Assembly (NCBI GenBank): GCA_903789635.1
Contig: CAIFEY010000013.1
Span: 1-62,288, forward strand
Source: an uncultured Eubacteriaceae bacterium
GTDB lineage: Bacteria; Bacillota; Clostridia; Peptostreptococcales; Anaerovoracaceae
Direction of reading: 5' to 3'
DNA: 62,288 bases
Shown here: positions 1 to 62,288 of the stretch, in pieces
Position numbering within the stretch: position 1 is the stretch's first letter
Layout of the letters: the number at the start of each line of letters is the position of its first letter
Notes under the pieces: model-generated
Databases searched by the model: none
The model's input: only the letters and a program-made list of their open reading frames with translations
What the model was told of the DNA's origin: nothing
Position numbers and translations under genes: made by a program

Positions 1-454
1 TCTAAAAAAACCGTTACACTTTTCCCGTGTCTACTTGACAGGGACCTGATCAGCGGCGCCTGGGAAAATGGCGAACTATCATGGAAATTCCCAAATTCCG
101 GGCCGCCGTGCCGTCGCCTATCCGCGCGATCACCTCGAACTCGGCGGCGCGGCGCGACATCCCCCGTTGATCCAGGCGCGGGAATTGCATTCGTGCTATC
201 GTTACGTCAAAACATGTGGATACTGTATGCATTCGTCTTCCTTCGCTAAGGATCCGCAGCAGCGTTGTCAATACGCCGCTACGCAGCGCGGCGGCGTATG
301 GCTCAAAGTAAAAAAGGACCGCGAAGAAATCTGCAGCGATTTCTTCGCGGTTCTGCATTATTGTGTGTATTCACCTGCCGCCGCAAGCCGCGCCGCCATC
401 AGGTCGGGCGGGTTGGGTTGTCGGCTGCGGCTTTTGTCGCACGAAACGCTCGGG
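1..454. other. Non-coding stretch at window start with partial R1-like sequence
   Basis: No convincing gene is seen here. Bases about 68-113 (GGGAAAATGGCG, then TTCCCAAATTCCGGGCCGCC) match the 3' part of the R1 repeat copies at 13.06-13.70 and 55.77-56.48 kb, so a degraded or truncated R1 copy is likely. An ATACTGTATGC motif near 220-231 resembles the GTATAC-type ends of those copies. A terminator for the first gene lies at 318-351. The long plus-strand frame over this region and the first gene is antisense to that gene and was not accepted. Confidence 0.5.
318..351 (-). terminator. Intrinsic terminator after the Ig-like protein gene
   Basis: A perfect 14-bp stem (318-331 with 338-351, six-base loop) is followed on the minus strand by a run of six T. 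It lies about 100 bases past the stop codon at 455. Confidence 0.85.
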
Positions 455-1447
455 CTACTTCAGCGAAACGGTTACCGTCACTGTCGTGTCGGCTGCCGGG
501 AAGTGGGCGGCGTCGATGTGGTACGTTCCCTCGGAGGAATAGCCGTTCGCCTGGTTGGAGATCGCGCCGTAGTAGCAGCTGTTGGTGTAGATCATGCAGC
601 CGGACGCGCTGACGATCTGATTCGGCTGGTTTCCGGAGAAGACCATGTCGAGCTGCGGGTGATTTCCGTTGTCGTCGAGCAGGACGTCCTCCAGCGGAAC
701 CGAAGTAGTCTGGCCCGGCCAGGTCAGCGTGACGTTGACGTGACTGTAGTCGGCGTTTGCGATCTTGGAAGGATCGTCGCCGATCTTTTCGCCTGCCTTC
801 AGATAGTTTCTGCCGGTGCTCCAAGGCTTGCCGCCGATGGAGATCAGGCCCTCGTAGAAGGCGCCCGGTACAGCGTAGTACGGGCACTGCGCCTTCAGCA
901 TCGCCCAGCGTGCCGTCGTTCCCGTGCGGGAGACGGAGACGTGCATCGTCTTGCTGCCGTCGAGGTAGCTGCCGTTGACGACTGCCGGGAAGGAAACCGT
1001 CTTGTTCGTGTGGTCGATCGTGATGCCGTCGATGGTCTCGACGCCGGTCGTGACGGTCGAGGATGCCTTGGTGATCTTGATCTTGACCTTGGCCGTTACC
1101 TTCTTATTGTACTTGGAGGTCGCCTTGATCGTGACCGTTCCAGCCTTAAGCGGGGTGACGACGCCCTTGCTCGTGACGGTCGCCAGCGTCTTGCTGCTGG
1201 ACGTCCACTTGACCGACTTGCTCGCCTTGGCCGGTTTTACCTTGGTCACGCGGACCTTGACGGTCTGGCCGACCTGAACCGTCGTCTTGGCCGCCTTGAT
1301 CGTCAGCTTGGTCGGCTTGACGACCTTGGCCGCATCAGACGGAAGCAGCATGCCGGTGCAGAGGACGGCGATCAGCGCCGCGATCAGGACCGAGAACGCG
1401 GCCTTTTTCCACGGCGCGGCGTTTCTGTTCGTTTCTGTGTTCCACAT
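455..1447 (-). CDS. Secreted protein with bacterial Ig-like (Big_2) domain
   Basis: A 330-residue exported protein. Residues about 14-40 form a signal peptide (two lysines, then a long hydrophobic run ending LLPSDA). Residues about 42-130 are very lysine, threonine and valine rich and carry the Big_2 fold pattern (TVQVGQTVKV, SKSVKWTSSSKTLATV, GVVTPLKAGTVTIKAT). The remaining 200 residues (from about GVETIDGITI) match no domain I can name; they contain GCMIYTNSCYYG and end in a beta-rich TVTVTVSLK. There is no sortase motif or membrane anchor, so it is either released or held by charge. The ATG is set by AAGGAG eight bases upstream. It lies 176 bases after another Ig-like protein gene that ends in its own terminator, so it may be transcribed separately. 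An adhesive or wall-binding role is inferred from domain type only. Confidence 0.8.
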   Translation of the reverse strand: MWNTETNRNAAPWKKAAFSVLIAALIAVLCTGMLLPSDAAKVVKPTKLTIKAAKTTVQVGQTVKVRVTKVKPAKASKSVKWTSSSKTLATVTSKGVVTPLKAGTVTIKATSKYNKKVTAKVKIKITKASSTVTTGVETIDGITIDHTNKTVSFPAVVNGSYLDGSKTMHVSVSRTGTTARWAMLKAQCPYYAVPGAFYEGLISIGGKPWSTGRNYLKAGEKIGDDPSKIANADYSHVNVTLTWPGQTTSVPLEDVLLDDNGNHPQLDMVFSGNQPNQIVSASGCMIYTNSCYYGAISNQANGYSSEGTYHIDAAHFPAADTTVTVTVSLK

Positions 1448-1552
1448 TGTTATTTCTCCTTATATGTATCCCTTAGCAGTGTCTCCATGTGCCCGAATGC
1501 CGTTCAGAATAGATGAAATCTATATGAACGCCGTTCAGGCTCCCCTTTTGAA

Positions 1553-1588
1553 AAAAGACGGGACCGCCATTCCGCAGCCCCGTCTTTT
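1553..1588 (-). terminator. Intrinsic terminator after the transglutaminase-like gene
   Basis: AAAAGACGGG (1553-1562) pairs with CCCGTCTTTT (1579-1588) and is followed on the minus strand by more T. It separates the two Ig-like protein genes. Confidence 0.85.
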
Positions 1589-1623
1589 AATAGTTCATGT
1601 ATACGCTTTGTCGCTCGGATCAC

Positions 1624-3267
1624 TTAGCAGCAGTTCGCCTGAGTATCGTACGTGAAGCCGATTGTGTAAGTGAATGTCTTCGGAGCGTATGTGTTTACGG
1701 ACTCGCCGTCAACCTCAGCATACGGATAGCCGAAGTTGTTCAGAGCCGGTCCCTCCTGCTTAGGAGTCAGAGTGATGTCTCTGCCTGCAACAAGCTGTAC
1801 CCAGTTCTGGTCGTTGTTTCCCCAATAGTGCTCGATATAGCCCTTAGCCTCTGCGGAAGTCTTATCGTCTGCACAGTTGTTGTGGATCATCTTCAGTGCG
1901 TCAGCAGGATCTGCCTCTACCCAGCCAGTGCCCGGCAGGTAGAACTGCGCTCTGCAGTGCTGAGACTCTGTGATGTCTGTTGTCTTAGTAGCATCTGTTC
2001 CGGTCATGCGGATTCCGAACATCTCTCTTGCCGGGATTCCAGCGGTGCGCAGCATGGAGATGAATACGGAGTTGATGTCGGTGCAGTGTCCGCCCGGCTT
2101 CTCCTCGCTCATGATTCTCAGAACGTCTCCGTCTCCGCAGCCCTGAACCTTGCCGGTAGCTGTAGAATTCGTGTCCTTACGATACAGATTTGCAATGACC
2201 CAGTCATAGATGGCTCTGGTCTGTCCGACTACCGTCGTCGGGTTGCCTGCAGCCTTGAGTGCGTCTGCAATGTAGCCCTTAACCTGATCAGATCCTACAG
2301 CGCTCTTGGAAGTAGCTGCGAGGTAGTCTGCCATAGCTGTCTTGTCGACGTCAGCTAATGTAGCCTTGCTTGTTGCCAGCGTTGCAGGAGCGATTGCTGC
2401 CTTTCTGCATGCGTGGAAGCTTACGGTTGCTGTGCGGTCAGCAGGAGCAACGGTGGAATCCCACTCGATGTAAGCGATGACAAATCCGTACTTGTCTGTC
2501 GTCTGCTCTGTCTTAGTTGCCTTAGGAGCGTCAACCTTAACGTCTGTGATCTTCTGGTTGTCTGTGCTCTGTGCAACCGGTACCCAAACCTTGATGGTCT
2601 TTCCAGCAGGATAGAGTGTAGCGTTGGTCATGTCGATCTTTGTCGCAACTGTTCCCTGCTGTGTCTTAACGACAGTCAGGTTGTAAGTTGCAGTGACGTT
2701 CTTGTCTACTGTGGAAGTAGCGGTGATCGTTACATTACCCTCGGCAACGCTTGTTACCTGGCCGGTGGTCCTGTCAACCGTCGCGATGGTCTCGTCGCTG
2801 GATGTGAATGTTACGCTCTTGCTTGCGGTGGAAGGAGTAACCTTGTCAACGCTGATGATGCAGGAACCGTTCAGTCCAACGGTGTTGTGCGTGCATGTGG
2901 ACGTCAGTGCGATCGTCTTAGGTGCTGTTACTGCAGCAGCCTTAACGGTGATCTTGACGTTAACCTTCTTGGTGCCCTTCTTAGCCGTCAGGACAGCGGA
3001 GCCCTTCTTCAGAGCCTTAACGACTGCCTTCTTGGAAGTCTTGGAAGAAATCTTAACGACTTTCTTTCCCTTGGTTACTGTCCACTTAACGGACTTGTTT
3101 GCCTTGAACGTTGCCTTCTTTCCGACCGTCAGCGTCTTGCTGGACGGGGAAACCTTCAGCTTGGTCGCAGCGAATGTCTCTGCCGGATTCACGCCGCAGA
3201 ATGCGATAGTAACCATGACTACCAGCATTGCGACGAGGATCTTGCGGCTCAAACTTTTAGAATTCAT
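1624..3267 (-). CDS. Secreted Ig-like (Big_2 x2) protein with transglutaminase-like protease domain
   Basis: A 547-residue exported protein. The start is ATG at 3267, preceded by GAGGAGG; an in-frame start nine codons upstream has no such site. Residues 1-34 are a signal peptide ending ETFA. Two Big_2 repeats follow (about 35-110, lysine rich, and about 115-200, with SVTFTSSDETIATV). The C-terminal half holds a transglutaminase/cysteine-protease core: GGHCTDINSVF with the nucleophile Cys at about 395, SQHCRAQFYL supplying His, and WVEADPAD supplying Asp. All three catalytic residues are present, so the domain is probably active, either as a protease or as a cross-linker at the cell surface. 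The protein ends in two cysteines. Related proteins are common in gut Clostridia, but the substrate is unknown. It probably has its own promoter (3328-3356) and terminator. Confidence 0.85.
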   Translation of the reverse strand: MNSKSLSRKILVAMLVVMVTIAFCGVNPAETFAATKLKVSPSSKTLTVGKKATFKANKSVKWTVTKGKKVVKISSKTSKKAVVKALKKGSAVLTAKKGTKKVNVKITVKAAAVTAPKTIALTSTCTHNTVGLNGSCIISVDKVTPSTASKSVTFTSSDETIATVDRTTGQVTSVAEGNVTITATSTVDKNVTATYNLTVVKTQQGTVATKIDMTNATLYPAGKTIKVWVPVAQSTDNQKITDVKVDAPKATKTEQTTDKYGFVIAYIEWDSTVAPADRTATVSFHACRKAAIAPATLATSKATLADVDKTAMADYLAATSKSAVGSDQVKGYIADALKAAGNPTTVVGQTRAIYDWVIANLYRKDTNSTATGKVQGCGDGDVLRIMSEEKPGGHCTDINSVFISMLRTAGIPAREMFGIRMTGTDATKTTDITESQHCRAQFYLPGTGWVEADPADALKMIHNNCADDKTSAEAKGYIEHYWGNNDQNWVQLVAGRDITLTPKQEGPALNNFGYPYAEVDGESVNTYAPKTFTYTIGFTYDTQANCC

Positions 3268-3327
3268 TCTCGTGAACCCTCCTCTTTCATACAATCAACA
3301 TATTTGATACATAAATGAACTAGCTAA

Positions 3328-3356
3328 AGTATATATTGCCATCACATACGACACAA
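3328..3356 (-). promoter_or_regulatory. Promoter for the transglutaminase-like gene
   Basis: On the minus strand TTGTGT (3351-3356) and TATACT (3328-3333) are 17 bases apart, about 60 bases before the chosen start codon. The -35 box is weak. Confidence 0.5.
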
Positions 3357-3961
3357 ATTCATAAATTCAATAGTAAAAAATCGCGATTTTATTGTTGATG
3401 CGACAAAATCAGCACTAGCACAGAGGTAGGTAATTTGATGTCTTTAACCTCGTGTAAAGTCCCTCATTGCAAGGGAAAGCGGTTTTTCTAAACACGATTA
3501 TTTTGATTCCCCTCCTGTTATCAGGGAATTTTGATCGCCTGCACCCACTTTGTTTTCTATAGGGATTTTCGATTCATCGTCAATTATTTGTCATTTTCAC
3601 AAATACCGGATCTCTTTATACCGCGTTCTGGTATTCGTCCTGTAAGTGTAATTTTTCAACGTTTCCGGGCGGTTTTACCCTGTCATTTCCCAGTTACCCT
3701 GTTTTTAATACAGGTTTATTGACGGCGCGGCGGCGCGCACCCATACACAAAAAGTACACCGACGCGCGGCGATATTTTTCTGCAGCGCGCCGCGCCGGAA
3801 ACGAACTTCAGAAATCAGGAAGACAGATCAGGCTGTGGCGGGCGCGCGCATGAGCACCAGGGGTGCGCGGCGGCGTGTAATACAGCAGGGCGGGATTGGC
3901 GGCGGGAGGGTTCGGATTTTGTCCGAGGAGGCGGATGTGCGGAACGGTCGCGCATGAAAAA
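3357..3961. other. Intergenic stretch with inverted repeats
   Basis: No gene was seen. The part to about 3720 is AT rich with short inverted repeats (for example CCCT-cattgca-AGGG near 3462-3476). A GC-rich pair GGCGCGGCGGCGCGC (3723-3737) and GCGCGCCGCGCC (3786-3797) can form a long hairpin. GGATTTTGTC at 3914-3923 is one of five exact copies of a motif found in gaps of this window. Confidence 0.45.
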
Positions 3962-3990
3962 ACCCCGCCGCGGAAAAACCGCAGCGGGGT
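3962..3990 (-). terminator. Intrinsic terminator after the NlpC/P60 gene
   Basis: ACCCCGCCGCGG (3962-3973) pairs with CCGCAGCGGGGT (3979-3990), one mismatch, five-base loop, followed on the minus strand by TTTTTTC. It starts 22 bases past the stop codon. Confidence 0.9.
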
Positions 3991-4011
3991 GAATATAATC
4001 GTTATTTAAAT

Positions 4012-5046
4012 TTAGTCGGCGTCGTTGACGACTCTTCTCGCTGCACGCGGTGTCTTGGTGAAGTACATCGACGTGACGCGGATGCCGTACTGATAGTTGA
4101 TCGCGTGAACGACCTGGCCGTTGCCGGCGTACAGGGCGAAGTGGCCGCTGTAGATGATGATGTCTCCCGGGTGCAGATTGCTCAGGGAAACGGCCTTGCC
4201 CGCGGTGTACGGGATTCTCGGGACGTTCAGACCGAAGTGCCTGTATACGGAATAGATGAAGCCGGAGCAGTCGCATCCGTTGGTCAGGCTGATGCCGCCG
4301 TAAACGTACGGGTTGCCGACGAACTTCTTCGCGTAGTTGACGATCTGTGTGCCGGTTGTGCCGTCGAATGTGCGTCCGACAGCGTTGACGGAAGCGGTTC
4401 CTCTGGTGACGACCTTATCGACCGGATCCTTGGTGATCGTGTCGACGTAAGTCTTATCGGTAACCGTGCTGTTTTCTTTAGTAACCTTGTAGCTCTTATA
4501 GACCTTGCCCTTGACTCCGCCGGTGACCTTCTTGGTGGTCTTTCTCATCTCGGAGGAAGTGGTGCGTACGGTGTCGTAAAGAATGGTGGAAACGAGTTCC
4601 TTGACGGTGGAAACCGTCTTGATGTCCAGAGCCTCGTCCTTGACGACCTTCTTGCAGAAGGAGTCGACGCTCAGTGTCTTCTCGCTCTCTGTGTCTGCAT
4701 CGGCAGAAGCATTTCTGACGGAAGAAGTGACCGGAGTAACCGTGATCTCGTCGTTCGAATCGATCGAAACGGTATCGATGTCCTCGTCGGAAGCCTTCAG
4801 GTAGTCGATGATTTCTTCCTTGATTTCCGAAGGACTCAGGTCAGCCTTGACGTAGTAAGTGAATGTCTTGTCTCCGTTCTTAGTCACGACCTTGCTGACC
4901 GTGCTGGAATCGGATGCCGCGAATGCGTTGGCAGATGCGAACCCAAACACCATAACCATGGCCAAAACTGTAAGCACGACAGCCAGAAGCACGTGATGGT
5001 TCCTGACCCCCTTGTTCGCCGTCTCGATGTCATTAAAATGATGCAT
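4012..5046 (-). CDS. Secreted NlpC/P60 peptidoglycan endopeptidase
   Basis: A 344-residue exported cell wall hydrolase. Residues about 18-44 are the signal peptide (LLAVVLTVLAMVMVFGFASA). The middle (about 45-220) is acidic and beta-rich without a domain I recognise. The C-terminal NlpC/P60 domain (about 230-335) has GNPYVYGG, GCDCSGF with catalytic Cys260, HFALYAG with His302 and a third polar residue at His314 (VVHAIN). This is the triad of gamma-D-glutamyl-diamino acid endopeptidases that cut stem peptides. No SH3 or LysM wall-binding module is visible, so the acidic middle may serve for targeting. The ribosome site (AGCAGGG) is poor. The gene is single, with a good promoter at 5135-5163 and a terminator. 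Confidence 0.9.
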   Translation of the reverse strand: MHHFNDIETANKGVRNHHVLLAVVLTVLAMVMVFGFASANAFAASDSSTVSKVVTKNGDKTFTYYVKADLSPSEIKEEIIDYLKASDEDIDTVSIDSNDEITVTPVTSSVRNASADADTESEKTLSVDSFCKKVVKDEALDIKTVSTVKELVSTILYDTVRTTSSEMRKTTKKVTGGVKGKVYKSYKVTKENSTVTDKTYVDTITKDPVDKVVTRGTASVNAVGRTFDGTTGTQIVNYAKKFVGNPYVYGGISLTNGCDCSGFIYSVYRHFGLNVPRIPYTAGKAVSLSNLHPGDIIIYSGHFALYAGNGQVVHAINYQYGIRVTSMYFTKTPRAARRVVNDAD

Positions 5047-5134
5047 GATGAAACCCTGCTTTCTATAACTTCATAAACTCCAACGGACGTCGAATCCTTC
5101 GATCCTCGGTCCCTTTCTTACAAAACATGTACAT

Positions 5135-5163
5135 ATTTTATCTAATATACATTAAGAAGTCAA
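5135..5163 (-). promoter_or_regulatory. Promoter for the NlpC/P60 gene
   Basis: On the minus strand TTGACT (5158-5163) and TAAAAT (5135-5140) are separated by exactly 17 bases, giving a leader of about 80 bases before the start at 5046. Confidence 0.7.
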
Positions 5164-5865
5164 CAGGTTTCTTAAGTTTTTCACATAACCAACATATTAA
5201 AATCCGATAAATCGTTAAAATCAAGCCATTTCTATTTCTTATCTCCATTTAATACTTCTTAAGGATTTGCTTTAGAAACATACTTGCATTCATTTATTTT
5301 GCATAATTATCCATTTCTGATAGTAAAACATGCTATGTCCGGCAAAATATTACCTACTATATACGTATTTTTTTGGCATCTTAGGGAATAATTTATGTTT
5401 CTTAAGAAATACAGATGGTAAACTTGACGAGAATCCTTAAGAGATGCTGAAAGATTTTACAGGGAGTTGAGGGCGGCGCAGGGAAACGCTGGAGAGGCGC
5501 GCCCCTGCCCGGCCGAACGATATCACATGCGGCGCCGCGCGCCCTGCCAGTTTCGACGGCATTCCTGCCATCGCCGCGCCCCGCGGGGCCGCGCAATTCT
5601 TAAGAAACGAACAGGGACCGTGAAAATCCAGCATTCTCACGGTCCCCATGCTCAGTTTTTATTTTCTAAAGGAAGGGCGCGGCGCATACTCGGCTCCCGC
5701 GCCGTTGACTGCTGATGCCTTCGCGGCGGGCGGAAATCCTCTCGGCTGCGGCAGGGCGCTGCCTTCGCGGCGTCGCGGAAACTCTCCCGGCTGCGGCGCG
5801 GGCACGTCTTCCCTGCGGCGCTGGCGCGTTCCGGGTAAAGAGGGGCGCTGCATCATCGCGAACGC
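5164..5865. other. Intergenic stretch: CTTAAG cluster, hairpin and 44-bp tandem repeat
   Basis: No gene was seen. The AT-rich part holds CTTAAG palindromes at 5171, 5258, 5401, 5436 and 5599. GGGACCGTGA (5614-5623) and TCACGGTCCC (5637-5646) form a perfect 10-bp hairpin, with a T-rich stretch about ten bases further on the plus strand. Two imperfect 44-base direct repeats start at 5717 and 5761 (GCCTTCGCGGCG...CGGCTGCGGC), just past the stop of the lipid kinase gene. Confidence 0.55.
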
Positions 5866-6786
5866 CTACTTCTCGTTACGGCGCTCGGCGCTGCCCTCCT
5901 CGTTGACGAGGATGTCGACGGCGTTGTGACAGTTCTCGATCACGATGCGGTGGGTGCCCTCCTGGTATTCGCCGTCCAGGGTCCACGGCATCATCGGGTC
6001 GGCGATGATCTCCATCTTTCCGGAGCTGAAGAAGGAGATCAGCTTGCAGGAGTCGTACTGCTGGCGGGTCAGGGCGTAGATCTCCTGGCTGAGCTCGATC
6101 AGGTTCTGCGGCATGCGGACGAGCATGACCTCGAACTGGCCGTCGCTCATGTCCACGACGTCGCTGCTCAGCGTCAGCATGCCGCCCATCGACGTGGAGT
6201 TGCAGATCGCGCCGAAGACGTAGCTGCCGCCGTACACGCCGACCTCGTCCTTCAGCTTGAGCTCGAACGGCTTGATGGAGAGCAGGTCTTTGGCGCCCTC
6301 CAGGATGTACGCCGTGTGGCCGAGCAGGTTCTTCAGGTTCTGCGGGACGTCGTAGGCGGTGTTCGTAAACGCGCCGAAAGAGGCGACGTAGGAGAAGTAC
6401 CTGCCGTTGAACTTTCCGATGTCGATCGAGTGCGGGGTGCCGGAGACGATGTCTTTGGCCGCCTGCACGAGGTCGGACGACAGGCCCAGGCTCGTCGCAA
6501 AGTCGTTGGTCGTCCCGGCCGGAATATAGCCGATCGGACGCCGTACGCCGGACTCCATGACGCCGGCGATGACCTCGTTGAACGTGCCGTCTCCGCCGAC
6601 CGCGACCACGATGTCCGCGTCCTTCGCGCGCTCCCTGGCGATGCGCGTGCCGTCCCCGCTCCTTAGGGTAGTTGCGATAACGGTCTCAAAACCCGCGCGG
6701 CAGAACACCTCACAGATGTCGGCGAGGTATTTGGCCGCCTGCAGTGTGCCCGACTTCGGGTTGATGATGACTAATATTCTCTTCAT
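5866..6786 (-). CDS. Diacylglycerol/lipid kinase (YegS/DgkB/BmrU family)
   Basis: A 306-residue cytosolic lipid kinase of the DAGK catalytic family, which phosphorylates diacylglycerol or a related lipid with ATP, returning it to phospholipid synthesis. The N-terminal motif VIINPKSG (residues 6-13), the nucleotide loop VGGDGTFNEVIAG and PAGTTNDFA are all intact; the C-terminal half is the usual beta domain ending in VIENCHNAVDILV. Length matches DgkB/BmrU proteins (about 300). ATG with GGGAG nine bases upstream. It is separated by 203 bases from the upstream YihY gene and has its own promoter. The exact lipid substrate is not readable from sequence. Confidence 0.9.
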   Translation of the reverse strand: MKRILVIINPKSGTLQAAKYLADICEVFCRAGFETVIATTLRSGDGTRIARERAKDADIVVAVGGDGTFNEVIAGVMESGVRRPIGYIPAGTTNDFATSLGLSSDLVQAAKDIVSGTPHSIDIGKFNGRYFSYVASFGAFTNTAYDVPQNLKNLLGHTAYILEGAKDLLSIKPFELKLKDEVGVYGGSYVFGAICNSTSMGGMLTLSSDVVDMSDGQFEVMLVRMPQNLIELSQEIYALTRQQYDSCKLISFFSSGKMEIIADPMMPWTLDGEYQEGTHRIVIENCHNAVDILVNEEGSAERRNEK

Positions 6787-6848
6787 AATAATGGTCTCCC
6801 GGAGCTCCCGGAGGAACTCTTTTAATAATAATTTATTTTCTTGCTAAA

Positions 6849-6877
6849 ATAATATCCGATTACGCCCGGACGGTCAA
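6849..6877 (-). promoter_or_regulatory. Promoter for the lipid kinase gene
   Basis: On the minus strand TTGACC (6872-6877), a 17-base spacer, then TATTAT (6849-6854), 62 bases before the start codon. Confidence 0.65.
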
Positions 6878-6989
6878 CTTAATCGGTGATCCATGGCTGT
6901 CGGTGATGCCGGTACCGGCGCTGTGATGCGCGCAGGGTCGACAAGGGTTACCCGTTCCCCGAATCCGAGCCGCGGCCGATGGGCAGCAG

Positions 6990-7901
6990 CTAGCGTTTGG
7001 TGCGCTTGTGGAGGTGGCCTTTGCCGACGAATTCCTTCTCTTTCTGGGCGATGCCGCCGCGTCTCCTGGCGGACTTCTTAGGGGCGAGGTCTAAGGTATC
7101 GGACCAGACCTTGTTGAACAGAATGCCGAGGACGACGACCCACGAAAGCAGCCAGAACCAGAACAGCAGCGCGACGATCGCGGAGAGCGAACCGTAGATG
7201 ATGTTGTAGTGGGCGATCAGGCCGACGTAGATCGAGTAGAACAGCGTGACGACCAACATGCCCAGGGACGCGAAGATCGTGCCCGGCATGATGTCACGCA
7301 GCTCCAGGCGCGTGATCGGCAGTGCGTAGTAGTCGTACAGGACGACCAGGAAGTACAGCACCAGCGCGAGCGGCCAGCGGAGCCACGACCACAGTTTGGC
7401 CAGCAGCGAGTGCTCGACGACCCGTCCGAACATCAGCATCAGGATGATTTTGCCGTAAACCAGGATGAAGATGACGAACGTGATGGTCAGGATGAACACG
7501 ATCATGACGCGCAGGGAGCGGAAGCGCTCCTTCCAGTAATTTCCAGTCGTCCGGCCGCTGGAGTACGTGTAGTTGGCGATCCTCATCAGGGCGAACTGCG
7601 CGCGCGATGCCGCCCACAGCGCCGTGACGATCAGGAAGATGTTGTTCCCGGTCGACGAGTCGTTCATCAGCATCGACCGCATCTTCTCGACCATGGAAGG
7701 CAGGATGTAGCTGTTGACCAGCTGATTCAGAAAATCCATGGAAATGTTGAAGAATCCGAGCAGCTGCGAGATGATCGTCACCGCAGGCACGATCGACAGG
7801 ATCAGGAAGAACGCGATCTGCGCGGCAAAGCCCTGATAATACGGGTCCCACAGCTGACGCACGGCCAGCAGCACCATCGCCCTAAATCTCTTCTTTGACA
7901 T
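6990..7901 (-). CDS. YihY/BrkB family inner membrane protein
   Basis: A 303-residue integral membrane protein with about six hydrophobic segments (for example FAAQIAFFLILSIVPAVTII at about residues 24-43) and a very basic C-terminal tail (KKSARRRGG, HLHKRTKR). The family (once annotated as ribonuclease BN, a withdrawn assignment) has no firmly known function; transport or envelope roles have been proposed. The start codon lies three bases after the stop of rdgB, so the two are translated from one message. Confidence 0.88.
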   Translation of the reverse strand: MSKKRFRAMVLLAVRQLWDPYYQGFAAQIAFFLILSIVPAVTIISQLLGFFNISMDFLNQLVNSYILPSMVEKMRSMLMNDSSTGNNIFLIVTALWAASRAQFALMRIANYTYSSGRTTGNYWKERFRSLRVMIVFILTITFVIFILVYGKIILMLMFGRVVEHSLLAKLWSWLRWPLALVLYFLVVLYDYYALPITRLELRDIMPGTIFASLGMLVVTLFYSIYVGLIAHYNIIYGSLSAIVALLFWFWLLSWVVVLGILFNKVWSDTLDLAPKKSARRRGGIAQKEKEFVGKGHLHKRTKR

Positions 7902-7904
7902 CGC

Positions 7905-8522
7905 CTAACTGTCCTTCTCTTTCAGAAGGCGCTCCAGGTTCTGCAGGGCGTGGGCGCGGTGGCTGATCCTGTTCTTCACCTCCGCTCCGAGCTCGGCGAA
8001 CGTCTCCTCGTACCCGTCAGGCAAAAACAACGGATCATAGCCGAAACCGTTGCTGCCGTGGCGCTCGTGCAGGATCCTTCCCGGGCACTCGCCTCTGGCC
8101 GTCAGCACCTCTCCGTCCGGATAGACCAGCGTGATGACGGAGACGAATTTGGCCGTCCTGCGCTCGTCCGGGACGTCCTTCAGCAGCGTGAGAAGCTTGT
8201 CGTTGTTCTTCTCATCGTCCGTCGGCTCGCCCGCAAACCTCGCGGAATACACGCCCGGCGCGCCGTCCAGCGCGTCGACCATCAGCCCCGAGTCGTCGGC
8301 GACCGCGATCTTCCCGGAGTACTTCATGATCGACTCCGCCTTCTTGAAGGAATTGGCCTCAAACGTCTCGCCGTCCTCCACGACGTCGAACTCGTCCGGG
8401 ATTCCCGCGTCCGCCCTCGAGATCACGTGCAGCCCCATCGCGCCCATGATCTTCTCCATCTCCTGTATCTTATGCTGGTTCTTGGAAGCAGCGATAATCG
8501 TCTGTTCATCCTTCATCTGCAT
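7905..8522 (-). CDS. rdgB: Non-canonical purine NTP pyrophosphatase, RdgB/HAM1 family
   Basis: Hydrolyses dITP, XTP and ITP to the monophosphate and pyrophosphate, keeping deaminated purines out of DNA and RNA. The N-terminal family motif ASKNQHKIQEM, the DDSGLMVDAL region with the metal-binding acids, and the C-terminal FGYDPLF and SHRAHAL motifs are all present. An upstream in-frame ATG at 8543 precedes the GGAAGGAG ribosome site, so the start is ATG at 8522 or the one at 8516; 8522 (four bases after AAGGAG) was taken, 8516 is equally possible. It is part of a run with glpK, mntP and yihY. Confidence 0.92.
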   Translation of the reverse strand: MQMKDEQTIIAASKNQHKIQEMEKIMGAMGLHVISRADAGIPDEFDVVEDGETFEANSFKKAESIMKYSGKIAVADDSGLMVDALDGAPGVYSARFAGEPTDDEKNNDKLLTLLKDVPDERRTAKFVSVITLVYPDGEVLTARGECPGRILHERHGSNGFGYDPLFLPDGYEETFAELGAEVKNRISHRAHALQNLERLLKEKDS

Positions 8523-8581
8523 CCCTCTCCTTCCCATCTGCATTTATCTGTTTTCCGGCATTCCGCCGCGTAAACTTCTCT

Positions 8582-9142
8582 TTATAATACGCCGAGTCCC
8601 GTCAGCAGGATCCTCGCCCCGATCACGATCAGGACGGCTCCGCCGACGATCTGCGCGTGCTGCTCGAACCGGCTCCCCAGGAGTCCGCCCAGCCTGATGC
8701 CGAGCACGCTGATCACGAACGTCGTGCAGCCGATTAATAATGACGCCGGCAGCACGCTGACCTTCACGAACGCGAACGTGACGCCGACCGCGAGCGCGTC
8801 GATGCTCGTCGCGACCGCGAGGAGCAGCATGATTTTGGCACTCATCGAGTCGTTCTGGTCCTCGTCGTCGCCCATAATGGCCTCGCGGATCATGTTCCCG
8901 CCGATCAGCGCGAGCAGGATGAACGCGATCCAGTGGTCGTAGCGGTCGACGACCTTGGCCGCCGCGCTGCCGAGCATCCAGCCCAGCACCGGCATCAGGA
9001 ACTGAAACCCGCCGAACCAGAAGCCCGCCTTCAGCATATCCGGCAGGCGGACCCTCTTCAGCGTCAGCCCCTTGCCCACAGAAACGGCGAGCGCGTCCAT
9101 GGACAGCCCTACCCCGATCAAAAAAATCTCTAAATAACTCAT
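8582..9142 (-). CDS. mntP: Manganese efflux pump MntP
   Basis: A 186-residue, six-helix membrane protein exporting Mn2+. The two related halves show the acidic transmembrane motifs GLSMDALAVSVGKG (about residues 13-26) and ATSIDALAVGVTFAF (about 111-125), whose aspartates are needed in the Escherichia coli protein. Length agrees with the family (about 185-190). A histidine- and acid-rich cytoplasmic loop (MGDDEDQNDSMSA) lies between the halves. It begins 15 bases after glpK; no manganese riboswitch can fit between them. Confidence 0.9.
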   Translation of the reverse strand: MSYLEIFLIGVGLSMDALAVSVGKGLTLKRVRLPDMLKAGFWFGGFQFLMPVLGWMLGSAAAKVVDRYDHWIAFILLALIGGNMIREAIMGDDEDQNDSMSAKIMLLLAVATSIDALAVGVTFAFVKVSVLPASLLIGCTTFVISVLGIRLGGLLGSRFEQHAQIVGGAVLIVIGARILLTGLGVL

Positions 9143-9157
9143 AGTTTACTTTCTATA

Positions 9158-10654
9158 TTACTTTTCGTCCGCCCAGCTGCACGCGCAGCGAACCGCGCGG
9201 TCCCAGCCCTTCACGGCGCGCTCGCGCTCCGCATCGCTGATGCTCGGGCGGAAAATCTTCTCCACCTTCCAGTTGCCCGCGATCTCGTTCTGGTCCTTCC
9301 AAAATCCTGCCGCAAGCCCGGCGAGGTAGGCGGCGCCGAGCGCCGTCGTCTCCACACAGTCCGGCCGCATGACCGGCAGGTTGCTCAGGTCCGACTGGAA
9401 CTGCACGAGCAGGTTGTTCCTGCTCGCCCCGCCGTCGACCTTCAGCGTCTCCAGCTTGATGCCCGAATCCTCGTTCATCACGTCCAGGACCGCGTTGACC
9501 TGGAACGCGATCGACTCCAACGCCGCGCGGATGATGTGGTACTTGTTGACGCCCCGCGTGATGCCGACGATCGTGCCCCGCGCGTACTGGTTCCAGTAAG
9601 GGGCGCCGAGCCCCGTGAACGCCGGGACGATGTAGCAGCCGTTCGTGTCCGGCACCTTTCTCGCCATGTATTCCGAGTCCTCCGAGGAGTCGATCAGCTT
9701 CATCTCATCCCTAAGCCACTGGATGACTGCGCCTGCGACAAAGACCGAGCCCTCCAGCGCATACGTAATCCTGCCGTCCAGACCCCAGGCGATCGTCGTC
9801 ACGAGGCCGTGCTCCGACTCGATCGGCGTCTCGCCGGTGTTCATCAGCAGAAACCCACCGGTTCCATAGGTATTCTTTACTTCTCCAGGCTTGAAGCAGG
9901 TCTGTCCGAACAGCGCGCACTGCTGGTCGCCCGCGGCCCCGCCGATCGGGATCTCCCCGCCGACCAGGACCGGGTCCGTCACGCCGTAGATGCAGCTCGA
10001 CGGCTTGACCTCCGGCAGCATGCAGGCAGGGATGTCCAGCAGATCCAGGATCTCCTGGTCCCACTCTAGGGTGTGGATGTTGAACATCATCGTCCTCGAC
10101 GCGTTGGAATAGTCCGTGACGTGGACCCTTCCGCCCGTCAGCTTCCAGATCAGCCACGTCTCAACCGTGCCGAACAGCAGCTCACCGTTCTTAGCCCTTT
10201 CCCTCGCACCGTCCACGTTGTCCAGGATCCACTTGAGCTTGGTCGCGGAGAAGTACGCGTCCAGGATCAGCCCGGTCTTCTTCCGGATCTTGTCCGTCAG
10301 GCCGCGCTCCTTCAGCGTGTCGACGTAGTCCGCCGTGCGCCTGCACTGCCAGACGATCGCGTGGTAGACCGGCTCGCCGGTGTTCTTATCCCAGACGATC
10401 GTCGTCTCCCTCTGATTCGTGATTCCGATGGACGCGATGTCCTCCGGGCGCGCGTCGGCCTTGCTCATCGCCTCGACCGCGACGCCGATCTGCGTCGACC
10501 AGATCTCCCTCGCGTCGTGCTCCACCCAGCCAGGCTTAGGGAAGTACTGATGAAATTCCTTCTGCGCCATGCTGACGATGGCTCCGTTTCTGTCGAACAG
10601 GATGCAGCGGTTGCTTGTCGTCCCCGCATCGAGTGCCATTACGTATTTACTCAT
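9158..10654 (-). CDS. glpK: Glycerol kinase
   Basis: Converts glycerol and ATP to glycerol 3-phosphate in the cytosol. The full 498-residue FGGY kinase is present: N-terminal [13 protein letters not shown] phosphate loop, GITNQRETT, the SKATKL-like linker [24 protein letters not shown], and the C-terminal VDGGASRNN and [12 protein letters not shown] motifs. The His of the phosphotransferase-regulated loop seen in low-GC Firmicutes was not located with confidence. ATG follows GAGGTGA by three bases. No glpF or glpD is adjacent; the next gene is mntP, an unusual partner. Confidence 0.96.
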
Positions 10655-10922
10655 GCTTCACCTCGGAAATGATTAACGAAATTATTATCCCTTCATTATA
10701 TCAAATTATTCACGTGTTTGCATTACCTGCACGGCGGCGCGGCGCGGGCCCCGGGCGGACGCCCGGGCCGCGCCGCCGGCAGCCCCGGTATCTGAAACGC
10801 CGGCTGTACTGCAGTCCAGTTTTCGGCCGGCCGCGGATCAGCTTTCCGGCGGCCGCCTGTACTTTAACTTTACTCCCGCCGGCCGATTAACCAGCTGTCC
10901 ATCAGCCCATCAGCGCAAAAAA
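10655..10922. other. glpK upstream region, GC-rich
   Basis: A TATAAT on the minus strand (10695-10700) about 40 bases before glpK suggests its promoter, but the -35 box is poor. Bases 10730-10920 are GC rich with short inverted repeats (GGGC-repeats around CCCGGGCGGACGCCCGGGCC) and no gene. Confidence 0.45.
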
Positions 10923-10973
10923 AGCCCGCAGCCCCGGGAAGCCGTATTCCGGATCCCCGCAAGGGCTGCGGGC
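10923..10973 (-). terminator. Intrinsic terminator after mrp
   Basis: AGCCCGCAGCCC (10923-10934) pairs with GGGCTGCGGGC (10963-10973), followed on the minus strand by seven T, 25 bases after the stop codon. Confidence 0.9.
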
Positions 10974-10998
10974 CGCACAAGACTTGCTTGCCGCGTTC

Positions 10999-11817
10999 TT
11001 ATTTTGTCAAAGCCGCTGCGAGATCGTCCATCGCGTCGCTCTGGTAGTCCTCGACCGCGCCGTGATCGCAGGCCTCGGCCAGCTTAGCGTCGATCGGGAG
11101 TCTCGCGATGCGGGAGATTCCGTGCTTCTGCGCGACCTCCTCGACACGGCTCTCACCGAAGATGTGGTGGATCGAGCCGCAGTCCGGACACTTGAAGTAG
11201 GACATGTTCTCGACCAGGCCCAGGGCCGGAATGTTCATCATGTCGGCCATGTTGACGGCCTTCTCGACGATCATCTCGACCAGTTCCTGCGGAGAAGTCA
11301 CGATGACGATTCCATCTACCGGCAGCTGCTGGTAAACCGTCAGCGCAACGTCGCCCGTCCCCGGAGGCATGTCGACGAACATGACATCGATGTCTCCCCA
11401 GATGACGTCCTGCCAGAACTGCTGAATCGCGCCGCCCAGGATCGGTCCCCTCCAGAGTACCGGATCTGTGTCGTTCTCCAGCAGAAGATTCGTGGACATG
11501 ATCTCGATGCCCGTCTTGGTCTCCACCGGATAAATCTCATTGTCCGCATTTCCCTTCGGCATCTCCGTAGCACCGAAAGCCTTCGGAATGGAAGGTCCCG
11601 TGATGTCCGCGTCTAAGATCGCCACGTTCTTACCCTGACGGTGTGCTGCAACCGCGAGCATCGAAGTGACGGAGGACTTGCCTACGCCGCCCTTTCCGCT
11701 GACGACGCCGATCACCTTGCGAACCTTGGAATGACGGTTGGCCTCCAGCTTCTGAATTCCCTGTCTTTCTCCGCAGTTTTCACCGCAGGAACTGCAGTCA
11801 TGCGTACACTCTGCCAT
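10999..11817 (-). CDS. Mrp/NBP35 family iron-sulfur carrier ATPase
   Basis: A 272-residue P-loop ATPase of the Mrp/ApbC/NBP35 group that binds a 4Fe-4S cluster and passes it to target proteins. The N-terminus has four cysteines (C4, C8, C11, C15), the deviant Walker A GKGGVGKS is at 41-48, Walker B is in VMFVDMPPGTGD, and the family CXXC pair is in YFKCPDCGS. All features needed for cluster carriage are present. The protein lacks the N-terminal DUF59 domain of long Mrp proteins. ATG follows AAAAGGAGAAAGAA. A minus-strand TATAAT at 11909-11914 marks the likely promoter. Role as a scaffold rather than another ParA-like function is inferred from the cysteine motifs. Confidence 0.9.
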   Translation of the reverse strand: MAECTHDCSSCGENCGERQGIQKLEANRHSKVRKVIGVVSGKGGVGKSSVTSMLAVAAHRQGKNVAILDADITGPSIPKAFGATEMPKGNADNEIYPVETKTGIEIMSTNLLLENDTDPVLWRGPILGGAIQQFWQDVIWGDIDVMFVDMPPGTGDVALTVYQQLPVDGIVIVTSPQELVEMIVEKAVNMADMMNIPALGLVENMSYFKCPDCGSIHHIFGESRVEEVAQKHGISRIARLPIDAKLAEACDHGAVEDYQSDAMDDLAAALTK

Positions 11818-12119
11818 TTCTTTCTCCTTTTGTCAAAAAGCCGACAGGGGCAGCTAACCCCCGTCCTGCTGTATTCTTGTAAATTAACGAATGTAAAAGC
11901 CTGTACAATTATAGCACAGCTTCCGACAAATAAATACCCGCAAGAAATACGGGTGAATCACCGTAAACCCCGCAGATCTCAGGCAAAACAGCCCCCTCCG
12001 CCGCTCCCTCCACACATTCCTTCCCTGCCGCCCATCCGATTTATCCACCACTTCACCCGGTTTTATATACCGCGTACACAAACAACAAAATGTATTTTTG
12101 TTGTTTTTAGCTAATTGTA
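11818..12119. other. Divergent control region between mrp and the 12.1 kb RNA locus
   Basis: No gene was accepted. An 11-bp perfect AT stem, AAACAACAAAA (12080-12090) with TTTTGTTGTTT (12096-12106), sits 14 bases before the -35 box of the RNA promoter and could be an operator or a terminator of leftward transcripts. A minus-strand TATAAT (11909-11914) serves mrp. Confidence 0.5.
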
Positions 12120-12148
12120 TTGACACACGTGCAATCCGACGCTATAAT
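12120..12148 (+). promoter_or_regulatory. Consensus promoter of the candidate large RNA
   Basis: TTGACA (12120-12125), a 17-base spacer, TATAAT (12143-12148): both boxes are perfect matches to the housekeeping consensus. Transcription should start near 12155. Confidence 0.88.
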
Positions 12149-12154
12149 ATAGAC

Positions 12155-12746
12155 AAAGTTAAGGATCAGAGAAAACAAGATAAAGCAACATAGAGGTTAA
12201 CCCGAAATGCTTTATGAAGTCAGTCCGGAAGGGACTGGAGCCATTCCCTTGATACCGAGACCGGAAGTCCTAAGGGGATATCCGATAGCGGAAAACAGAG
12301 AATGGAAGCAATTGGATTCATTGATCCAAGACAAGAAAGGAGATGGTAAAGAATGAGAAATCTTCTTCACAGAAATGGTCCAGGAGACACAGATGGGCAG
12401 GGTTCCGTCGATTGAGAATGGCATCTTCAGATCAGCTTATTAAACACGATCGAGTGTAACGGTGTACGGCAATCAAGCCTGCCGAGTGATATATGACCAA
12501 TGAAAGGTGCAGGAAACGTTTTCAATCCTCTGAAAATCGGAGCCAACGCCCGAAGATATCGTAACAGGCAGAGATCTTCTGCAGATGGGTAGTGCTGGGG
12601 AGATCAGCAAGAGAACATATTTCCAGTGGAACGCAGTGAAAGGCGTCATTTGGATATAGATTACGATAGAGAGGTACAATTGAATACGATTAGAGCAGTT
12701 TACTAAAGCCGGTTGCGGAATGACGATTCAGCAGCCGGCTTTTTAG
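12155..12746 (+). ncRNA. Candidate large structured non-coding RNA (about 590 nt)
   Basis: The stretch lies between a perfect promoter and an intrinsic terminator, is clearly AT richer than the flanking genes, and has no long ORF. It folds locally into many short, well-formed hairpins: 12221-12237 (CAGTCC/GGACTG), 12246-12276 (CCCTT/AAGGG around GAC/GTC), 12312-12329 (TTGGAT/ATCCAA), 12444-12457, 12467-12484, 12519-12536 (TTTTCA/TGAAAA), 12568-12582 (GCAGA/TCTGC) and 12631-12646. Several loops are six bases, and two carry CCGGAAG. The size recalls the OLE, ROOL and GOLLD RNAs, but I cannot assign it to any of these. The longest ORF with ATG is 49 codons (12207-12356), uses CTA, AGG and ATA codons avoided by neighbours, and reads on through seven stops in the same frame to 12704. 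A decayed small gene is therefore the main alternative. It is the only clear plus-strand transcript besides nadA. Confidence 0.6.
12705..12746 (+). terminator. Intrinsic terminator of the candidate large RNA
   Basis: AAAGCCGG (12705-12712) pairs with CCGGCTTT (12735-12742), with an inner GAAT/ATTC stem, then TT. The plus-strand T-run fits the direction of the 12120 promoter. Confidence 0.85.
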
Positions 12747-12821
12747 TGCGCGCCGGGGAGCTCGGGCGGCTGGGACAGGTGGACGGCCGCCGGAGCGGGC
12801 GCGCGCAGTTGACAGGTCGCC

Positions 12822-12879
12822 CGCCATCGGCGTTTGCAGGCTGGTCTGCCGATGGCGCCCGCCTCGACTGCGAGGCGGG
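12822..12879. repeat. R3 repeat, copy 1: two adjacent hairpins
   Basis: CGCCATCGGC (12822-12831) pairs with GCCGATGGCG (12848-12857), then CCCGCCTCG (12858-12866) pairs with CGAGGCGGG (12871-12879). The same arrangement with the same loop core (CAGGCTG) is found at 20944-21000. Confidence 0.8.
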
Positions 12880-13055
12880 GCCGGGCGAGGCCGGGAGGCA
12901 CATATCACCTGTGCTGTCAATCCCGCCAGTGCTGCTTCCCCGGCGGCGCGTATACTGTATATCTGCGCTCCCCGCCGCACGCTTTCATATTAAATGGTAC
13001 GTGAATTGTGCGGCGCACCCGCACGACGGAACACCGGGGCGCGCGGGTGACGCGA
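12880..13055. other. Gap between repeat R3 copy 1 and repeat R1 copy A
   Basis: No gene was seen. A GTATACTGTATA motif at about 12949-12960, followed by ATTAAATGGTA near 12988, resembles the motif pair at 61783-61808 in the terminal hairpin region, which suggests a shared repeat end. Confidence 0.4.
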
Positions 13056-13703
13056 GTATACTGCATATTTCTGCAAAAGCGTTGAAAGCAACGCCTTTAC
13101 GAACATTTGCCGCGGCTGGGGCGCTTCGAAGAGCGACGATCGGGATGCAGGGCGGCGCGGCGGCCTGAAAGTTGGGAAAATCCGTCGATAAATCGCCATT
13201 TTCCCACCCCGCCCCCGGAATGTTGGAAAACGGCCTCAAAATTCTGGAATTCCCAACTCGACTGCGATGGAAGCCTTAAACAATATACCCTATAGGGGTA
13301 TATACAGGGCGATGATTATCGTCATATGGTCAGTGTACCGCCGCCGCCGCTGAAATACACATGACGATATGACTATGTTGCGCGGCGAATTACGCAGTTC
13401 GTCCAGAATAATAGCGGCGGTGCAGTCGACTGCGGCGGACGCACTGATCAAATTGATGATTGTGATCTTCCCGCACCGCCGCAGGCTCCTACGGGACTTT
13501 GGAATTATGAATTTTTGTCGCCGTTTTCCCTAACTTTTTTTGAGGTCTTTGGAAAACGGCCCCCTAGCAGGCAAAATTCCCAACGGCAGCCGCGCCATAC
13601 CCCACTGATCCGGACCGCGGGACCGCATTCGCGGCGCCGTCCATATCATTCGCCCCATCAATCCTGTCCACGCAGCGCCCCAACGCCGCGTATATTGTAT
13701 ACC
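13056..13703 (-). repeat. R1 structured repeat, copy A (reverse orientation)
   Basis: The reverse complement of this stretch aligns over most of its length with copies at 26633-27268 and 55765-56480. Shared landmarks in order: GTATACAAyATAC start, GGCGCGGCTGCCGTTGGGAA, AAAAAAAGTTAGGGAAAACG, AATTCCAAAGTCCCG, a CATCAATTTGATC hairpin, a CGACTGCACCGCCGC stem arm pairing with a later GCGGCGG arm, the palindrome TATACCCCTATAGGGTATA (13284-13302), GTTGGGAATT, TTCCAACATTCC, and a TATGCAGTATAC end. In this copy one arm reads GTACCGCCGC (13335-13344) against GCGGCGGTGC (13414-13423), a U-G pair that keeps the stem. No intact ORF runs through it. Confidence 0.85.
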
Positions 13704-13910
13704 GGCGACCCCCTCCGGCCGCCGCTCGTTAGCTCCGCAGTCCAAGTCGCTACCCGTAGCCGCGTTGCCGCACGCAGAAGAGGCCGGCGAGAAATCCTTC
13801 GACTCCTCCCCGGCCTCTTCCTATGAAATCAAGTATCTATTTCAGTAGCGATCATCGGTGCCTGCATACTGCATCCAGGCGCGCCCGTCTGCTTGTCTTC
13901 TGTCAGTCTT
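13704..13910. other. Gap between R1 copy A and the BusR-like gene
   Basis: No gene was seen. AGAGGCCGG (13780-13788) and CCGGCCTCT (13811-13819) form a 9-bp hairpin followed on the plus strand by TCC only; on the minus strand it lies past the regulator stop and may weakly terminate it. Confidence 0.4.
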
Positions 13911-14573
13911 CTATTTATCTTCCATCGGGTTCGATTCCGGCGGAGCGCAGAAAAGGTTCAGCATGCGCTGGCGGGATTCTTCGTTTCCGACGAATAAAAG
14001 CGTATCGCCCGCCTGGATCTTCTCATAAGGTCCCGGGGAGACGATGAAGGTGTCGTCGCGCATGACTTCGACGACGGTGGCGCCGGTCTCCTGCCAGATG
14101 TTGACTTCGCCGATGGTCTTGCCCAGGTAGTAGCAGTGCTCGTCGATGTGCAGCTCGTACGGCTCCAGGGTGTAGCCGGCGCGGTCTCTGGTCATCTGGC
14201 CGATCAGCTTGTTCTGCAGCTGAGAGAGGTGTTCGATCTCTTTCTGCTGATTTTTGACACATGCGTTGATTTCGGAACGGACCTGCTCGACGGAGACGGT
14301 GTTCTGGTAGCGCTCCAGGAACTGCTGGGCTTTTTGGCGGGAGAGGACGTAGGTGCCGCTTCCCTGCCTGACCTCCATGATGCCAAGGTCGCAGAGGATG
14401 TGGACGGCCTTCCTGGCGGTCTCCGGAGAAACGCCGTAATTGCTGGCCAGCGTCGTACGCGCGTTCAGCCTCTCGCCCACCGCATACCAGCCCTCCGCAA
14501 TCCTCTTCGCGATTTCCACGGAGATCTGCTGATAGCGCGATTCATAGACATATTTTTTCTTCGAACTGCTCAT
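13911..14573 (-). CDS. GntR-family regulator with RCK_C (TrkA-C) domain, BusR-like
   Basis: A 220-residue DNA-binding protein. Residues about 8-75 are a GntR-type winged helix (YQQISVEIAKRIAEGWYAVGERLNARTTLASNYGVSPETARKAV and RQGSGTYVL); about 80-125 are a predicted coiled coil; about 130-210 are an RCK_C/TrkA-C domain (LGKTIGEVNIWQETGATVV...IQAGDTLLFVG). This order is that of BusR, the repressor of osmolyte uptake in lactic acid bacteria, whose RCK_C domain binds cyclic di-AMP. The start is ATG at 14573, five bases after AAGGAG; a GTG two codons earlier overlaps that site. No transporter gene is adjacent, so the target is unknown. Binding of c-di-AMP is inferred from architecture. Confidence 0.82.
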   Translation of the reverse strand: MSSSKKKYVYESRYQQISVEIAKRIAEGWYAVGERLNARTTLASNYGVSPETARKAVHILCDLGIMEVRQGSGTYVLSRQKAQQFLERYQNTVSVEQVRSEINACVKNQQKEIEHLSQLQNKLIGQMTRDRAGYTLEPYELHIDEHCYYLGKTIGEVNIWQETGATVVEVMRDDTFIVSPGPYEKIQAGDTLLFVGNEESRQRMLNLFCAPPESNPMEDK

Positions 14574-14807
14574 TGGCACTCCTTCTCCTCTTCACTGTTG
14601 GCACTATGCTGTAACTTATCATTATAATAGCACAGATTGCCGGTTTTCTAACATTTAATTTCTCTGATTTCCCGACTATTTCTCGACAAAATCCACTTTT
14701 TCCCCGCATCACTCCGGTCCTGCCGGATTGTCCATACCCACCAACTCACTTGGTAGTCAATCACGGCGCCGCAGCAGCCGAACAGCGGCGGCACAATGAC
14801 CAAACGC

Positions 14808-14928
14808 ACGGCGCCGGCGCCCTGCACTGACTGAAAAGGCGTCTGCAGCGCCCAACCGACCTAACGGCGCCGGCGCCCTGCACTGACTGAAATGGCGCCT
14901 GCAGCGCCCAACCGACCTAACGGCGCCG
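14808..14928. repeat. 56-bp direct tandem repeat (2.2 copies)
   Basis: Units 14808-14863 and 14864-14919 differ at two positions; a third begins at 14920 (ACGGCGCCG). Each starts ACGGCGCCGGCGCCCTGCAC. The low divergence suggests a recent duplication. No ORF uses it. Confidence 0.9.
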
Positions 14929-14977
14929 CTCCGGCGGCCCTCCCCACAATCCGAGGCCGCCCGAGCTCCCCAGCCGC

Positions 14978-15017
14978 GCACTCCGAGCGCCCCAAACCGT
15001 CCATGCGCTCCGAGTGC
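14978..15017. repeat. R2 hairpin repeat, copy 1
   Basis: GCACTCCGAGCGC (14978-14990) pairs perfectly with GCGCTCCGAGTGC (15005-15017) around the loop CCCAAACCGTCCAT. The same 13-bp stem is found at 20889, 21071 and 23644. Confidence 0.88.
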
Positions 15018-15152
15018 CTGCCGCCGCCCGCCCCCGCGCAAGAAAACAGGACAGCGCCGGAAACTGCATCCCACGACTGCCCTGTAAGAGGTTACTCTGT
15101 TATTCTTTTTCTAATGGCCGTAAAAGCCGTAAAGCTGCAGACCGAAAAAGGA

Positions 15153-15530
15153 CTACTCGTAAACTGCGGTAATCTCGATCTCGCACAGTGCTCCTGCCGG
15201 GATGTCCTTGACTGCGACGCAGGAACGAGCCGGCTTGTGAGCGAAGTACTTTCCATAAACCTCGTTGAATGCAGCGAAGTTGTTGATGTCGGACAGGTAG
15301 CATGTTGTCCTTACGACGTTCTCATAGGAAAGTCCGTTAGCCTTCAGCAGCTCACCGACGTTCTTGCAGACCTGCTCTGCCTGACCCTCAACGGTGTCAG
15401 CGACGATCTTTCCCTGTGCCGGGTCGATGCCGATCTGTCCGGATGCGAAGAGCATTCCATTAGCTGTGATTGCCTGAGAATATGGTCCGATTGCTGCCGG
15501 AGCCTTGTCTGTTGCGGTTACCTTAAACAT
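15153..15530 (-). CDS. ridA: RidA family reactive imine/enamine deaminase
   Basis: A 125-residue RidA (YjgF/YER057c) protein, normally a homotrimer, hydrolysing 2-aminoacrylate and similar imines made by pyridoxal phosphate enzymes. The diagnostic IGPYSQAI (14-21), GQIGIDP (31-37), the substrate-binding Arg in KPARSCVAV (Arg102) and the acidic CEIEITAV end are present. The start is ATG at 15530, nine bases after AGGAGG; the in-frame start six codons upstream would overlap that site. It is transcribed alone. Confidence 0.95.
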   Translation of the reverse strand: MFKVTATDKAPAAIGPYSQAITANGMLFASGQIGIDPAQGKIVADTVEGQAEQVCKNVGELLKANGLSYENVVRTTCYLSDINNFAAFNEVYGKYFAHKPARSCVAVKDIPAGALCEIEITAVYE

Positions 15531-15992
15531 GACGTAATTCCTCCTCATTATCTGAATTCAATATTTTTGGCGGCAAAAAAATTCCCGCTGAATCTATAGC
15601 GGCCTGCCTGCTGCATTCTGTGCAGTAACCTCGACGCCGATGAGAATAGACTCGGCGGTCGATCAGCCGCTGGCTGATTCGGCGGCTCGTCTGCCGCTTA
15701 CTGACTAATCTAAAGTATAACATATTTCCCCGCGGAAATAATGACGGTTTCTTCACGGAAGGCGCGGAATTTTTCAAAATTGGTCATTTTCGTCCGCAAT
15801 CTGGCGAGTCGCATAAAAAAACGCCCCGGAACCCTGCCCCAGCGGACAACCGCGGGGTTTAATGTTCGAGGCGAAGATCTGTCTGTAAGTTTGTCTGCAG
15901 CACAGTCTGGACCGTATTCTATTCTACGTTCTGCACCGGTCTGCGGTCGTGCGTACCGTCGGCCGCCGAATCACGGTCTGACAGCAGGGCGG
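15531..15992. other. Gap between niaR and ridA
   Basis: No gene was seen. A probable niaR terminator lies at about 15821-15859: minus-strand AACCCCG...CGGGGCG followed by seven T. A minus-strand TATACT at 15714-15719 may be the -10 box for ridA. Short inverted repeats (AGCCGCTGGCTGATTCGGCGGCT) lie near 15664-15690. Confidence 0.5.
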
Positions 15993-16556
15993 TTAGGCCC
16001 GCTGCTGGAGGTTGTTTTGCCAGAAGTCGATCGGTTCGTACTCGCTGAGCGGGGCCAGGAAGCCGCGCTTCTCGAGGTTGTCCTGGATCAGGTCGAGGAT
16101 GTCCTCGCTGTCGGCCTCGATCGTGTGGTAGTGATAGCCGGACGTGATGTTCAGCAGCTCACGCGACTTGCCCGAGGAGATCTCCTGCAGGTAGACGGCG
16201 ACGTCGTGGCGCGAGCGGGCCTTCAGCTCCGTTCTGATCAGGCCGTAGGCGCGGTGGTAGACGAACACGTCCAGGAACCTGCCGCCGAGGTCGACGACCA
16301 TGTTCATCTCCTCTTCCGTCTGCTCCTCCGTGTGGTGGACCTTGAAGACGCGCTGGCACGACGGTTTCTGCTTCTGCAGCACGTAGCCCCGGTTCGTCGA
16401 TAAGATGTCCAGGCCGTTCGCCCGTAGCAGCGCGATGTCCTGCACGACAACCTGACGGCTGACCTGAAAATGGGCCGCCAGCTTACTCCCGGAAAGCGGT
16501 CCTTCACTGGCCAGCAGGAGTTTTTCCATCTCTTCTCTTCGCACTCTGTTGTTCAA
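15993..16556 (-). CDS. niaR: NiaR-type NAD biosynthesis repressor (HTH_11 + 3H domain)
   Basis: A 187-residue transcriptional repressor. Residues about 5-58 form an HTH_11 winged helix (GSKLAAHFQVSRQVVVQDIALLRANG); about 70-170 form the 3H domain with its conserved histidines (KVHHTEEQ, VYHRAYGL, SRHDVAVY, GYHYHTIE), which bind metal and nicotinic acid in the Thermotoga protein. In Firmicutes NiaR represses nad genes and niacin transporters. Its place beside nadC, nadB and nadA fits. The start is TTG at 16556, with AGGGTGGTG just upstream. An 18-base palindrome at 16787-16804 between nadC and niaR is a candidate autoregulatory site. Confidence 0.92.
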   Translation of the reverse strand: MNNRVRREEMEKLLLASEGPLSGSKLAAHFQVSRQVVVQDIALLRANGLDILSTNRGYVLQKQKPSCQRVFKVHHTEEQTEEEMNMVVDLGGRFLDVFVYHRAYGLIRTELKARSRHDVAVYLQEISSGKSRELLNITSGYHYHTIEADSEDILDLIQDNLEKRGFLAPLSEYEPIDFWQNNLQQRA

Positions 16557-16786
16557 GAAACACCACCCTCGCTTTCTGTCCTCCGGGAAGACACACTTCC
16601 ATCCTCCCGTCCGCCGTCCTTCGGCGTCTTTTCCCTATCTTACTTATGTATTTATTCCCTGTTTGTTATATTTTACACACAGCGCGCCGTTCTTGCAAGC
16701 CGCCCCGCGCCCGCTGAGAAGCCCCAGAGACCCCGCGCACTGCCGTCAGCATCGGCAGCTCAGGCGTTTTGGAGAAGCTTCCATTT

Positions 16787-16804
16787 TTTGTCATATGTGA
16801 CAAA
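16787..16804. promoter_or_regulatory. Perfect 18-base palindrome, candidate NiaR operator
   Basis: TTTGTCATATGTGACAAA is perfectly self-complementary. Its half-site TGTGACAA also occurs in the nadB/nadA promoter region (19611-19618). Assignment to NiaR is inferred from position and this shared half-site. Confidence 0.45.
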
Positions 16805-16817
16805 GATGGCAGTACCT

Positions 16818-17675
16818 CTAGTCCACCGGGTGCAGATGCTTGAGGGAAAGGTCCAGGATCGGCGCAGAATGGGTCAGCGCGCCGCTCGAGACGTAGTCGA
16901 TACCGAGGTCCCGGAAGCTCTCGAGGTTGTCCATCGAGACGTTGCCCGACGCCTCGATCTCCGCGCGGCCCGCGATGAGTTTGACCGCCTCTGCCATCAT
17001 GTCGTGGCTCATGTTGTCCAGCATGATGATGTCCGCGCCCGCGTCCAGCGCCTCCTGGACCATCGCGAGGCTCTCGGTCTCGACCTCGATCTTCCGGACG
17101 AATGGCGCGTATTCCCTCGCCGCCGCGACGGCCTGGCGGATTCCCCCGGCCGCCCCGATGTGGTTGTCCTTCAGCATGACGCCGTCGGAGAGGTTGTAGC
17201 GGTGGTTCGATCCGCCGCCCACCGTGACCGCGTACTTCTCGAATATGCGGTTGTTCGGCGTCGTCTTGCGCGTGTCCAGCAGCTTGATCCCGCTGCCCTT
17301 CAGCTTTTCCGCCATCTTGTGCGTGTACGTCGCGATGCCGCTCATGCGCTGCAGGTAGTTCAGCGCCGTGCGCTCCCCCGACAGCAGCACGCGGATGTCC
17401 CCGTTCACGACGGCAAGCCGCATGCCCTTCTCGATCGGGTCGCCGTCCCGCTTCTCCCAGATGACCTCCGTCTCAGGATCCAGCAGCTCAAAAGTCCTCT
17501 GGAACACCTGCATCCCGCAGAGGATCCCGTCCTCCTTGGCGATCAGGTCGACCGTCCCCGGCTTAGGCTCCGGCATGACGCTGTTCGTCGACACATCATC
17601 ACTGGTAATATCTTCCTTCAGCGCCGAGAGAATCAGCGGATCTGCGTTCAGTTTCAACGTGATTGGATCAAACAT
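16818..17675 (-). CDS. nadC: Quinolinate (nicotinate-nucleotide) phosphoribosyltransferase
   Basis: Converts quinolinate and PRPP to nicotinate mononucleotide, CO2 and pyrophosphate, the third step of NAD synthesis from aspartate. The 285-residue length is typical. Seen motifs: EDITSDDVSTN near the N-terminus, the GERTALNYLQRMSGIAT helix, LDTRKTTPNNRIFEKYAV with the catalytic Arg and Lys, GGGSNHRYNLSDGVMLKDNHI, VEVETES-type KIEVETESL, and EASGNVS with the C-terminal phosphate-binding loop. It sits 118 bases after nadB and before niaR, so all three are probably one unit. Confidence 0.96.
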   Translation of the reverse strand: MFDPITLKLNADPLILSALKEDITSDDVSTNSVMPEPKPGTVDLIAKEDGILCGMQVFQRTFELLDPETEVIWEKRDGDPIEKGMRLAVVNGDIRVLLSGERTALNYLQRMSGIATYTHKMAEKLKGSGIKLLDTRKTTPNNRIFEKYAVTVGGGSNHRYNLSDGVMLKDNHIGAAGGIRQAVAAAREYAPFVRKIEVETESLAMVQEALDAGADIIMLDNMSHDMMAEAVKLIAGRAEIEASGNVSMDNLESFRDLGIDYVSSGALTHSAPILDLSLKHLHPVD

Positions 17676-17793
17676 AACTTTTGTATTCCTTATTGTATTC
17701 TTTTTAATCTATTCCCGCGGCGGAGCCGCACATTTCTATAACCTGCGGCACCGTCGCGTGTACTTCGGCACGGGCGCCGGCAGCCTGTGATGA

Positions 17794-19191
17794 TTATGCC
17801 GTGATCTGCCGCGGCGCCGCCGGCTGCTTGTCGCCGCGGTGATGGATCGCCGGCGGAAGGTCGGCCGCCTCGGCGGTCTCCTTGTCCTCGATGATCTGCA
17901 TCTTCTGGTCGGCCTTCTCGATTTCCTTCCTGACGAGGTCGGCGTAGAGCTTCATCAGCGCGTCCTCGTCGCGGTACTGGTCGAGGTCGACTTTGTCAAA
18001 CAGCTCCGGATTCTTCCGGACCGTGCCGTAGGACGCCATCAGGTCGTCTGCTGCCCTGCCAGCAAAGACCATGCTCTCGAGCAGGGAGTTGCTGGCCAGG
18101 CGGTTCTTTCCGTGGACGCCGTTACAGGCCGTCTCGCCGACGGCGTAGAGGCGGTCCATCGAGGTTTTGCTCTCGTGGTCGACCCAGACGCCGCCCATGT
18201 AATAGTGCTGCGCCGGAACGACCGGAATCGGCTCCTTGTCCGGATCGTAGCCCATCTCGAGGCAGTGCGCGATGATGTTCGGGAAGTGCGCGTGGCGCTC
18301 CTCGTACGGGATCGGGCGCAGGTCCTCCCAGACGAAGTCGGTCCCGTCCTTGGCCATCTGCTTCCGGATCGCTTCCGTCATCTTGTCGCGCGGCATCAGC
18401 TCGTCGGCGAATCGGTTCATGTTCTTGTCGTAAAGCTTGGCCCCTTCCCCCCTGACGGACTCGGAGATCAGGAACGAGCGGTCCTCCGGGTTGGTCGTGT
18501 AGAACGTCGTCGGGTGGATCTGGACGTAGTTGACGTCCCTGAGCCTGAGGCCCTGGCGGATCGCCATCGCGACGCCGTCTCCGGTCAGGTGGCGGTAGTT
18601 GGTCGAGTGCTCGTACAGCCCGCCGACGCCGCCGGTCGCCATGATCGTGAAGTCCGCCTGGACCGTCTCGATCTTTCCGTCCGCCGTCTTGATGACTGCG
18701 CCGTAGCAGGTGTTGTTCTCCTCGACCAGGTCGAGCATCGTCGTGTACTCTAGGAGCGTGACGTTCGGCAGCGCGCGCGCCGCGGCGAGCAGGTGCTTGG
18801 TGATCTCCTTGCCCGTCTCGTCCTCGTGGAACAGGATGCGCTTGTGTGTGTGCGCGCCTTCCCTGGTGTAGTCGAGGTTTCCGTCCGCGTCGCGGTGGAA
18901 GTCGACGCCGACGTCGAGCAGGTTCTGGATGACCTTCTGTGAGGAGCGGATCATGATCTCGACCGACTTACGGTCGTTCTCGTAGTGTCCGGCACGCATG
19001 GTGTCCTCAAAATAGCTGTCGTAGTCCTTCGGGTCCTTCAGCACACAGATCCCGCCCTGAGCGAGAAAGCTGTCGCAGGACTCCGCGTCCGACTTGGTGA
19101 TGATCAGGATCTTCCGGTCCCTCGGCAGCTTCAGGGCTGTGTACAGCCCTGAGCAGCCGGATCCGATGATTAAAATATCCGTATTCAGCAT
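17794..19191 (-). CDS. nadB: L-aspartate oxidase
   Basis: FAD enzyme making iminoaspartate from L-aspartate; in anaerobes fumarate rather than oxygen is the usual acceptor. The 465-residue protein has the N-terminal dinucleotide motif IIGSGCSGLYTALKL (7-21), the LAQGGI FAD contact, TREGAHTHKRI with substrate residues, IMATGGVGGLYEHSTN, the RGEGAKL loop, and AQHYYMGGVWVD and CNGVHGKNRLASNSLLE near the C-terminus. It ends in an alanine and proline-rich tail and is shorter than the E. coli enzyme (540). It diverges from nadA, with its own promoter at 19590-19618 and a leader of roughly 390 bases. Confidence 0.96.
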   Translation of the reverse strand: MLNTDILIIGSGCSGLYTALKLPRDRKILIITKSDAESCDSFLAQGGICVLKDPKDYDSYFEDTMRAGHYENDRKSVEIMIRSSQKVIQNLLDVGVDFHRDADGNLDYTREGAHTHKRILFHEDETGKEITKHLLAAARALPNVTLLEYTTMLDLVEENNTCYGAVIKTADGKIETVQADFTIMATGGVGGLYEHSTNYRHLTGDGVAMAIRQGLRLRDVNYVQIHPTTFYTTNPEDRSFLISESVRGEGAKLYDKNMNRFADELMPRDKMTEAIRKQMAKDGTDFVWEDLRPIPYEERHAHFPNIIAHCLEMGYDPDKEPIPVVPAQHYYMGGVWVDHESKTSMDRLYAVGETACNGVHGKNRLASNSLLESMVFAGRAADDLMASYGTVRKNPELFDKVDLDQYRDEDALMKLYADLVRKEIEKADQKMQIIEDKETAEAADLPPAIHHRGDKQPAAPRQITA

Positions 19192-19589
19192 GGCAATAGA
19201 TCCTTTCCTGAATAATACTGGAAGCCGAGGCTTAGGTTTGATTCTTTCGATTCTTTCCGTATTTCCCTTTCGTTTCTTCTATTGTAAAACGGGCTGCCCG
19301 CGCGCTTTCCCTTACGCTTACCGGGGTTTACCAGTATTTTACAATCGAATTGGGGAAATTCCGAAAATTTTCACCGGCCGCGCGGATTACTTGGGATATC
19401 GTCACGAGAATATGGTGTGATTAGTGACGATTGTCGCAATTATCACATTTTTCACATTCAGCTTCCGTAAACGTCCTGCGCACGTGCGGCGGGCGAAAGC
19501 GGCTGCGCGGCGAAAAGCCTTGCAGCTGCCTGGTTTCAAGCGGCCTCGGCAGAGAATTCTCAACCTGTTTCTCCGTATGAATTACCGAC

Positions 19590-19618
19590 ATTATAGCACC
19601 TAAATCGACATGTGACAA
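19590..19618 (-). promoter_or_regulatory. nadB promoter
   Basis: On the minus strand TTGTCA (19613-19618), a 17-base spacer, TATAAT (19590-19595). The -35 box lies inside GTGTCTTGTCACATGTC, an imperfect palindrome that may bind NiaR. Confidence 0.75.
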
Positions 19619-19626
19619 GACACCTA

Positions 19627-19654
19627 TCAAGATTATTCTTTACAATTATCTTGA
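19627..19654. promoter_or_regulatory. Inverted repeat between the nadB and nadA promoters, candidate operator
   Basis: TCAAGATTATT (19627-19637) and AATTATCTTGA (19644-19654) are inverted with one mismatch and reach into the nadA -35 box. Together with the nearby TGTGACAA it could bind a repressor of both promoters. Confidence 0.5.
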
Positions 19655-19679
19655 CAGTACAGCCGGCGGGCTCTATACT
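19651..19679 (+). promoter_or_regulatory. nadA promoter
   Basis: TTGACA (19651-19656), 17-base spacer, TATACT (19674-19679). It is back to back with the nadB promoter. The predicted leader is about 240 bases and contains short inverted repeats (for example GGGC/GTCCC around 19855-19879), with no riboswitch I recognise. Confidence 0.78.
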
Positions 19680-19925
19680 GAAAATCAGTTAAGACAGGTC
19701 GGAGGGATTTCTCGAATCTCTACGGATCCGTAAATTTTTGATCAAGTCGAATGGTCAAACCTAATGATCAATTCAATTAAAATATGAACCATTCGGTCTG
19801 CATCGTATCGAAGGATATCAGCGGATCATCAGGGCGGGATTCCAGGCGTGACGGGCATTTTTTGTCCCTAATACGCCTATGACGGCCTGCGTACGGTAAT
19901 AGTCACTGCTTATCGGAGGTATTAA

Positions 19926-20843
19926 ATGAATACGAGAGAACTGCAGGATGCAATCATGGAACTGAAGAAGAAGAACGACGTCTGCATCCTGGCACACGCA
20001 TACCAGAGTCAGGACATCTGGGACGTCGCGGATTACGTCGGAGACTCCTACGGGCTGAGCGTTCAGGCGTCCAAGGCGCCGCAGCAGACGATCATCATGT
20101 CGGGCGTCCGCTTTATGGCGGAGTCGGTGAAGATGCTGTCCCCGGACAAAAAAGTCCTGCTCGCCAACCCAGGCGCGAGCTGCCCGATGGCTGCCCAGAT
20201 GGACAGGGACGACATCCTGGAGCTCAGGAAACAGTACCCGGATGCCGCGATCGTCGCCTACATCAACACCACGGCCGACCTCAAGCGCGCCGTCGACTAC
20301 TGCGTCACGTCGTCCTCCGCGGTCAAGATTTTAAAGCAGATCCCGAATAAGCAGATCGTGTTCATCCCGGACTGCAACCTGGGATCCTGGTGCGAGGAGC
20401 AGCTGCCGGATAAGGAATTCATCCTGGTCAACGGCGGATGTCCGACCCACATGCGCATGATCGAGCGCGACGTGAAGGCCATCAAGGAGGCCCACCCGAA
20501 CGCCGAGGTCCTGGTCCACCCGGAGGTCCTGGAGGAGATCAGAAAGTACGCCGACTACATCGGGAGCACGACCGGCATCATGAAGCGCGCCCAGGAGAGC
20601 GACAGTAAGGAATTCATCATCGGCACCGAGAACAGCATCGTCCAGCACCTGCAGTTCATGTGCCCGGACAAGGTCTTCTACCCGCTGTCCAAGGAAACCG
20701 TCTGCCACAACATGGCTTTGACGACCCTGATGGACATCTACCGCGCGGTCGAAGGCACCGGCGGCGAGGTCATGGAACTGGACGACCAGGTCCGCACGGA
20801 GGCGCTGCGCCCGATCGAGCGGATGGTGGAGATGGGCGGCTAG
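19926..20843 (+). CDS. nadA: Quinolinate synthase A
   Basis: Condenses iminoaspartate with dihydroxyacetone phosphate to quinolinate using a 4Fe-4S cluster. The 305-residue protein has the three cluster cysteines at Cys86 (NPGASCPMA), Cys172 (VNGGCPTHMR) and Cys260 (KETVCHNMA), the same spacing as the Thermotoga enzyme, plus LAHAYQ, DSYGLSVQA and GTENSIV substrate motifs. GGAGG lies seven bases before the ATG. It is the only protein gene of the window on the plus strand and works with NadB (product channelling) and NadC. A bidirectional terminator lies at 21183-21229. Confidence 0.97.
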   Translation: MNTRELQDAIMELKKKNDVCILAHAYQSQDIWDVADYVGDSYGLSVQASKAPQQTIIMSGVRFMAESVKMLSPDKKVLLANPGASCPMAAQMDRDDILELRKQYPDAAIVAYINTTADLKRAVDYCVTSSSAVKILKQIPNKQIVFIPDCNLGSWCEEQLPDKEFILVNGGCPTHMRMIERDVKAIKEAHPNAEVLVHPEVLEEIRKYADYIGSTTGIMKRAQESDSKEFIIGTENSIVQHLQFMCPDKVFYPLSKETVCHNMALTTLMDIYRAVEGTGGEVMELDDQVRTEALRPIERMVEMGG

Positions 20844-20888
20844 ATAAGGCTTATTAGACAGGAAGGCGCCGGCGAAGCCGGCGGTAAG

Positions 20889-20928
20889 GCACTCGGAGCG
20901 CCTGAAGGTTTGGGTGCGCTCGGAGTGC
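20889..20928. repeat. R2 hairpin repeat, copy 2
   Basis: GCACTCGGAGCGC (20889-20901) pairs perfectly with GCGCTCGGAGTGC (20916-20928). Read on the minus strand, the loop ACCCAAACCTTCAG matches the loops of copies 1 and 4. Confidence 0.88.
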
Positions 20929-20943
20929 GCCAGGGGCGCCGCC

Positions 20944-21000
20944 GGCATCGGCGGTTTCAGGCTGTTTTGCCGATGCCGCCCGCCTCGCGTGCGAGGGGGG
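20944..21000. repeat. R3 repeat, copy 2
   Basis: GGCATCGGC (20944-20952) pairs with GCCGATGCC (20969-20977), followed by CCCGCCTCG and a partly matching CGAGGGGGG. It matches 12822-12879, including the loop core CAGGCTG. Confidence 0.78.
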
Positions 21001-21070
21001 GGCCGGAACGGCCCGGGCGGCGCAGTGGGCCGCTCGGGCGGCAAGGTCAGGCTGAGAGGCCGACGATGAG

Positions 21071-21110
21071 GCACTCGGAGCGCCTGAAGGTTCGAGGGCG
21101 CTCGGAGTGC
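21071..21110. repeat. R2 hairpin repeat, copy 3
   Basis: GCACTCGGAGCGC (21071-21083) pairs perfectly with GCGCTCGGAGTGC (21098-21110). Same orientation as copy 2, 182 bases away, with R3 copy 2 between them. Confidence 0.88.
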
Positions 21111-21182
21111 GGCGTGCGATTACAGGAGCCGCCGACTATACAATGAAATCCACAAACATACATATATCATCATTCTTCATAA

Positions 21183-21229
21183 GAACGAGGCCGTGAAAAA
21201 ATGCTGATTCATTTTTTCACAGCCTCGTT
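21183..21229. terminator. Bidirectional terminator between nadA and the EFR1 gene
   Basis: AACGAGGCCGTGAAAAAATG (21183-21202) pairs with its complement at 21210-21229 with one mismatch, T-rich on both sides. It serves the convergent nadA and EFR1 genes. Confidence 0.88.
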
Positions 21230-21296
21230 TTCATACGCCGAAATTACGAGTTCGCAATTGCCGCTGCTGACTCCCTGCCAGGCCACCAGATAATAG

Positions 21297-22163
21297 TTAC
21301 GGCAAGTAGATCTTCGACTCCGCCGGGCGCCGGTAGTCGCGCTCGAGCATGGCCTTGTGCGAGAGGAAGCCGGGGTCGTCGAGGTATTTCGCGTGGGTCG
21401 GGCAGACCTGGATGCACGCCTGGCACTTGATGCAGATGCCGGTGACGGTGTCGGGGTGCGCCTGCGGGATCGACCCCATCGGGCACGAGCACGCGCAGAG
21501 GCCGCAGAGGTCGCAGAGCGCGGGGTCGGTCTTGGGCCTGGCCTTCAGAAAGTTGACCGGGCGGCCGTCGGTTCCGCAGGGCGTGTAGTACGGCCCGATC
21601 TCGCGCCCGCCGTCGATTGCGACCGATTTCAGGGGTGCGCCCGATTCCAGCGCGTCGGCAGCGGAGTCGGCGAGGGATTCCAGGTGGTTTTTGTCGGAAA
21701 GGGTCGGGTGTTCGAGGCCGATCTCTGCAAAGGCATGCGGCGCCGCAAACGCCCCCGCGGCAAAGACGCAGAACCCCAGCCCCTCCAGGATCTGCTGCAA
21801 TTCGCGCAGGGCGCTGTCCTCGCTGCGGTTGCCGAACGTGACGATCGCGACGGCCGGGACCTTAGAACGGACGCCTTCCCGCTCTGCCCCGCCTTCCGGA
21901 TCAGCCTCGCCTTCCGTCTGAAAAAGCTCCTTGATCCACGGCACGATCTTATTCGGAACCCGCCCGGCGTACACCGGAATTCCGAAGACCACAAGGTCGT
22001 TGCTGCCGTACACCCGCCTGTTTTCCCGCTCCCCCGGCAAAGTAAACGCGTCCTGCCTCACCGGAACACCGAGCCTGCCGCCGATGCGCGAGGCGAGCTT
22101 GATCGCGGCGCGGCGGGTCCTCCCCGTCGGACTGAATACGACTGAGTGAATGTTCCGAATCAT
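21297..22163 (-). CDS. EFR1-type flavodoxin/ferredoxin fusion protein
   Basis: A 288-residue two-part redox protein. Residues about 1-160 are flavodoxin-like, with an FMN phosphate loop FSPTGRTRRAA (10-20) and FGIPVYAGRVPN. Residues about 200-275 hold two 4Fe-4S sites: CDLCGLCACSCP and CIKCQACIQVCP, both with the CX2CX2CX3CP pattern. Such EFR1 family proteins are widespread in anaerobic gut Firmicutes; they are presumed to move electrons between ferredoxin and flavin, but partners are mostly unknown. AAGGAG lies seven bases before the ATG. The gene is single and converges on nadA. No reductase or target gene is adjacent. Confidence 0.9.
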   Translation of the reverse strand: MIRNIHSVVFSPTGRTRRAAIKLASRIGGRLGVPVRQDAFTLPGERENRRVYGSNDLVVFGIPVYAGRVPNKIVPWIKELFQTEGEADPEGGAEREGVRSKVPAVAIVTFGNRSEDSALRELQQILEGLGFCVFAAGAFAAPHAFAEIGLEHPTLSDKNHLESLADSAADALESGAPLKSVAIDGGREIGPYYTPCGTDGRPVNFLKARPKTDPALCDLCGLCACSCPMGSIPQAHPDTVTGICIKCQACIQVCPTHAKYLDDPGFLSHKAMLERDYRRPAESKIYLP

Positions 22164-22473
22164 GAGTTTGCTCCTTTCCCGCCGCGCGGCATCGCGCGCG
22201 AATTAAGTATCTGTTTCCATTATACACGCATTTTTTATATAGATACAATGTATACACCGATGGCGCTGACTTAGGAGGACTTCTATATATTTTCCATACA
22301 TTACTATCCACACTATCCACGATCCACGTCCCCGTTGTCCACCCATTTCCGGGACTGATTCTCCCCGCCTCTGACAGACTCGGTCTCAAGCTCGACTCCT
22401 GCCAGGTGTTTTTCCCTGCACCGGGTTCCAGTTATAAGATAAAGGGTTCCGGTTATAAGAAAAATATGCGCGT
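22164..22473. other. Upstream region of the EFR1 gene with a 21-bp repeat
   Basis: No gene was seen. GGGTTCC followed by a GTTATAAGA tract is repeated with a 21-base period at 22423 and 22444. The rest is AT rich. Confidence 0.45.
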
Positions 22474-22474
22474 C

Positions 22475-22610
22475 AGCCGAACGAAATTGATTTTCGTCCG
22501 GCTATATTTCAATTCTTTTGCACAGCCGAAGATTCCCGCGCGCCCTAGGCACGTGGGAAAATGGAAACTTCGGCAATACCTTAAAACGGTGGCATTGCCG
22601 AAGTTTCCAT
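22475..22610. repeat. Pair of strong hairpins
   Basis: AGCCGAACGAAA (22475-22486) pairs with TTTCGTCCGGCT (22492-22503), one mismatch, five-base loop. Then ATGGAAACTTCGGCAAT (22561-22577) pairs perfectly over 17 bases with 22594-22610, with ACC/GGT extending into the loop. Neither has a T-run typical of a terminator. They resemble the stem-loops at 61.0-62.0 kb. Confidence 0.75.
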
Positions 22611-23596
22611 TAACTCCGAATCTATATTATCAGTCTTTGCGCACTCACCGGCAGAGTGTATTCTATATACATCGATTTTTCTGCGCTTTTTCCCTCGTCA
22701 GCGGAGCGCGGAACCCCCGCTCGCCGCGAATCGACGATCGCCGATTCGGTTCACGATCAAAATTTCGATGCAGCTGGACTTGTGTACTGCATACTCCTGA
22801 TACGCGAAAATTTATCATATAGCCGAACGCCCGCTCCGGCGGCACCCCAACTTACCCGGCCGCCCGCCGGGCGCGACATCCCCGGCACTGCTCGCTGCGC
22901 AAAAAAATAGGACTGTAAAACGCAGACCCTTTTTATGTGCTGGAATTATGACGGCGTATTCGCTATCGCTCCGCATCCATCTCGAGGGAAGTTCATACCT
23001 GGGTAATTAATCGGCTGCTTATATTGTATTCTTTTCTGTAGAGTCGCAAATTATTCATTTTGGTGGAACGCGATTTGCGAGATTCCATAATAGCGAAAAA
23101 TCGATGCACTTACATAACGGATTCCCAGAGCTGTTCGATCTTATAGGTTTACCATTACTGGAATTTGTTATGCTCTTAGAAATCAATCTGATTTTCGCGG
23201 TCTTTTCAGGCAAAACATTGTCCGCAGCGACCCAACAGAGACTTGATTCCCGACGTTTTATATAAATATACATTCAACTTGAACACATATTCGCCGTCGC
23301 GGACACTTACCGGGGACATCACTACTACATCAGGACCGCTCGCGGACCATTTTCATGTATCATCTGCTCAGTCTCAAATTGTCAGACTACTTCACTCGTT
23401 TTCCGGCAGTGAAAAAGTTCCACCAAGGTGCTGAAAAATACGCATTGCTGAAATTCGGAAAAGCCGTTCCACCGAACTTCATGATTTGATCTCCTACTGA
23501 AAATCGATAGTCAATTATGTCCTTCCGAGGGTTTTTCGATAGATTTCATCTATGTGTACTGTATACCGGGACCCGCCGTCGATAGATTATTTTGTC
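22611..23596. other. Long gap with no assigned gene
   Basis: About 1 kb, AT rich from 22920 to 23560. I see no protein gene. A 31-codon minus-strand ORF (23387-23482, MKFGGTAFPNFSNAYFSAPW...) has AGGAG eight bases upstream but nothing else to support it. The GGTGGAAC motif occurs three times (23059 plus; minus strand near 23411 and 23475). GTACTGCATAC at about 22786 and GTGTACTGTATACC at about 23553 resemble the R1-type ends. GCCCGCTCCGGCGGCACCCC occurs at about 22829 and again at 23729, so another short repeat family is present. Confidence 0.4.
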
Positions 23597-23636
23597 GCGC
23601 GGCGCCCGCATCATCACCTGACGGCGGGCGCCGCGC
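23597..23636. repeat. GC-rich 13-bp perfect hairpin
   Basis: GCGCGGCGCCCGC (23597-23609) pairs with GCGGGCGCCGCGC (23624-23636). It immediately precedes R2 copy 4. Confidence 0.8.
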
Positions 23637-23643
23637 ATCCCGC

Positions 23644-23684
23644 GCACTCCGAGCGCCCCAAAACCTGCCGAGCGCTCCGAGTGC
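23644..23684. repeat. R2 hairpin repeat, copy 4
   Basis: GCACTCCGAGCGC (23644-23656) pairs perfectly with GCGCTCCGAGTGC (23672-23684) around CCCAAAACCTGCCGA. Same orientation as copy 1. Confidence 0.88.
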
Positions 23685-23820
23685 CTTACCGCCGGCCTCG
23701 CCCGGCCCTGCCCGGCTCGCCCTCCCAATGCCCGCTCCGGCGGCACCCCAACATTTCGACCGCCCGGGCGGCGCCGCTAGCGCGGCGTCCCCGACGCTGC
23801 CCGCCGCGCCGAAAAAAAAA

Positions 23821-23847
23821 AATGGCCCGGACTCCGTCCGCGCCATT
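23821..23847 (-). terminator. Intrinsic terminator after crcB
   Basis: AATGGCCCGGAC (23821-23832) pairs with GTCCGCGCCATT (23836-23847), one mismatch, and a run of eleven T on the minus strand. Confidence 0.9.
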
Positions 23848-23878
23848 TCCACACATCACACGTCTACACGCGCCGCGC

Positions 23879-24241
23879 CTACCCCAGATGCATTCCCAGC
23901 ATCACGCCGCACACGCAGCAGAATACCGACAGCATCATGTAGACGGCGGCGGTGATCCAGCTGCCCGACTCGATCAGGCCGAGGCTCTCGACGGAGAAGG
24001 TCGAGAACGTGGTCAGGCCGCCGCAGAGGCCGACCTTGAGGAACAGCAGGTGGTTCGGGCTCATGTTCGTGTCGCGCGCATAGGCGATGATAAATCCGAT
24101 CATGATCGCACCGATGATATTCGTCAGGAAAGTGTTGACTGGGAAGTCTCCCTTTGTCTCCATCGGAATCAGCGAGATCAGGTAACGTGCACAGGCACCG
24201 ACAAACCCGCCCATCCCGACGGCCGCAACTTTAAAAAACAT
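23879..24241 (-). CDS. crcB: CrcB/Fluc fluoride ion channel
   Basis: A 120-residue, four-helix membrane protein that lets fluoride leave the cell. It has the family signatures GMGGFVGACARYLIS (9-23), the N-terminal helix break NIIGAIMIGF with the pore Asn, and GLCGGLTTFSTFS with the phenylalanines lining the fluoride path. Fluc channels are dual-topology dimers; many Firmicutes carry two adjacent genes, but only one is here, so a homodimer is expected unless a partner lies elsewhere. The upstream gap holds a TTGTCG/CGACAA hairpin (24262-24280) but no fluoride riboswitch I can recognise. Confidence 0.93.
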   Translation of the reverse strand: MFFKVAAVGMGGFVGACARYLISLIPMETKGDFPVNTFLTNIIGAIMIGFIIAYARDTNMSPNHLLFLKVGLCGGLTTFSTFSVESLGLIESGSWITAAVYMMLSVFCCVCGVMLGMHLG

Positions 24242-24354
24242 ATCTTACATCCTTTCATTTTTTGTCGCCGGAGACGACAAAAAGTACTGGGACCTGTACG
24301 ATTCAACAAATGGCTCAGAGTCCCTGAATTGCCCGATAACAATCGGGGATAAAA

Positions 24355-24390
24355 ATACCGCCAAGCGCTGCATCGCAGGCTCAGCGGTAT
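24355..24390 (-). terminator. Intrinsic terminator after tsf
   Basis: ATACCGC (24355-24361) and GCGGTAT (24384-24390) with inner pairing, followed on the minus strand by TTTT. Confidence 0.8.
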
Positions 24391-24441
24391 GATTAACTGT
24401 TTAAATTCTGCCACGGGGCATCGGGTTTCGCGGAAACGCCC

Positions 24442-25365
24442 TTATTTCGCTGCTTCAGCCTGCTGCTTGGCAACTTCCTCAGCGAAGTCCTCGTTTCTCT
24501 TCTCGATTCCTTCTCCGACCTCGTAACGGACCATCTCTACGACAGCCATGTCCTGACCTGCAGCCTTTGCCTCGTCAGCAACGTACTGCTCTACCGTCAG
24601 ATCTCCGTTCTTTACGAACTTCTGGTCGAGCAGGCAGACCTCCTTCAGGACCTTCTTGATCTTGCCCGGGACGATCTTCTCGATCATCTGAGCCGGCTTG
24701 CCCTCTTCCTCGAGCTGCTTTCTTGCGATTTCCTTCTCGTGCTCCAGGTACTCCTGGTCAGCCTCGGAGTCCATGACGAACTTCGGTGCCATGGAAGCAA
24801 CCTGCATGGAAACGTCCTTACCAACCTTCTCAACTGTCTCGTTGAACGCGTCGGTCTTAATTCCCGTAACAGCTGCGATCTTTCCGCCGCCGTGGATGTA
24901 TCCTACGTAAACAACGCCCTCAGTCTCCAGCTTGGCAAAACGTCTGATGGACAGCTTCTCACCGATCTTGCTGATCTTCTGAACGAGTGCCTCGTCAACT
25001 GTGCCCTCCTCGCCGTACGGCAGAGCCTTCAGCGCGTCGACGTCAGCAACGTCATTGTTCAGAACGATGTCTGCGATCTTCTCAACGAACTCTACGAACT
25101 CAGGGTTCTTAGCGACAAAGTCAGTCTCGGAATTGATCTCCACAACTGCTGCCTTCTTGTGATCGTCGGAAAAAGCGACGGTTACCAGACCCTCAGCTGC
25201 GATTCTGTCAGCCTTCTTGGTAGCCTTGGACAGTCCCTTCTCACGAAGTACGTCCATAGCCTGATCGATATCACCGTCTGTCTCTGTCAGAGCCTTCTTG
25301 CAGTCCATCATGCCTGCGCCGGTCTTGTCTCTGAGCTCCTTTACTAATGCTGCTGTAATCTTCAT
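24442..25365 (-). CDS. tsf: Elongation factor Ts
   Basis: Guanine nucleotide exchange factor for EF-Tu. The 307-residue protein starts with the UBA-like domain carrying the signature LRDKTGAGMMDCKKALTE (10-27), followed by SETDFVAKN in the core and a long helical C-terminal part with lysines and alanines. All landmarks are intact. It follows rpsB by 186 bases, the usual rpsB-tsf order; that gap contains loose repeats of CTGCATCA. Terminator at 24355-24390. Confidence 0.97.
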   Translation of the reverse strand: MKITAALVKELRDKTGAGMMDCKKALTETDGDIDQAMDVLREKGLSKATKKADRIAAEGLVTVAFSDDHKKAAVVEINSETDFVAKNPEFVEFVEKIADIVLNNDVADVDALKALPYGEEGTVDEALVQKISKIGEKLSIRRFAKLETEGVVYVGYIHGGGKIAAVTGIKTDAFNETVEKVGKDVSMQVASMAPKFVMDSEADQEYLEHEKEIARKQLEEEGKPAQMIEKIVPGKIKKVLKEVCLLDQKFVKNGDLTVEQYVADEAKAAGQDMAVVEMVRYEVGEGIEKRNEDFAEEVAKQQAEAAK

Positions 25366-25551
25366 CTATATTACCTCCAGATTGTATCTGCTGATTTCTA
25401 AACTTCCCTGCAATTGAGCAGTCCCGTAATCCAGCAGCTGAGCAGTTATGCGGCAAAGCTGATTTTGCGCCCTCACACCACTGCATCGCTGCATCACTGC
25501 AATTATGCCATCAATGCATTACTGCATCACAGCAAACATGCTATCACGCAA

Positions 25552-26322
25552 TTACTCAGCGTCAGCGATCTCCTCGATGCTCTTCTCGCCTGCCTCAGCA
25601 TCAGCCGAAACGTTGGCAGCCTCTGCCTCGTCCATGCTCTCGCCCTGCTTTCCTTCCATAACAGCGTCAGCCATCTTGGAAGCGATCAGCTTGACGGCTC
25701 TGATAGCATCGTCGTTAGCCGGGATGATGTAGTCGACATCGTCCGGATCGCAGTTCGTATCAACCATTCCTACGATAGGAATGTTCAGGATTCTAGCCTC
25801 GTGTACCGCGATCTTCTCCTTCTTAGGATCTACGATGAACATTGCTCCAGGCATGCCCTTCATGTCACGGATTCCGCCGAGGTTCTTCTCCAGCTTCTCA
25901 CGCTCCTGCTCCAGCTTGCTGACTTCCTTCTTGGACAGCTTCTCGTAAGTTCCGTCCTCAGCCATCTGCTCGATCTCCTTCAGTCTTGCGATTCTGGTAG
26001 CGATCGTCTTGTGGTTCGTCAGCATTCCGCCGAGCCATCTTTCGCAGACATAGTACTCGCCGCATCTCTTCGCCTCGTCAGCGATTGCGTGCTGAGCCTG
26101 CTTCTTGGTTCCGACGAACAGGATCGGCTTGCCCGTAGCAGCGATCTCCTTCAGGAAATCATAAGCCTCATCGATCAGCTTAACTGTCTTCTGCAGGTCG
26201 ATGATGTAAATTCCATTTCTCTCTGTGAAGATGTACGGAGCCATCTTAGGGTTCCATCTTCTCGTCTGATGTCCAAAGTGAACACCTGCTTCAAGTAACT
26301 GTTTCATAGAAACTACTGACAT
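25552..26322 (-). CDS. rpsB: 30S ribosomal protein S2
   Basis: A 256-residue small-subunit protein. The start is ATG at 26322 ([20 protein letters not shown]), eight bases after AGGAGG; an open frame extends 59 codons further upstream but covers the promoter, so it is not translated. [12 protein letters not shown], the coiled-coil part and the [25 protein letters not shown] signature are intact. The C-terminus is a long acidic, alanine-rich tail. Confidence 0.97.
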
Positions 26323-26475
26323 AATAATATCCTCCTGGTTTATACTTCCACCCGGCGGCCGCATTAAACCGCTCCCTGAGCGGCACCATCTGCGCTGTAC
26401 CCGGATGTGTAAAATAACTGAAGTGCAGAAAAAATACATGTACCCCACGTACACGTACCCCGCACAAACATAGAT

Positions 26476-26504
26476 ATTATACTTTTCCTGCGGCGCCATT
26501 GCAA
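26476..26504 (-). promoter_or_regulatory. rpsB-tsf promoter
   Basis: On the minus strand TTGCAA (26499-26504), 17-base spacer, TATAAT (26476-26481). The leader of about 150 bases contains CCGCTC/GAGCGG pairing and could hold the S2 autogenous site, which I cannot confirm. Confidence 0.75.
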
Positions 26505-26632
26505 GCTTTTTTTGCCATTTCTTGGTTTTTCCTCACCCGCATCCGCCGCCATTTTCCAACACTCGCGCGATTCTGTCAACCCGCCTGAAAAACGCGCGGG
26601 AATGGGCGGCGTAGCGCGGGACGGGGATGCAA

Positions 26633-27268
26633 GTATACAACATACACCATTTCCTGACAGCCTCAATAGCAAAACTGCGCTTCCCGCACCCGGCCAGGCG
26701 GGGTATGGGCGCGCCGCCGTTTGGAATTCAGTCCGTTCAGTGGCCATTTTCCCAACAGTCCAAAAAAAGTTAGGGAAAACGGCGCAAAAAATCCTTAATT
26801 CCAAAGTCCCGCGAAGGCCGGCGGGCGCCTCCGTCGCTGCAGGCAGACCAAGATCATCAATTTGATCATGGCGCCCGCCGTCACTGACTGCACCGCCGCC
26901 ATCAAAATAGACAGAACACACAATTCGCCGCACAACACGGTCACGCCGTCTTCCATTTTCCAGCGGCGACGGCGGTGCTTCCATCTCCCGCAGGCAGTCA
27001 TCGCGATCTATATACCCCTATAGGGTATATAGATTTCCAGTATCCGCCTGCGGCCAGTTGGGAATTTCGAGATTTTAGGCGCCATTTCCAACATTTCCGG
27101 CGGCGGTTTGGAAATCAGCGCATTTTCATCGAAATTCCCACATTTTAGACTAGATCTGATCAGTTCCCGCGGCGCGCCCAGGTCTACTGCCTCGCCGCCC
27201 GCCGCCGCCCACTCCGGATATTCGTAAAGCCGCTGATTTCCAACGTTTTACTGAATTATGCAGTATAC
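26633..27268 (+). repeat. R1 structured repeat, copy B
   Basis: Starts GTATACAACATACACC and ends TATGCAGTATAC. Conserved stems: GGCGGGCGC (26820-26828) with GCGCCCGCC (26871-26879), enclosing GATCA/TGATC; then GCACCGCC (26890-26897) with GGCGGTGC (26971-26978). The palindrome TATACCCCTATAGGGTATA is at 27011-27029. The frame around the second stem could be read as a short peptide in all three copies, but stops interrupt any longer frame in this one, so a structured DNA or RNA element is more likely than a gene. Confidence 0.87.
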
Positions 27269-27372
27269 AGCCATCACCTCCAGTGTCCCAGTGCCCCATC
27301 GACCGCCGCCGCCCACGCCGGATATTCGTAAAGCCGCCGAATCCCATCGTTTTACTGAATTATGCAGTATAC
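27216..27372 (+). repeat. Tandem duplication of the R1 3' end
   Basis: GGATATTCGTAAAGCCGC ... GTTTTACTGAATTATGCAGTATAC occurs twice, at 27216 and 27320 (period 104), so copy B carries two 3' ends. A duplicated end suggests insertion next to an older end, or slippage. Confidence 0.85.
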
Positions 27373-27519
27373 ACGCATCATCTCCCATGCCCCGGCGATT
27401 AGCGCCACGTGACGATCACCTGGCGGCGGCGCAGCGGCAGACCGGCGCCCCGAAGTTTTCAGTCTCTCGGCGCGCCCAGTTTGTCCGCTCTCGCCGAGCC
27501 GCGCACTGCGGCACAGAAA

Positions 27520-27559
27520 ACGGGCTGCGAAAAACGTTCCGGCATTTTTCGCAGCCCGT
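27520..27559 (-). terminator. Terminator after the TPR protein gene
   Basis: ACGGGCTGCGAAAAA (27520-27534) pairs perfectly over 15 bases with 27545-27559; minus-strand T after the stem. Confidence 0.85.
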
Positions 27560-27612
27560 GGTCATTTTTATTCCAGGTTTTCATTATTGTGTTTCTGGTA
27601 TTGTCTGGTTTT

Positions 27613-28656
27613 CTAGTTTACCTTGATCCCCTGCTCCTCGCGCTTCTGCTCGCGGTCGAGTTCGCGGTTGCGCTCGACGATGGCGATCTTCTTGCGGTAC
27701 TTCTCGGCCTCGGCTTCCAGGCCGTCGGCCTCGTAGATCTCGAGCATCTGCTTCATGGCCTCGCTGTTGCTCGGGGAGAGCTGGAGGACGCGGCGGTAGC
27801 AGTCCAGGGCTTCAGGGCCGAGGCCGAGGGCGCGGTAGGCGGCGCCGAGGTAGTACCAGAGCGGCCACCACTGGTTGAAGCGGTCGTCGTCCTTGTAGGA
27901 CTCGAGGATCTCGATGCCCGATTCCAGGCGGCCGCTGACGATGGCGTTGCAGCCTTCCTCGATTCTGCAGGGATCCATCAGCTTCTCACACAGGCCTTCG
28001 ACTTCGGTTCTGGCGGCGTCTTTTTTTGTCAGCTCCAGGAAACGGCGGAATGTCAGTTCCGCCTTCTGGTAGAGGCCAAGGTTCAGGTAGGCGTAGCCGA
28101 GGTAGTAGTAGCCCTCGTCGAACTCCGGCCACTTGCCGACCAGGGTCTCAAAAGCGCGCATCGACGCAGCCTTGAAGGTCCCGACGTACTCCTCCCCGCT
28201 GCCCTTCTCGTAGGCGTCGTGCAGGGCGCGGGCGTAGCAGTACTGGGCGTCCATGAAGTCCGGGTCGATCTGCAGCGCGGAGCGGAAGTAGACGCAGGCC
28301 GTCTCGTAGTCCTCGGCCTGGGCTTTTTCGGCGCCCTGCTGGACGAGCAGCTTCGGGAACTGGTCCGGGAAAAACCGGTTGATGTACTGCTTGTACTGCC
28401 TGGCGTAGCGGAAGTCCGGGTCGCAGCCGATGACGAACGCCATCGCGTCGGCGATTCTGACCGTGCTGAACTCCTGGACCTTGACGATGTCCGACTTCCT
28501 GAGCGGGATCGGGACGCCGTGCATGAAGTCCGCGATGTGTGCCTTTTGCAGGTACTCGTCCGACAGGCCGTCGAAGAAGAATTCGTCCAGCTTGCCGACC
28601 AGGTAATCCTTTACTTTGTCTGTATTTTTGTCTGTTGTCGTTGTATTAGTCGTCAA
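27613..28656 (-). CDS. Tetratricopeptide repeat protein
   Basis: A 347-residue cytosolic protein made mostly of TPR helices (for example EDYETACVYFRSALQIDPDFMDAQYCYARALHD, then GLYQKAELTFRRFLEL and GPEALDCYRRVLQLSPSNSEAMKQM). The N-terminal 90 residues (KVKDYLVGKLDEFFFDGLSDEY) are not TPR and are unnamed. No signal peptide. The start is TTG at 28656, nine bases after GAGGGGG; upstream in-frame ATG codons lie in GC-rich sequence with a poor, arginine-rich translation. The C-terminus is highly charged. It follows the radical SAM gene in the opposite direction order of transcription by about 230 bases. Function unknown; TPR proteins usually act as binding scaffolds. Confidence 0.85.
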   Translation of the reverse strand: MTTNTTTTDKNTDKVKDYLVGKLDEFFFDGLSDEYLQKAHIADFMHGVPIPLRKSDIVKVQEFSTVRIADAMAFVIGCDPDFRYARQYKQYINRFFPDQFPKLLVQQGAEKAQAEDYETACVYFRSALQIDPDFMDAQYCYARALHDAYEKGSGEEYVGTFKAASMRAFETLVGKWPEFDEGYYYLGYAYLNLGLYQKAELTFRRFLELTKKDAARTEVEGLCEKLMDPCRIEEGCNAIVSGRLESGIEILESYKDDDRFNQWWPLWYYLGAAYRALGLGPEALDCYRRVLQLSPSNSEAMKQMLEIYEADGLEAEAEKYRKKIAIVERNRELDREQKREEQGIKVN

Positions 28657-28889
28657 AAAAAATTTCCCCCTCAGTTCAATACTTTTCTGCTGGCAGGTCC
28701 GCGCCGCCCGAGCGCCTTCTCGCCGCGGCACCGTTCCGACGCCCCGACAAACCCGCATCCGCGTCCGAACGGCATCCATCCGTACTCCGCGGCACACGCG
28801 CGCTCCGGCGGCCGTCAAACCTAGCCGCCGCCCGAGCGCCTCTCACGCGGCCTCTTAATCCGTACGGGCCGCGGGCTAATGCCGCGGCC

Positions 28890-29762
28890 TTACAGCATCC
28901 GCAGACCCTCGCTCTTCAGCAGGCCGGCGTTATCGGCAGCCAGGTCGAGTTCGGCGAGCAGGCGGTCTTTGTCCTCCGGGAGGTTTCCGGCAAGGGAAAA
29001 ATAGTTGGAGGCGTGGTTGCTGCGGAAGACGCAGGTTTTGGTCGGGTTCATGTTCTCCAGCATCAGCCTGGTCTCGGCGATGACCTGCTCCGGCTCCAGG
29101 AGCTTCATCTCGCCGCGTTCCATCTGCTGCGTCAGCGGGGCGCGCGGGTCGAGCATCAGGGTCAGCAGTGCGACGTAGGACGCGTTCATCTCGCTGATCA
29201 TCGTGCCCGTCTGGATCGCGTGCTCCCTCCAGCCCTCCTGGCCGGCGAGGCCGGAAATAAAGGTGACGGAGGCTTTGATGCCGCTCATCTCGAGCTTCTG
29301 CACTGCGTCGATGATCTCCTGGCGCGTGCTGCCCTTGTTGATTGCCTTCAGCACCTCGTCGCTGCCAGACTCCGCGCCGATGTAGACGATTTTGACGCCG
29401 TGCTCGTGCAGCTCCTTCAGCTCCTCGACCGTCTTGTGGCGGACGTCGACCGCGTTTCCGTAGACGTTGACCTGCTCACACTCCGGGAACAGCTCCTCGA
29501 TCTTCTTCAGGATCACGAGCAGCTTGTTGTTGGAAAGGCAGAGCGCATCGCCGTCACAGAGGAAGATCCTCCTGATCCTGCGGTATCTGCTGCGCGCGTC
29601 CTCCAGGTCCTCGATGACCTCTTCCACCTTCCGCACGTGGAACTTCTTATCCTTATACATGCTGCAGAACGTGCACGAGTTGTGGGAGCAGCCGACCGTG
29701 ACCTGGCAGAGCAGGCTCCACGCTTCGCTCGGCGGTCTGTAGATATCTCCTTCGTAACGCAT
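28890..29762 (-). CDS. Radical SAM protein with a CX4CX2C cluster motif
   Basis: A 290-residue radical S-adenosylmethionine protein. The start is ATG at 29762, with GGAAGGGG upstream. The cluster motif is GCSHNSCTFC, giving Cys25, Cys30 and Cys33 (CX4CX2C instead of the usual CX3CX2C), followed by SMYKDKKF; this variant is common in one Firmicutes subgroup of the Elp3/MiaB-like family. IGAESGSDEVLKAINKGST is the SAM-binding GXIXGXXE-type region, and SFISGL-like TFISGLAGQEGW follows. There is no C-terminal SPASM, TRAM or B12 domain. Substrate unknown. Confidence 0.88.
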   Translation of the reverse strand: MRYEGDIYRPPSEAWSLLCQVTVGCSHNSCTFCSMYKDKKFHVRKVEEVIEDLEDARSRYRRIRRIFLCDGDALCLSNNKLLVILKKIEELFPECEQVNVYGNAVDVRHKTVEELKELHEHGVKIVYIGAESGSDEVLKAINKGSTRQEIIDAVQKLEMSGIKASVTFISGLAGQEGWREHAIQTGTMISEMNASYVALLTLMLDPRAPLTQQMERGEMKLLEPEQVIAETRLMLENMNPTKTCVFRSNHASNYFSLAGNLPEDKDRLLAELDLAADNAGLLKSEGLRML

Positions 29763-30032
29763 AGTACCCCTTCCTTTCCTTTTGTATTGTATTTTTTCCG
29801 GAGTCACAGATCAGTCTGGGACCCCGGCCGTAAATGCCCAGCTTATATCTGACTGTTTCCGGCGGCCGGACTGGGCGGCTGATAAGTGCCGGCGTCTGAC
29901 CCGACCAGGTGAGTCGCCGGACCCGTTGGCCGGGCTCCATTCTGTCTAATCCAGGTGCCGGCCCGATCAGGCGAGCTGCCGGAATCGACGTCCGGCGCCG
30001 ATAATTTTCCAGAAATTACCATTTCGCCCGGT
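29763..30032. other. Gap upstream of the radical SAM gene
   Basis: No gene was seen. GTGCCGGC followed by a GACCAGGTGAG/GATCAGGCGAG tract and GCCGG occurs twice (about 29895 and 29954), possibly a third repeat type related to the array at 30033. Confidence 0.4.
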
Positions 30033-30207
30033 GTTCCGGGCGCCGGTTCGGTTCATCCAGTGGTCCAGGCACCGGCTCGGTTCGTCCAGCAGTCCGGGCG
30101 TCGGCCCGTTTTCGTCCGGCAGTTCAAGCGGCGGCTCAGTTTATCTGGCGGTCCAAGTGCCGGCTGGATTTCGTCCGGCAATGTTCCAGCGGTCCAGCAT
30201 TTCGGCG
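30033..30207. repeat. Degenerate 29-30 bp tandem repeat array (5-6 units)
   Basis: Units begin at 30033, 30063, 30092, 30122 and 30151, each near GTCCAGGCGCCGGCTCGGTT then TCGTCCGGCA; a sixth, shortened one begins near 30183. There are no unique spacers between units, so it is not a CRISPR array. It lies just past the argS stop. Confidence 0.85.
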
Positions 30208-30229
30208 GTCCAGCGACGCGCCGGACGAA

Positions 30230-31948
30230 CTACATTCTGTCCGGTGCCTTGACGCCCAGCAGGTCCAGGCCGTTTGCGATCGCGTTCTTGGCGGCGATGG
30301 TCAGGGCGACCTTTGCCAGCTTCTCGGCCTCGTCGTCGACCAGGATGTGCTCGTCGTGGTAGAACTTATTATACGCCTGGGCGATGTCGATGATGTGACG
30401 GGTGACGATGGACGGCTCGTACTTGTCGGCGGCGTCCTGGACGACCTCCGGATACTGGTACAGCAGCTTGATCAGCGTGTAGGCGGCGTCTCCCGTCAGG
30501 AAGGACGTGTCTACGTTGCCGGTCTGGGCTTTGGCGACGGCATCCTCTCCGGCCTTGCGCAGGACGCTCGCGCAGCGTGCGTGCGTGTACTGGACGTACG
30601 GGCCGGTCTCTCCGTCGAAGTTCAGGACCTGATCCCACTTGAAGACATAGTCCTTGATTCGGCTGTTGGACAGCTCGTTGAACATGACGGCGCCGATGCC
30701 GACTTCCTTGGCGACCTCGTCGATGCTGGCAGCGTCGGCGTCAGGATTCTTCTCCATGATGATTTCCTTGGTCTTCTCGACGGCCTTCTTCAGCACGTCC
30801 TCCAGGAAGACGACGCGGCCCTTTCTGGTGGACAGCGTTCCCTCTTCCAGCGCGACCATGCCGAACGGGACGTGGACGCAGTCCTTGGCCCACTCGTAGC
30901 CCATCAGCTCCAGGACCTTGAACAGCTGCTTGAAGTACAGGCTCTGCTGGGAGGCGACGACGTAGATGTTCTTATAGAAGTCGTAGTGCTCCTTTCTGTA
31001 CTCGGCGGTCGCAAGGTCTCTCGTGCAGTAGAGGGACGTTCCGTCGGACTTGGTGATCAGCGCCGGCGGCAGCTTGTACTCGTCCAGGTCGACGACATTC
31101 GCGCCCTGGGACTCCTGCAGCAGGCCCTTGTCCTTCAGCTCCTGGATGATTCCCGGCATCATGTCGGAATACATGCTCTCGCCGTCGTACGCGTCGAACT
31201 CGATGCCCATCATGTCGTAGACGCGGTTGAACTCGCGCAGGGACAGGTCGGAGAACCACTTCCAGATGCGGATCTCATCCTCGCCGCCGTGCTCCAGGTT
31301 GTAGAAAGTCTTGCGCGCCTCCTCGTTCAGCTCCGGATCCTTTTCCGCCTCGACGTGGAACTTGGTGTAGTACGCGAGCAGCGTCTTGATCGGATCGCGC
31401 TCGATGTCCTCGTCATTGCCCCAGTGGCGGTACGCGCAGATCATCTTTCCGAACTGCGTGCCGTAGTCGCCCAGGTGGTTCGTGCGGACGACATTGTAGC
31501 CCAGGGAGTCAAAGATCTTGTAGATCGAGTTTCCGATCACCGTAGTCCTGATGTGGCCGATGTGGAACGGCTTGGCGATGTTAGGAGATGAGAAGTCGAT
31601 GACGATCGTCTTTCCCTCTCCGACGTTGCTCTTGCCAAAGTTCTCCCTGTCCAGTGCGGATTCCAGTGCAATGCCGGCTACCTGCTGCTTGTCCAGGAAC
31701 ATGTTCACGTAGGCGTTGACCTGCTCGACCTTCTCGAACATGCTGTCCCCGCTGAGCTTCTCGGCGATGTCCTTCGCGATCAGCGGCGGTGCCTTATGGT
31801 AAACCTTGGCCAGGCGGAAGCACGGGAACGCGTAGTCACCCATCTTCTGGTCCTGGGGAATCTCGATAATCTGCTCGATCTGCTCCTGCGTCAGATCGCT
31901 TGCCTGCTCGGCGATGCGCTTTGCGATTTCTTCTTTGATATTGATCAT
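30230..31948 (-). CDS. argS: Arginyl-tRNA synthetase
   Basis: Charges tRNA-Arg. The 572-residue class I enzyme has the N-terminal Add-1 domain, the HIGH motif in SSPNIAKPFHIGHIR, the GDYGTQFGKMI region, and a C-terminal DALR anticodon-binding domain ending in LGVKAPDRM. A clear KMSKS is absent, replaced by LSTRKGRVV, as normal for ArgS. GAAGGAG lies seven bases before the ATG. It begins 17 bases after the DUF523 gene and is co-transcribed with it. Confidence 0.97.
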   Translation of the reverse strand: MINIKEEIAKRIAEQASDLTQEQIEQIIEIPQDQKMGDYAFPCFRLAKVYHKAPPLIAKDIAEKLSGDSMFEKVEQVNAYVNMFLDKQQVAGIALESALDRENFGKSNVGEGKTIVIDFSSPNIAKPFHIGHIRTTVIGNSIYKIFDSLGYNVVRTNHLGDYGTQFGKMICAYRHWGNDEDIERDPIKTLLAYYTKFHVEAEKDPELNEEARKTFYNLEHGGEDEIRIWKWFSDLSLREFNRVYDMMGIEFDAYDGESMYSDMMPGIIQELKDKGLLQESQGANVVDLDEYKLPPALITKSDGTSLYCTRDLATAEYRKEHYDFYKNIYVVASQQSLYFKQLFKVLELMGYEWAKDCVHVPFGMVALEEGTLSTRKGRVVFLEDVLKKAVEKTKEIIMEKNPDADAASIDEVAKEVGIGAVMFNELSNSRIKDYVFKWDQVLNFDGETGPYVQYTHARCASVLRKAGEDAVAKAQTGNVDTSFLTGDAAYTLIKLLYQYPEVVQDAADKYEPSIVTRHIIDIAQAYNKFYHDEHILVDDEAEKLAKVALTIAAKNAIANGLDLLGVKAPDRM

Positions 31949-31965
31949 TGTGTTTCTCCTTCGGT

Positions 31966-32397
31966 CTATCTGTCTTCTTCCGTCTTCACCGGGATGCCGC
32001 AGGAGATGAGAATCTCCGCAAAGCAGCCGTTTCCGTCCGTTATATTCCCTGTAAAACTGCCATCGTAAATCTTTCCGGATCCGCAGGACGGGCTCCTCGC
32101 TTTCAGGATCGCGCCCTCGATCGGTTCGCCGGCCTGCTCGGCCTCCTTCTGCGCCCTTTCCCAGCAGGTTTCGGCGCCTCTCTTAAAGTACGCCGTCCAG
32201 TCCTCGCCGGACCTGCTCAGGACCCGGTCACCGACCCGTTCCGCCGGCTCGCGCGGGGCCTTGAGGCCTCCCTCCGTCTCCGGGCAGACCGGGATCACGC
32301 GGTGCGTCTCAGAGAACCGGATGACCCGGTCGTCGCGGTTGTTCCCGCCGCTGTATTTACAGTTTTTTCCAAGTAAACAGGCGCTTACGATGTACAT
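31966..32397 (-). CDS. DUF523 family protein
   Basis: A 143-residue protein with the conserved family motifs: N-terminal SACLLGKNCKYSGGNN, VIPVCPE, and ILKARSPSCGSGKIYDGSF. The cysteines (in ACLLGKNC, PVCPE and PSCGSG) are all kept and suggest a metal or iron-sulfur site, but no function is established. It immediately precedes argS. Ortholog-sized and apparently intact. Confidence 0.88.
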   Translation of the reverse strand: MYIVSACLLGKNCKYSGGNNRDDRVIRFSETHRVIPVCPETEGGLKAPREPAERVGDRVLSRSGEDWTAYFKRGAETCWERAQKEAEQAGEPIEGAILKARSPSCGSGKIYDGSFTGNITDGNGCFAEILISCGIPVKTEEDR

Positions 32398-32692
32398 ATT
32401 ATGCGTTTCCTTGCTCTATTTTTCAATGATGAATAGCGTTAACCGCCAATATTTTTATTTTAACGGGATTTCCGCCGCGATTCGGCCTAAAAACGATGCG
32501 AAATGCGTCTATCGGCATCTTTTCGGACAGGATCCGGCGTTTGTCCTGTGTTTATCGGTGTTTGACCAGCGTTTTTCGGCGTCAGATGGGCGTTTGCCCG
32601 GTGTCGGCAGGGTGTTTGTCTGAAAATTAACAAGCTGCCCATCAACCGGCGTTGGTTTTCCTTAGCCGTGAATTTTGTCCAGGGGCAGAGCC

Positions 32693-35080
32693 CTACTCGT
32701 CCTTCATCTTGACCAGGGTCACGCCGTCGCCACCCTCATTATAGGTGCCGGGGCGGATGGACGCAACATGCGGGTTGCGCCGGAGCAGGCTTCGGATCTC
32801 CTGCTTGAGGATGCCCTCGCCGCGCCCGTGGATGATCGTGACCTCCTTCAGGCCGCTGATGTAGACGTCGTCCATATACTTCTCGACGTCCATCCTCGCG
32901 TCGTCGGCGTTCCTGCCGCGCACATCGACCGACGTGGAGACCGTCATCGTCTTCTGGCGCTTGATGCCGTTCATGCTGCGGTTACTCACGGTCTTCTTCT
33001 TATTCGCCTTGGCCGAGCCGTCGTTCAGGAGCACGAGGTCCTGCAGTTTCACGGTCATCTTGGCGATGCCGAGCTGCACGACGACCTGGTCCTTCTCGTC
33101 CGGCAGGGTCAAGAGGTCTCCCTTCTGGTGCAGGGACAAAACCTCCACGCGGTCTCCGACCGCAAGCTGCGAGGCATCAACCGGGTTGCTGTTCACGCGC
33201 TGGACGATGTGCTCCGCGTAGCGCTTCTCCTTCTTTCCGAGCTTGTGCTTGCTCTTCGCGAGCGCCTTGTTCCGCTCGCCCAGGCTGTCCATCTTCTGGA
33301 TCTTGTTCAGCTCCTTCTGGACGTCGTGCGCGGTGTCGCGCGCATCCTTCAGGATCCGCCTGGCCTGGCGCCTCGCGTCGACCAGGATCTCGTCCTTCTC
33401 CTTCTCCAGGCGCGCCTTCTCGCGCTCGAACTGCTCGCGCTCCTCCTTCATGGAGGCGTAGATGCGGTCCGCCTCGCGGCGCTCCTCCTCGGCCTTGCGC
33501 TTGTCCTCGTCGATCGCGGAGATGACCTCCTCGAACTCGAGGTCACCGCTCTCGATCATGCGGGATGCGCGGTCGATGATCCGCTTGGGAAGCCCGAGTT
33601 TCTTGGAGATCTCGAACGCGTTGGAACGGCCCGGCACGCCGATCATCAGGCGGTAGGTCGGGCTCAGCGTCTCGACGTTGAACTCCATCGACGCGTTCTC
33701 GACGTCGTCCGTAGAGAGCGCATACTTCTTCACCTCGTTGTAGTGCGTGGTCGCGGCCGTCGTCGCCTTTCGCTGGCGCAGCTCCTCCAGCACGGACACG
33801 GCGAGCGCGGCGCCCTCGGTCGGGTCGGTTCCGCCGCCGAGCTCGTCCAGCAGGACCAGCGTGCGCTCGTCCGCCTTCCTCGTGACGAACACGATGTTCT
33901 TCATGTGCGAGGAGAAGGTCGACAGGCTCTGCTCGATGCTCTGCTCGTCGCCGATGTCGGCAAAGATGTACTGGTAGATCGGCAGTTTGCTCTGCGAGGA
34001 CGCCGGGATGTGCAGCCCGCTCTGGGCCATCAGCTGGAGCAGTCCGATCGTCTTCAGGGTCAGGGTCTTTCCGCCGGTGTTCGGACCCGTGATAACTAAA
34101 GTGTGGTAGCTCCCGCCGAGCTCGACGTTGACCGGGACGGCCTTCTCGGGATCCAGCAGCGGATGGCGCGCGTCTCTTAGGATCAGCGGCCCTCCCGGGA
34201 CGATCTCCGGCGCCGCGCCCTGCATCCTGCAGCTGAGCTTGCCCTTGGCCATGATGAAGTCGAGCTCAGTGATCAGCTCCTGGTTGTGCTGGATGTCGAC
34301 ACCGACCTCGCCGACGTGCTCGGAGAGGTCTCTTAAGATCTTCTGTATCTCCTCCTGCTCGGCGAGCTGCAGCTCCTTCAGCTCATTGTTCATATCGATA
34401 ATAACCTGCGGCTCGATAAACAGAGTCGATCCGGCCTTGCTCTGGTCGTGGACGATGCCCGGGAACCTCGCCTTATACTCGCTCTTGACCGGGATGACGT
34501 AGCGGCCGTCACGCATCGTGACGATCGCGTCACGGAGGTAAGGCGCGTTGGATGCGCTGCTCGCGATCTTCTCGAGGCGCCTCCGGATCTGCTCGTTGAC
34601 GAGCTGGATATTGCGGCGGATTTCATAGAGGTCACGCGACGCCCGGTCCGCGATCTCGTCCTCGGAGAGAATGCAGCGGTCGATGTCCGACTCGAGCTGC
34701 GGGTGCAGGCGGATCAGGTCGACGAGCTCGCGCACGTGCGGGAGCTCCGGCAGGTCGCCCTTCATGAACGTGATGACCTGCTTCGCGATCTTGAGGTCCG
34801 ACAGGACCTGAAGCAGCTGGCGCGTCGTCAGCACGCCGCCCTTCCTGGCCAGGCTGACCGCGTCGGAGACATTGTAGAGGCCCTCGGTCGGCAGTGCTCC
34901 TTTACGCACAATAAGGTCAACCGCTTCCGTGGTTGACCTCAGGCCTTCTTCAATATCTCTTCTGTCGCTTCCCGGCGTCAGGTGCTCCGCCATCGCGCGG
35001 GACAGTTCCGAACCGGTCTCCTGCGCGAGCATCGCGATGATTTTTTGATATTCCAGGATTTCAAGTACTCGTTTATTCAT
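32693..35080 (-). CDS. mutS2: MutS2 family ATPase/endonuclease
   Basis: A 795-residue protein. The N-terminal third is the MutS core (clamp helices); Walker A GPNTGGKT is at about residue 332, Walker B in TLVLLDELGGGTDPTEGAAL; then a long charged coiled coil (about 510-620), a KOW-like segment, and a C-terminal Smr domain (about 715-790) with VDVRGRN and the HGRGEG motif. In Bacilli this protein acts on collided ribosomes (splitting them) and in Helicobacter it suppresses recombination; which applies here is unknown. It lacks the mismatch-binding domain I of MutS. The gene follows zapA by 75 bases. Confidence 0.95.
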   Translation of the reverse strand: MNKRVLEILEYQKIIAMLAQETGSELSRAMAEHLTPGSDRRDIEEGLRSTTEAVDLIVRKGALPTEGLYNVSDAVSLARKGGVLTTRQLLQVLSDLKIAKQVITFMKGDLPELPHVRELVDLIRLHPQLESDIDRCILSEDEIADRASRDLYEIRRNIQLVNEQIRRRLEKIASSASNAPYLRDAIVTMRDGRYVIPVKSEYKARFPGIVHDQSKAGSTLFIEPQVIIDMNNELKELQLAEQEEIQKILRDLSEHVGEVGVDIQHNQELITELDFIMAKGKLSCRMQGAAPEIVPGGPLILRDARHPLLDPEKAVPVNVELGGSYHTLVITGPNTGGKTLTLKTIGLLQLMAQSGLHIPASSQSKLPIYQYIFADIGDEQSIEQSLSTFSSHMKNIVFVTRKADERTLVLLDELGGGTDPTEGAALAVSVLEELRQRKATTAATTHYNEVKKYALSTDDVENASMEFNVETLSPTYRLMIGVPGRSNAFEISKKLGLPKRIIDRASRMIESGDLEFEEVISAIDEDKRKAEEERREADRIYASMKEEREQFEREKARLEKEKDEILVDARRQARRILKDARDTAHDVQKELNKIQKMDSLGERNKALAKSKHKLGKKEKRYAEHIVQRVNSNPVDASQLAVGDRVEVLSLHQKGDLLTLPDEKDQVVVQLGIAKMTVKLQDLVLLNDGSAKANKKKTVSNRSMNGIKRQKTMTVSTSVDVRGRNADDARMDVEKYMDDVYISGLKEVTIIHGRGEGILKQEIRSLLRRNPHVASIRPGTYNEGGDGVTLVKMKDE

Positions 35081-35155
35081 AGGCAGTGATTACAATCCCT
35101 TTTATATTTCTCGATTATTTCTCGTTCTTCTTATCGTTCTTCGATATTTTCCAGG

Positions 35156-35668
35156 TTATTTTTCCTTATTGTCCTTGCCGTCGGTGCTGTCCGTGCGGGC
35201 GGACAGGCCGCTCTGGTTCATCTTCTCGAGCTCGCTCTTCAGCTGGATGTTCTCCATCTGCAGGTCGAAGATCGAGTTCTCGTACTCGGCGCACTTCTTC
35301 TCCAGGTCGCGGCGGGCGTTCTGCTCGTTCTGGCGCTCCGCCTTCATCTTGTCCATCTGCTCCCTGGCCTTGACGTAGGAGTCCTTGGTCTCCTCCATCG
35401 TGTGCGCGTACTGCCGGCTCTCGTTCAGCACCTTCTCGTGCTCGGCGCGGAGGCGGTCCAGCCTCGAGAGGACGTCAAAGTATTCCTCGGCAATATTCAG
35501 GCAGGTTAAAGCCGGAACGCCGCTGACGGATCCCCCGCCCGCGACCTTCGCGATCAGCTTCATCTTCTCGTCCACGTAGGACGCGATCTTCTCGATCTCC
35601 TCCGGTGTCTTATCCCCGGTAATGTTGTATTCCTGTCCGAAGATCCTAACTTTTACACTGTCTGCCAT
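35156..35668 (-). CDS. zapA: Cell division protein ZapA
   Basis: A 170-residue FtsZ-associated protein. The N-terminal ZapA domain (VRIFGQEYNITGDKTPEEIEKIASYVDEKM, residues 7-36) is followed by a long coiled coil (about 60-155), which is longer than in most ZapA proteins (about 90-110 residues). It bundles FtsZ filaments at midcell. Placed near ftsZ and just before mutS2, a common clostridial order. Confidence 0.9.
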   Translation of the reverse strand: MADSVKVRIFGQEYNITGDKTPEEIEKIASYVDEKMKLIAKVAGGGSVSGVPALTCLNIAEEYFDVLSRLDRLRAEHEKVLNESRQYAHTMEETKDSYVKAREQMDKMKAERQNEQNARRDLEKKCAEYENSIFDLQMENIQLKSELEKMNQSGLSARTDSTDGKDNKEK

Positions 35669-35980
35669 ACTGCATCCACCTTTATCATCTGCCGCGGGTA
35701 TTCTCCCGCGGACGGTTCATGTATCCGTATATCCGTAAATGTATCCAAATAATGTCTTAAAATGCTGCGTTTGCTGTGAGCTGCGGCCAATGAGGCCAAT
35801 GCGGCCGCCTGAGCAGGTGCCGCGGGCCGGTTCTCTGATCTGCCGCGGACTGCCGCGCCGCCGCCCTCTTCATCATACCACGGCCGCGCGCGGAAAAACA
35901 CCCTCCCGGCATTCCGAAAAGCCAAGAGGAAGTTCAGCAGAGGAAGATCATATTCCCCGCCGCCCTGAACAGAAAGAACC
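35669..35980. other. Gap between the RNA methyltransferase and zapA genes
   Basis: No gene and no clear repeat was seen. GC-rich bases 35780-35900 give only fortuitous frames. Confidence 0.4.
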
Positions 35981-36832
35981 TTAGTGCCTGCCGCGGATCG
36001 CCTCGTACATCAGGATCCCGGCCGCGACGCTCGCGTTCAGGGATTCTAAAGGCCCCGCCATCGGGATCGTCACGCGCACGTCGGCTCCCTCAAGGAACGC
36101 GGTCTGTACCCCGTTCCCCTCGTTTCCGATGACGAGCGCGGTGCCGCTCTGAAGGCCGGCCTCGTAGTACGGGTAGGCGCCGTGCACGTCGGTCACGGCG
36201 ATCCTCCTTCCGGTCCGGTGCGCGAGTTCGATCGCGTCCTCCGCGCTCTCGACCGTGAAGATCGGGAGTCTCAGCAGCGATCCCGCGGCCGCACGGACCG
36301 TCTTAGGCGCGTACACGTCGGCGGTCCCTTTCACACAGACGACGGCCTCGTATCCCGCGCCCTCGGCGGTGCGAATAATGGTCCCGATGTTGCCCGGGTC
36401 CTGCAGGCGGTCCAAAATGACGAGGTTGCGGAGGTTTCTGTCGGTTCCGTCACCGCCGTCACCACCGTCAGAACCGGAGGCGGCTGAGCCTTCTGCATCA
36501 GCCCTGTCCAGCTCGTCGATGGTCTCCTGGCTGTATTTCCTTTGTCTGGCGACGGCGAGGACGCCCATGCTGGTCTCGGTGTCGGTCAGCTGGCTGAAGA
36601 GCTCACGGCTGAACAGATACGTCGCGCGGAAGTTCCAGTCCTCCGCGTGCCTGGCCAGGCGCGTGCCCGCGCAGAAGATCAGGTCCTCCGCAAGCCCCGC
36701 GCGGACGGCCTCGGCGCAGAGGTTGTCGCCCTCGACCAGGAAACGGCCCTCCTTCTGGCGGTGCTTCTTATGCAGAAGCTTCCTGCAGTCCTTGTAGACC
36801 GGATTTTCCTTCGATGTGACCGTTGTGACCAT
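35981..36832 (-). CDS. TrmH/SpoU family RNA 2'-O-methyltransferase (YsgA-like)
   Basis: A 283-residue SPOUT methyltransferase with an N-terminal substrate-binding domain (NPVYKDCRKLLHKKHRQKEGRFLVEG) and the C-terminal knot: LVILDRLQDPGNIGTIIRTAEGAGY (motif 1), ALVIGNEGNGV (motif 2) and IPMAGPLESLNASVAAGILMYEA (motif 3). A glycine/aspartate-rich insert (SAASGSDGGDGGDGTDRN) sits before motif 1. Target RNA, rRNA or tRNA, is unknown. AGGAG lies before the ATG. It is the next gene after ftsZ. Confidence 0.92.
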   Translation of the reverse strand: MVTTVTSKENPVYKDCRKLLHKKHRQKEGRFLVEGDNLCAEAVRAGLAEDLIFCAGTRLARHAEDWNFRATYLFSRELFSQLTDTETSMGVLAVARQRKYSQETIDELDRADAEGSAASGSDGGDGGDGTDRNLRNLVILDRLQDPGNIGTIIRTAEGAGYEAVVCVKGTADVYAPKTVRAAAGSLLRLPIFTVESAEDAIELAHRTGRRIAVTDVHGAYPYYEAGLQSGTALVIGNEGNGVQTAFLEGADVRVTIPMAGPLESLNASVAAGILMYEAIRGRH

Positions 36833-36912
36833 AGTTCTCCTGCCTTTGCTGCCGTGCTTACCGCATGCGCAGCCTCTATGATTTCCAAATTATTCCGCGC
36901 ATACGGTGAAAA

Positions 36913-36940
36913 ATAAAGCCGGCATAGGCACCGGCTTTAT
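36913..36940 (-). terminator. Terminator after ftsZ
   Basis: ATAAAGCCGG (36913-36922) pairs perfectly with CCGGCTTTAT (36931-36940), followed on the minus strand by TTTT. It closes the dcw cluster. Confidence 0.9.
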
Positions 36941-36976
36941 CTGCTTATCTGCTTGATCTAATTATTTAATAACTCG

Positions 36977-38110
36977 TTATTTATTCAGGAACGTCGGGAT
37001 GTCGAACTTGGAGTCCGCCGGATCCTCGCTGCGTGTGCTGTTGAAGATGTCGTCCAGCGTGACTTCCCTGCCGCGCAGACCGTTCTGCGTGGTGACGGTG
37101 CGGCGGTTGTTCATCGCCCTAGGCGTCTGGTAGTTATCCGGCCCTTCTTCCAGTCCGTTGCTGCCGAATCCGGTCGCGATTACGGTGATGGACAGCTCGT
37201 CCTTCATCTCCTCGGTCACGGATGCACCGAAAATCAGGATCGCGTCGTCCGCAGCCTGCTCCTCGACCTGGCTGGCGATCTCGTTGACCTCCATCATGCC
37301 CAGGTCGTAGCCGCCTGCCACGTAGAGCAGGATCGCCTTGGCGCCGTCGATTCTCGTCTCGAGCAGCGGGCTCTCGATCGCAGCCTGGACAGCGTCCTTG
37401 GCTCTCGTCTCGCCTTTGCCCTTGCCGATACCCATATGCGCGATGCCGCGGTCGGTCATGACCGATCTTACATCCGCGAAGTCCACGTTGATCAGAGCGT
37501 CCTGAGAAATCAGATCGGAGATGCCCTGAACACCCTGGCGCAGGACGTCGTCCGCCATCGCGAACGCCTGCAGAAGCGACGTGTTCTTCTCACTGTTCTC
37601 TACGAGCTTGTCGTTCGGCACGATGACCAGAGAGTCGACGTACTTCTTCAGGAACTGCAGACCCTTCTCGGCCTGCTGCATTCTCTTGCGTCCCTCGAAC
37701 GTGAACGGCTTGGTGACTACGCCGACGGTCAGGATGCCCATGTCCTTGGCCGCCTTGGCGATGATCGGTGCCGCACCGGTTCCGGTGCCGCCGCCCATGC
37801 CCGCGGTGATGAAGACCATGTCGCTTCCCTTGATCAGCTGCACGATGTCGTCCAGCGTCTCCTCCGCGGAGTGCTGTCCGATCTCCGGGTTTCCGCCCGC
37901 GCCGAGTCCCTTGGTCAGTTTTTCACCAATCTGGACCTTCGTCTCCGCATTACTCTTCTTCAGCGCCTGCTGATCTGTATTGACTGCTATGTAGTCGACT
38001 CCGCCGAGTCCGCTCTCGATCATCCGATTGACCGCATTGCACCCGCCTCCGCCGACTCCGATTACTTTCAGAACCGCAGACGTGTCCTGTTCATTTTCAA
38101 ATTGCAACAT
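36977..38110 (-). CDS. ftsZ: Cell division protein FtsZ
   Basis: Tubulin-like GTPase forming the Z ring. The 377-residue protein has [13 protein letters not shown], the tubulin signature [10 protein letters not shown] (106-115), the T7-loop [11 protein letters not shown], and the C-terminal [10 protein letters not shown] peptide that recruits partners. The start is ATG at 38110, eight bases after AGGAGG; a GTG two codons earlier is only two bases from it. It is the last gene of the cluster, 107 bases after ftsQ. No ftsA lies between. Confidence 0.98.
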
Positions 38111-38217
38111 CCCCACTGCCTCCTTGGATACACATGATAGTATGTTTTATTCTAACATATTATTTCGTTGTTTGCATTACCATTCGATGAATTGAATACA
38201 TGCAGCCTCTCGGATAA

Positions 38218-39471
38218 TTAAGAAACCGACGGAGAGAAATACATATAATTCGATTTTCCTATACTGATTGTGCCTCTGTAGATCTTACTCTTGAACAGCT
38301 TGTTCACAACCTTCTGCAGATTTCCGTCCTTGACGGCCTTCTTCAGCTGTGACGCGCTGCACTTCACCGCCAGCGTCTTGGTGATGTACGCCTTCACGAT
38401 GACGCCCGACATGTTGATCTCGCGGAAGTAGAAGTCGCCCTTCTGCGTCTCCCGGATCATGTCCAGCATGTACTGGAGCGACCCGCTCTCCTCCGCCTGC
38501 AGCTTCTCGCCGACCTTGATCCGGCTCAGCGTCAGCCCCTTCAGCGTCGTGATGTCCGGCTTGACGTCCGTGATGCGCAGCACCCTCGCGTTCTTGTCGA
38601 TCACGATATATTTGTCACCGTACAGCGCCGCCGCGACCTGCCTGCGCTCCGTCACGCGGATGACCAGCGTGGACGGCAGCCGGCTCCGGAACTTCACGTC
38701 GGTGAAGTACGGGTTCTGCAGCAGCTTCTTCTTCAGCGTGCGCCGATTCTCGATCGAGAACAGGTTCACGCCCTTCTGCGCCGTCGCGATGTGGATGACC
38801 TCGCTGTCCGAGTAGTAATGGTTGCCCTCCACCCGGAACACCTTGATGTTGAACACCGGCGACATGAGGAACAGCAGGACGGCCAGAATCACCGCGATCC
38901 CGATCAGCACGCGCAGCAGCCTGTGACTCTTCTTGTGCTTCTTCTTCTTCCGCGGCACCTCGTGGAACTCCGGCGGCAGGACCCCTTCACTCTCGGGTTC
39001 CCGTCCGGATTCGTACTCCGTTCCGTCAGGTGGGACAAAGCCCGCCCGGTCCGTCTCACCGCCTGAGCTGCCGCCCGCCGGGGATTCCTCCTCCCCGGAA
39101 AGCCCATCTTCCAGCGCCGCCTTATTCATTACCGCCGTCTTCCGGTCACGTTCCCGAAAAAACCGCATCGCCTCGTCGGCCGAGGGCTCGTCATGGATGG
39201 ATCCGGTGTTCCAGTCCCAGTCCACGTGAACCGTCGTGCGGCTTAGGTCGACGGAATCGCGCCGCTGAAAGCCGTCCCTCAGCGTCTGCCGGGAAGAGCT
39301 CACGCGCTGCGTCGTGTCGTTATGCCCATCGCCTGACCCGGCGGCGCCGGTTCCGGCGCCCGAACCTGACGGCGAACTCACCGCATCCGCCCCGCGGTCG
39401 ATGCGCGAAGTCGATGTTTCGGCCTTCGGCGTCGTTCCGCCGCCGCGGTCCTCGCTCTTCTCCTCGTCCAT
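38218..39471 (-). CDS. ftsQ: FtsQ/DivIB cell division protein with long cytoplasmic N-terminus
   Basis: A 417-residue bitopic membrane protein. Residues 1-175 are a polar, low-complexity cytoplasmic region rich in Gly, Ser, Asp and Glu; about 176-186 are basic (RKKKKHKKSHR); about 188-209 are the membrane segment (LLRVLIGIAVILAVLLFLMSP); then the POTRA domain (FNIKVFRVEGNHYYSDSEVIHIA) and the FtsQ beta domain. It stabilises the FtsL/DivIC pair and links to peptidoglycan synthesis. Known DivIB proteins have a much shorter N-terminus (about 30-120 residues). AAGGAGG precedes the ATG. Confidence 0.92.
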   Translation of the reverse strand: MDEEKSEDRGGGTTPKAETSTSRIDRGADAVSSPSGSGAGTGAAGSGDGHNDTTQRVSSSRQTLRDGFQRRDSVDLSRTTVHVDWDWNTGSIHDEPSADEAMRFFRERDRKTAVMNKAALEDGLSGEEESPAGGSSGGETDRAGFVPPDGTEYESGREPESEGVLPPEFHEVPRKKKKHKKSHRLLRVLIGIAVILAVLLFLMSPVFNIKVFRVEGNHYYSDSEVIHIATAQKGVNLFSIENRRTLKKKLLQNPYFTDVKFRSRLPSTLVIRVTERRQVAAALYGDKYIVIDKNARVLRITDVKPDITTLKGLTLSRIKVGEKLQAEESGSLQYMLDMIRETQKGDFYFREINMSGVIVKAYITKTLAVKCSASQLKKAVKDGNLQKVVNKLFKSKIYRGTISIGKSNYMYFSPSVS

Positions 39472-39785
39472 GGCGTCCCTCCTTTCTTTTCATTAATATA
39501 TCAATAACAATTTATCAAAATCGTAATTTCCGGCCGCTCCATCGTGAATGCCCACATTGACAGAGATACGAACACGGTCGCAACGATCTGCCAGGAATGA
39601 ATACACGATCGGCACGATCTGCCAGGAATGGATACATGATCGATACGGCCAAATCGTATCTTTTTCAATCGCTGTCAGCCGCCTGTGATCGGCCTGCAGG
39701 CTAGTATTTTCAATACGAATCGCCTATTTACGATTGACGATCGCTCTTCCTCAGTCTATGATAATCCGCATCCGCGATCTGTGCA
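39472..39785. other. murG-ftsQ gap with a 31-bp tandem repeat
   Basis: No gene was seen. ACGATCTGCCAGGAATG followed by an ATACAYGATCG tract is repeated in tandem at 39583-39613 and 39614-39644 with four differences. Confidence 0.7.
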
Positions 39786-40892
39786 CTAACCGCGGTCCAG
39801 GTCCGCCCGGATCGCCCGGTAGATCCGCTCGGTCGAGTTGGACGGCGCGCACTTGGATGCGGCGTCCTCCATCGCGCGGATCTCCTCCGGGTGCTCCTGC
39901 AGGCGGTCGATCTCTTCCATGACCTTGTCCGCCGTGAAGTCCTTCTCCTCGATCAGGATCGCCCCGCCGTGGTCACTTACTGAGCGGGCGTTGAAGTACT
40001 GGTGGTTTCCCGGCACGTTCGGCGACGGCACCAGGATGGACGCACGGCCCGTGACGCAGATCTCCGCGACGGACAGCGCTCCTGCGCGCCCGATGACGAG
40101 GTCGCTCGCGCCGAGGTAGTTCTCCATGTCGGTGATGTAGTCCAGCACGCGGACGTTGTCCTCCAGCTTGACGCCGTCAGATTCCATGTGCTTTAAAACC
40201 GTCTCGTAGTGCATCGTTCCCGTGCAGAAGAGGAACACGAGGTTTTTGCGCCCGTTGAGCCTCTTCATCGCGTCGTACATAACGCGCGTCATCTGGTTCG
40301 CCCCCTGGCTTCCCGCGAACGAGAAGACCACGAAGTCGTCCGGCCCGATGCCGAGCCTCTTCCGGCTCTCCTCGCGGCTGACGCCGAAGAAGCGGTCCCT
40401 GACCGGGTTCCCGACGACCGTCTGCTTGGAAGGCTGCTTGAAGTATTTAGAAGCGTCGCCGAATCCCAGGAACACGCGGTCGACGAACTTCTCCAGGAAA
40501 CGGTTCGCGACGCCCGGGAACGCGTTCTGCTCGTGGATGTAGACCTTGCATCCGTAGCGGTGCGCCGCGTGGATGACCGGGACGCAGACAAATCCGCCCG
40601 TGCCCACAACCGCGTCCGGCTTGAACTTCTTCATGATCCTCAGCGACTGGTTCGATCCGTGCAGGGTGACGAGCGACGTCTTGATGACGCCCGGGATCGT
40701 CTTCTCGAACCATCTGGCCGCGACCAGCTTCATCTCGCAATTCGTCTTCGGGACGATGTCCACCTCCAGGCCCACGTGGTTGCCGATGTACAGCACCTCC
40801 GAGCCCGGTTCCATCTTGCAGACCTCGTCTGCGATCGCGAGGGCGGGATAGATATGCCCTCCGCTTCCTCCTCCAGTGATGATCAGCCTCAT
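39786..40892 (-). CDS. murG: Undecaprenyl-PP-MurNAc-pentapeptide GlcNAc transferase
   Basis: Adds GlcNAc to lipid I to make lipid II at the inner face of the membrane. The 368-residue GT28 enzyme has the N-terminal GGGSGGHIYPALAIA loop (6-20), VGTGGFVCVPVIHAA, SFAGSQGANQMTRVM and the donor-binding IGRAGALSVAEI and PSPNVPGNHQYFNARSV. Complete. It follows ftsW by 267 bases. Confidence 0.97.
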   Translation of the reverse strand: MRLIITGGGSGGHIYPALAIADEVCKMEPGSEVLYIGNHVGLEVDIVPKTNCEMKLVAARWFEKTIPGVIKTSLVTLHGSNQSLRIMKKFKPDAVVGTGGFVCVPVIHAAHRYGCKVYIHEQNAFPGVANRFLEKFVDRVFLGFGDASKYFKQPSKQTVVGNPVRDRFFGVSREESRKRLGIGPDDFVVFSFAGSQGANQMTRVMYDAMKRLNGRKNLVFLFCTGTMHYETVLKHMESDGVKLEDNVRVLDYITDMENYLGASDLVIGRAGALSVAEICVTGRASILVPSPNVPGNHQYFNARSVSDHGGAILIEEKDFTADKVMEEIDRLQEHPEEIRAMEDAASKCAPSNSTERIYRAIRADLDRG

Positions 40893-41159
40893 TTAAGCGT
40901 TTTCTCCTCTAACTGTTACTCTTCGTATGTTCTCTTTATTTCGTATGCTCCGAAGCACTGCTGCCTCTTCGCTTATTTACTCTTTTGCTATTTCTTCACT
41001 TTATAATTATTGTTTTACATTTCCCGTATCCCGCATCTCTGTGCCCATGCGCTTCCGCGGACAAAATCCCAGCCTGCCCGCACACAAGGTTCTGCCAGCG
41101 AGCCGGTTTAGTCTCCGAACGCGTAGACTTTGTCGAAGCAGCGGCAAAGTCAGCCTGCA

Positions 41160-42437
41160 CTAGATGCCGGCCGTCCTGCGGCGGCGCAAACGGACGCGGC
41201 TGTCCCTCTCGGACGAACGGTCCCGGAGCCTGACATCGGACTGCGAAGACCCGGAAGATCCGGAAGACCCCGCCGAAACCTTAGGTGCGATGTGCCGCGA
41301 GACGTTCAGGACGATGCCCATGCCGCCCATGCAGACCCACAGCGTGTTTCCGCCGTAGCTGATGAACGGGAGCGCGATTCCGGTCGGCGGCATCGAGGAC
41401 GTGACGACGGCGACGTTCAGGATGACCTGAAGGCCGATCATGACCCCGCATCCGGCCGCGAGCAGCATGCCCAGGCGGTCCGGCGCGTCCATCGCGACCA
41501 TGAGGCAGCGGAACAGCAGCAGCAGGAACACGCAGAGCAGGATCAGGATTCCGACGAACCCGCACTCCTCGCCGATGATCGACAGGATGAAGTCGTTCTG
41601 CGGCTCAGGCAGGTACAGGTTCTTCTGGATGCTGTGGCCTAAGCCCAGGCCCTTCAGGCCGCCCGTGCCGAGCGCCAGGAGCGACTGCACGACCTGGTAG
41701 CCGTCTCCCCGCGCGTCCGCGAACGGGTTCATGAAGCTCGTCAGTCGCTTGGCCCAGTAGGCGTCGCTGTTTTTCAAAAGCTCGTGCGCCGAGACGACGA
41801 ACACGCAGCCGGCCACGCCGATTCCTGCAACCAGGGTGATCCAGATCTTCTTGAGCCCCGCGACGACCATCATCAGGAAGATGATGCCCGCCAGCGTGAT
41901 CGCGGTCGACAGGTTCGGCTGCTTGGCGATCAGCCCGCAGAAGACCAGGACCAGCAGCGACATCGGCAGGATGGCGCCTTTGACGGTCTTGATCCGCTTA
42001 GCGTCCGCCGAGAAGTACGCGGCGACAAAGATGATGACCGCCAGCTTGGCGATCTCGCCCGGCATGATGCTGATCGGGCCGATGTAGATCCACCTGGTCG
42101 CGCCGTTGACGTTGGTGCCGAGCGGGGTCAGGACCAGGACCAGCAGCAGTGCGCTGAACATCAGGATGTAGAACGACCACCGCCTGAGGTAGTGGTAGTC
42201 CAGCTTGGACATCCCGTACATCAGTCCGAAGCCGATGATCGCCCAGATCGTCTGCTTCTTCAGATAGGAGTACGGCGTTCCGGCGTTGTTCAGCGAGAAA
42301 TAGTAGCTCGCGCTGAAGACCATGACGACGCCGAATATCACGAGCGCCGTGGTCAGGAACACGATGCTGAAGTCGCAGTCCCCCGCCTTGCGGTGAATCG
42401 CAGGGCGCCTCCATTTTTTCCGCAGTTTCTTCCCCAT
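41160..42437 (-). CDS. ftsW: Lipid II polymerase FtsW (SEDS family)
   Basis: A 425-residue polytopic membrane glycosyltransferase working with a class B penicillin-binding protein to make septal peptidoglycan. About ten hydrophobic segments are visible; the SEDS motifs LTPLGTNVNGATRWIYIGP, EIAKLAVI with the catalytic-region acids, and the C-terminal LPFISYGGNTLWVCMGGMGIVLNVSRH are intact. Both ends are very basic (KKLRKKWRRPAIHRK and SRVRLRRRRTAGI). The neighbouring SpoVD/FtsI is the expected partner. SpoVE is an alternative name if the organism sporulates. Confidence 0.95.
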   Translation of the reverse strand: MGKKLRKKWRRPAIHRKAGDCDFSIVFLTTALVIFGVVMVFSASYYFSLNNAGTPYSYLKKQTIWAIIGFGLMYGMSKLDYHYLRRWSFYILMFSALLLVLVLTPLGTNVNGATRWIYIGPISIMPGEIAKLAVIIFVAAYFSADAKRIKTVKGAILPMSLLVLVFCGLIAKQPNLSTAITLAGIIFLMMVVAGLKKIWITLVAGIGVAGCVFVVSAHELLKNSDAYWAKRLTSFMNPFADARGDGYQVVQSLLALGTGGLKGLGLGHSIQKNLYLPEPQNDFILSIIGEECGFVGILILLCVFLLLLFRCLMVAMDAPDRLGMLLAAGCGVMIGLQVILNVAVVTSSMPPTGIALPFISYGGNTLWVCMGGMGIVLNVSRHIAPKVSAGSSGSSGSSQSDVRLRDRSSERDSRVRLRRRRTAGI

Positions 42438-42452
42438 TAAGCCTGTAACCTT

Positions 42453-43841
42453 CTAACCTTCCAGTTTCTTCACGCAGTCCTTGAAGTGCCTGCCCCTCTG
42501 CTCGTAGCTGTCATACATGTCCCAGCTCGCGCAGGCAGGGGACAGCAGGACCGTGTCTCCCGGCTCCGCCATGTCGTAGGCCGTGCGGACGCAGTCCTCC
42601 ATGTCCTTGCATGACGTAAACTGGGTATATCCGATCTTTTCTGCCGACTCGCGGATGAAGTGCGCATCCCTTCCGAGCAGCAGAACGTGCTTGACCCTTC
42701 CCTTAAAACGATGGACGAACTCGTCGAAGTTCTGTCCCTTGGCGTCCCCGCCGGCGATCAGGATGATGTCCTTCCCGACGGCCCGGATCGCGGTCTCCGC
42801 CGCGTCCGTATTGGTTCCCTTGGAGTCGTTGTAGTAGTCGACCCCTCTGATGTTTCCGCAGTACTCGAGGCGGTGCTCCACGCCGTTGAACGCGCGGACC
42901 GCCTCGCCGATCGTCTCCTCGTCGACGCCGGCGCAGTAGGAGACCGCGGCGGCCGCGAGCGCGTTCTGGACGTTATGCTCGCCGATGATCTTAAGCTCAT
43001 CGATGCCGAGGAAGTCGACGATCGTGCCGTCCTCCTTCTTTAAGACCAGCCGGCCGTTCTGGACGAACGCGCCGAACCGCAGCTCCTGTGAGGAACTGAA
43101 CGGGACGACCTTTGCCCTGGACTGAAGCATCAGCTTACGGCAGATCGGATCGTCCATGTTCGTGATGAAATAGTCGTCCGCGGTCTGGTGGGCGAACACC
43201 TTGGACTTGGCCGCGATGTAGTTTCCCATCGTGTGGTGGCGGTTCATGTGGTCCGGCGACAGGTTCAGCAGCGCGGAAACCACCGGGCGGAAGTAGCGCG
43301 TCGTCTCGAGCTGGAAGCTGCTCGCCTCGGTGACGAACCATTCGCCCGCCTCGGCCTCCTCCGCGTCCGCGATGACGGCGTTTCCGATATTCCCTACCAC
43401 GTGGGTAGGTCTTCCGGCCTTCTTGAAGATCTCGCCGACCAGCGTCGTCGTGGTCGTCTTTCCGTTCGTGCCTGTGATCGCGACGTAGCGGCCCTCGCCC
43501 AGTCTGTAGGCGATCTCGAGCTCTCCGGTGACCTCTGCGCCCGTGTCCCTGGCCGCCTGAATGAACGGAAGCTCCGGACTCACGCCCGGGCTCACGATCA
43601 GGAGGTCGAACTTGGCCATGTCCTCCGGCACCTCGTTAAGGTAGAGCGTGACGCCCTGCTCCTCGAACCCCTTGACCAGCTCGGGATCGTTCTGCTCGAT
43701 CTGCTCACGGGTCTTGGAGTCCTGGATGCTGACCTTCGCCTTCCGGTGGATCATCGCGTTCGCCGCGGCGATTCCGGAGCGGCCGAGGCCGACAACCAGT
43801 ACGTTTCTTCCTGTCATGTCTGTATATGTCTCACGAATCAT
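42453..43841 (-). CDS. murD: UDP-MurNAc-L-alanine:D-glutamate ligase
   Basis: Adds D-Glu to UDP-MurNAc-L-Ala with ATP. The 462-residue Mur ligase has the N-terminal GLGRSGIAAANAM Rossmann loop, the ATP loop AITGTNGKTTTTTLVGE, NLSPDHMNRH, the NALAAAAVSYCAG and EYCGNIRGVDYYNDSKGTN motifs and SPACASWDMYDSYEQRGRHF at the C-terminus. The start at 43841 follows GGGAG by ten bases; a farther in-frame ATG 13 codons upstream lacks a site. Confidence 0.96.
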   Translation of the reverse strand: MIRETYTDMTGRNVLVVGLGRSGIAAANAMIHRKAKVSIQDSKTREQIEQNDPELVKGFEEQGVTLYLNEVPEDMAKFDLLIVSPGVSPELPFIQAARDTGAEVTGELEIAYRLGEGRYVAITGTNGKTTTTTLVGEIFKKAGRPTHVVGNIGNAVIADAEEAEAGEWFVTEASSFQLETTRYFRPVVSALLNLSPDHMNRHHTMGNYIAAKSKVFAHQTADDYFITNMDDPICRKLMLQSRAKVVPFSSSQELRFGAFVQNGRLVLKKEDGTIVDFLGIDELKIIGEHNVQNALAAAAVSYCAGVDEETIGEAVRAFNGVEHRLEYCGNIRGVDYYNDSKGTNTDAAETAIRAVGKDIILIAGGDAKGQNFDEFVHRFKGRVKHVLLLGRDAHFIRESAEKIGYTQFTSCKDMEDCVRTAYDMAEPGDTVLLSPACASWDMYDSYEQRGRHFKDCVKKLEG

Positions 43842-43962
43842 CTTTCGTGCTCTCCCTTCTGATGCGATATTCCTGTTCATTCCGCCGCCTTCCGGCGTAG
43901 GTTTATCCGTATCCCTGCAGTACTCTTCCTTCAGGACTTAACTCTGCAGGCCCTGATCCTGG

Positions 43963-44949
43963 TTATCCGATCTGCATGATTCCGTACGCGATCACGCAGC
44001 AGATCAGCGCGATCAGCCAGAACATGTGGACGACGCTCGTCTCCTTCATGCCGCCGAGCTCAAAGTGGTGGTGGATCGGGGACATGCGGAACACGCGCTT
44101 TCCGGTCGTCTTGAACGAGATGACCTGGATGATGACGGACGCCGACTCCATGACGAACACGAAGCCCGCGAACGGGATCAAAAGCTCCGCCTTGGTCAGC
44201 AGGACCGCACCCGTCAGTCCGGCACCAAGAGCGAGCGAACCCGTGTCGCCCATGAAGATCTTGGCCGGATGGTGGTTGAAGACCAGGAATCCGCCGCACG
44301 CGCCGGCCATGGCCAGGCAGTAGATCTCCGTCGTCGGGGACAGGAAGTGGCTGCCGACGAGCACAAAGAACAGCGAGACGATCGCCGTGACTCCTCCGCA
44401 CAGTCCGTCCAGTCCGTCGGTCAGGTTGACGCTGTTGGTCATCGCGACCATGACAAAGATCACGAACGGCACATACCAGACGCCGAACGCGACGTCGCGG
44501 TTGATGAACGGGATCCAGACGTTGGTTCCCTGGTCGGTAAACTTCACGATGTAGACGCAGAGCAGGATCGAGAACAGGATCTGCAGCGCGAGCTTCTGCC
44601 ACGCCCTGAGGCCCAGATTGTGCTTCTCCGCGACCTTGATGAAGTCGTCCAGGAAGCCGATCAGCCCGAACAGGAAGCCGAACGCGACGACCGCGATCAT
44701 GCTCTTCAGGCTGTCCAGCGTCAGCGCCCCGAACACGAGCGAGGTCACGATGATCGACGCGTAGATCGCGACGCCTCCCATCGTCGGCGTGCCCGACTTC
44801 TTCTGGTGGGACTGAGGCCCCTCCTCGCGGATGTACTGCCGGAACTGCTTCTTCTTCAGGAACGGGATCTCAAGCCCCGTGAACAGCGCGGACAGCAGAA
44901 ATCCCGCGGCGAAAACACTAAATAATATGATCGGCTGCAGTGCATGCAT
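43963..44949 (-). CDS. mraY: Phospho-MurNAc-pentapeptide translocase
   Basis: Transfers phospho-MurNAc-pentapeptide to undecaprenyl phosphate, making lipid I. The 328-residue, ten-helix protein has GTPTMGGVAIY, the catalytic acids in GFLDDFIK, NLTDGLDGL, and the loop PIHHHFELGGMKETSVV. Complete. Lies between murF and murD. Confidence 0.97.
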   Translation of the reverse strand: MHALQPIILFSVFAAGFLLSALFTGLEIPFLKKKQFRQYIREEGPQSHQKKSGTPTMGGVAIYASIIVTSLVFGALTLDSLKSMIAVVAFGFLFGLIGFLDDFIKVAEKHNLGLRAWQKLALQILFSILLCVYIVKFTDQGTNVWIPFINRDVAFGVWYVPFVIFVMVAMTNSVNLTDGLDGLCGGVTAIVSLFFVLVGSHFLSPTTEIYCLAMAGACGGFLVFNHHPAKIFMGDTGSLALGAGLTGAVLLTKAELLIPFAGFVFVMESASVIIQVISFKTTGKRVFRMSPIHHHFELGGMKETSVVHMFWLIALICCVIAYGIMQIG

Positions 44950-44997
44950 GATGGTTGATTCCTCTCTATTTCGATGTTATGGATCAGCTGTTTCCAT

Positions 44998-45042
44998 GTT
45001 GTCGATATTGTCGACATTATCGATGTTATCGACATTGTCGAT
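44998..45042. repeat. 9-bp tandem repeat (5 units)
   Basis: GTTGTCGAT, ATTGTCGAC, ATTATCGAT, GTTATCGAC, ATTGTCGAT run head to tail in the murF-mraY gap, flanked by ATGGATCAGCTG (44980) and ATGGATCAACTG (45046). The units are near palindromic (TCGA cores every nine bases). Confidence 0.9.
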
Positions 45043-45197
45043 GATATGGATCAACTGCGCCGGGCGCCTGCGGCAAAATCCGATGCCGACATCGTAACCG
45101 CCTGGCGTGATGGTATACGTTTAAGTTAATAGTTATTCGTTACGGTTTTAGTAACAGCAGCGCAGTGACGATAAAGCCCCGTTTCTACGTCAGCGTC

Positions 45198-46577
45198 CTA
45201 TTTCAGTTCCAGGATCGCGTTGACGACCTCGGACAGGTGCATCGAGTTGGACGCCTTCACGAGGACCGCGTCCCCATCCTTCAGCAGGCTGGCAAGTTCC
45301 TGCTCCAGGTGCTCTTTGTCCTCGAACCACCGGACGTCGGAAACTCCGCCCTCGGAGGCCGCGTCGGCGATGTTCTTCGCGAGATCTCCGACGGCGAGCA
45401 GCAGGTCCACGTGCTTCTCGGCGGCGTGGGTGCCGACCTCACGGTGACCCGGGATCTCCTCCTGGCCGAGCTCGTACATCTCGCCTAAGACGGCGACGTG
45501 GCGAGGCGCCTCGGTGTTCATCAGCGTGTCGACCGCGGACATCATGGAGACCGGCGCCGCATTGTACGTGTCGTCGATGACCGTGAAGCGGCCGTTCGTC
45601 TCGAACCTGAGCCTCTTTCCGGTCAGGTTCTGCATCTTCTCGAGTCCGTTCTTGGCGTCGTTCAAGTCGCATCCGAGCGTCGATGCCGCCGCGCAGGCGA
45701 GCGCCGCGTTGATCGCGTTGTGGATGCCGTTGACCGCGAGGTGGATCCTTACGGAATCGCCGCCGCAGTGCAGGCGGAAGGAGACGCCCTCGCCGCCCTT
45801 CTCCTCGATCTCGTCGACGTAGAAGTCCTGGCGGTCCGTGCTTCCGACCGTGATGACCTTGAAGTTCGCGCGGATGCCGCTCCGGTCGAGCATGTCGTTG
45901 TCCTCGTTGATGACGAGCGTGTTGTCCGGGCCGAAGAAGTCGATGATCTCCATCTTGGCCCTCCGGATGTTCTCGCGCGTCTTCAGGTGCTCGATGTGCT
46001 GGATGCCGATGTTCGTGATGACGGCGGTGTCCGGGCGCACGATGCGGGAGATCTCGTGGATCTCGTTCCTGGCCGCCATGCCCTCCTCCAGGACCGCGAC
46101 GTCCATGCTGGAGTCTAAGCGGAAGATCGCGAGCGGCGTTCCGATCGTGCTGTTCAGGTTCTTCTGGGCACGGCCGGTCTTAAACCGCTCCGAGCAGATC
46201 GCGGCGGTCATGTCGCGGGTGGACGTCTTTCCGACGCTTCCCGTGATGCCGATCCTCTTCACGTCGATCCGGTCGAGGTAGTATTTCGCCAAGTCCTGCG
46301 CGGCCTTTACGGAGTCCTCCACGAGGATGACAGCAGGGCCGGTTACACCCTCCGCCGCCTCTTCCCTCATCGTGAAGACGGCTGCCGCGCCGTTCTCCGC
46401 GACCTGAGGGATGTAGTTGTGGCCGTCGGTCCTGGCCCCGATGATCGGGATGAACAGGTCGCCCGCGTTGAGCTCCCTCGAGTCCGCGCAGACGCCGGTG
46501 ATCGCGCCGTCCGCCGGACCCGCGATCAGCTTTCCGCCGGTCGCGTCGATGATTTCCTTCACCGAAATCTTATCCAT
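45198..46577 (-). CDS. murF: UDP-MurNAc-tripeptide:D-Ala-D-Ala ligase
   Basis: Completes the cytoplasmic pentapeptide precursor with D-Ala-D-Ala and ATP. The 459-residue Mur ligase has the N-terminal FIPIIGARTDGHNYIP, the ATP loop GITGSVGKTSTRDM, NIGIQHIEHL, NAALACAAASTLG, and IDDTYNAAPVSM at the C-terminal domain boundary. It lies between spoVD/ftsI and mraY. Confidence 0.96.
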   Translation of the reverse strand: MDKISVKEIIDATGGKLIAGPADGAITGVCADSRELNAGDLFIPIIGARTDGHNYIPQVAENGAAAVFTMREEAAEGVTGPAVILVEDSVKAAQDLAKYYLDRIDVKRIGITGSVGKTSTRDMTAAICSERFKTGRAQKNLNSTIGTPLAIFRLDSSMDVAVLEEGMAARNEIHEISRIVRPDTAVITNIGIQHIEHLKTRENIRRAKMEIIDFFGPDNTLVINEDNDMLDRSGIRANFKVITVGSTDRQDFYVDEIEEKGGEGVSFRLHCGGDSVRIHLAVNGIHNAINAALACAAASTLGCDLNDAKNGLEKMQNLTGKRLRFETNGRFTVIDDTYNAAPVSMMSAVDTLMNTEAPRHVAVLGEMYELGQEEIPGHREVGTHAAEKHVDLLLAVGDLAKNIADAASEGGVSDVRWFEDKEHLEQELASLLKDGDAVLVKASNSMHLSEVVNAILELK

Positions 46578-46813
46578 GTAATACTGCCTTTCCGTTTTTT
46601 TCGTTATTTTATTATTGTTACATTATCGGTATAACACTGCGGTTATGTCCTATATGAATAGGATCATTTAGTATATGCTCCTATTCGGCGCCGTCCGCGT
46701 CGTCCGCCGATGCCGCCTTCCGGGCTGTCCGTCTGTCCGACGAACCCTTTTTCAGCAGGAGATTCGTGTCGCGGCCGGCGTGGATTTTGTCCCAGGCGCG
46801 GATGCGGAAAAAA

Positions 46814-48793
46814 CTATTCCCGGTAAATATACACCGTGGAGCCGCGTTTGACAACCTTGCCGGCCTTAGGGTACTGGGCCTTGACGGTGAACTTGCTGCT
46901 GCCGCCGGACGGGGAGACCTTATACTTCAGGCCGACCTTCTCGAGCGCGGCCTCCGCCTTCAGGGAAGACATGCCCGTGACGTCCGGAATCGTCGAGATG
47001 GACGAGCTCAGGCTCTTCTTCTCGGAATCGCTGTAGTGCGGGGCGATCTCCTCGTACTCGAGGGCCTTCTTCAGGAACGCCCTGGCGATCGGTGCCGCGG
47101 TCTGCGCGCCGTAGTGCACGCCCTGCGGGCTGTCGACGACGACCAGGACGGCGAGCTGCGGGTCCTCCATCGGCGCCATGCCGATGAACGAGCTGAACGT
47201 GTCGTCGGAATAGCCGCCGTTCACCGCCTTGTTCGCGGTTCCGGTCTTTCCGCCGATGCTGTAGCCGGCGATCTTGGCCGTGCTGCCGCCTCCCTTGCTG
47301 ACCTCGTACTCCATCATCTTGCACATCTCGGACGCGGTCTTCTTAGACATGACCTGACGGACCTTCTTGACCGGGAACGTCTTCACAGTCTTTCCGCTTG
47401 AGGTCGTCAATTTCTTCACAATTCTCGGCTTCATCAGCACGCCGTCGTTTCCGATCGAGGAAATCGCGGTGATCAGCTGGAGCGGGGTGACGGCGATGCC
47501 CTGTCCGTAGGCCATCGTCGCCAAGTCGACCTTGCTCAGGCTCTTCTTGCTCTTGATGATCGCCGACGTCTCCGCAGGGAGATCGACGTGCGTCTTATCC
47601 GTGATGCCGAACAGGTCGAGGTAATTGTAGTACTTGTCCTTGCCCATCTTCAGCGCGAGCTGCACCTGGACCGGGTTGCAGGAGTTTCCGACGGCGGACG
47701 TCAGCGTCTCCGAGCCGTGGCCGGCCTTCTGCCAGCAGTACAGGGTGGTTCCGGCGACGTTGATCGAGCCGCTGCAGTAGAAGTGCGTGTTCGGCGTCGC
47801 GATTCCCTCCTCCAGCGCCGCGGTCGTGTTGATCAGCTTGAACGTCGATCCAGGCTCGTACAGGTCGCTGACGATCGGGTTCTTCCACATCGCGCTGAGG
47901 TACTTGGACTGCTGCTTGGTCGTCATCTTGTTGAACGCCGCGCGCTCCGACGCCGTGGCAGGCTCTGTCGCATCGTTCGGGTTGAACGACGGGGTCGTGA
48001 CCATCGCGAGGATGTCGCCCGTCTTAGGGTTCATGACGATGCACATGATCTTCTTGGCCTGCGTTTTCTTCAGTCCAGCCGCGACCGCGTTCTCCGCGTA
48101 GTGCTGGAGCACCTCATCGATCGTCGTCGTCAGGTTATATCCGTTCTTGGCCCCGTAGAGCAGGCTCTTTCCGTAGGCGAGTGTGTTTCCGTTGATATCG
48201 GTCTCCTTGATCATTCGGCCGTTGACGCCCGCGAGCTCGCTGTTGAACTCGAGTTCCAGGCCGCTTCTGCCGGTGTTGTTGGAGTCGACGCTTCCGATCA
48301 GCTTGGCCGCCGAGCTTCCGAGCGGATAGTACCGCTTGGTCGTGCGCGCGGTCAAAAGCCCCGTGATGTTCATGTTCGTTACGCGATTCTTGGTCTTCTC
48401 GCTGACATACGGCGAGATCAGGTTCAGCGCCTGCCCGTTCGTCAGCTTCTTCCTGACCGTCTTGGAATCAAGGTTCAAGATGACGGCGAGCCTTCTGCTG
48501 ATCTCCGTGATCTTCTCCTGGGAGTAGGTCGTCTTCAGGTCCGACGGCCTCGCCCAGACCGCGTAGCAGTCCGCGCTGCTCGCGAGGACCTTCCCGTGCG
48601 TGTCGTAGATCGCCCCGCGCTTGGACTGCACCGGCAGGTCGCTCGTCTGCTGGCTGATCGCCTTATCCCGGTATTCCGTCGCATGGTAAATCTGTATCCA
48701 CGCCGTCCTGAGCAGCATGACCAGCATCAGCGCCGCCAGGAACAGGAACACATACATGATCCTTTTTTTATTTTCAAGAGAGATCTTTCTCAT
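46814..48793 (-). CDS. Class B penicillin-binding protein with PASTA domain (SpoVD/FtsI)
   Basis: A 659-residue transpeptidase cross-linking septal or spore peptidoglycan. Residues about 9-30 are the membrane anchor; about 50-210 the dimerisation domain; the transpeptidase has SXXK at Ser316-Lys319 (GSTFKLI), SXN at Ser371-Asn373 (NSCNPVQ) and KTGT at Lys516 (GGKTGTANK). About 595-658 form one PASTA domain (IPDVTGMSSLKAEAALEKVG). One C-terminal PASTA is typical of SpoVD, but many Clostridia have it on FtsI too, so both names are possible. Followed downstream by murF. Confidence 0.94.
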   Translation of the reverse strand: MRKISLENKKRIMYVFLFLAALMLVMLLRTAWIQIYHATEYRDKAISQQTSDLPVQSKRGAIYDTHGKVLASSADCYAVWARPSDLKTTYSQEKITEISRRLAVILNLDSKTVRKKLTNGQALNLISPYVSEKTKNRVTNMNITGLLTARTTKRYYPLGSSAAKLIGSVDSNNTGRSGLELEFNSELAGVNGRMIKETDINGNTLAYGKSLLYGAKNGYNLTTTIDEVLQHYAENAVAAGLKKTQAKKIMCIVMNPKTGDILAMVTTPSFNPNDATEPATASERAAFNKMTTKQQSKYLSAMWKNPIVSDLYEPGSTFKLINTTAALEEGIATPNTHFYCSGSINVAGTTLYCWQKAGHGSETLTSAVGNSCNPVQVQLALKMGKDKYYNYLDLFGITDKTHVDLPAETSAIIKSKKSLSKVDLATMAYGQGIAVTPLQLITAISSIGNDGVLMKPRIVKKLTTSSGKTVKTFPVKKVRQVMSKKTASEMCKMMEYEVSKGGGSTAKIAGYSIGGKTGTANKAVNGGYSDDTFSSFIGMAPMEDPQLAVLVVVDSPQGVHYGAQTAAPIARAFLKKALEYEEIAPHYSDSEKKSLSSSISTIPDVTGMSSLKAEAALEKVGLKYKVSPSGGSSKFTVKAQYPKAGKVVKRGSTVYIYRE

Positions 48794-49006
48794 TCGATTA
48801 TCGTTTCCCTTATTCTATTTCAGACAAAATCAATCCGGGGGCTTCATATCTGCCCGCCCTGATGGGCACCGTGCATCCGCGCTGCCGCGAAAGCGCATTG
48901 CACCTATCATACCATAAAATTCATACCATAAAAAAATGAAAATCGCCGGACAGCTGAGATGCGGTGAGTTGTCCGGCAATATAACGGATGCCCCGCGGGC
49001 AGATCG

Positions 49007-49333
49007 TTACTGGTAAGCCTGTTCGCGGATGACCGCCGCAAAGTTTCCCTGCGGCTTATCCTTGGAAGTGATGTAAATCCTCTGGTCGGAAGTCGGGTAG
49101 ACCATCCCGAACTTATTCTTGGCAACGCTCTCGATGTGCTCGATGCTGTTGCTCGTCTTGATCTTCACGCTCAGCGTGTCGACTTCTCCCTGGATCGCCT
49201 CGTTCTTGGTGATCAGCTTATTGTTCTCGCTTCTCAGCTCCGCCGCAAACGCGGCCAGGACGACCATGATGATCAGCATGATCCCGACGACCACCATCAT
49301 CATGATCACTCTTTTCTTCTCGCGGATTTTCAT
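49007..49333 (-). CDS. FtsL/DivIC-type septum formation protein
   Basis: A 108-residue bitopic membrane protein: a basic start (MKIREKKR), a membrane segment at about 9-31 (MMMVVVGIMLIIMVVLAAFA), a leucine-zipper-like coiled coil (about 32-62), and a DivIC-like end (IESVAKNKFGMVYPTSDQRIYI). Position between rsmH and the penicillin-binding protein is that of ftsL. It would act with FtsQ and DivIC at the septum. GGAG lies before the ATG. Confidence 0.88.
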   Translation of the reverse strand: MKIREKKRVIMMMVVVGIMLIIMVVLAAFAAELRSENNKLITKNEAIQGEVDTLSVKIKTSNSIEHIESVAKNKFGMVYPTSDQRIYITSKDKPQGNFAAVIREQAYQ

Positions 49334-49361
49334 TTCACATCTCCATTACTTATCAGTTTCT

Positions 49362-50315
49362 CTATGCATCAACTTTTTCTATTACGCGCAGCTTGGCGGA
49401 ACGGGAACGCGGATTCTGCTCGAGCTCCTCGTCCGTCGGCGTGATCGGCTTCCTGGTGACCTTACGGATGTCGGCCTTTACGCCGCTGCTTCCGACCAGC
49501 TCCTCAGGAAGTCCCGCCAGGAGGCCCTGGTCCGGGTTCGCCCTCCGCTGGAACGCCTGCTTGACGATGCGGTCCTCCAGCGAATGGAAGGTGATGATCG
49601 CGAGCCGCCCGCCGGGTGCCAGCACGTCACAGAACGCGTCGACCGCCCTCTCGAGCTGCCCGAGCTCGTCGTTGACCTCGATCCGGATCGCCTGGAACGT
49701 TCGCTTGGCCGGATGCGGTCCCTCACGCCTGCTCGCCGCCGGAATCGCCTTCTTGATGATCTCGACCAGCCTTCCGGTCGTCTCGATCGGCTCCTGTGCG
49801 CGCTCGCGCGCGATGAACTGCGCGATCCTGGCCGCCCAGCGCTCCTCCCCGTATTTAGAGATGACCTGCTTGAGCTCCTTCTCGCTGTACGTGTTCACGA
49901 CGTCGTACGCAGTGAAGTGGTCCTGCTGGTTCATCCTCATGTCCAGAGGAGCGTCGTGCATGTAGGAGAACCCGCGCTCCGGCTCGTCCAGCTGGAAGGA
50001 GGAGACCCCCAGGTCCAGCAGCGCGCCGTTCAGCGCCGGAATACCCTCCTGCTGCAGCACCTCGCGGATGTCCGAGTAGTTGCTCTGCACCAGGATCTTC
50101 CGGCACGGAAACTCGCCGAGCCTCTCCCCCGCGGCGTTCAGCGCGTCGCGGTCGCGGTCGATGCCGAGGAGCGTGCCGTCCTCACTCAGGCGGCGGCAGA
50201 TCTCCCGGGAGTGGCCGGCCCCGCCGAGCGTCCCGTCCGCGTAGACTCCGGATGGATCAATATTCAAGCTGTCAATGCATTCCCGGAGCATGACCGGAAC
50301 GTGGTGAAATTCCAT
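49362..50315 (-). CDS. rsmH: 16S rRNA (cytosine-1402-N4)-methyltransferase
   Basis: Methylates C1402 of 16S rRNA with SAM. The 317-residue protein has HHVPVMLRECIDSL at the start, the SAM loop YADGTLGGAGHSREI, DLGVSSFQLDEPERGFSY, PAKRTFQAIRIEVNDEL and ITFHSLEDRIVKQAF. Complete. Second gene of the cluster after mraZ. Confidence 0.97.
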   Translation of the reverse strand: MEFHHVPVMLRECIDSLNIDPSGVYADGTLGGAGHSREICRRLSEDGTLLGIDRDRDALNAAGERLGEFPCRKILVQSNYSDIREVLQQEGIPALNGALLDLGVSSFQLDEPERGFSYMHDAPLDMRMNQQDHFTAYDVVNTYSEKELKQVISKYGEERWAARIAQFIARERAQEPIETTGRLVEIIKKAIPAASRREGPHPAKRTFQAIRIEVNDELGQLERAVDAFCDVLAPGGRLAIITFHSLEDRIVKQAFQRRANPDQGLLAGLPEELVGSSGVKADIRKVTRKPITPTDEELEQNPRSRSAKLRVIEKVDA

Positions 50316-50591
50316 GCTTCTCCCTTTCCATTTGCCGATCGCGCGGTCTCATGGGCCGCGCCGGCGATCCTAAGCCCGCGCGAGGCAGGTTTTCTGTCGT
50401 TAAATCGTTCGTTATCGTTAAAACGTTAAATATCGTTACTTGCCGTTAATGGCATAAGTTGATGTACAGTAATGTTGATGTGAAAAACACTATCTATATA
50501 ATATGTGGTCTGTCGGCTGCACCAGAACCTGCATGTGTGCACACAGAGGCTGCACTATCCAGTCTCGACATTGTATTTCTATAACAAGTCA

Positions 50592-51023
50592 TTAGAAGTT
50601 GTATTTCTTCAGTGCCTCGGCGAACTCGTCCGAGTCCATCCTGCCCTCGTTGTCCGGCGTCTCCCAGACCTCGCGGCTCCAGACCTCGATCTTGCTCATC
50701 GCGCCCATCGTGACGAGCTCCTTCTGGATGCCCGCGTAGCGCACCAGCTCGGCCGGGATCACGATCCTGCCCTGCTTGTCAAAGCTGCACTCCGCCGCAT
50801 TGGCGAAGAAGTGGCGGATGAACGAGCGGACCGCCGGGTCCGAACCCGGAAGCTGCGCGATCTTCTCCTCGAGCTTCTCCCAGGCGTCCATCGAGTAGAT
50901 CTCGAGGCAGGTGTCGATCCCCTTGGTCAGGATGCAGCCGCCGTCGAGCTTCTCCCGGTAACGGGACGGAACGATCATGCGGTTCTTCGCGTCTATGGAA
51001 TTGTAGTATGTCCCCATGAACAC
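50592..51023 (-). CDS. mraZ: Transcriptional regulator MraZ
   Basis: A 143-residue AbrB-fold regulator that binds tandem repeats at the dcw promoter. Both halves of the double MraZ fold carry the DxxxR motif: SIDAKNRMIVPSRYRE (8-23) and FDKQGRIVIPAELVRY. The start is taken as GTG at 51023 (VFMGTYYNS), which matches the MFMG start of Bacillus MraZ and the usual length of 143; an earlier GTG at 51032 is nearer the AAAGGA site and is possible. The leader carries a 9-bp repeat array (51040-51129) and the promoter carries three MraZ boxes. Confidence 0.95.
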   Translation of the reverse strand: MFMGTYYNSIDAKNRMIVPSRYREKLDGGCILTKGIDTCLEIYSMDAWEKLEEKIAQLPGSDPAVRSFIRHFFANAAECSFDKQGRIVIPAELVRYAGIQKELVTMGAMSKIEVWSREVWETPDNEGRMDSDEFAEALKKYNF

Positions 51024-51039
51024 CGCTGACACGCATCCT

Positions 51040-51129
51040 TTCCGGGATTCCCTGGACTTTCGTGATTTCTGGGATTTCCGTGATTTCCGGAGCTTCCGGA
51101 ATTTCCGAGATTCCCGGGATTTCCTGGAT
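51040..51129. repeat. 9-bp tandem repeat in the mraZ leader (10 units)
   Basis: Ten units near TTCCGGGAT (plus-strand reading), from TTCCGGGAT at 51040 to TTCCTGGAT at 51121-51129. On the mraZ message they lie between the promoter and the ribosome site and could be read as Asn-Pro-Gly or Ile-Pro-Glu tripeptide repeats. No good start codon serves such a peptide. Confidence 0.92.
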
Positions 51130-51196
51130 TTTCCTCAGTCGGTTTCGCCGATGCATCGAAATGAATAAAAACACACCTGCGATAACCGCCTGCAAT

Positions 51197-51212
51197 GTAC
51201 GAATATTCGTAC
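51197..51212. promoter_or_regulatory. 16-base perfect palindrome in the mraZ leader
   Basis: GTACGAATATTCGTAC is perfectly self-complementary and lies about 35 bases after the predicted transcription start. It is a possible protein-binding site; the protein is unknown. Confidence 0.5.
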
Positions 51213-51247
51213 ACGATCTCAGGATCCAGTTATCCACTGTTAAATAC

Positions 51248-51282
51248 ACCACCATTTTACACCACTTCCCCCCACTTTTCAA
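51248..51282 (-). promoter_or_regulatory. dcw promoter with three tandem MraZ boxes
   Basis: On the minus strand TTGAAA (51277-51282), 17-base spacer, TAAAAT (51254-51259). The spacer and -10 box coincide with three head-to-tail 10-base units: AAGTGGGGGG (51268-51277), AAGTGGTGTA (51258-51267), AAATGGTGGT (51248-51257). Direct repeats with a 10-base period are what MraZ rings bind, so autorepression is expected. Confidence 0.82.
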
Positions 51283-51370
51283 CAAAATACAAACTCATCA
51301 CCCACTGACTGCATCAACGCCATTCCACCCGCTCGTCGCCTGTAACCCTTGCAATCACTGCATTAAAAAA

Positions 51371-51397
51371 AGAGGGGCCGCATCCGCAGCTCCTCTT
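51371..51397 (-). terminator. Terminator after the nucleotidase-like gene
   Basis: AGAGGGGCCGC (51371-51381) pairs with GCAGCTCCTCT (51387-51397), followed on the minus strand by seven T. Confidence 0.85.
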
Positions 51398-51516
51398 CGC
51401 CGATATATTTCCCACTTCACGTAAAATTAAACCGAAGCGGAAACATCATATTTTTTTTATGTTAAATAATCGTAATACTTATGCTTCGTGAATGCGATAA
51501 ACAAGCGATTTTATGC

Positions 51517-53889
51517 TTATTTATTCGTAAAAATCGAGCGTTCCTTCTTCTTCCTCCTCGGGAAGCGGTTCCTTCTGCGGCCGTTTCCGAAGATGTCCTT
51601 GTCGTGCCTGCGCTTTCCGCCGAAGCCTCCGCCTCCGCCGAAACCGCCGCGTCCGCCCCTTCCTCCGCGGAAGATGTGGACGATCAGGATGATCAGCAGC
51701 AGGACGACCGCAATGATGATCACGGCGATCGCGATCATGACGCCGGCGACGCCGTTCGTCTCCTTAAAGATGTGGCTCGGCAGGATGCTGCCGTCGTAAA
51801 CCATGCGCACGCCGGACTTGCTGTACTTGGACGGAATCGTCGAACCCATCGACTTCAGGTAGCGCGCCGCAGCGCCCCAGACCTTGATCACCGATCCGTT
51901 GTGCTTCAGATACGGCGCTTCCTTCAGCGCCTCGCCGCTGTGGCCCTTCATCGTCACGGAGAGCGACTGTCCGTGGCCGCTGGCAATCGTCTTCAGCACC
52001 GACGCCGCCTGTTCATCAGCCACGACGAGGTACTTCTTGCTGCTGTCGACCTTTGTCGCCTTACCGTTCTGATCGATCAGGCGGAACTGGTAGACCTTGT
52101 TGCTCAGCACGCGGTGCGGGTTGTAGATGTACGTCAGGCCGCCGAAATACAGGCGCTTGGACGCATCCTGCTTATACTCCGTGGAGGTCAGCTCCGCGAC
52201 GTTCTGCAGCTCCTTGCCCGTCAGGAAAAAGTACTTCAGCGACTGCCCGGAGGTTCCCGCGCTGCTGCCCTTTCCCAGGTCCGCGTACACGTCCCCGGAC
52301 GTCAGCGTGCCCTTCGCGAACACGCTTGAGACCGCCGCAGGCGACATGATCGACACGATGTTGGTGCGGTTGACCCCCGCGATATTGCGCGCCGCGTACA
52401 GGTACGCGTCCGTCAGCAGGTTCGTGAATCCGAGGTCCGTCCTGCTCGACAAAAGATCACTCGTACTTCCGAAATCGATGGTATTGCTGGTTACAGTCTT
52501 AGCGTAAGACAGGCCATACTTGGAGAAGTACGCACTGTCGCTGAGCTTCTCGAACTTTTCGACCTGGGACGTCACCGTCGCGGTCGCGCTCTCCTTGCTC
52601 AGCTTGCTCATGACGACCTTGCTGTACTTATACGAACTTCCGCTCGTCTTGAAGACGACCGTGTTCAGCGAGGACGCGTCCGTGCTCTGGACGACCGTAG
52701 CCTCGTCGGAACTTCCCTTGCTGACGTTTCCCTTTCCGCCGCCGGTCAAAACCAGATCCAGCCCGGAAACAGACGCGAGCCTGCTGCTCTCCGTCAAAGA
52801 TCCCCTATCCGTCGTGTTCGCCAGGCAGACGATCAGGTCCGGCTTCTCCTTCTTCTGGATCGTCTTGACCTCGTCCTTGGCCGCCTGGACGTAGTCGCTG
52901 TACTTCACGCCCTTGATGCCGGCCTTTTCGAACGCGCTCTTAGAGATGACGGAGAAGATCGCGACCTTCTTTCCGTATCTCGTGATTACCGTGTATTTCT
53001 CAATGCCAAAGTTGGAATACGCCTTCTTCAGCGAACCGCTTACGGTCACGTTGCTGCAGGACAGGTACGGCACGATCTCCGAGCTGCTGACCGCACTGTT
53101 CAGCGCGGACGCGAGGCTGGACGCGCCAAAGGAAAACTCTCCCTGTCCGATTCCCGCCGCGTCGTAGCCGGCGGATCCCATGATGCGCCAGATCGGCGCC
53201 TGCGAGCTGAAGATCGCGGAGAGCGGCGCCGCGGAGGACGCGTCACCGGTGTCCATCAGGAACGAGACCGGATAGGCCTTCTGCTCGTTTGTATACAGGG
53301 TCGCGATGCGGCTCATGTAAGCGATGCTCGCGGCGTCTCCGCCGGTGAAGCTGATCGCGATCGCGTCCTTGTTCCTCTTCTGTGCCTTCTGATTGCTGTC
53401 ATAGTAGTAATCGGACAGCGAATCCAGGCTGTAGCTCGCCTTGTTCGTCTGGTGCTTGGCAGAGCCGGAGGAAGACGTCGACGTCCCCGTCGTGCTCGTG
53501 CTGTCCGTCGTCGTGGACGTCGTTCCGCTCGTTGTCGAGCTGTTCGTCCCGTACGTGCTCGTGCTTCCGGAGGTCGAGGAATTTCCCTGGCTGTAGGTGT
53601 TCGTCGAACCAGAGGTGCTGCCGGAGCCTGAGCTGCTCGAGCTCGATCCGGAAGATCCGGACGTTCCGGAAGAGCTTGAAGAGCCCCCGCTCTTCTGACT
53701 GGTGCTGCCGGAGGTTGACGAACCCGACGTCGTCGTGCCCTTGCTCTGGGAACTGGAACTCGTCGACGAGCTTCCGCTCTGACTTCCTGATGTCGGTGCC
53801 GCGAACGCGATCTCCGCGGACGGAAGCAGCATCATCATCGTTACAATTCCTGCAATCACCGCAATCCCGGCGCGTTTAATAAACTTCAT
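51517..53889 (-). CDS. Surface-anchored 5'-nucleotidase-like protein with degenerate metal site
   Basis: A 790-residue exported protein; the start is ATG at 53889 after AGGAGAGG. Residues 1-30 are a signal peptide (ending AFA). About 31-150 are almost only Ser, Thr and Gly, probably a wall-spanning stalk. About 165-430 have the fold pattern of the calcineurin-like domain of 5'-nucleotidases, but metal-binding motifs are altered: DTGD at about 213 in place of the GD box, IGQGEFSFG (about 248) instead of GNHEFD, and DLVLTGGGKG instead of GGHxH. About 460-660 resemble the 5'-nucleotidase C-terminal domain. A membrane segment follows (about 706-732), then a Gly/Arg/Lys-rich cytoplasmic tail (GGRGGRGGFGGGGGFGG). 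The enzyme is probably inactive on nucleotides or acts differently. Confidence 0.8.
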   Translation of the reverse strand: MKFIKRAGIAVIAGIVTMMMLLPSAEIAFAAPTSGSQSGSSSTSSSSQSKGTTTSGSSTSGSTSQKSGGSSSSSGTSGSSGSSSSSSGSGSTSGSTNTYSQGNSSTSGSTSTYGTNSSTTSGTTSTTTDSTSTTGTSTSSSGSAKHQTNKASYSLDSLSDYYYDSNQKAQKRNKDAIAISFTGGDAASIAYMSRIATLYTNEQKAYPVSFLMDTGDASSAAPLSAIFSSQAPIWRIMGSAGYDAAGIGQGEFSFGASSLASALNSAVSSSEIVPYLSCSNVTVSGSLKKAYSNFGIEKYTVITRYGKKVAIFSVISKSAFEKAGIKGVKYSDYVQAAKDEVKTIQKKEKPDLIVCLANTTDRGSLTESSRLASVSGLDLVLTGGGKGNVSKGSSDEATVVQSTDASSLNTVVFKTSGSSYKYSKVVMSKLSKESATATVTSQVEKFEKLSDSAYFSKYGLSYAKTVTSNTIDFGSTSDLLSSRTDLGFTNLLTDAYLYAARNIAGVNRTNIVSIMSPAAVSSVFAKGTLTSGDVYADLGKGSSAGTSGQSLKYFFLTGKELQNVAELTSTEYKQDASKRLYFGGLTYIYNPHRVLSNKVYQFRLIDQNGKATKVDSSKKYLVVADEQAASVLKTIASGHGQSLSVTMKGHSGEALKEAPYLKHNGSVIKVWGAAARYLKSMGSTIPSKYSKSGVRMVYDGSILPSHIFKETNGVAGVMIAIAVIIIAVVLLLIILIVHIFRGGRGGRGGFGGGGGFGGKRRHDKDIFGNGRRRNRFPRRKKKERSIFTNK

Positions 53890-54345
53890 ACCTACCTCTC
53901 CTCTGCTGTGCCTCATTAATTTCCTTATTTCAACCTCGTGATTTCTGATTCTCTCTTTTTTCGTGCGTTATATTCGTTTTAGTTTAACGCTGCAGGCGGC
54001 TGTGCGTCGTGCGCGGCGGGTTTTCCTACTCCGCCGGCATTCCGCGCATTCCGGCGCGGCCGCGGGCGCAGTGCCCACATATAAAATCTTAGTATATTAA
54101 TATCTTGTGATCATTTATTGCCGTTCATTTGATTTTTTCATCACTGTATCAAATGGCGTACGAGTCTGCCCGAATGATGTTCCGAACCACATTCCGAACG
54201 GCGTTCCAAATCTAATGAAGAACGTTCCTTCGACTGGCTGCCGGATAAACAGCAGAAAGTGCCTGATTCCCGGGCGGTTCGGATTTTGTCTGGACCGCAG
54301 GCAGCGCCTGCCTGATGGTCGGTTCGGACTTTGTCGCAAAAGGAC
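53890..54345. other. Gap between the nucleotidase-like and thioesterase genes
   Basis: No gene was seen. CGGTTCGGATTTTGTC (54275-54290) and CGGTTCGGACTTTGTC (54320-54335) are direct copies, flanking a GCAGGC/GCCTGC hairpin (54299-54313). TTCCGAAC-type units (54169-54215) recur loosely. Confidence 0.5.
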
Positions 54346-55182
54346 CTACTTGAACGCGCGGAAGATCGACTCCTTGCGGCTCGGCTGGGAATGGGTCAGC
54401 TCGCGGAGTTGCTCCTCGTCCCAAAGCGGGTCCTCCAAATCGCGGAGCCCGAACACGGCCTCGACGTTTTTGGTGCCGTCGAACGACGACTCCAGCACGT
54501 ACGTCTGCTGGGCGCGCGGGTCCTTGGACAGGCTGCTGTCCGCCTCGGCGCCGCGGATCTCGACCTCGGTGTTCAGCATCGCCGCATGCGCGTAGCGGAT
54601 GTTCAGCGACGTCACCGCCTTCTCCTCGATGTCCGGAATGAAGTTCCAGAGCATGTCCGGATAGTACGTGTTGTTCATGTGCCCGTTCAGGTCGACGTTG
54701 CTGTAGAGAACCTTCTCTGTGCCGAGCTTCTTCAGCTCGAGGTCCTTCGGGATGCGGAACCGCTTAGGCAGGTCCAGCTTGAGCACCTCGTCCGTCTCGT
54801 AGCTGGAGAAGTCGACGTCCGTCGTCCTGACGAGCCCGCCGGTCTTCATGTCGGTCAGCGCCCACTCGGAATACGCGTTCGCGCAGAGCTCCTTCCCCCT
54901 CCAGATCTGGTAGCATCGGATGAAGGTCGCCGCCTTCCCTTCACAAACCCAGCACCTGACCTCGATGTCCTGGTACTGATGGATCTGCTGGTAGGCCTCG
55001 ATCGACACCCTCGTGATGATGAACGACTTCCCCGAGAAAAACAATTCCTCATAGCTCGGGTGGCTGTCCCTCATCTGCCGGTTCGCCGTCTCCTGCATGA
55101 ACCTCAGCAGGTTCGACGGCTTGATATTGTTGTTCACGTCCACATCGTGGCTGCTTACTGTATAGCGTTCAGCGTAATACAT
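54346..55182 (-). CDS. Acyl-ACP thioesterase (FatA/FatB-type)
   Basis: A 278-residue cytosolic double hot-dog enzyme that releases fatty acids from acyl carrier protein. The N-terminal hot dog starts YAERYTVSSHDVDVNNNIKPSNLLRFMQETA; the C-terminal one has NVDLNGHMNNTYYPDM, with the Asn and His of the active site. Size matches bacterial members of the family (about 240-280). Chain-length preference cannot be read from sequence. Single gene; upstream gap is AT rich and has no clear promoter. Confidence 0.9.
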   Translation of the reverse strand: MYYAERYTVSSHDVDVNNNIKPSNLLRFMQETANRQMRDSHPSYEELFFSGKSFIITRVSIEAYQQIHQYQDIEVRCWVCEGKAATFIRCYQIWRGKELCANAYSEWALTDMKTGGLVRTTDVDFSSYETDEVLKLDLPKRFRIPKDLELKKLGTEKVLYSNVDLNGHMNNTYYPDMLWNFIPDIEEKAVTSLNIRYAHAAMLNTEVEIRGAEADSSLSKDPRAQQTYVLESSFDGTKNVEAVFGLRDLEDPLWDEEQLRELTHSQPSRKESIFRAFK

Positions 55183-55764
55183 CGCTGTTCCCCTCTCATC
55201 TCTGCATTAACATTCACAGCCCTTACATTCCTATTACAATTACCATTCACGGCTACCATCCACGGCCATTCGCGCAAAACTTTACCTTAAGCTTCACTTA
55301 TTTTAAGCTTTACGCATATTTCTCGTGAAATGAACAGGTAACGGCTGATTATCTCTTTTTCCCTTTTCCGTCCTAGCGTGGACATTTCCAAAGCCGCATT
55401 GCCCTGCGGCAGCGCGCCCGCATTCTGCTCAGTCATAGGACTGAGCGGCGCGGCGCATTGCTGCGCGATCGCCCGGCTGCGCGTTGGCCGTCCCGCTGCG
55501 GCTGCGCCGGCTGAGCCGCCGCAGCCGCGTCATGCGAAAGCCGCGGAAAGGCCGCGGCCGCCCGCTCCTCCGGTTGAAATCCCGGCGTCCGGTTCGGGCC
55601 CCCACTTAGACAGATGTAATTATTATAGCATAATCGCGGATTTTTTGTTGACATCCCGGGCAAGAATTGGGAGGCGATTTCCTTAATTATCATTAATGGT
55701 TGGGAGGGCGGCGCGGCGGGGCGACGAAGGGACGAAGAAGGGGCGACAGCTGCTTGAGGCAAAT
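55183..55764. other. Gap between thioesterase gene and R1 copy C
   Basis: No gene was seen. Bases 55390-55600 are GC rich with many CG-rich inverted repeats but no clear family. Confidence 0.4.
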
Positions 55765-56480
55765 GTATGCAACATACACCACTTTCTGACAGAGCAGATA
55801 GCGAAATTGTGCTCTCGCCGTTCCACCATCTCCATGATCATTCTTCGCTCAATTGGGAGCGGCGGGAACGGGACACATGTATACACCATGCACCATTTTC
55901 TTACAGATTCGATAGCTCATTTGCATTCTCAGCGCCTGGATCACCTGGATCGACGGGGGTTATGACGCGCCGTCGTTGGGAAATATGCCCGTTCGTCGGC
56001 CACTTCCCAAACGGTTCAAAAAAGTTGGGAAGGACGGCGCCGAAAGTCCATTTTTCCAAAATCCCGGAGAAGACGGCGGGCGCATTAGCCGCTGCGGGCA
56101 GAGCGCGATCACCGATTTGACCATTGCGCCCGCAGACATCGACTGCACCGCCGCCATCTTTCTGGACAAACTGCACAATTCGCCAAACAACGTGGTCGTG
56201 CTGTTGTCCGTTTCCAAGCGACGGCGGCGGTGCTCCCCTCGCCTGCCGGTAATCACTGCCTCGCATATACCCCTATAGGGTATATCGATTCCAGATTCCC
56301 TCGCAGGCGATTTGGGAATTTCGCAGATAGACCCTTATATTCCCAGTTAATTTTTTAACATTTGGAAATGCGTGCTTTTTCACCTCTTTTCCCAAATTCC
56401 AGGCCGCCGTGTCAGCTTTCCCGGCGCGGCGACAGCACACTCGCCCTCACTATTACCAGTAAATGGTACATGGAGTATAC
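55765..56480 (+). repeat. R1 structured repeat, copy C
   Basis: Two start-like motifs, GTATGCAACATACACC (55765) and GTATACACCATGCACC (55879), are each followed by a TTTCT-ACAG-GATAGC tract, so the 5' end is duplicated. Conserved stems: GGCGGGCGC (56075-56083) with GCGCCCGC (56126-56133), and GCACCGCCGCC (56145-56155) with GGCGGCGGTGC (56223-56233), perfect over 11 bp. The palindrome TATACCCCTATAGGGTATA is at 56266-56284. The 3' end is degraded (GTATAC at 56475-56480). Confidence 0.87.
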
Positions 56481-56584
56481 CTCAACTGTCCCCAGTATCC
56501 TCCCCCACCCCGGTATCATTCCATCCTACGTTTCCTGCCGCCCGTCGCCCCCTCTTCATCCCGTAAGGCGGCGCACAAAAAAAC

Positions 56585-56614
56585 GGGAAGAGGCTCCCTA
56601 AGAATCATCTTCCC
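56585..56614 (-). terminator. Terminator of the 2-oxoacid oxidoreductase operon
   Basis: GGGAAGA (56585-56591) pairs with TCTTCCC (56608-56614), followed on the minus strand by GTTTTTTT, 30 bases past the last stop codon. Confidence 0.85.
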
Positions 56615-56645
56615 TGTAAACCCTGTCAGCTAAGAGCTGCTGGTC

Positions 56646-57182
56646 CTAGTTGATACAATCCATTCCCTTCTGGAATGCTTCCATGTTCAGCGGAACGAGC
56701 TTAGCCTTGCGTCCGGTGAACATGCCCTTGATCATCTCCTGAACGGTCTCCACCTTCAGGGCGCCGGTCGCCTTGACGTATGCGCCGAGCATAACCATGT
56801 TGGCTACCTTGGTGTTTCCGAGTTCAGTTGCGATGTCGACGCAAGGGACGTAGTATGCCTTGACGTCGGTTCTCTCTACCTTCTCATCGACGACGGAGCT
56901 GTTGACGATGATCATTCCGCCAGCCTCTACGTTCGGCTCGAACTTCTCGAGTGCCGGAAGGTTCATCGCGATCAGCTCTGACGGGTGTGTGAATACCGGG
57001 GAGCCGATCGGCTGGTCAGAGATAACGACGGAGCAGTTCGCTGTGCCTCCGCGCATCTCCGGGCCGTAAGACGGTGCCCAGGTTACTTCCAGTCCTTCAC
57101 TCATGCCGGCTTCGACGAGGGATTTACCGATTGACAGCACACCCTGTCCACCAAAACCGGATACTGTAATCTGCTTCTTCAT
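56646..57182 (-). CDS. 2-oxoacid:ferredoxin oxidoreductase, gamma subunit
   Basis: A 178-residue subunit of the KorC/PorC/VorC family, which helps bind coenzyme [14 protein letters not shown] (9-21) and the [16 protein letters not shown] region are typical. With the alpha, beta and delta subunits it oxidatively decarboxylates a 2-oxoacid to acyl-CoA, CO2 and reduced ferredoxin in the cytosol. It starts two bases after the beta subunit stop, with GGAGGG before its ATG. Substrate (2-oxoglutarate, branched-chain oxoacid or pyruvate) cannot be decided. Confidence 0.93.
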
Positions 57183-57184
57183 GT

Positions 57185-57931
57185 TTATCCCTCCGCTCTT
57201 GTATCTTTAATTACGCCTAATGGGTAATAAGGAATCATGTTGTCCTTCAGCCACTTCAGTGCATCGACCGGAGAAAGTCCCCAGTTGGTCGGGCAGGTGG
57301 ACAGAACCTCGACGAACGTGAATCCGTCGCCGTCCATCTGACGCTGGAACGCAGTCTTGATGGCCTTCTTAGCCTTGTTCAGGTTCGGGATGTCGGTTAC
57401 GCAGACTCTTGCGACGTATGCAGCGCCGTCCAGTGTAGCCAGCATTTCAGCCTCTCTGATTGGGTAACCAGCCTGCTCCACGGTTCTTCCCAGAGGGCTG
57501 GTGGTTGTTTTTTGTCCAATCAGCGTCGTCGGTGCCATCTGGCCGCCGGTCATTCCGTAGGTTGCGTTGTTGACAAAGATTGTCGTGAACTTCTCACCAC
57601 GAGCTGCCGCATGAACGATCTCTGCAGCACCGATGGAGGTCAGGTCTCCGTCGCCCTGGTATGTGAATACCGGCATATCCGGATGCGTTCTCTTGATTGC
57701 CGTTGCTACCGCAGGTGCCCTTCCGTGAGCAGCCTCCTGCATGTCGCAGGCGAAGTAATTATATGCGAATACGGAACATCCTACCGGGCAGACACCGACG
57801 GTCTTGTCGATGATTCCCAGCTCTTCCATGGTCTCAGCAACCAGCTTGTGAATAATACCGTGGTTGCATCCCGGGCAGTAATGAAGTTCTGTATCGGTCA
57901 GTCCCTTTGACTTCTGATATACGATTGCCAT
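57185..57931 (-). CDS. 2-oxoacid:ferredoxin oxidoreductase, beta subunit (TPP-binding)
   Basis: A 248-residue thiamine diphosphate subunit. The TPP motif starts at GDGDLTSIGAAEIVHAA and ends in FVNNATYGMTGGQMAPTT. Cysteines CPGCNHG near the N-terminus and CPVGCSVF resemble the beta subunits of Kor/Vor enzymes. The gene lies 13 bases after the alpha gene and two before the gamma gene. Confidence 0.94.
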   Translation of the reverse strand: MAIVYQKSKGLTDTELHYCPGCNHGIIHKLVAETMEELGIIDKTVGVCPVGCSVFAYNYFACDMQEAAHGRAPAVATAIKRTHPDMPVFTYQGDGDLTSIGAAEIVHAAARGEKFTTIFVNNATYGMTGGQMAPTTLIGQKTTTSPLGRTVEQAGYPIREAEMLATLDGAAYVARVCVTDIPNLNKAKKAIKTAFQRQMDGDGFTFVEVLSTCPTNWGLSPVDALKWLKDNMIPYYPLGVIKDTRAEG

Positions 57932-57944
57932 ATCACTATCCCCC

Positions 57945-59003
57945 TTATTTTAATCCTTTCATCGCCATCTCAGCGATTTCCTCTACCGTCGGCATAACGC
58001 CTCCGGCGTGGCCCAGGAACTCGATCGGCTTGCGTCCCTGAACGGCAAGCTCTACGTCCTGGATCATCTGACCCTCACTCATCTCTACGACGAGGAACTT
58101 CTTGACAGAGTCCTGCTTGGAGATCTTGCGCAGAGCCTCGTATGGATACGGCCATACCGTCTTAGGACGGAACAGTCCGGCCTTGACGCCGTGCTCTCTC
58201 AGCGCTTCCATAGCAGACAGGGAGATTCTTGCCGGTGTACCGTATGCTACGAGTACGACTTCAGCGTCGTCGCAGTCGGTCTCTTCCCAGCGGCACTCGT
58301 TCTCTTCCATCAGCTTGAACTTCTTCTGAAGCTCTGTGTTGAAGTTATTGCACTCTACAGGATCAATGTAGAGGGAATTGATGATGTTGTGGTGGTCTCT
58401 TCCGTTGCGGCCGTCTGTAGCCCAGTCCTTAGGCGGAAGGTCTCTGTGCTTGACCTCGTGCCACTCGATCGGCTCCATCATCTGTCCGATCAGTCCGTCG
58501 ATCAGGAGGAGACATGGGTTTCTGTACTGATCCGCGATGTCGAATGCTTCCTGAACCATGTCGACGGCTTCCTGCATGTTGCTCGGTGCCAGAACGACGT
58601 TCTCATAGTCGCCGTTTCCGCCGCCTCTGGTAGCCTCAAAGTAGTCGCCCTGTGCCGGCTGAATCGTTCCCAGTCCCGGGCCGCCTCTCATGCAGTTGCA
58701 GATTACGCACGGAACCTGAGCACCTGCCAGGTATCCCATACCTTCCTGCATCAGCGCGAATCCCGGAGAAGATGTCGTCGTCATAACTCTGACACCGGAT
58801 CCTCCCGCACCGTACAGCATGTTGATTGTTGAAACTTCAGACTCCGTCTGGAGGAATACTCCGCCGGACTGCGGCATATGCAGAGACATATACTCCGGAA
58901 TCTCACTCTGCGGAGTGATCGGATATCCGAAATACGCTGTGCAGCCCGCTCTGATCGCAGCTTCCGCGATCGCTTCGTTACCTTTCCATAATTCCTTAGC
59001 CAC
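57945..59003 (-). CDS. 2-oxoacid:ferredoxin oxidoreductase, alpha subunit (VorB-like)
   Basis: A 352-residue subunit carrying the pyrimidine-binding (PYR) domain: KGNEAIAEAAIRAGCTAYFGYPITPQSEIPEYM, TTTSSPGFALMQEGMGYLAGAQVPCVI, then the middle domain with VVLVAYGTPARISLSAMEALR. The start is GTG at 59003 after AAAGGAG. Closely resembles proteins annotated as VorB (3-methyl-2-oxobutanoate dehydrogenase), a weak guide to true substrate. Confidence 0.93.
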   Translation of the reverse strand: MAKELWKGNEAIAEAAIRAGCTAYFGYPITPQSEIPEYMSLHMPQSGGVFLQTESEVSTINMLYGAGGSGVRVMTTTSSPGFALMQEGMGYLAGAQVPCVICNCMRGGPGLGTIQPAQGDYFEATRGGGNGDYENVVLAPSNMQEAVDMVQEAFDIADQYRNPCLLLIDGLIGQMMEPIEWHEVKHRDLPPKDWATDGRNGRDHHNIINSLYIDPVECNNFNTELQKKFKLMEENECRWEETDCDDAEVVLVAYGTPARISLSAMEALREHGVKAGLFRPKTVWPYPYEALRKISKQDSVKKFLVVEMSEGQMIQDVELAVQGRKPIEFLGHAGGVMPTVEEIAEMAMKGLK

Positions 59004-59019
59004 AGCAGTTCACTCCTTT

Positions 59020-59232
59020 CTAAAACTTCTCAACCGTGATGATTGAATCCGGGCAGATCTTAGCGCAGCTCGCGCATGCGATGCACTGACTCTGATCGAT
59101 GATGCCCGCCGGATGATATCCCTTAATGTTCGTGTGATCCATGTCTAACGCAAGGATATGCTTAGGACATACCGTTACGCACAGCTCACATCCTTTGCAC
59201 CTGTCGGTGTTAAATGTAACCTTGGCTTCCAT
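59020..59232 (-). CDS. 2-oxoacid:ferredoxin oxidoreductase, delta subunit (2[4Fe-4S] ferredoxin-like)
   Basis: A 70-residue iron-sulfur subunit. Two complete 4Fe-4S motifs are present: Cys12, 15, 18, 22 and Cys50, 53, 56, 60, each followed by Pro. It passes electrons from the TPP subunit to free ferredoxin. AGGAGG precedes the ATG. It is 16 bases before the alpha gene. Confidence 0.93.
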   Translation of the reverse strand: MEAKVTFNTDRCKGCELCVTVCPKHILALDMDHTNIKGYHPAGIIDQSQCIACASCAKICPDSIITVEKF

Positions 59233-59262
59233 GTGCTGTACACCTCCTGTTCAACAGCTGAA

Positions 59263-59958
59263 TTAAACTTCCCAGGGTTTTTTTAAATATATATTGATCG
59301 GATAGACATCCTCCCCGTCCGATGGGAACTTGCCGTTCTCCACCGTGTGGCATACGATGTCCAGACCAGTATGTTCGTGAATTTCTTCACAGAGCTTCCT
59401 GCCCTTCAGGAGCTCCTCCTCCGTCGTCTCGCGGCAGAGGTGCGTGTTTCCGACGATTCCCGTGGTCTTGAGACCGCTCGCCTGCTCGATCGCCTCGATA
59501 TATGCAGTCGCCTTATCCAGCGTTCCGGTCTCCGGACGGTTCGCGTTCACGACGACCAGCATCGCGTACGGAACACTCTCCAGCCAGCGGCGGTAGCCCC
59601 TCAGGACGTGCGCCCCGGTCGGGTCCCCTCCGACATCGAAAACCGTGAAGAGCCCCTCCTGATCGAACGCCGCGCGGATTTCCGCCGGCAGCGTCGGCAG
59701 ATCGGCATCCGATGCCGCCTTGGAGCTCGCCATCATGCGGATCCCGTACTTCTCGTACAGCGACCCGTAATCCCTTGATCTGAAATACGGATTGACGACA
59801 TCCATGTCCGCGATCGCAACCTGCCGGTCGTCCCGCTGCGACTGGTCGATCGCAATATTCATCGCGATCTCCGTCTTTCCGCTGCCGTAATGGCCCGTGA
59901 TGATCAGTACCTTCGACTGATCACAGAACTGTTTTAACTTCTCCGTCATTTCCGGCAT
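59263..59958 (-). CDS. MinD/ParA-like P-loop ATPase leading the oxidoreductase operon
   Basis: A 231-residue ATPase of the SIMIBI class. The start is ATG at 59958, with GGGAG eight bases before it; an open frame extends 36 codons upstream, across the leader. The Walker A is GHYGSGKTE (22-30), without the second lysine (KGG) of true ParA/MinD proteins; VAIADMDVVNPYFRSRDY is the switch I region and FTVFDVGGDPTGAHVLRGY the Walker B/switch II. AMLVVVNANRPET is the base-recognition strand. It is the first gene of the oxidoreductase operon, 30 bases before the ferredoxin-like subunit. A maturation role for the oxidoreductase is a guess from position. Confidence 0.85.
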   Translation of the reverse strand: MPEMTEKLKQFCDQSKVLIITGHYGSGKTEIAMNIAIDQSQRDDRQVAIADMDVVNPYFRSRDYGSLYEKYGIRMMASSKAASDADLPTLPAEIRAAFDQEGLFTVFDVGGDPTGAHVLRGYRRWLESVPYAMLVVVNANRPETGTLDKATAYIEAIEQASGLKTTGIVGNTHLCRETTEEELLKGRKLCEEIHEHTGLDIVCHTVENGKFPSDGEDVYPINIYLKKPWEV

Positions 59959-60047
59959 CACACCATCTCCCTTATTTCGATCCTGCGCAGCCCTTGCGGT
60001 CCCGCACGGTCCAGCGCGGATCTCGATTAACCTCTTTTGATATTTTA

Positions 60048-60076
60048 AGAATATTTTAACCCGCAATTTATGTCAA
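60048..60076 (-). promoter_or_regulatory. Promoter of the ATPase-oxidoreductase operon
   Basis: On the minus strand TTGACA (60071-60076), 17-base spacer, TATTCT (60048-60053), about 90 bases before the ATG at 59958. This supports the shorter start of the ATPase. Confidence 0.78.
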
Positions 60077-60601
60077 TAGATTATCAAATATAATCAAAGA
60101 GGCAACGAAAATCCGCCGTATTTTTGGGTTCGTAACACAATTATACGTGTATTTATTTATATACAAAAACATACCGCAATTTATCCCTTTTCTAGCATTT
60201 CCAACGATTACAGCGCGCGCAATTAAATCGTTTTCTCTACCACCCTCATGGTTTGGTGCGTTTGTAAGCACTCCGAACGGGGTTTGGCTAAGTTATGATA
60301 TTTTTTAACTAGATTTTACCATATCTTTTTTGTATCGTTCCCCAATTTCCGCCCGATCCAGCGCTGTGAAATCCGTCCCCTTCAACCAAATTTTCCCTCG
60401 GGAAACGAAATCCCCACTCGATATTTCTGTGGGAGGGACAAAATTTACGCGCCAGGCACAAAACTGGTTTGCTGCGTTTGCTTATCGGGGGGAAAGCGCG
60501 CGGGGGAACTTGAGGTATACTGTATCCCGTATAATAATCACATTCAAGGTGAAAAATTACCCGTCTCAGGTGCACTCAAAATCCCTGTCAATCAGGGGAA
60601 T
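60077..60601. other. AT-rich gap with short hairpins
   Basis: No gene was seen. Small stem-loops: TTTCC/GGAAA around 60393-60405, CCAG/CTGG near 60452-60467, CCCTG/CAGGG (60583-60597). CGGGGGAACTT followed by AGG-ATACTGTAT at about 60502-60525 recurs at 61769-61792. Confidence 0.5.
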
Positions 60602-61020
60602 TTCTTACTTTCCCTGATTACGTTCCAACAGCAAGAAGAAATGGAAAAACTTCGTGGATTTTCGCGATTTTGCTTTAAATAAGAAGCGCGTCGGGCACCG
60701 GATCTGTCTCTGCGCCGCCTGATCCATCGCGGCGAGAGACATCTTATATCACATATGCGTTCTGATTTGCCGTTTGACAGCGAATCCGCAGTCATCACAT
60801 ACACGGTTATCACGGAAAACGGTGCGGATTCCCTTCGCCGCGATCTCACCCCGGCGCAGCGACCGCAAATTTTCAAGAAATAACCCGGGCAGTTGTCTGA
60901 CAATTTCAGATTGCGCTGGTCAGGCGGGAAGGACGCTTCTTATTTAAAGGAATAAAATGAAAATCCACGACCATTTCGGGAAAGTTCTTGCTTTTGAGCG
61001 TTTCGGGCGGAAAGTAAGAA
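60602..61020. mobile_element. 419-bp element with long imperfect terminal inverted repeats (MITE-like)
   Basis: The ends are inverted over about 87 bases: TTCTTACTTTCC (60602-60613) with GGAAAGTAAGAA (61009-61020); GCAAGAA (60631-60637) with TTCTTGC (60985-60991); GTGGATTTTC (60654-60663) with GAAAATCCAC (60959-60968); CTTTAAATAAGAAGCG (60673-60688) with its complement (60934-60949). Within the core GAATCCGCA (60782-60790) pairs with TGCGGATTC (60823-60831). No ORF and no clear target-site duplication. A giant hairpin of non-mobile origin is possible. Confidence 0.65.
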
Positions 61021-61040
61021 GCGGGCAGCGGGAGATGGTA

Positions 61041-61843
61041 GCAACTGGACTTCGAACGGGCGAGCGGGTCCAGTTGCCTGGATTATTATAGAAGGAGGGC
61101 GGATGCTCCCTGGTGGTCGTATCCGCCAATTTGCAGCGACCGCGTGTAACCATGGGGTTTGCGGCCGAAGGTAGAAATCGTGCTGCGCAGGGTGCTCGCC
61201 CGATTTCTGTGATTTTAATGATGGTGAGAGAATCCTCCGCTGTTCGCGTCGGATTCTCCAATTGTAGTTGCCGCCTGGCGGCGGTAAGGTCGCCGCTTCC
61301 TCGGCGGAGCTCGGAATCGGGATTGAGCGCCGTGCCAATAGAATGAAAAGCACGGCGACGGTTAAAACCCGACTTCGCTGACGCGATCGTCGGGTTTCTT
61401 TGTTGCGCCGGGCGACCGTCCGATTCGCCTACGCAGCTGATCAAGCGGCTCGGACCGTCGCCCGCGCAGGTGCGGTCCGGCGATTTCAAAGCTAATGATC
61501 GCCCGACCGCGTGTGTGGAATCGGATGGAACTCGTCCTCCGCTGCCAGACGAGTTCCTCCGATTTTTTCGCCGCGCGCCGTAAACGCTGAGAGAGCGCGC
61601 GGCGAGGGGCCGCCGGCCCTTCTGAAAGCTGGAATTGGGCCGCGGCAGGTCGCGGCAAATGAAAATGTCAAATGCCGCGACCTAAGGTGGGAACTCGGTC
61701 TCAGGAATTCGACCGAGTTCCTTCGATGGTTTCCCCCGCGCGCTGATGGAATAATTGAAGGGCGCGGCGGGGGAACTTTAGGGATACTGTATGCACCATT
61801 AAATGGTAATTACGGGCCGGATGGAATCCAATAATTACCATTT
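61041..61843. repeat. Array of about fourteen successive stem-loops
   Basis: Each stem is different and almost perfectly paired: 61041-61050/61068-61077 (10 bp), 61098-61104/61121-61127, 61173-61180/61201-61208, 61228-61235/61251-61258, 61328-61335/61350-61357, 61365-61373/61389-61397, 61410-61423/61450-61463 (one C-C mismatch), 61472-61484/61498-61510, 61519-61536/61548-61564, 61569-61578/61595-61604, 61647-61657/61673-61683 (11 bp), 61690-61700/61711-61721 (11 bp), 61733-61743/61762-61773, 61801-61812/61832-61843 (12 bp). A further GC-rich stem lies near 61270-61306. Loops are 10-26 bases. Most spacers between stems are short. No ORF is supported. Whether this is one RNA, a set of protein-binding hairpins or stacked insertion remnants is open. 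Confidence 0.8.
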
Positions 61844-62288
61844 CTGTCGGCTATATCGTAATTATTCCCGTGAGCCGGAAAGTTTTCGATTTTTCCCGAC
61901 TATAACTCATTTTTTTCGTGGTACCGAAGTTCGCCAGACGGTCCACACGCTCCAGAGCAGCGGGATTTCGGCTATTATCCGACTGTGGAACATGGCCGAA
62001 ATTCTGTTCGCCGCCGTGATCACGTAGTCTGTATTAATATGCAGATCGCCCAGTTGTATCCTGGACTTATCCTAAATTCCCGCGATACGCGCCCGCTCAT
62101 GCGCGCTCTTCCCGCCTTTGGGCGCGGAGATCTTCGGCTTGAGATCATATTTTAATCATAGCCGGCAGTGTATACAAAAGTTTCGGCTGAACGAGAAATT
62201 TGATTTATAGCCGGCGGCGGCGCTGCTAGCGGACTGTATATTATTCGTGATCTGACCACTTGTTCGCAACTTTATGACCACCTGTGAT
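61844..62288. other. End of window: further inverted repeats, no gene
   Basis: ATTTCGGC (61965-61972) pairs with GCCGAAAT (61995-62002). GCCGGC occurs at 62161 and 62210, the latter after GGCTGAACGAGAAATTTGATTTATA, reminiscent of the hairpin at 22475-22503. The element probably continues beyond the window. Confidence 0.5.

Follow-up and report, generated by a model that had tools for sequence, protein, structure and literature searches.

A repeated composite palindromic element

The window analyzed here, 62,288 nucleotides of contig 13 in the 77-contig draft genome (2,635,323 bases, 2.64 Mb) of an uncultured Eubacteriaceae bacterium, contains three related stretches, copies A, B, and C of a repeat that we denote R1, together with the left part of a fourth copy (Table 1). 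Pairwise comparison within the window gave 71.7% identity for B and C (E 2.7e-60), 72.0% for A and B (E 1.3e-51), and 70.9% for A and C (E 1.2e-45), far above chance and in agreement with a preceding sequence-only reading, which had taken the three as relatives along their length. The boundaries of 640-720 bp given in that reading stand in part: the three copies do align, but the part common to an alignment of 40 oriented copies is narrower, approximately columns 57-590 of a 704-column consensus, and the 3' tail is separate.

Table 1. R1 copies, the parts of copy B, and the insertion sequence end in the window.
Feature	Position	Strand	Remarks
Insertion sequence end (IRR) targeting R1	1..52	-	
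Fourth R1 copy, left part only	53..276	-	cut by the insertion sequence at the contig end
Copy A	13056..13703	-	from sequence comparison and the center model
Copy B	26633..27268	+	from sequence comparison
Copy B, left end	26633..26716	+	GTATAC-type terminal unit and variable left arm
Copy B, left module	26719..26808	+	columns ~153-241; nested TTGGGAA/TTCCCAA inverted repeats, A7 tract mid-module
Copy B, first GC-rich hairpin	26819..26879	+	CGGCGGGCGCC...GGCGCCCGCC
Copy B, second GC-rich hairpin	26890..26978	+	GCACCGCCGCC...GGCGGTGC
Copy B, 19-bp operator-like palindrome	27011..27029	no strand	TATACCCCTATAGGGTATA
Copy B, right module	27057..27143	+	columns ~487-573; inverted repeat of the left module
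Copy B, 3' tail module	27188..27268	+	ends in ATGCAGTATAC
Second, tandem 3' tail module	27292..27372	+	88.9% identical
Copy C	55765..56480	+	left end in tandem duplicate (55765 and 55879)

R1 is a non-coding composite palindromic element of about 530 bp, with the TTGGGAA...TTCCCAA hairpin as its unit. Two modules of such hairpins, each of about 88 bp, bracket a center of about 240 bp that holds two GC-rich hairpins and the 19-bp palindrome; the right module is an inverted repeat of the left one, with consensus columns 487-573 matching columns 241-153 at 71%. The 3' tail is a module of its own, present in some copies only and repeated in tandem beside several. A GTATAC-like unit occurs at the left end in 19 of the 40 testable copies, in the tail in 21 of 39, and at both ends in 9 of the 32 copies testable at both. 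The hairpin modules are combined with this unit and with the tail differently from copy to copy. The strict TTGGGAA...TTCCCAA pattern marks a single site in the window.

Short units resembling GTATACTGCATA are found 13 times in the window compared to 1.46 expected (none of 100 shuffles reached 13), and seven of the 13 lie at the ends or in the tails of R1 copies. Near-palindromic units of this kind that lie outside R1, at 12950-12961, 13864-13875, 22782-22793, 23554-23565, and 60515-60526, possibly represent a separate short REP-like family. By eye, a shared intergenic module with a hairpin of roughly the form TTCGATAGATTTcATCTATGTGTACTGCATAC was also noticed near several R1 copies, upstream of R1 at loci L083 and L104 and downstream at L105, and in one copy (L126, ~4050-4190) the central palindrome is lengthened by 14 paired bases.

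Copy number and coding capacity

The expectation of dozens of copies per genome was borne out. A blastn search of the host genome with copy B, in which 40 of the 81 first-look candidates were scored, returned at least 50 matches, of which 40 are copies of the core and 10 are short pieces of the tail. A covariance model of the R1 center (171 positions), with 150 of its 1320 candidates scored, recovered at least 47 copies, all spanning positions 1-171 and scoring 141-195 bits; beyond these, the scored candidates contained nothing down to an E-value of 0.01. A model of the left half, R2, gave 64 matches in the host genome with no clean score gap, which is blurred because the right modules weakly match the left-half model.

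The observation that the copies hold no intact gene extends to the whole family. In the 40 copies, the frames of the core are open in 2, 0, 6, 5, 0, and 1 copies, respectively, six being the maximum, and the 40-copy alignment lacks a clear three-base period in column variability. A longer copy encoding a transposase would turn R1 into an ordinary decayed transposon; none of the R1 copies found in the draft genome contains a transposase gene. Parts of the center do look, by eye, like plausible codons in one frame, as would be expected if R1 were a relic of a protein gene, or of a mobile element that formerly contained such a gene. However, with no frame open in more than six copies, no clear three-base period, core length changes that are not multiples of three, and the absence of a long open version from all the genome, congener, order-wide, and pattern searches made, a coding remnant was rejected as highly improbable.

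Divergence and constraint

The cores of the 40 copies differ from the consensus by 11.5-24.2% substitutions with few indels, and core length is 314-318 nt in 37 of the 40. Against this divergence, 37 of the 316 core columns are invariant in 40 copies, compared to an expectation of 0.19 under an equal rate of change in all columns, and 26 of 311 are invariant in 47 copies; six columns of the 19-bp palindrome, plus four more, never vary in the 40 copies. No recent spread is visible, given that terminal branches account for 83% of the length of the R1 tree and that the highest identity of any pair is at most 87%.

The copies are probably held by constraint at the level of sequence, most likely as double-stranded sites for a putative DNA-binding protein. 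A singleton test for constraint at the tips found 158 columns without a singleton compared to 169 expected, which is near chance and so does not prove that constraint acts on each copy rather than on spreading lineages; selection on such lineages could account for the pattern.

Stems: RNA or DNA

Given the strong folds predicted on both strands, R1 might be a structured RNA, either a small RNA or a 3'-UTR element that acts post-transcriptionally, and the sequence-only reading had regarded the two GC-rich stems as conserved in this sense. The details fared unequally. The second stem of copy C is indeed perfect over 11 bp when read from the sequence; the changed base in copy A that had been taken to preserve a U-G pair does so on the minus-strand reading, but on the plus strand of the element is a C-A mismatch. 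Across the family, the notion of central stems conserved as RNA was not supported. For the 40 central pairs, 90.3% of the cells are paired compared to 90.0% after shuffling, and the covariation score was reached by 56 of 500 shuffles. Single changes in Watson-Crick consensus pairs yield G-U and A-C equally often (plus strand, 238 and 235, respectively; minus strand, 269 and 247), so that neither strand is favored. In the light of this parity and of the lack of covariation, the central stems appear to be kept as sequence, rather than as a strand-specific RNA.

Some covariation is detectable in the left module, where 23 cells carry two-sided changes compared to 9.1 after shuffling and neither this count nor the covariation score was reached in 500 shuffles; the pairs with a two-sided change are not in excess (53 of 500 shuffles), and the changes may be explicable by the relatedness of subfamilies. 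The structure used for this module included a spurious two-pair helix at columns 99-112, with 6.6% of its cells paired, that lowered the pairing percentage. A longer covarying stem around the 19-bp palindrome was considered and rejected: the mean extension was 1.87 compared to 1.45, with the largest shuffle at 1.79, and the excess was carried by four copies. Rfam returned no family at the gathering cut-off, the best permissive E-value being 0.78.

Thus, the two-sided changes in the left module, the predicted folds, and the location of R1 at gene 3' ends speak for an RNA, whereas the central pairs, the parity of G-U and A-C changes, and the negative Rfam result speak against it, as do the occurrence of R1 in either orientation relative to transcription and the fact that genes beside R1 can own a terminator, as next to copy B, where the terminator hairpin at 27520-27559 belongs to the neighboring gene. 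We consider the RNA interpretation quite unlikely.

Genomic position

Genomic context was assessed with a home-made codon-based gene caller, the comparison set being the 130 gaps without R1, each 60 bp or longer, in the same stretches. Twenty-eight copies have a gene on both sides, and the other 19 abut a contig end on one side. Small overlaps aside, 27 of the 28 two-sided copies lie between called genes. Among the 28 gaps with R1, convergent ones are strongly over-represented (15 of 28 compared to 13 of 130; P 1e-8) and divergent ones under-represented (1 of 28 compared to 24 of 130; P 0.024), the co-directional gaps numbering 12 and 93, respectively. Within the co-directional gaps, R1 shows no preferred orientation (7 to 5).

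An insertion sequence that lands on R1

Two recurrent sequences, found in 23 and 24 places (47 altogether), lie without exception at contig ends. They are the two termini of an insertion sequence whose body the draft lacks, and in appearance they resemble the ends of the IS3 family. The only gene with an rve domain found in the host genome is on contig C19, which carries neither of these contig-end sequences; it is the OrfB of a different, complete insertion sequence, with OrfA (HTH_Tnp_1) and OrfB (rve), at L274:1291-2459 on the minus strand.

R1 is a preferred landing site of the insertion sequence with the missing body. Of the 47 ends, 30 have an R1 profile match in the flank, and for 29 such a match lies no more than 40 nt from the junction (28 by best match only). 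In 25 of the 47, the junction follows a TTCC[CAT][AG]N foot, at a distance of 7 nt in 18 cases, 10 nt in six, and 11 nt in one; a foot 6-11 nt upstream is found for 1.6% of 20,000 random positions in the window. Five of the 25 foot-adjacent ends lack any R1 profile match, so that the hairpin itself may be the target, and lone hairpins of about 40 bp are, by eye, apparently present beside some of the insertion sequence ends. Thirteen of the 47 ends have neither a profile match near the junction nor a foot. The insertions recur at both edges and in the middle of each module (columns ~144, 195, 243, 480-487, 530, and 577), and the 7/10 spacing fits a 3-bp target duplication. The fragmentation of the draft genome is largely explained by the copies of this insertion sequence in R1, which sit at contig ends.

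Distribution, empty sites, and the origin of the copies

Searches of the full host genome and of relatives found many copies in the host only. A blastn search of 40 relatives, including 16 congeners, recovered no R1 (at most 14 candidates scored per genome). The center model likewise failed to find R1 in the 16 congeners, giving a single 25-bit match, in genome G012, inside a 141-aa protein frame that we take to be PyrI. With stricter filters and 11 candidates scored in each genome, the model was run on 246 further genomes from the order, a set that includes some of these congeners; its one match there, at 30 bits in genome G148, lies inside a thiolase gene. The plasmids and phages searched yielded no R1. 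An exact pattern that matches 31 of the 47 host copies had three unrelated chance matches across 84,980 species genomes, whereas viral contigs gave no match; both collections may exclude the host genome itself. In 649 kb sampled from four congener genomes, there was no comparable repeat family. R1 is lineage-specific in that, across these searches, it was found in a single species.

Two aimed searches identified empty sites: a convergent gene pair separated by 941 bp with R1 in the host lies 136 bp apart in congener G003, and another, 888 bp with R1, lies 153 bp apart in congener G004. Synteny of the sampled stretches gave one loose pair. With two congener sites empty, R1 was either gained here or lost in the congener.

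The empty sites, together with the many copies dispersed in one species, are what would be expected of a MITE, a non-autonomous DNA transposon mobilized in trans by a transposase and now decaying; R1 is also short and non-coding, and some copies (9 of the 32 testable at both ends) have GTATAC-like units on both sides. However, constant terminal inverted repeats are not a feature of the family: most copies lack a common pair of ends, and the copies do not share common edges. There are no near-identical copy pairs and, among the scored candidates, no truncated centers; the rates of change differ strongly between columns, with the constraint in the middle, not at the ends; and no autonomous relative was seen among the copies found in a draft that lacks at least one insertion sequence body. 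Hence a MITE seems to us a rather unlikely explanation.

We consider it fairly probable that R1 is a lineage-specific, non-coding, BIME-like element that no longer visibly moves, is constrained in sequence, and serves as a landing pad for an insertion sequence. Under this BIME-like interpretation, R1 would at an earlier time have spread with no self-encoded enzyme, entering DNA where insertions are tolerated, at the 3' ends of genes and chiefly between convergent ones. The copies would no longer visibly move and would be held by sequence constraint, most likely as double-stranded binding sites for a protein. The insertion sequence, in turn, would target the foot of the hairpin, entering at a distance of 7 nt beyond TTCCCAA and, judging from the spacing, duplicating 3 bp.

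A bolder possibility, which we put forward tentatively as less than probable, is that the R1 copies are working chromosomal landmarks, large and double-stranded, between convergent genes, where a putative dedicated protein would bind the 19-bp palindrome and the hairpin feet, managing supercoils or insulating transcription; each copy would then be kept by selection in its own right and would offer the insertion sequence a safe harbor that spares genes.

Comparison with known repeat systems

The claim that R1 is not recognizable as any known element holds at the level of sequence, but not with regard to its way of life, which resembles that of REP/BIME. Listings of open papers on repeats of Clostridia and on similar bacterial families show no repeat that matches R1. 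Tobes and Pareja (2006, PMC1525189) describe REP repeats as often located between convergent genes, and members of the IS3, IS110, IS4, IS256, and IS5 families as targeting REP elements. Set against REP/BIME and REP-targeting insertion sequences such as IS1397, ISPsy8, ISPpu9, and others, R1 shares with REP/BIME the extragenic palindromic units in many copies, the mosaic structure, the preference for convergent gene ends, and the specific targeting by an insertion sequence. The differences are that R1 is repeated as a whole composite of about 530 bp, in contrast to REP units of 20-40 bp; that its core is nearly constant in length; and that a single species yielded it in the searches described above. 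Of the REP tags, GTAG/CTAC is absent from the 704-column consensus, and CGTC occurs six times without being tied to the foot of a hairpin. Given this difference in the size of the repeated unit, we maintain that it works like a BIME but do not claim membership.

The pneumococcal BOX, RUP, and SPRITE repeats are described (PMC3049150) as modular intergenic repeats that are nearly restricted to one species and that spread in the past but are slow now. R1 is also modular and intergenic, was found in one species, and would likewise be the product of past spread; it differs in being longer, in lying mainly at convergent gene ends, and in serving as the target of an insertion sequence.

R1 is best read as a new, oversized REP/BIME-like composite element. 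The biology of REP/BIME is known mostly from short units in Proteobacteria, and R1 would add an example with a unit ten times as long, in an apparent Firmicute, together with an insertion sequence partner of its own that keeps a fixed spacing. The diverged copies, dozens of them within a single genome, amount to a natural mutagenesis set, in which the columns that never vary would name the contacts of the putative binder.
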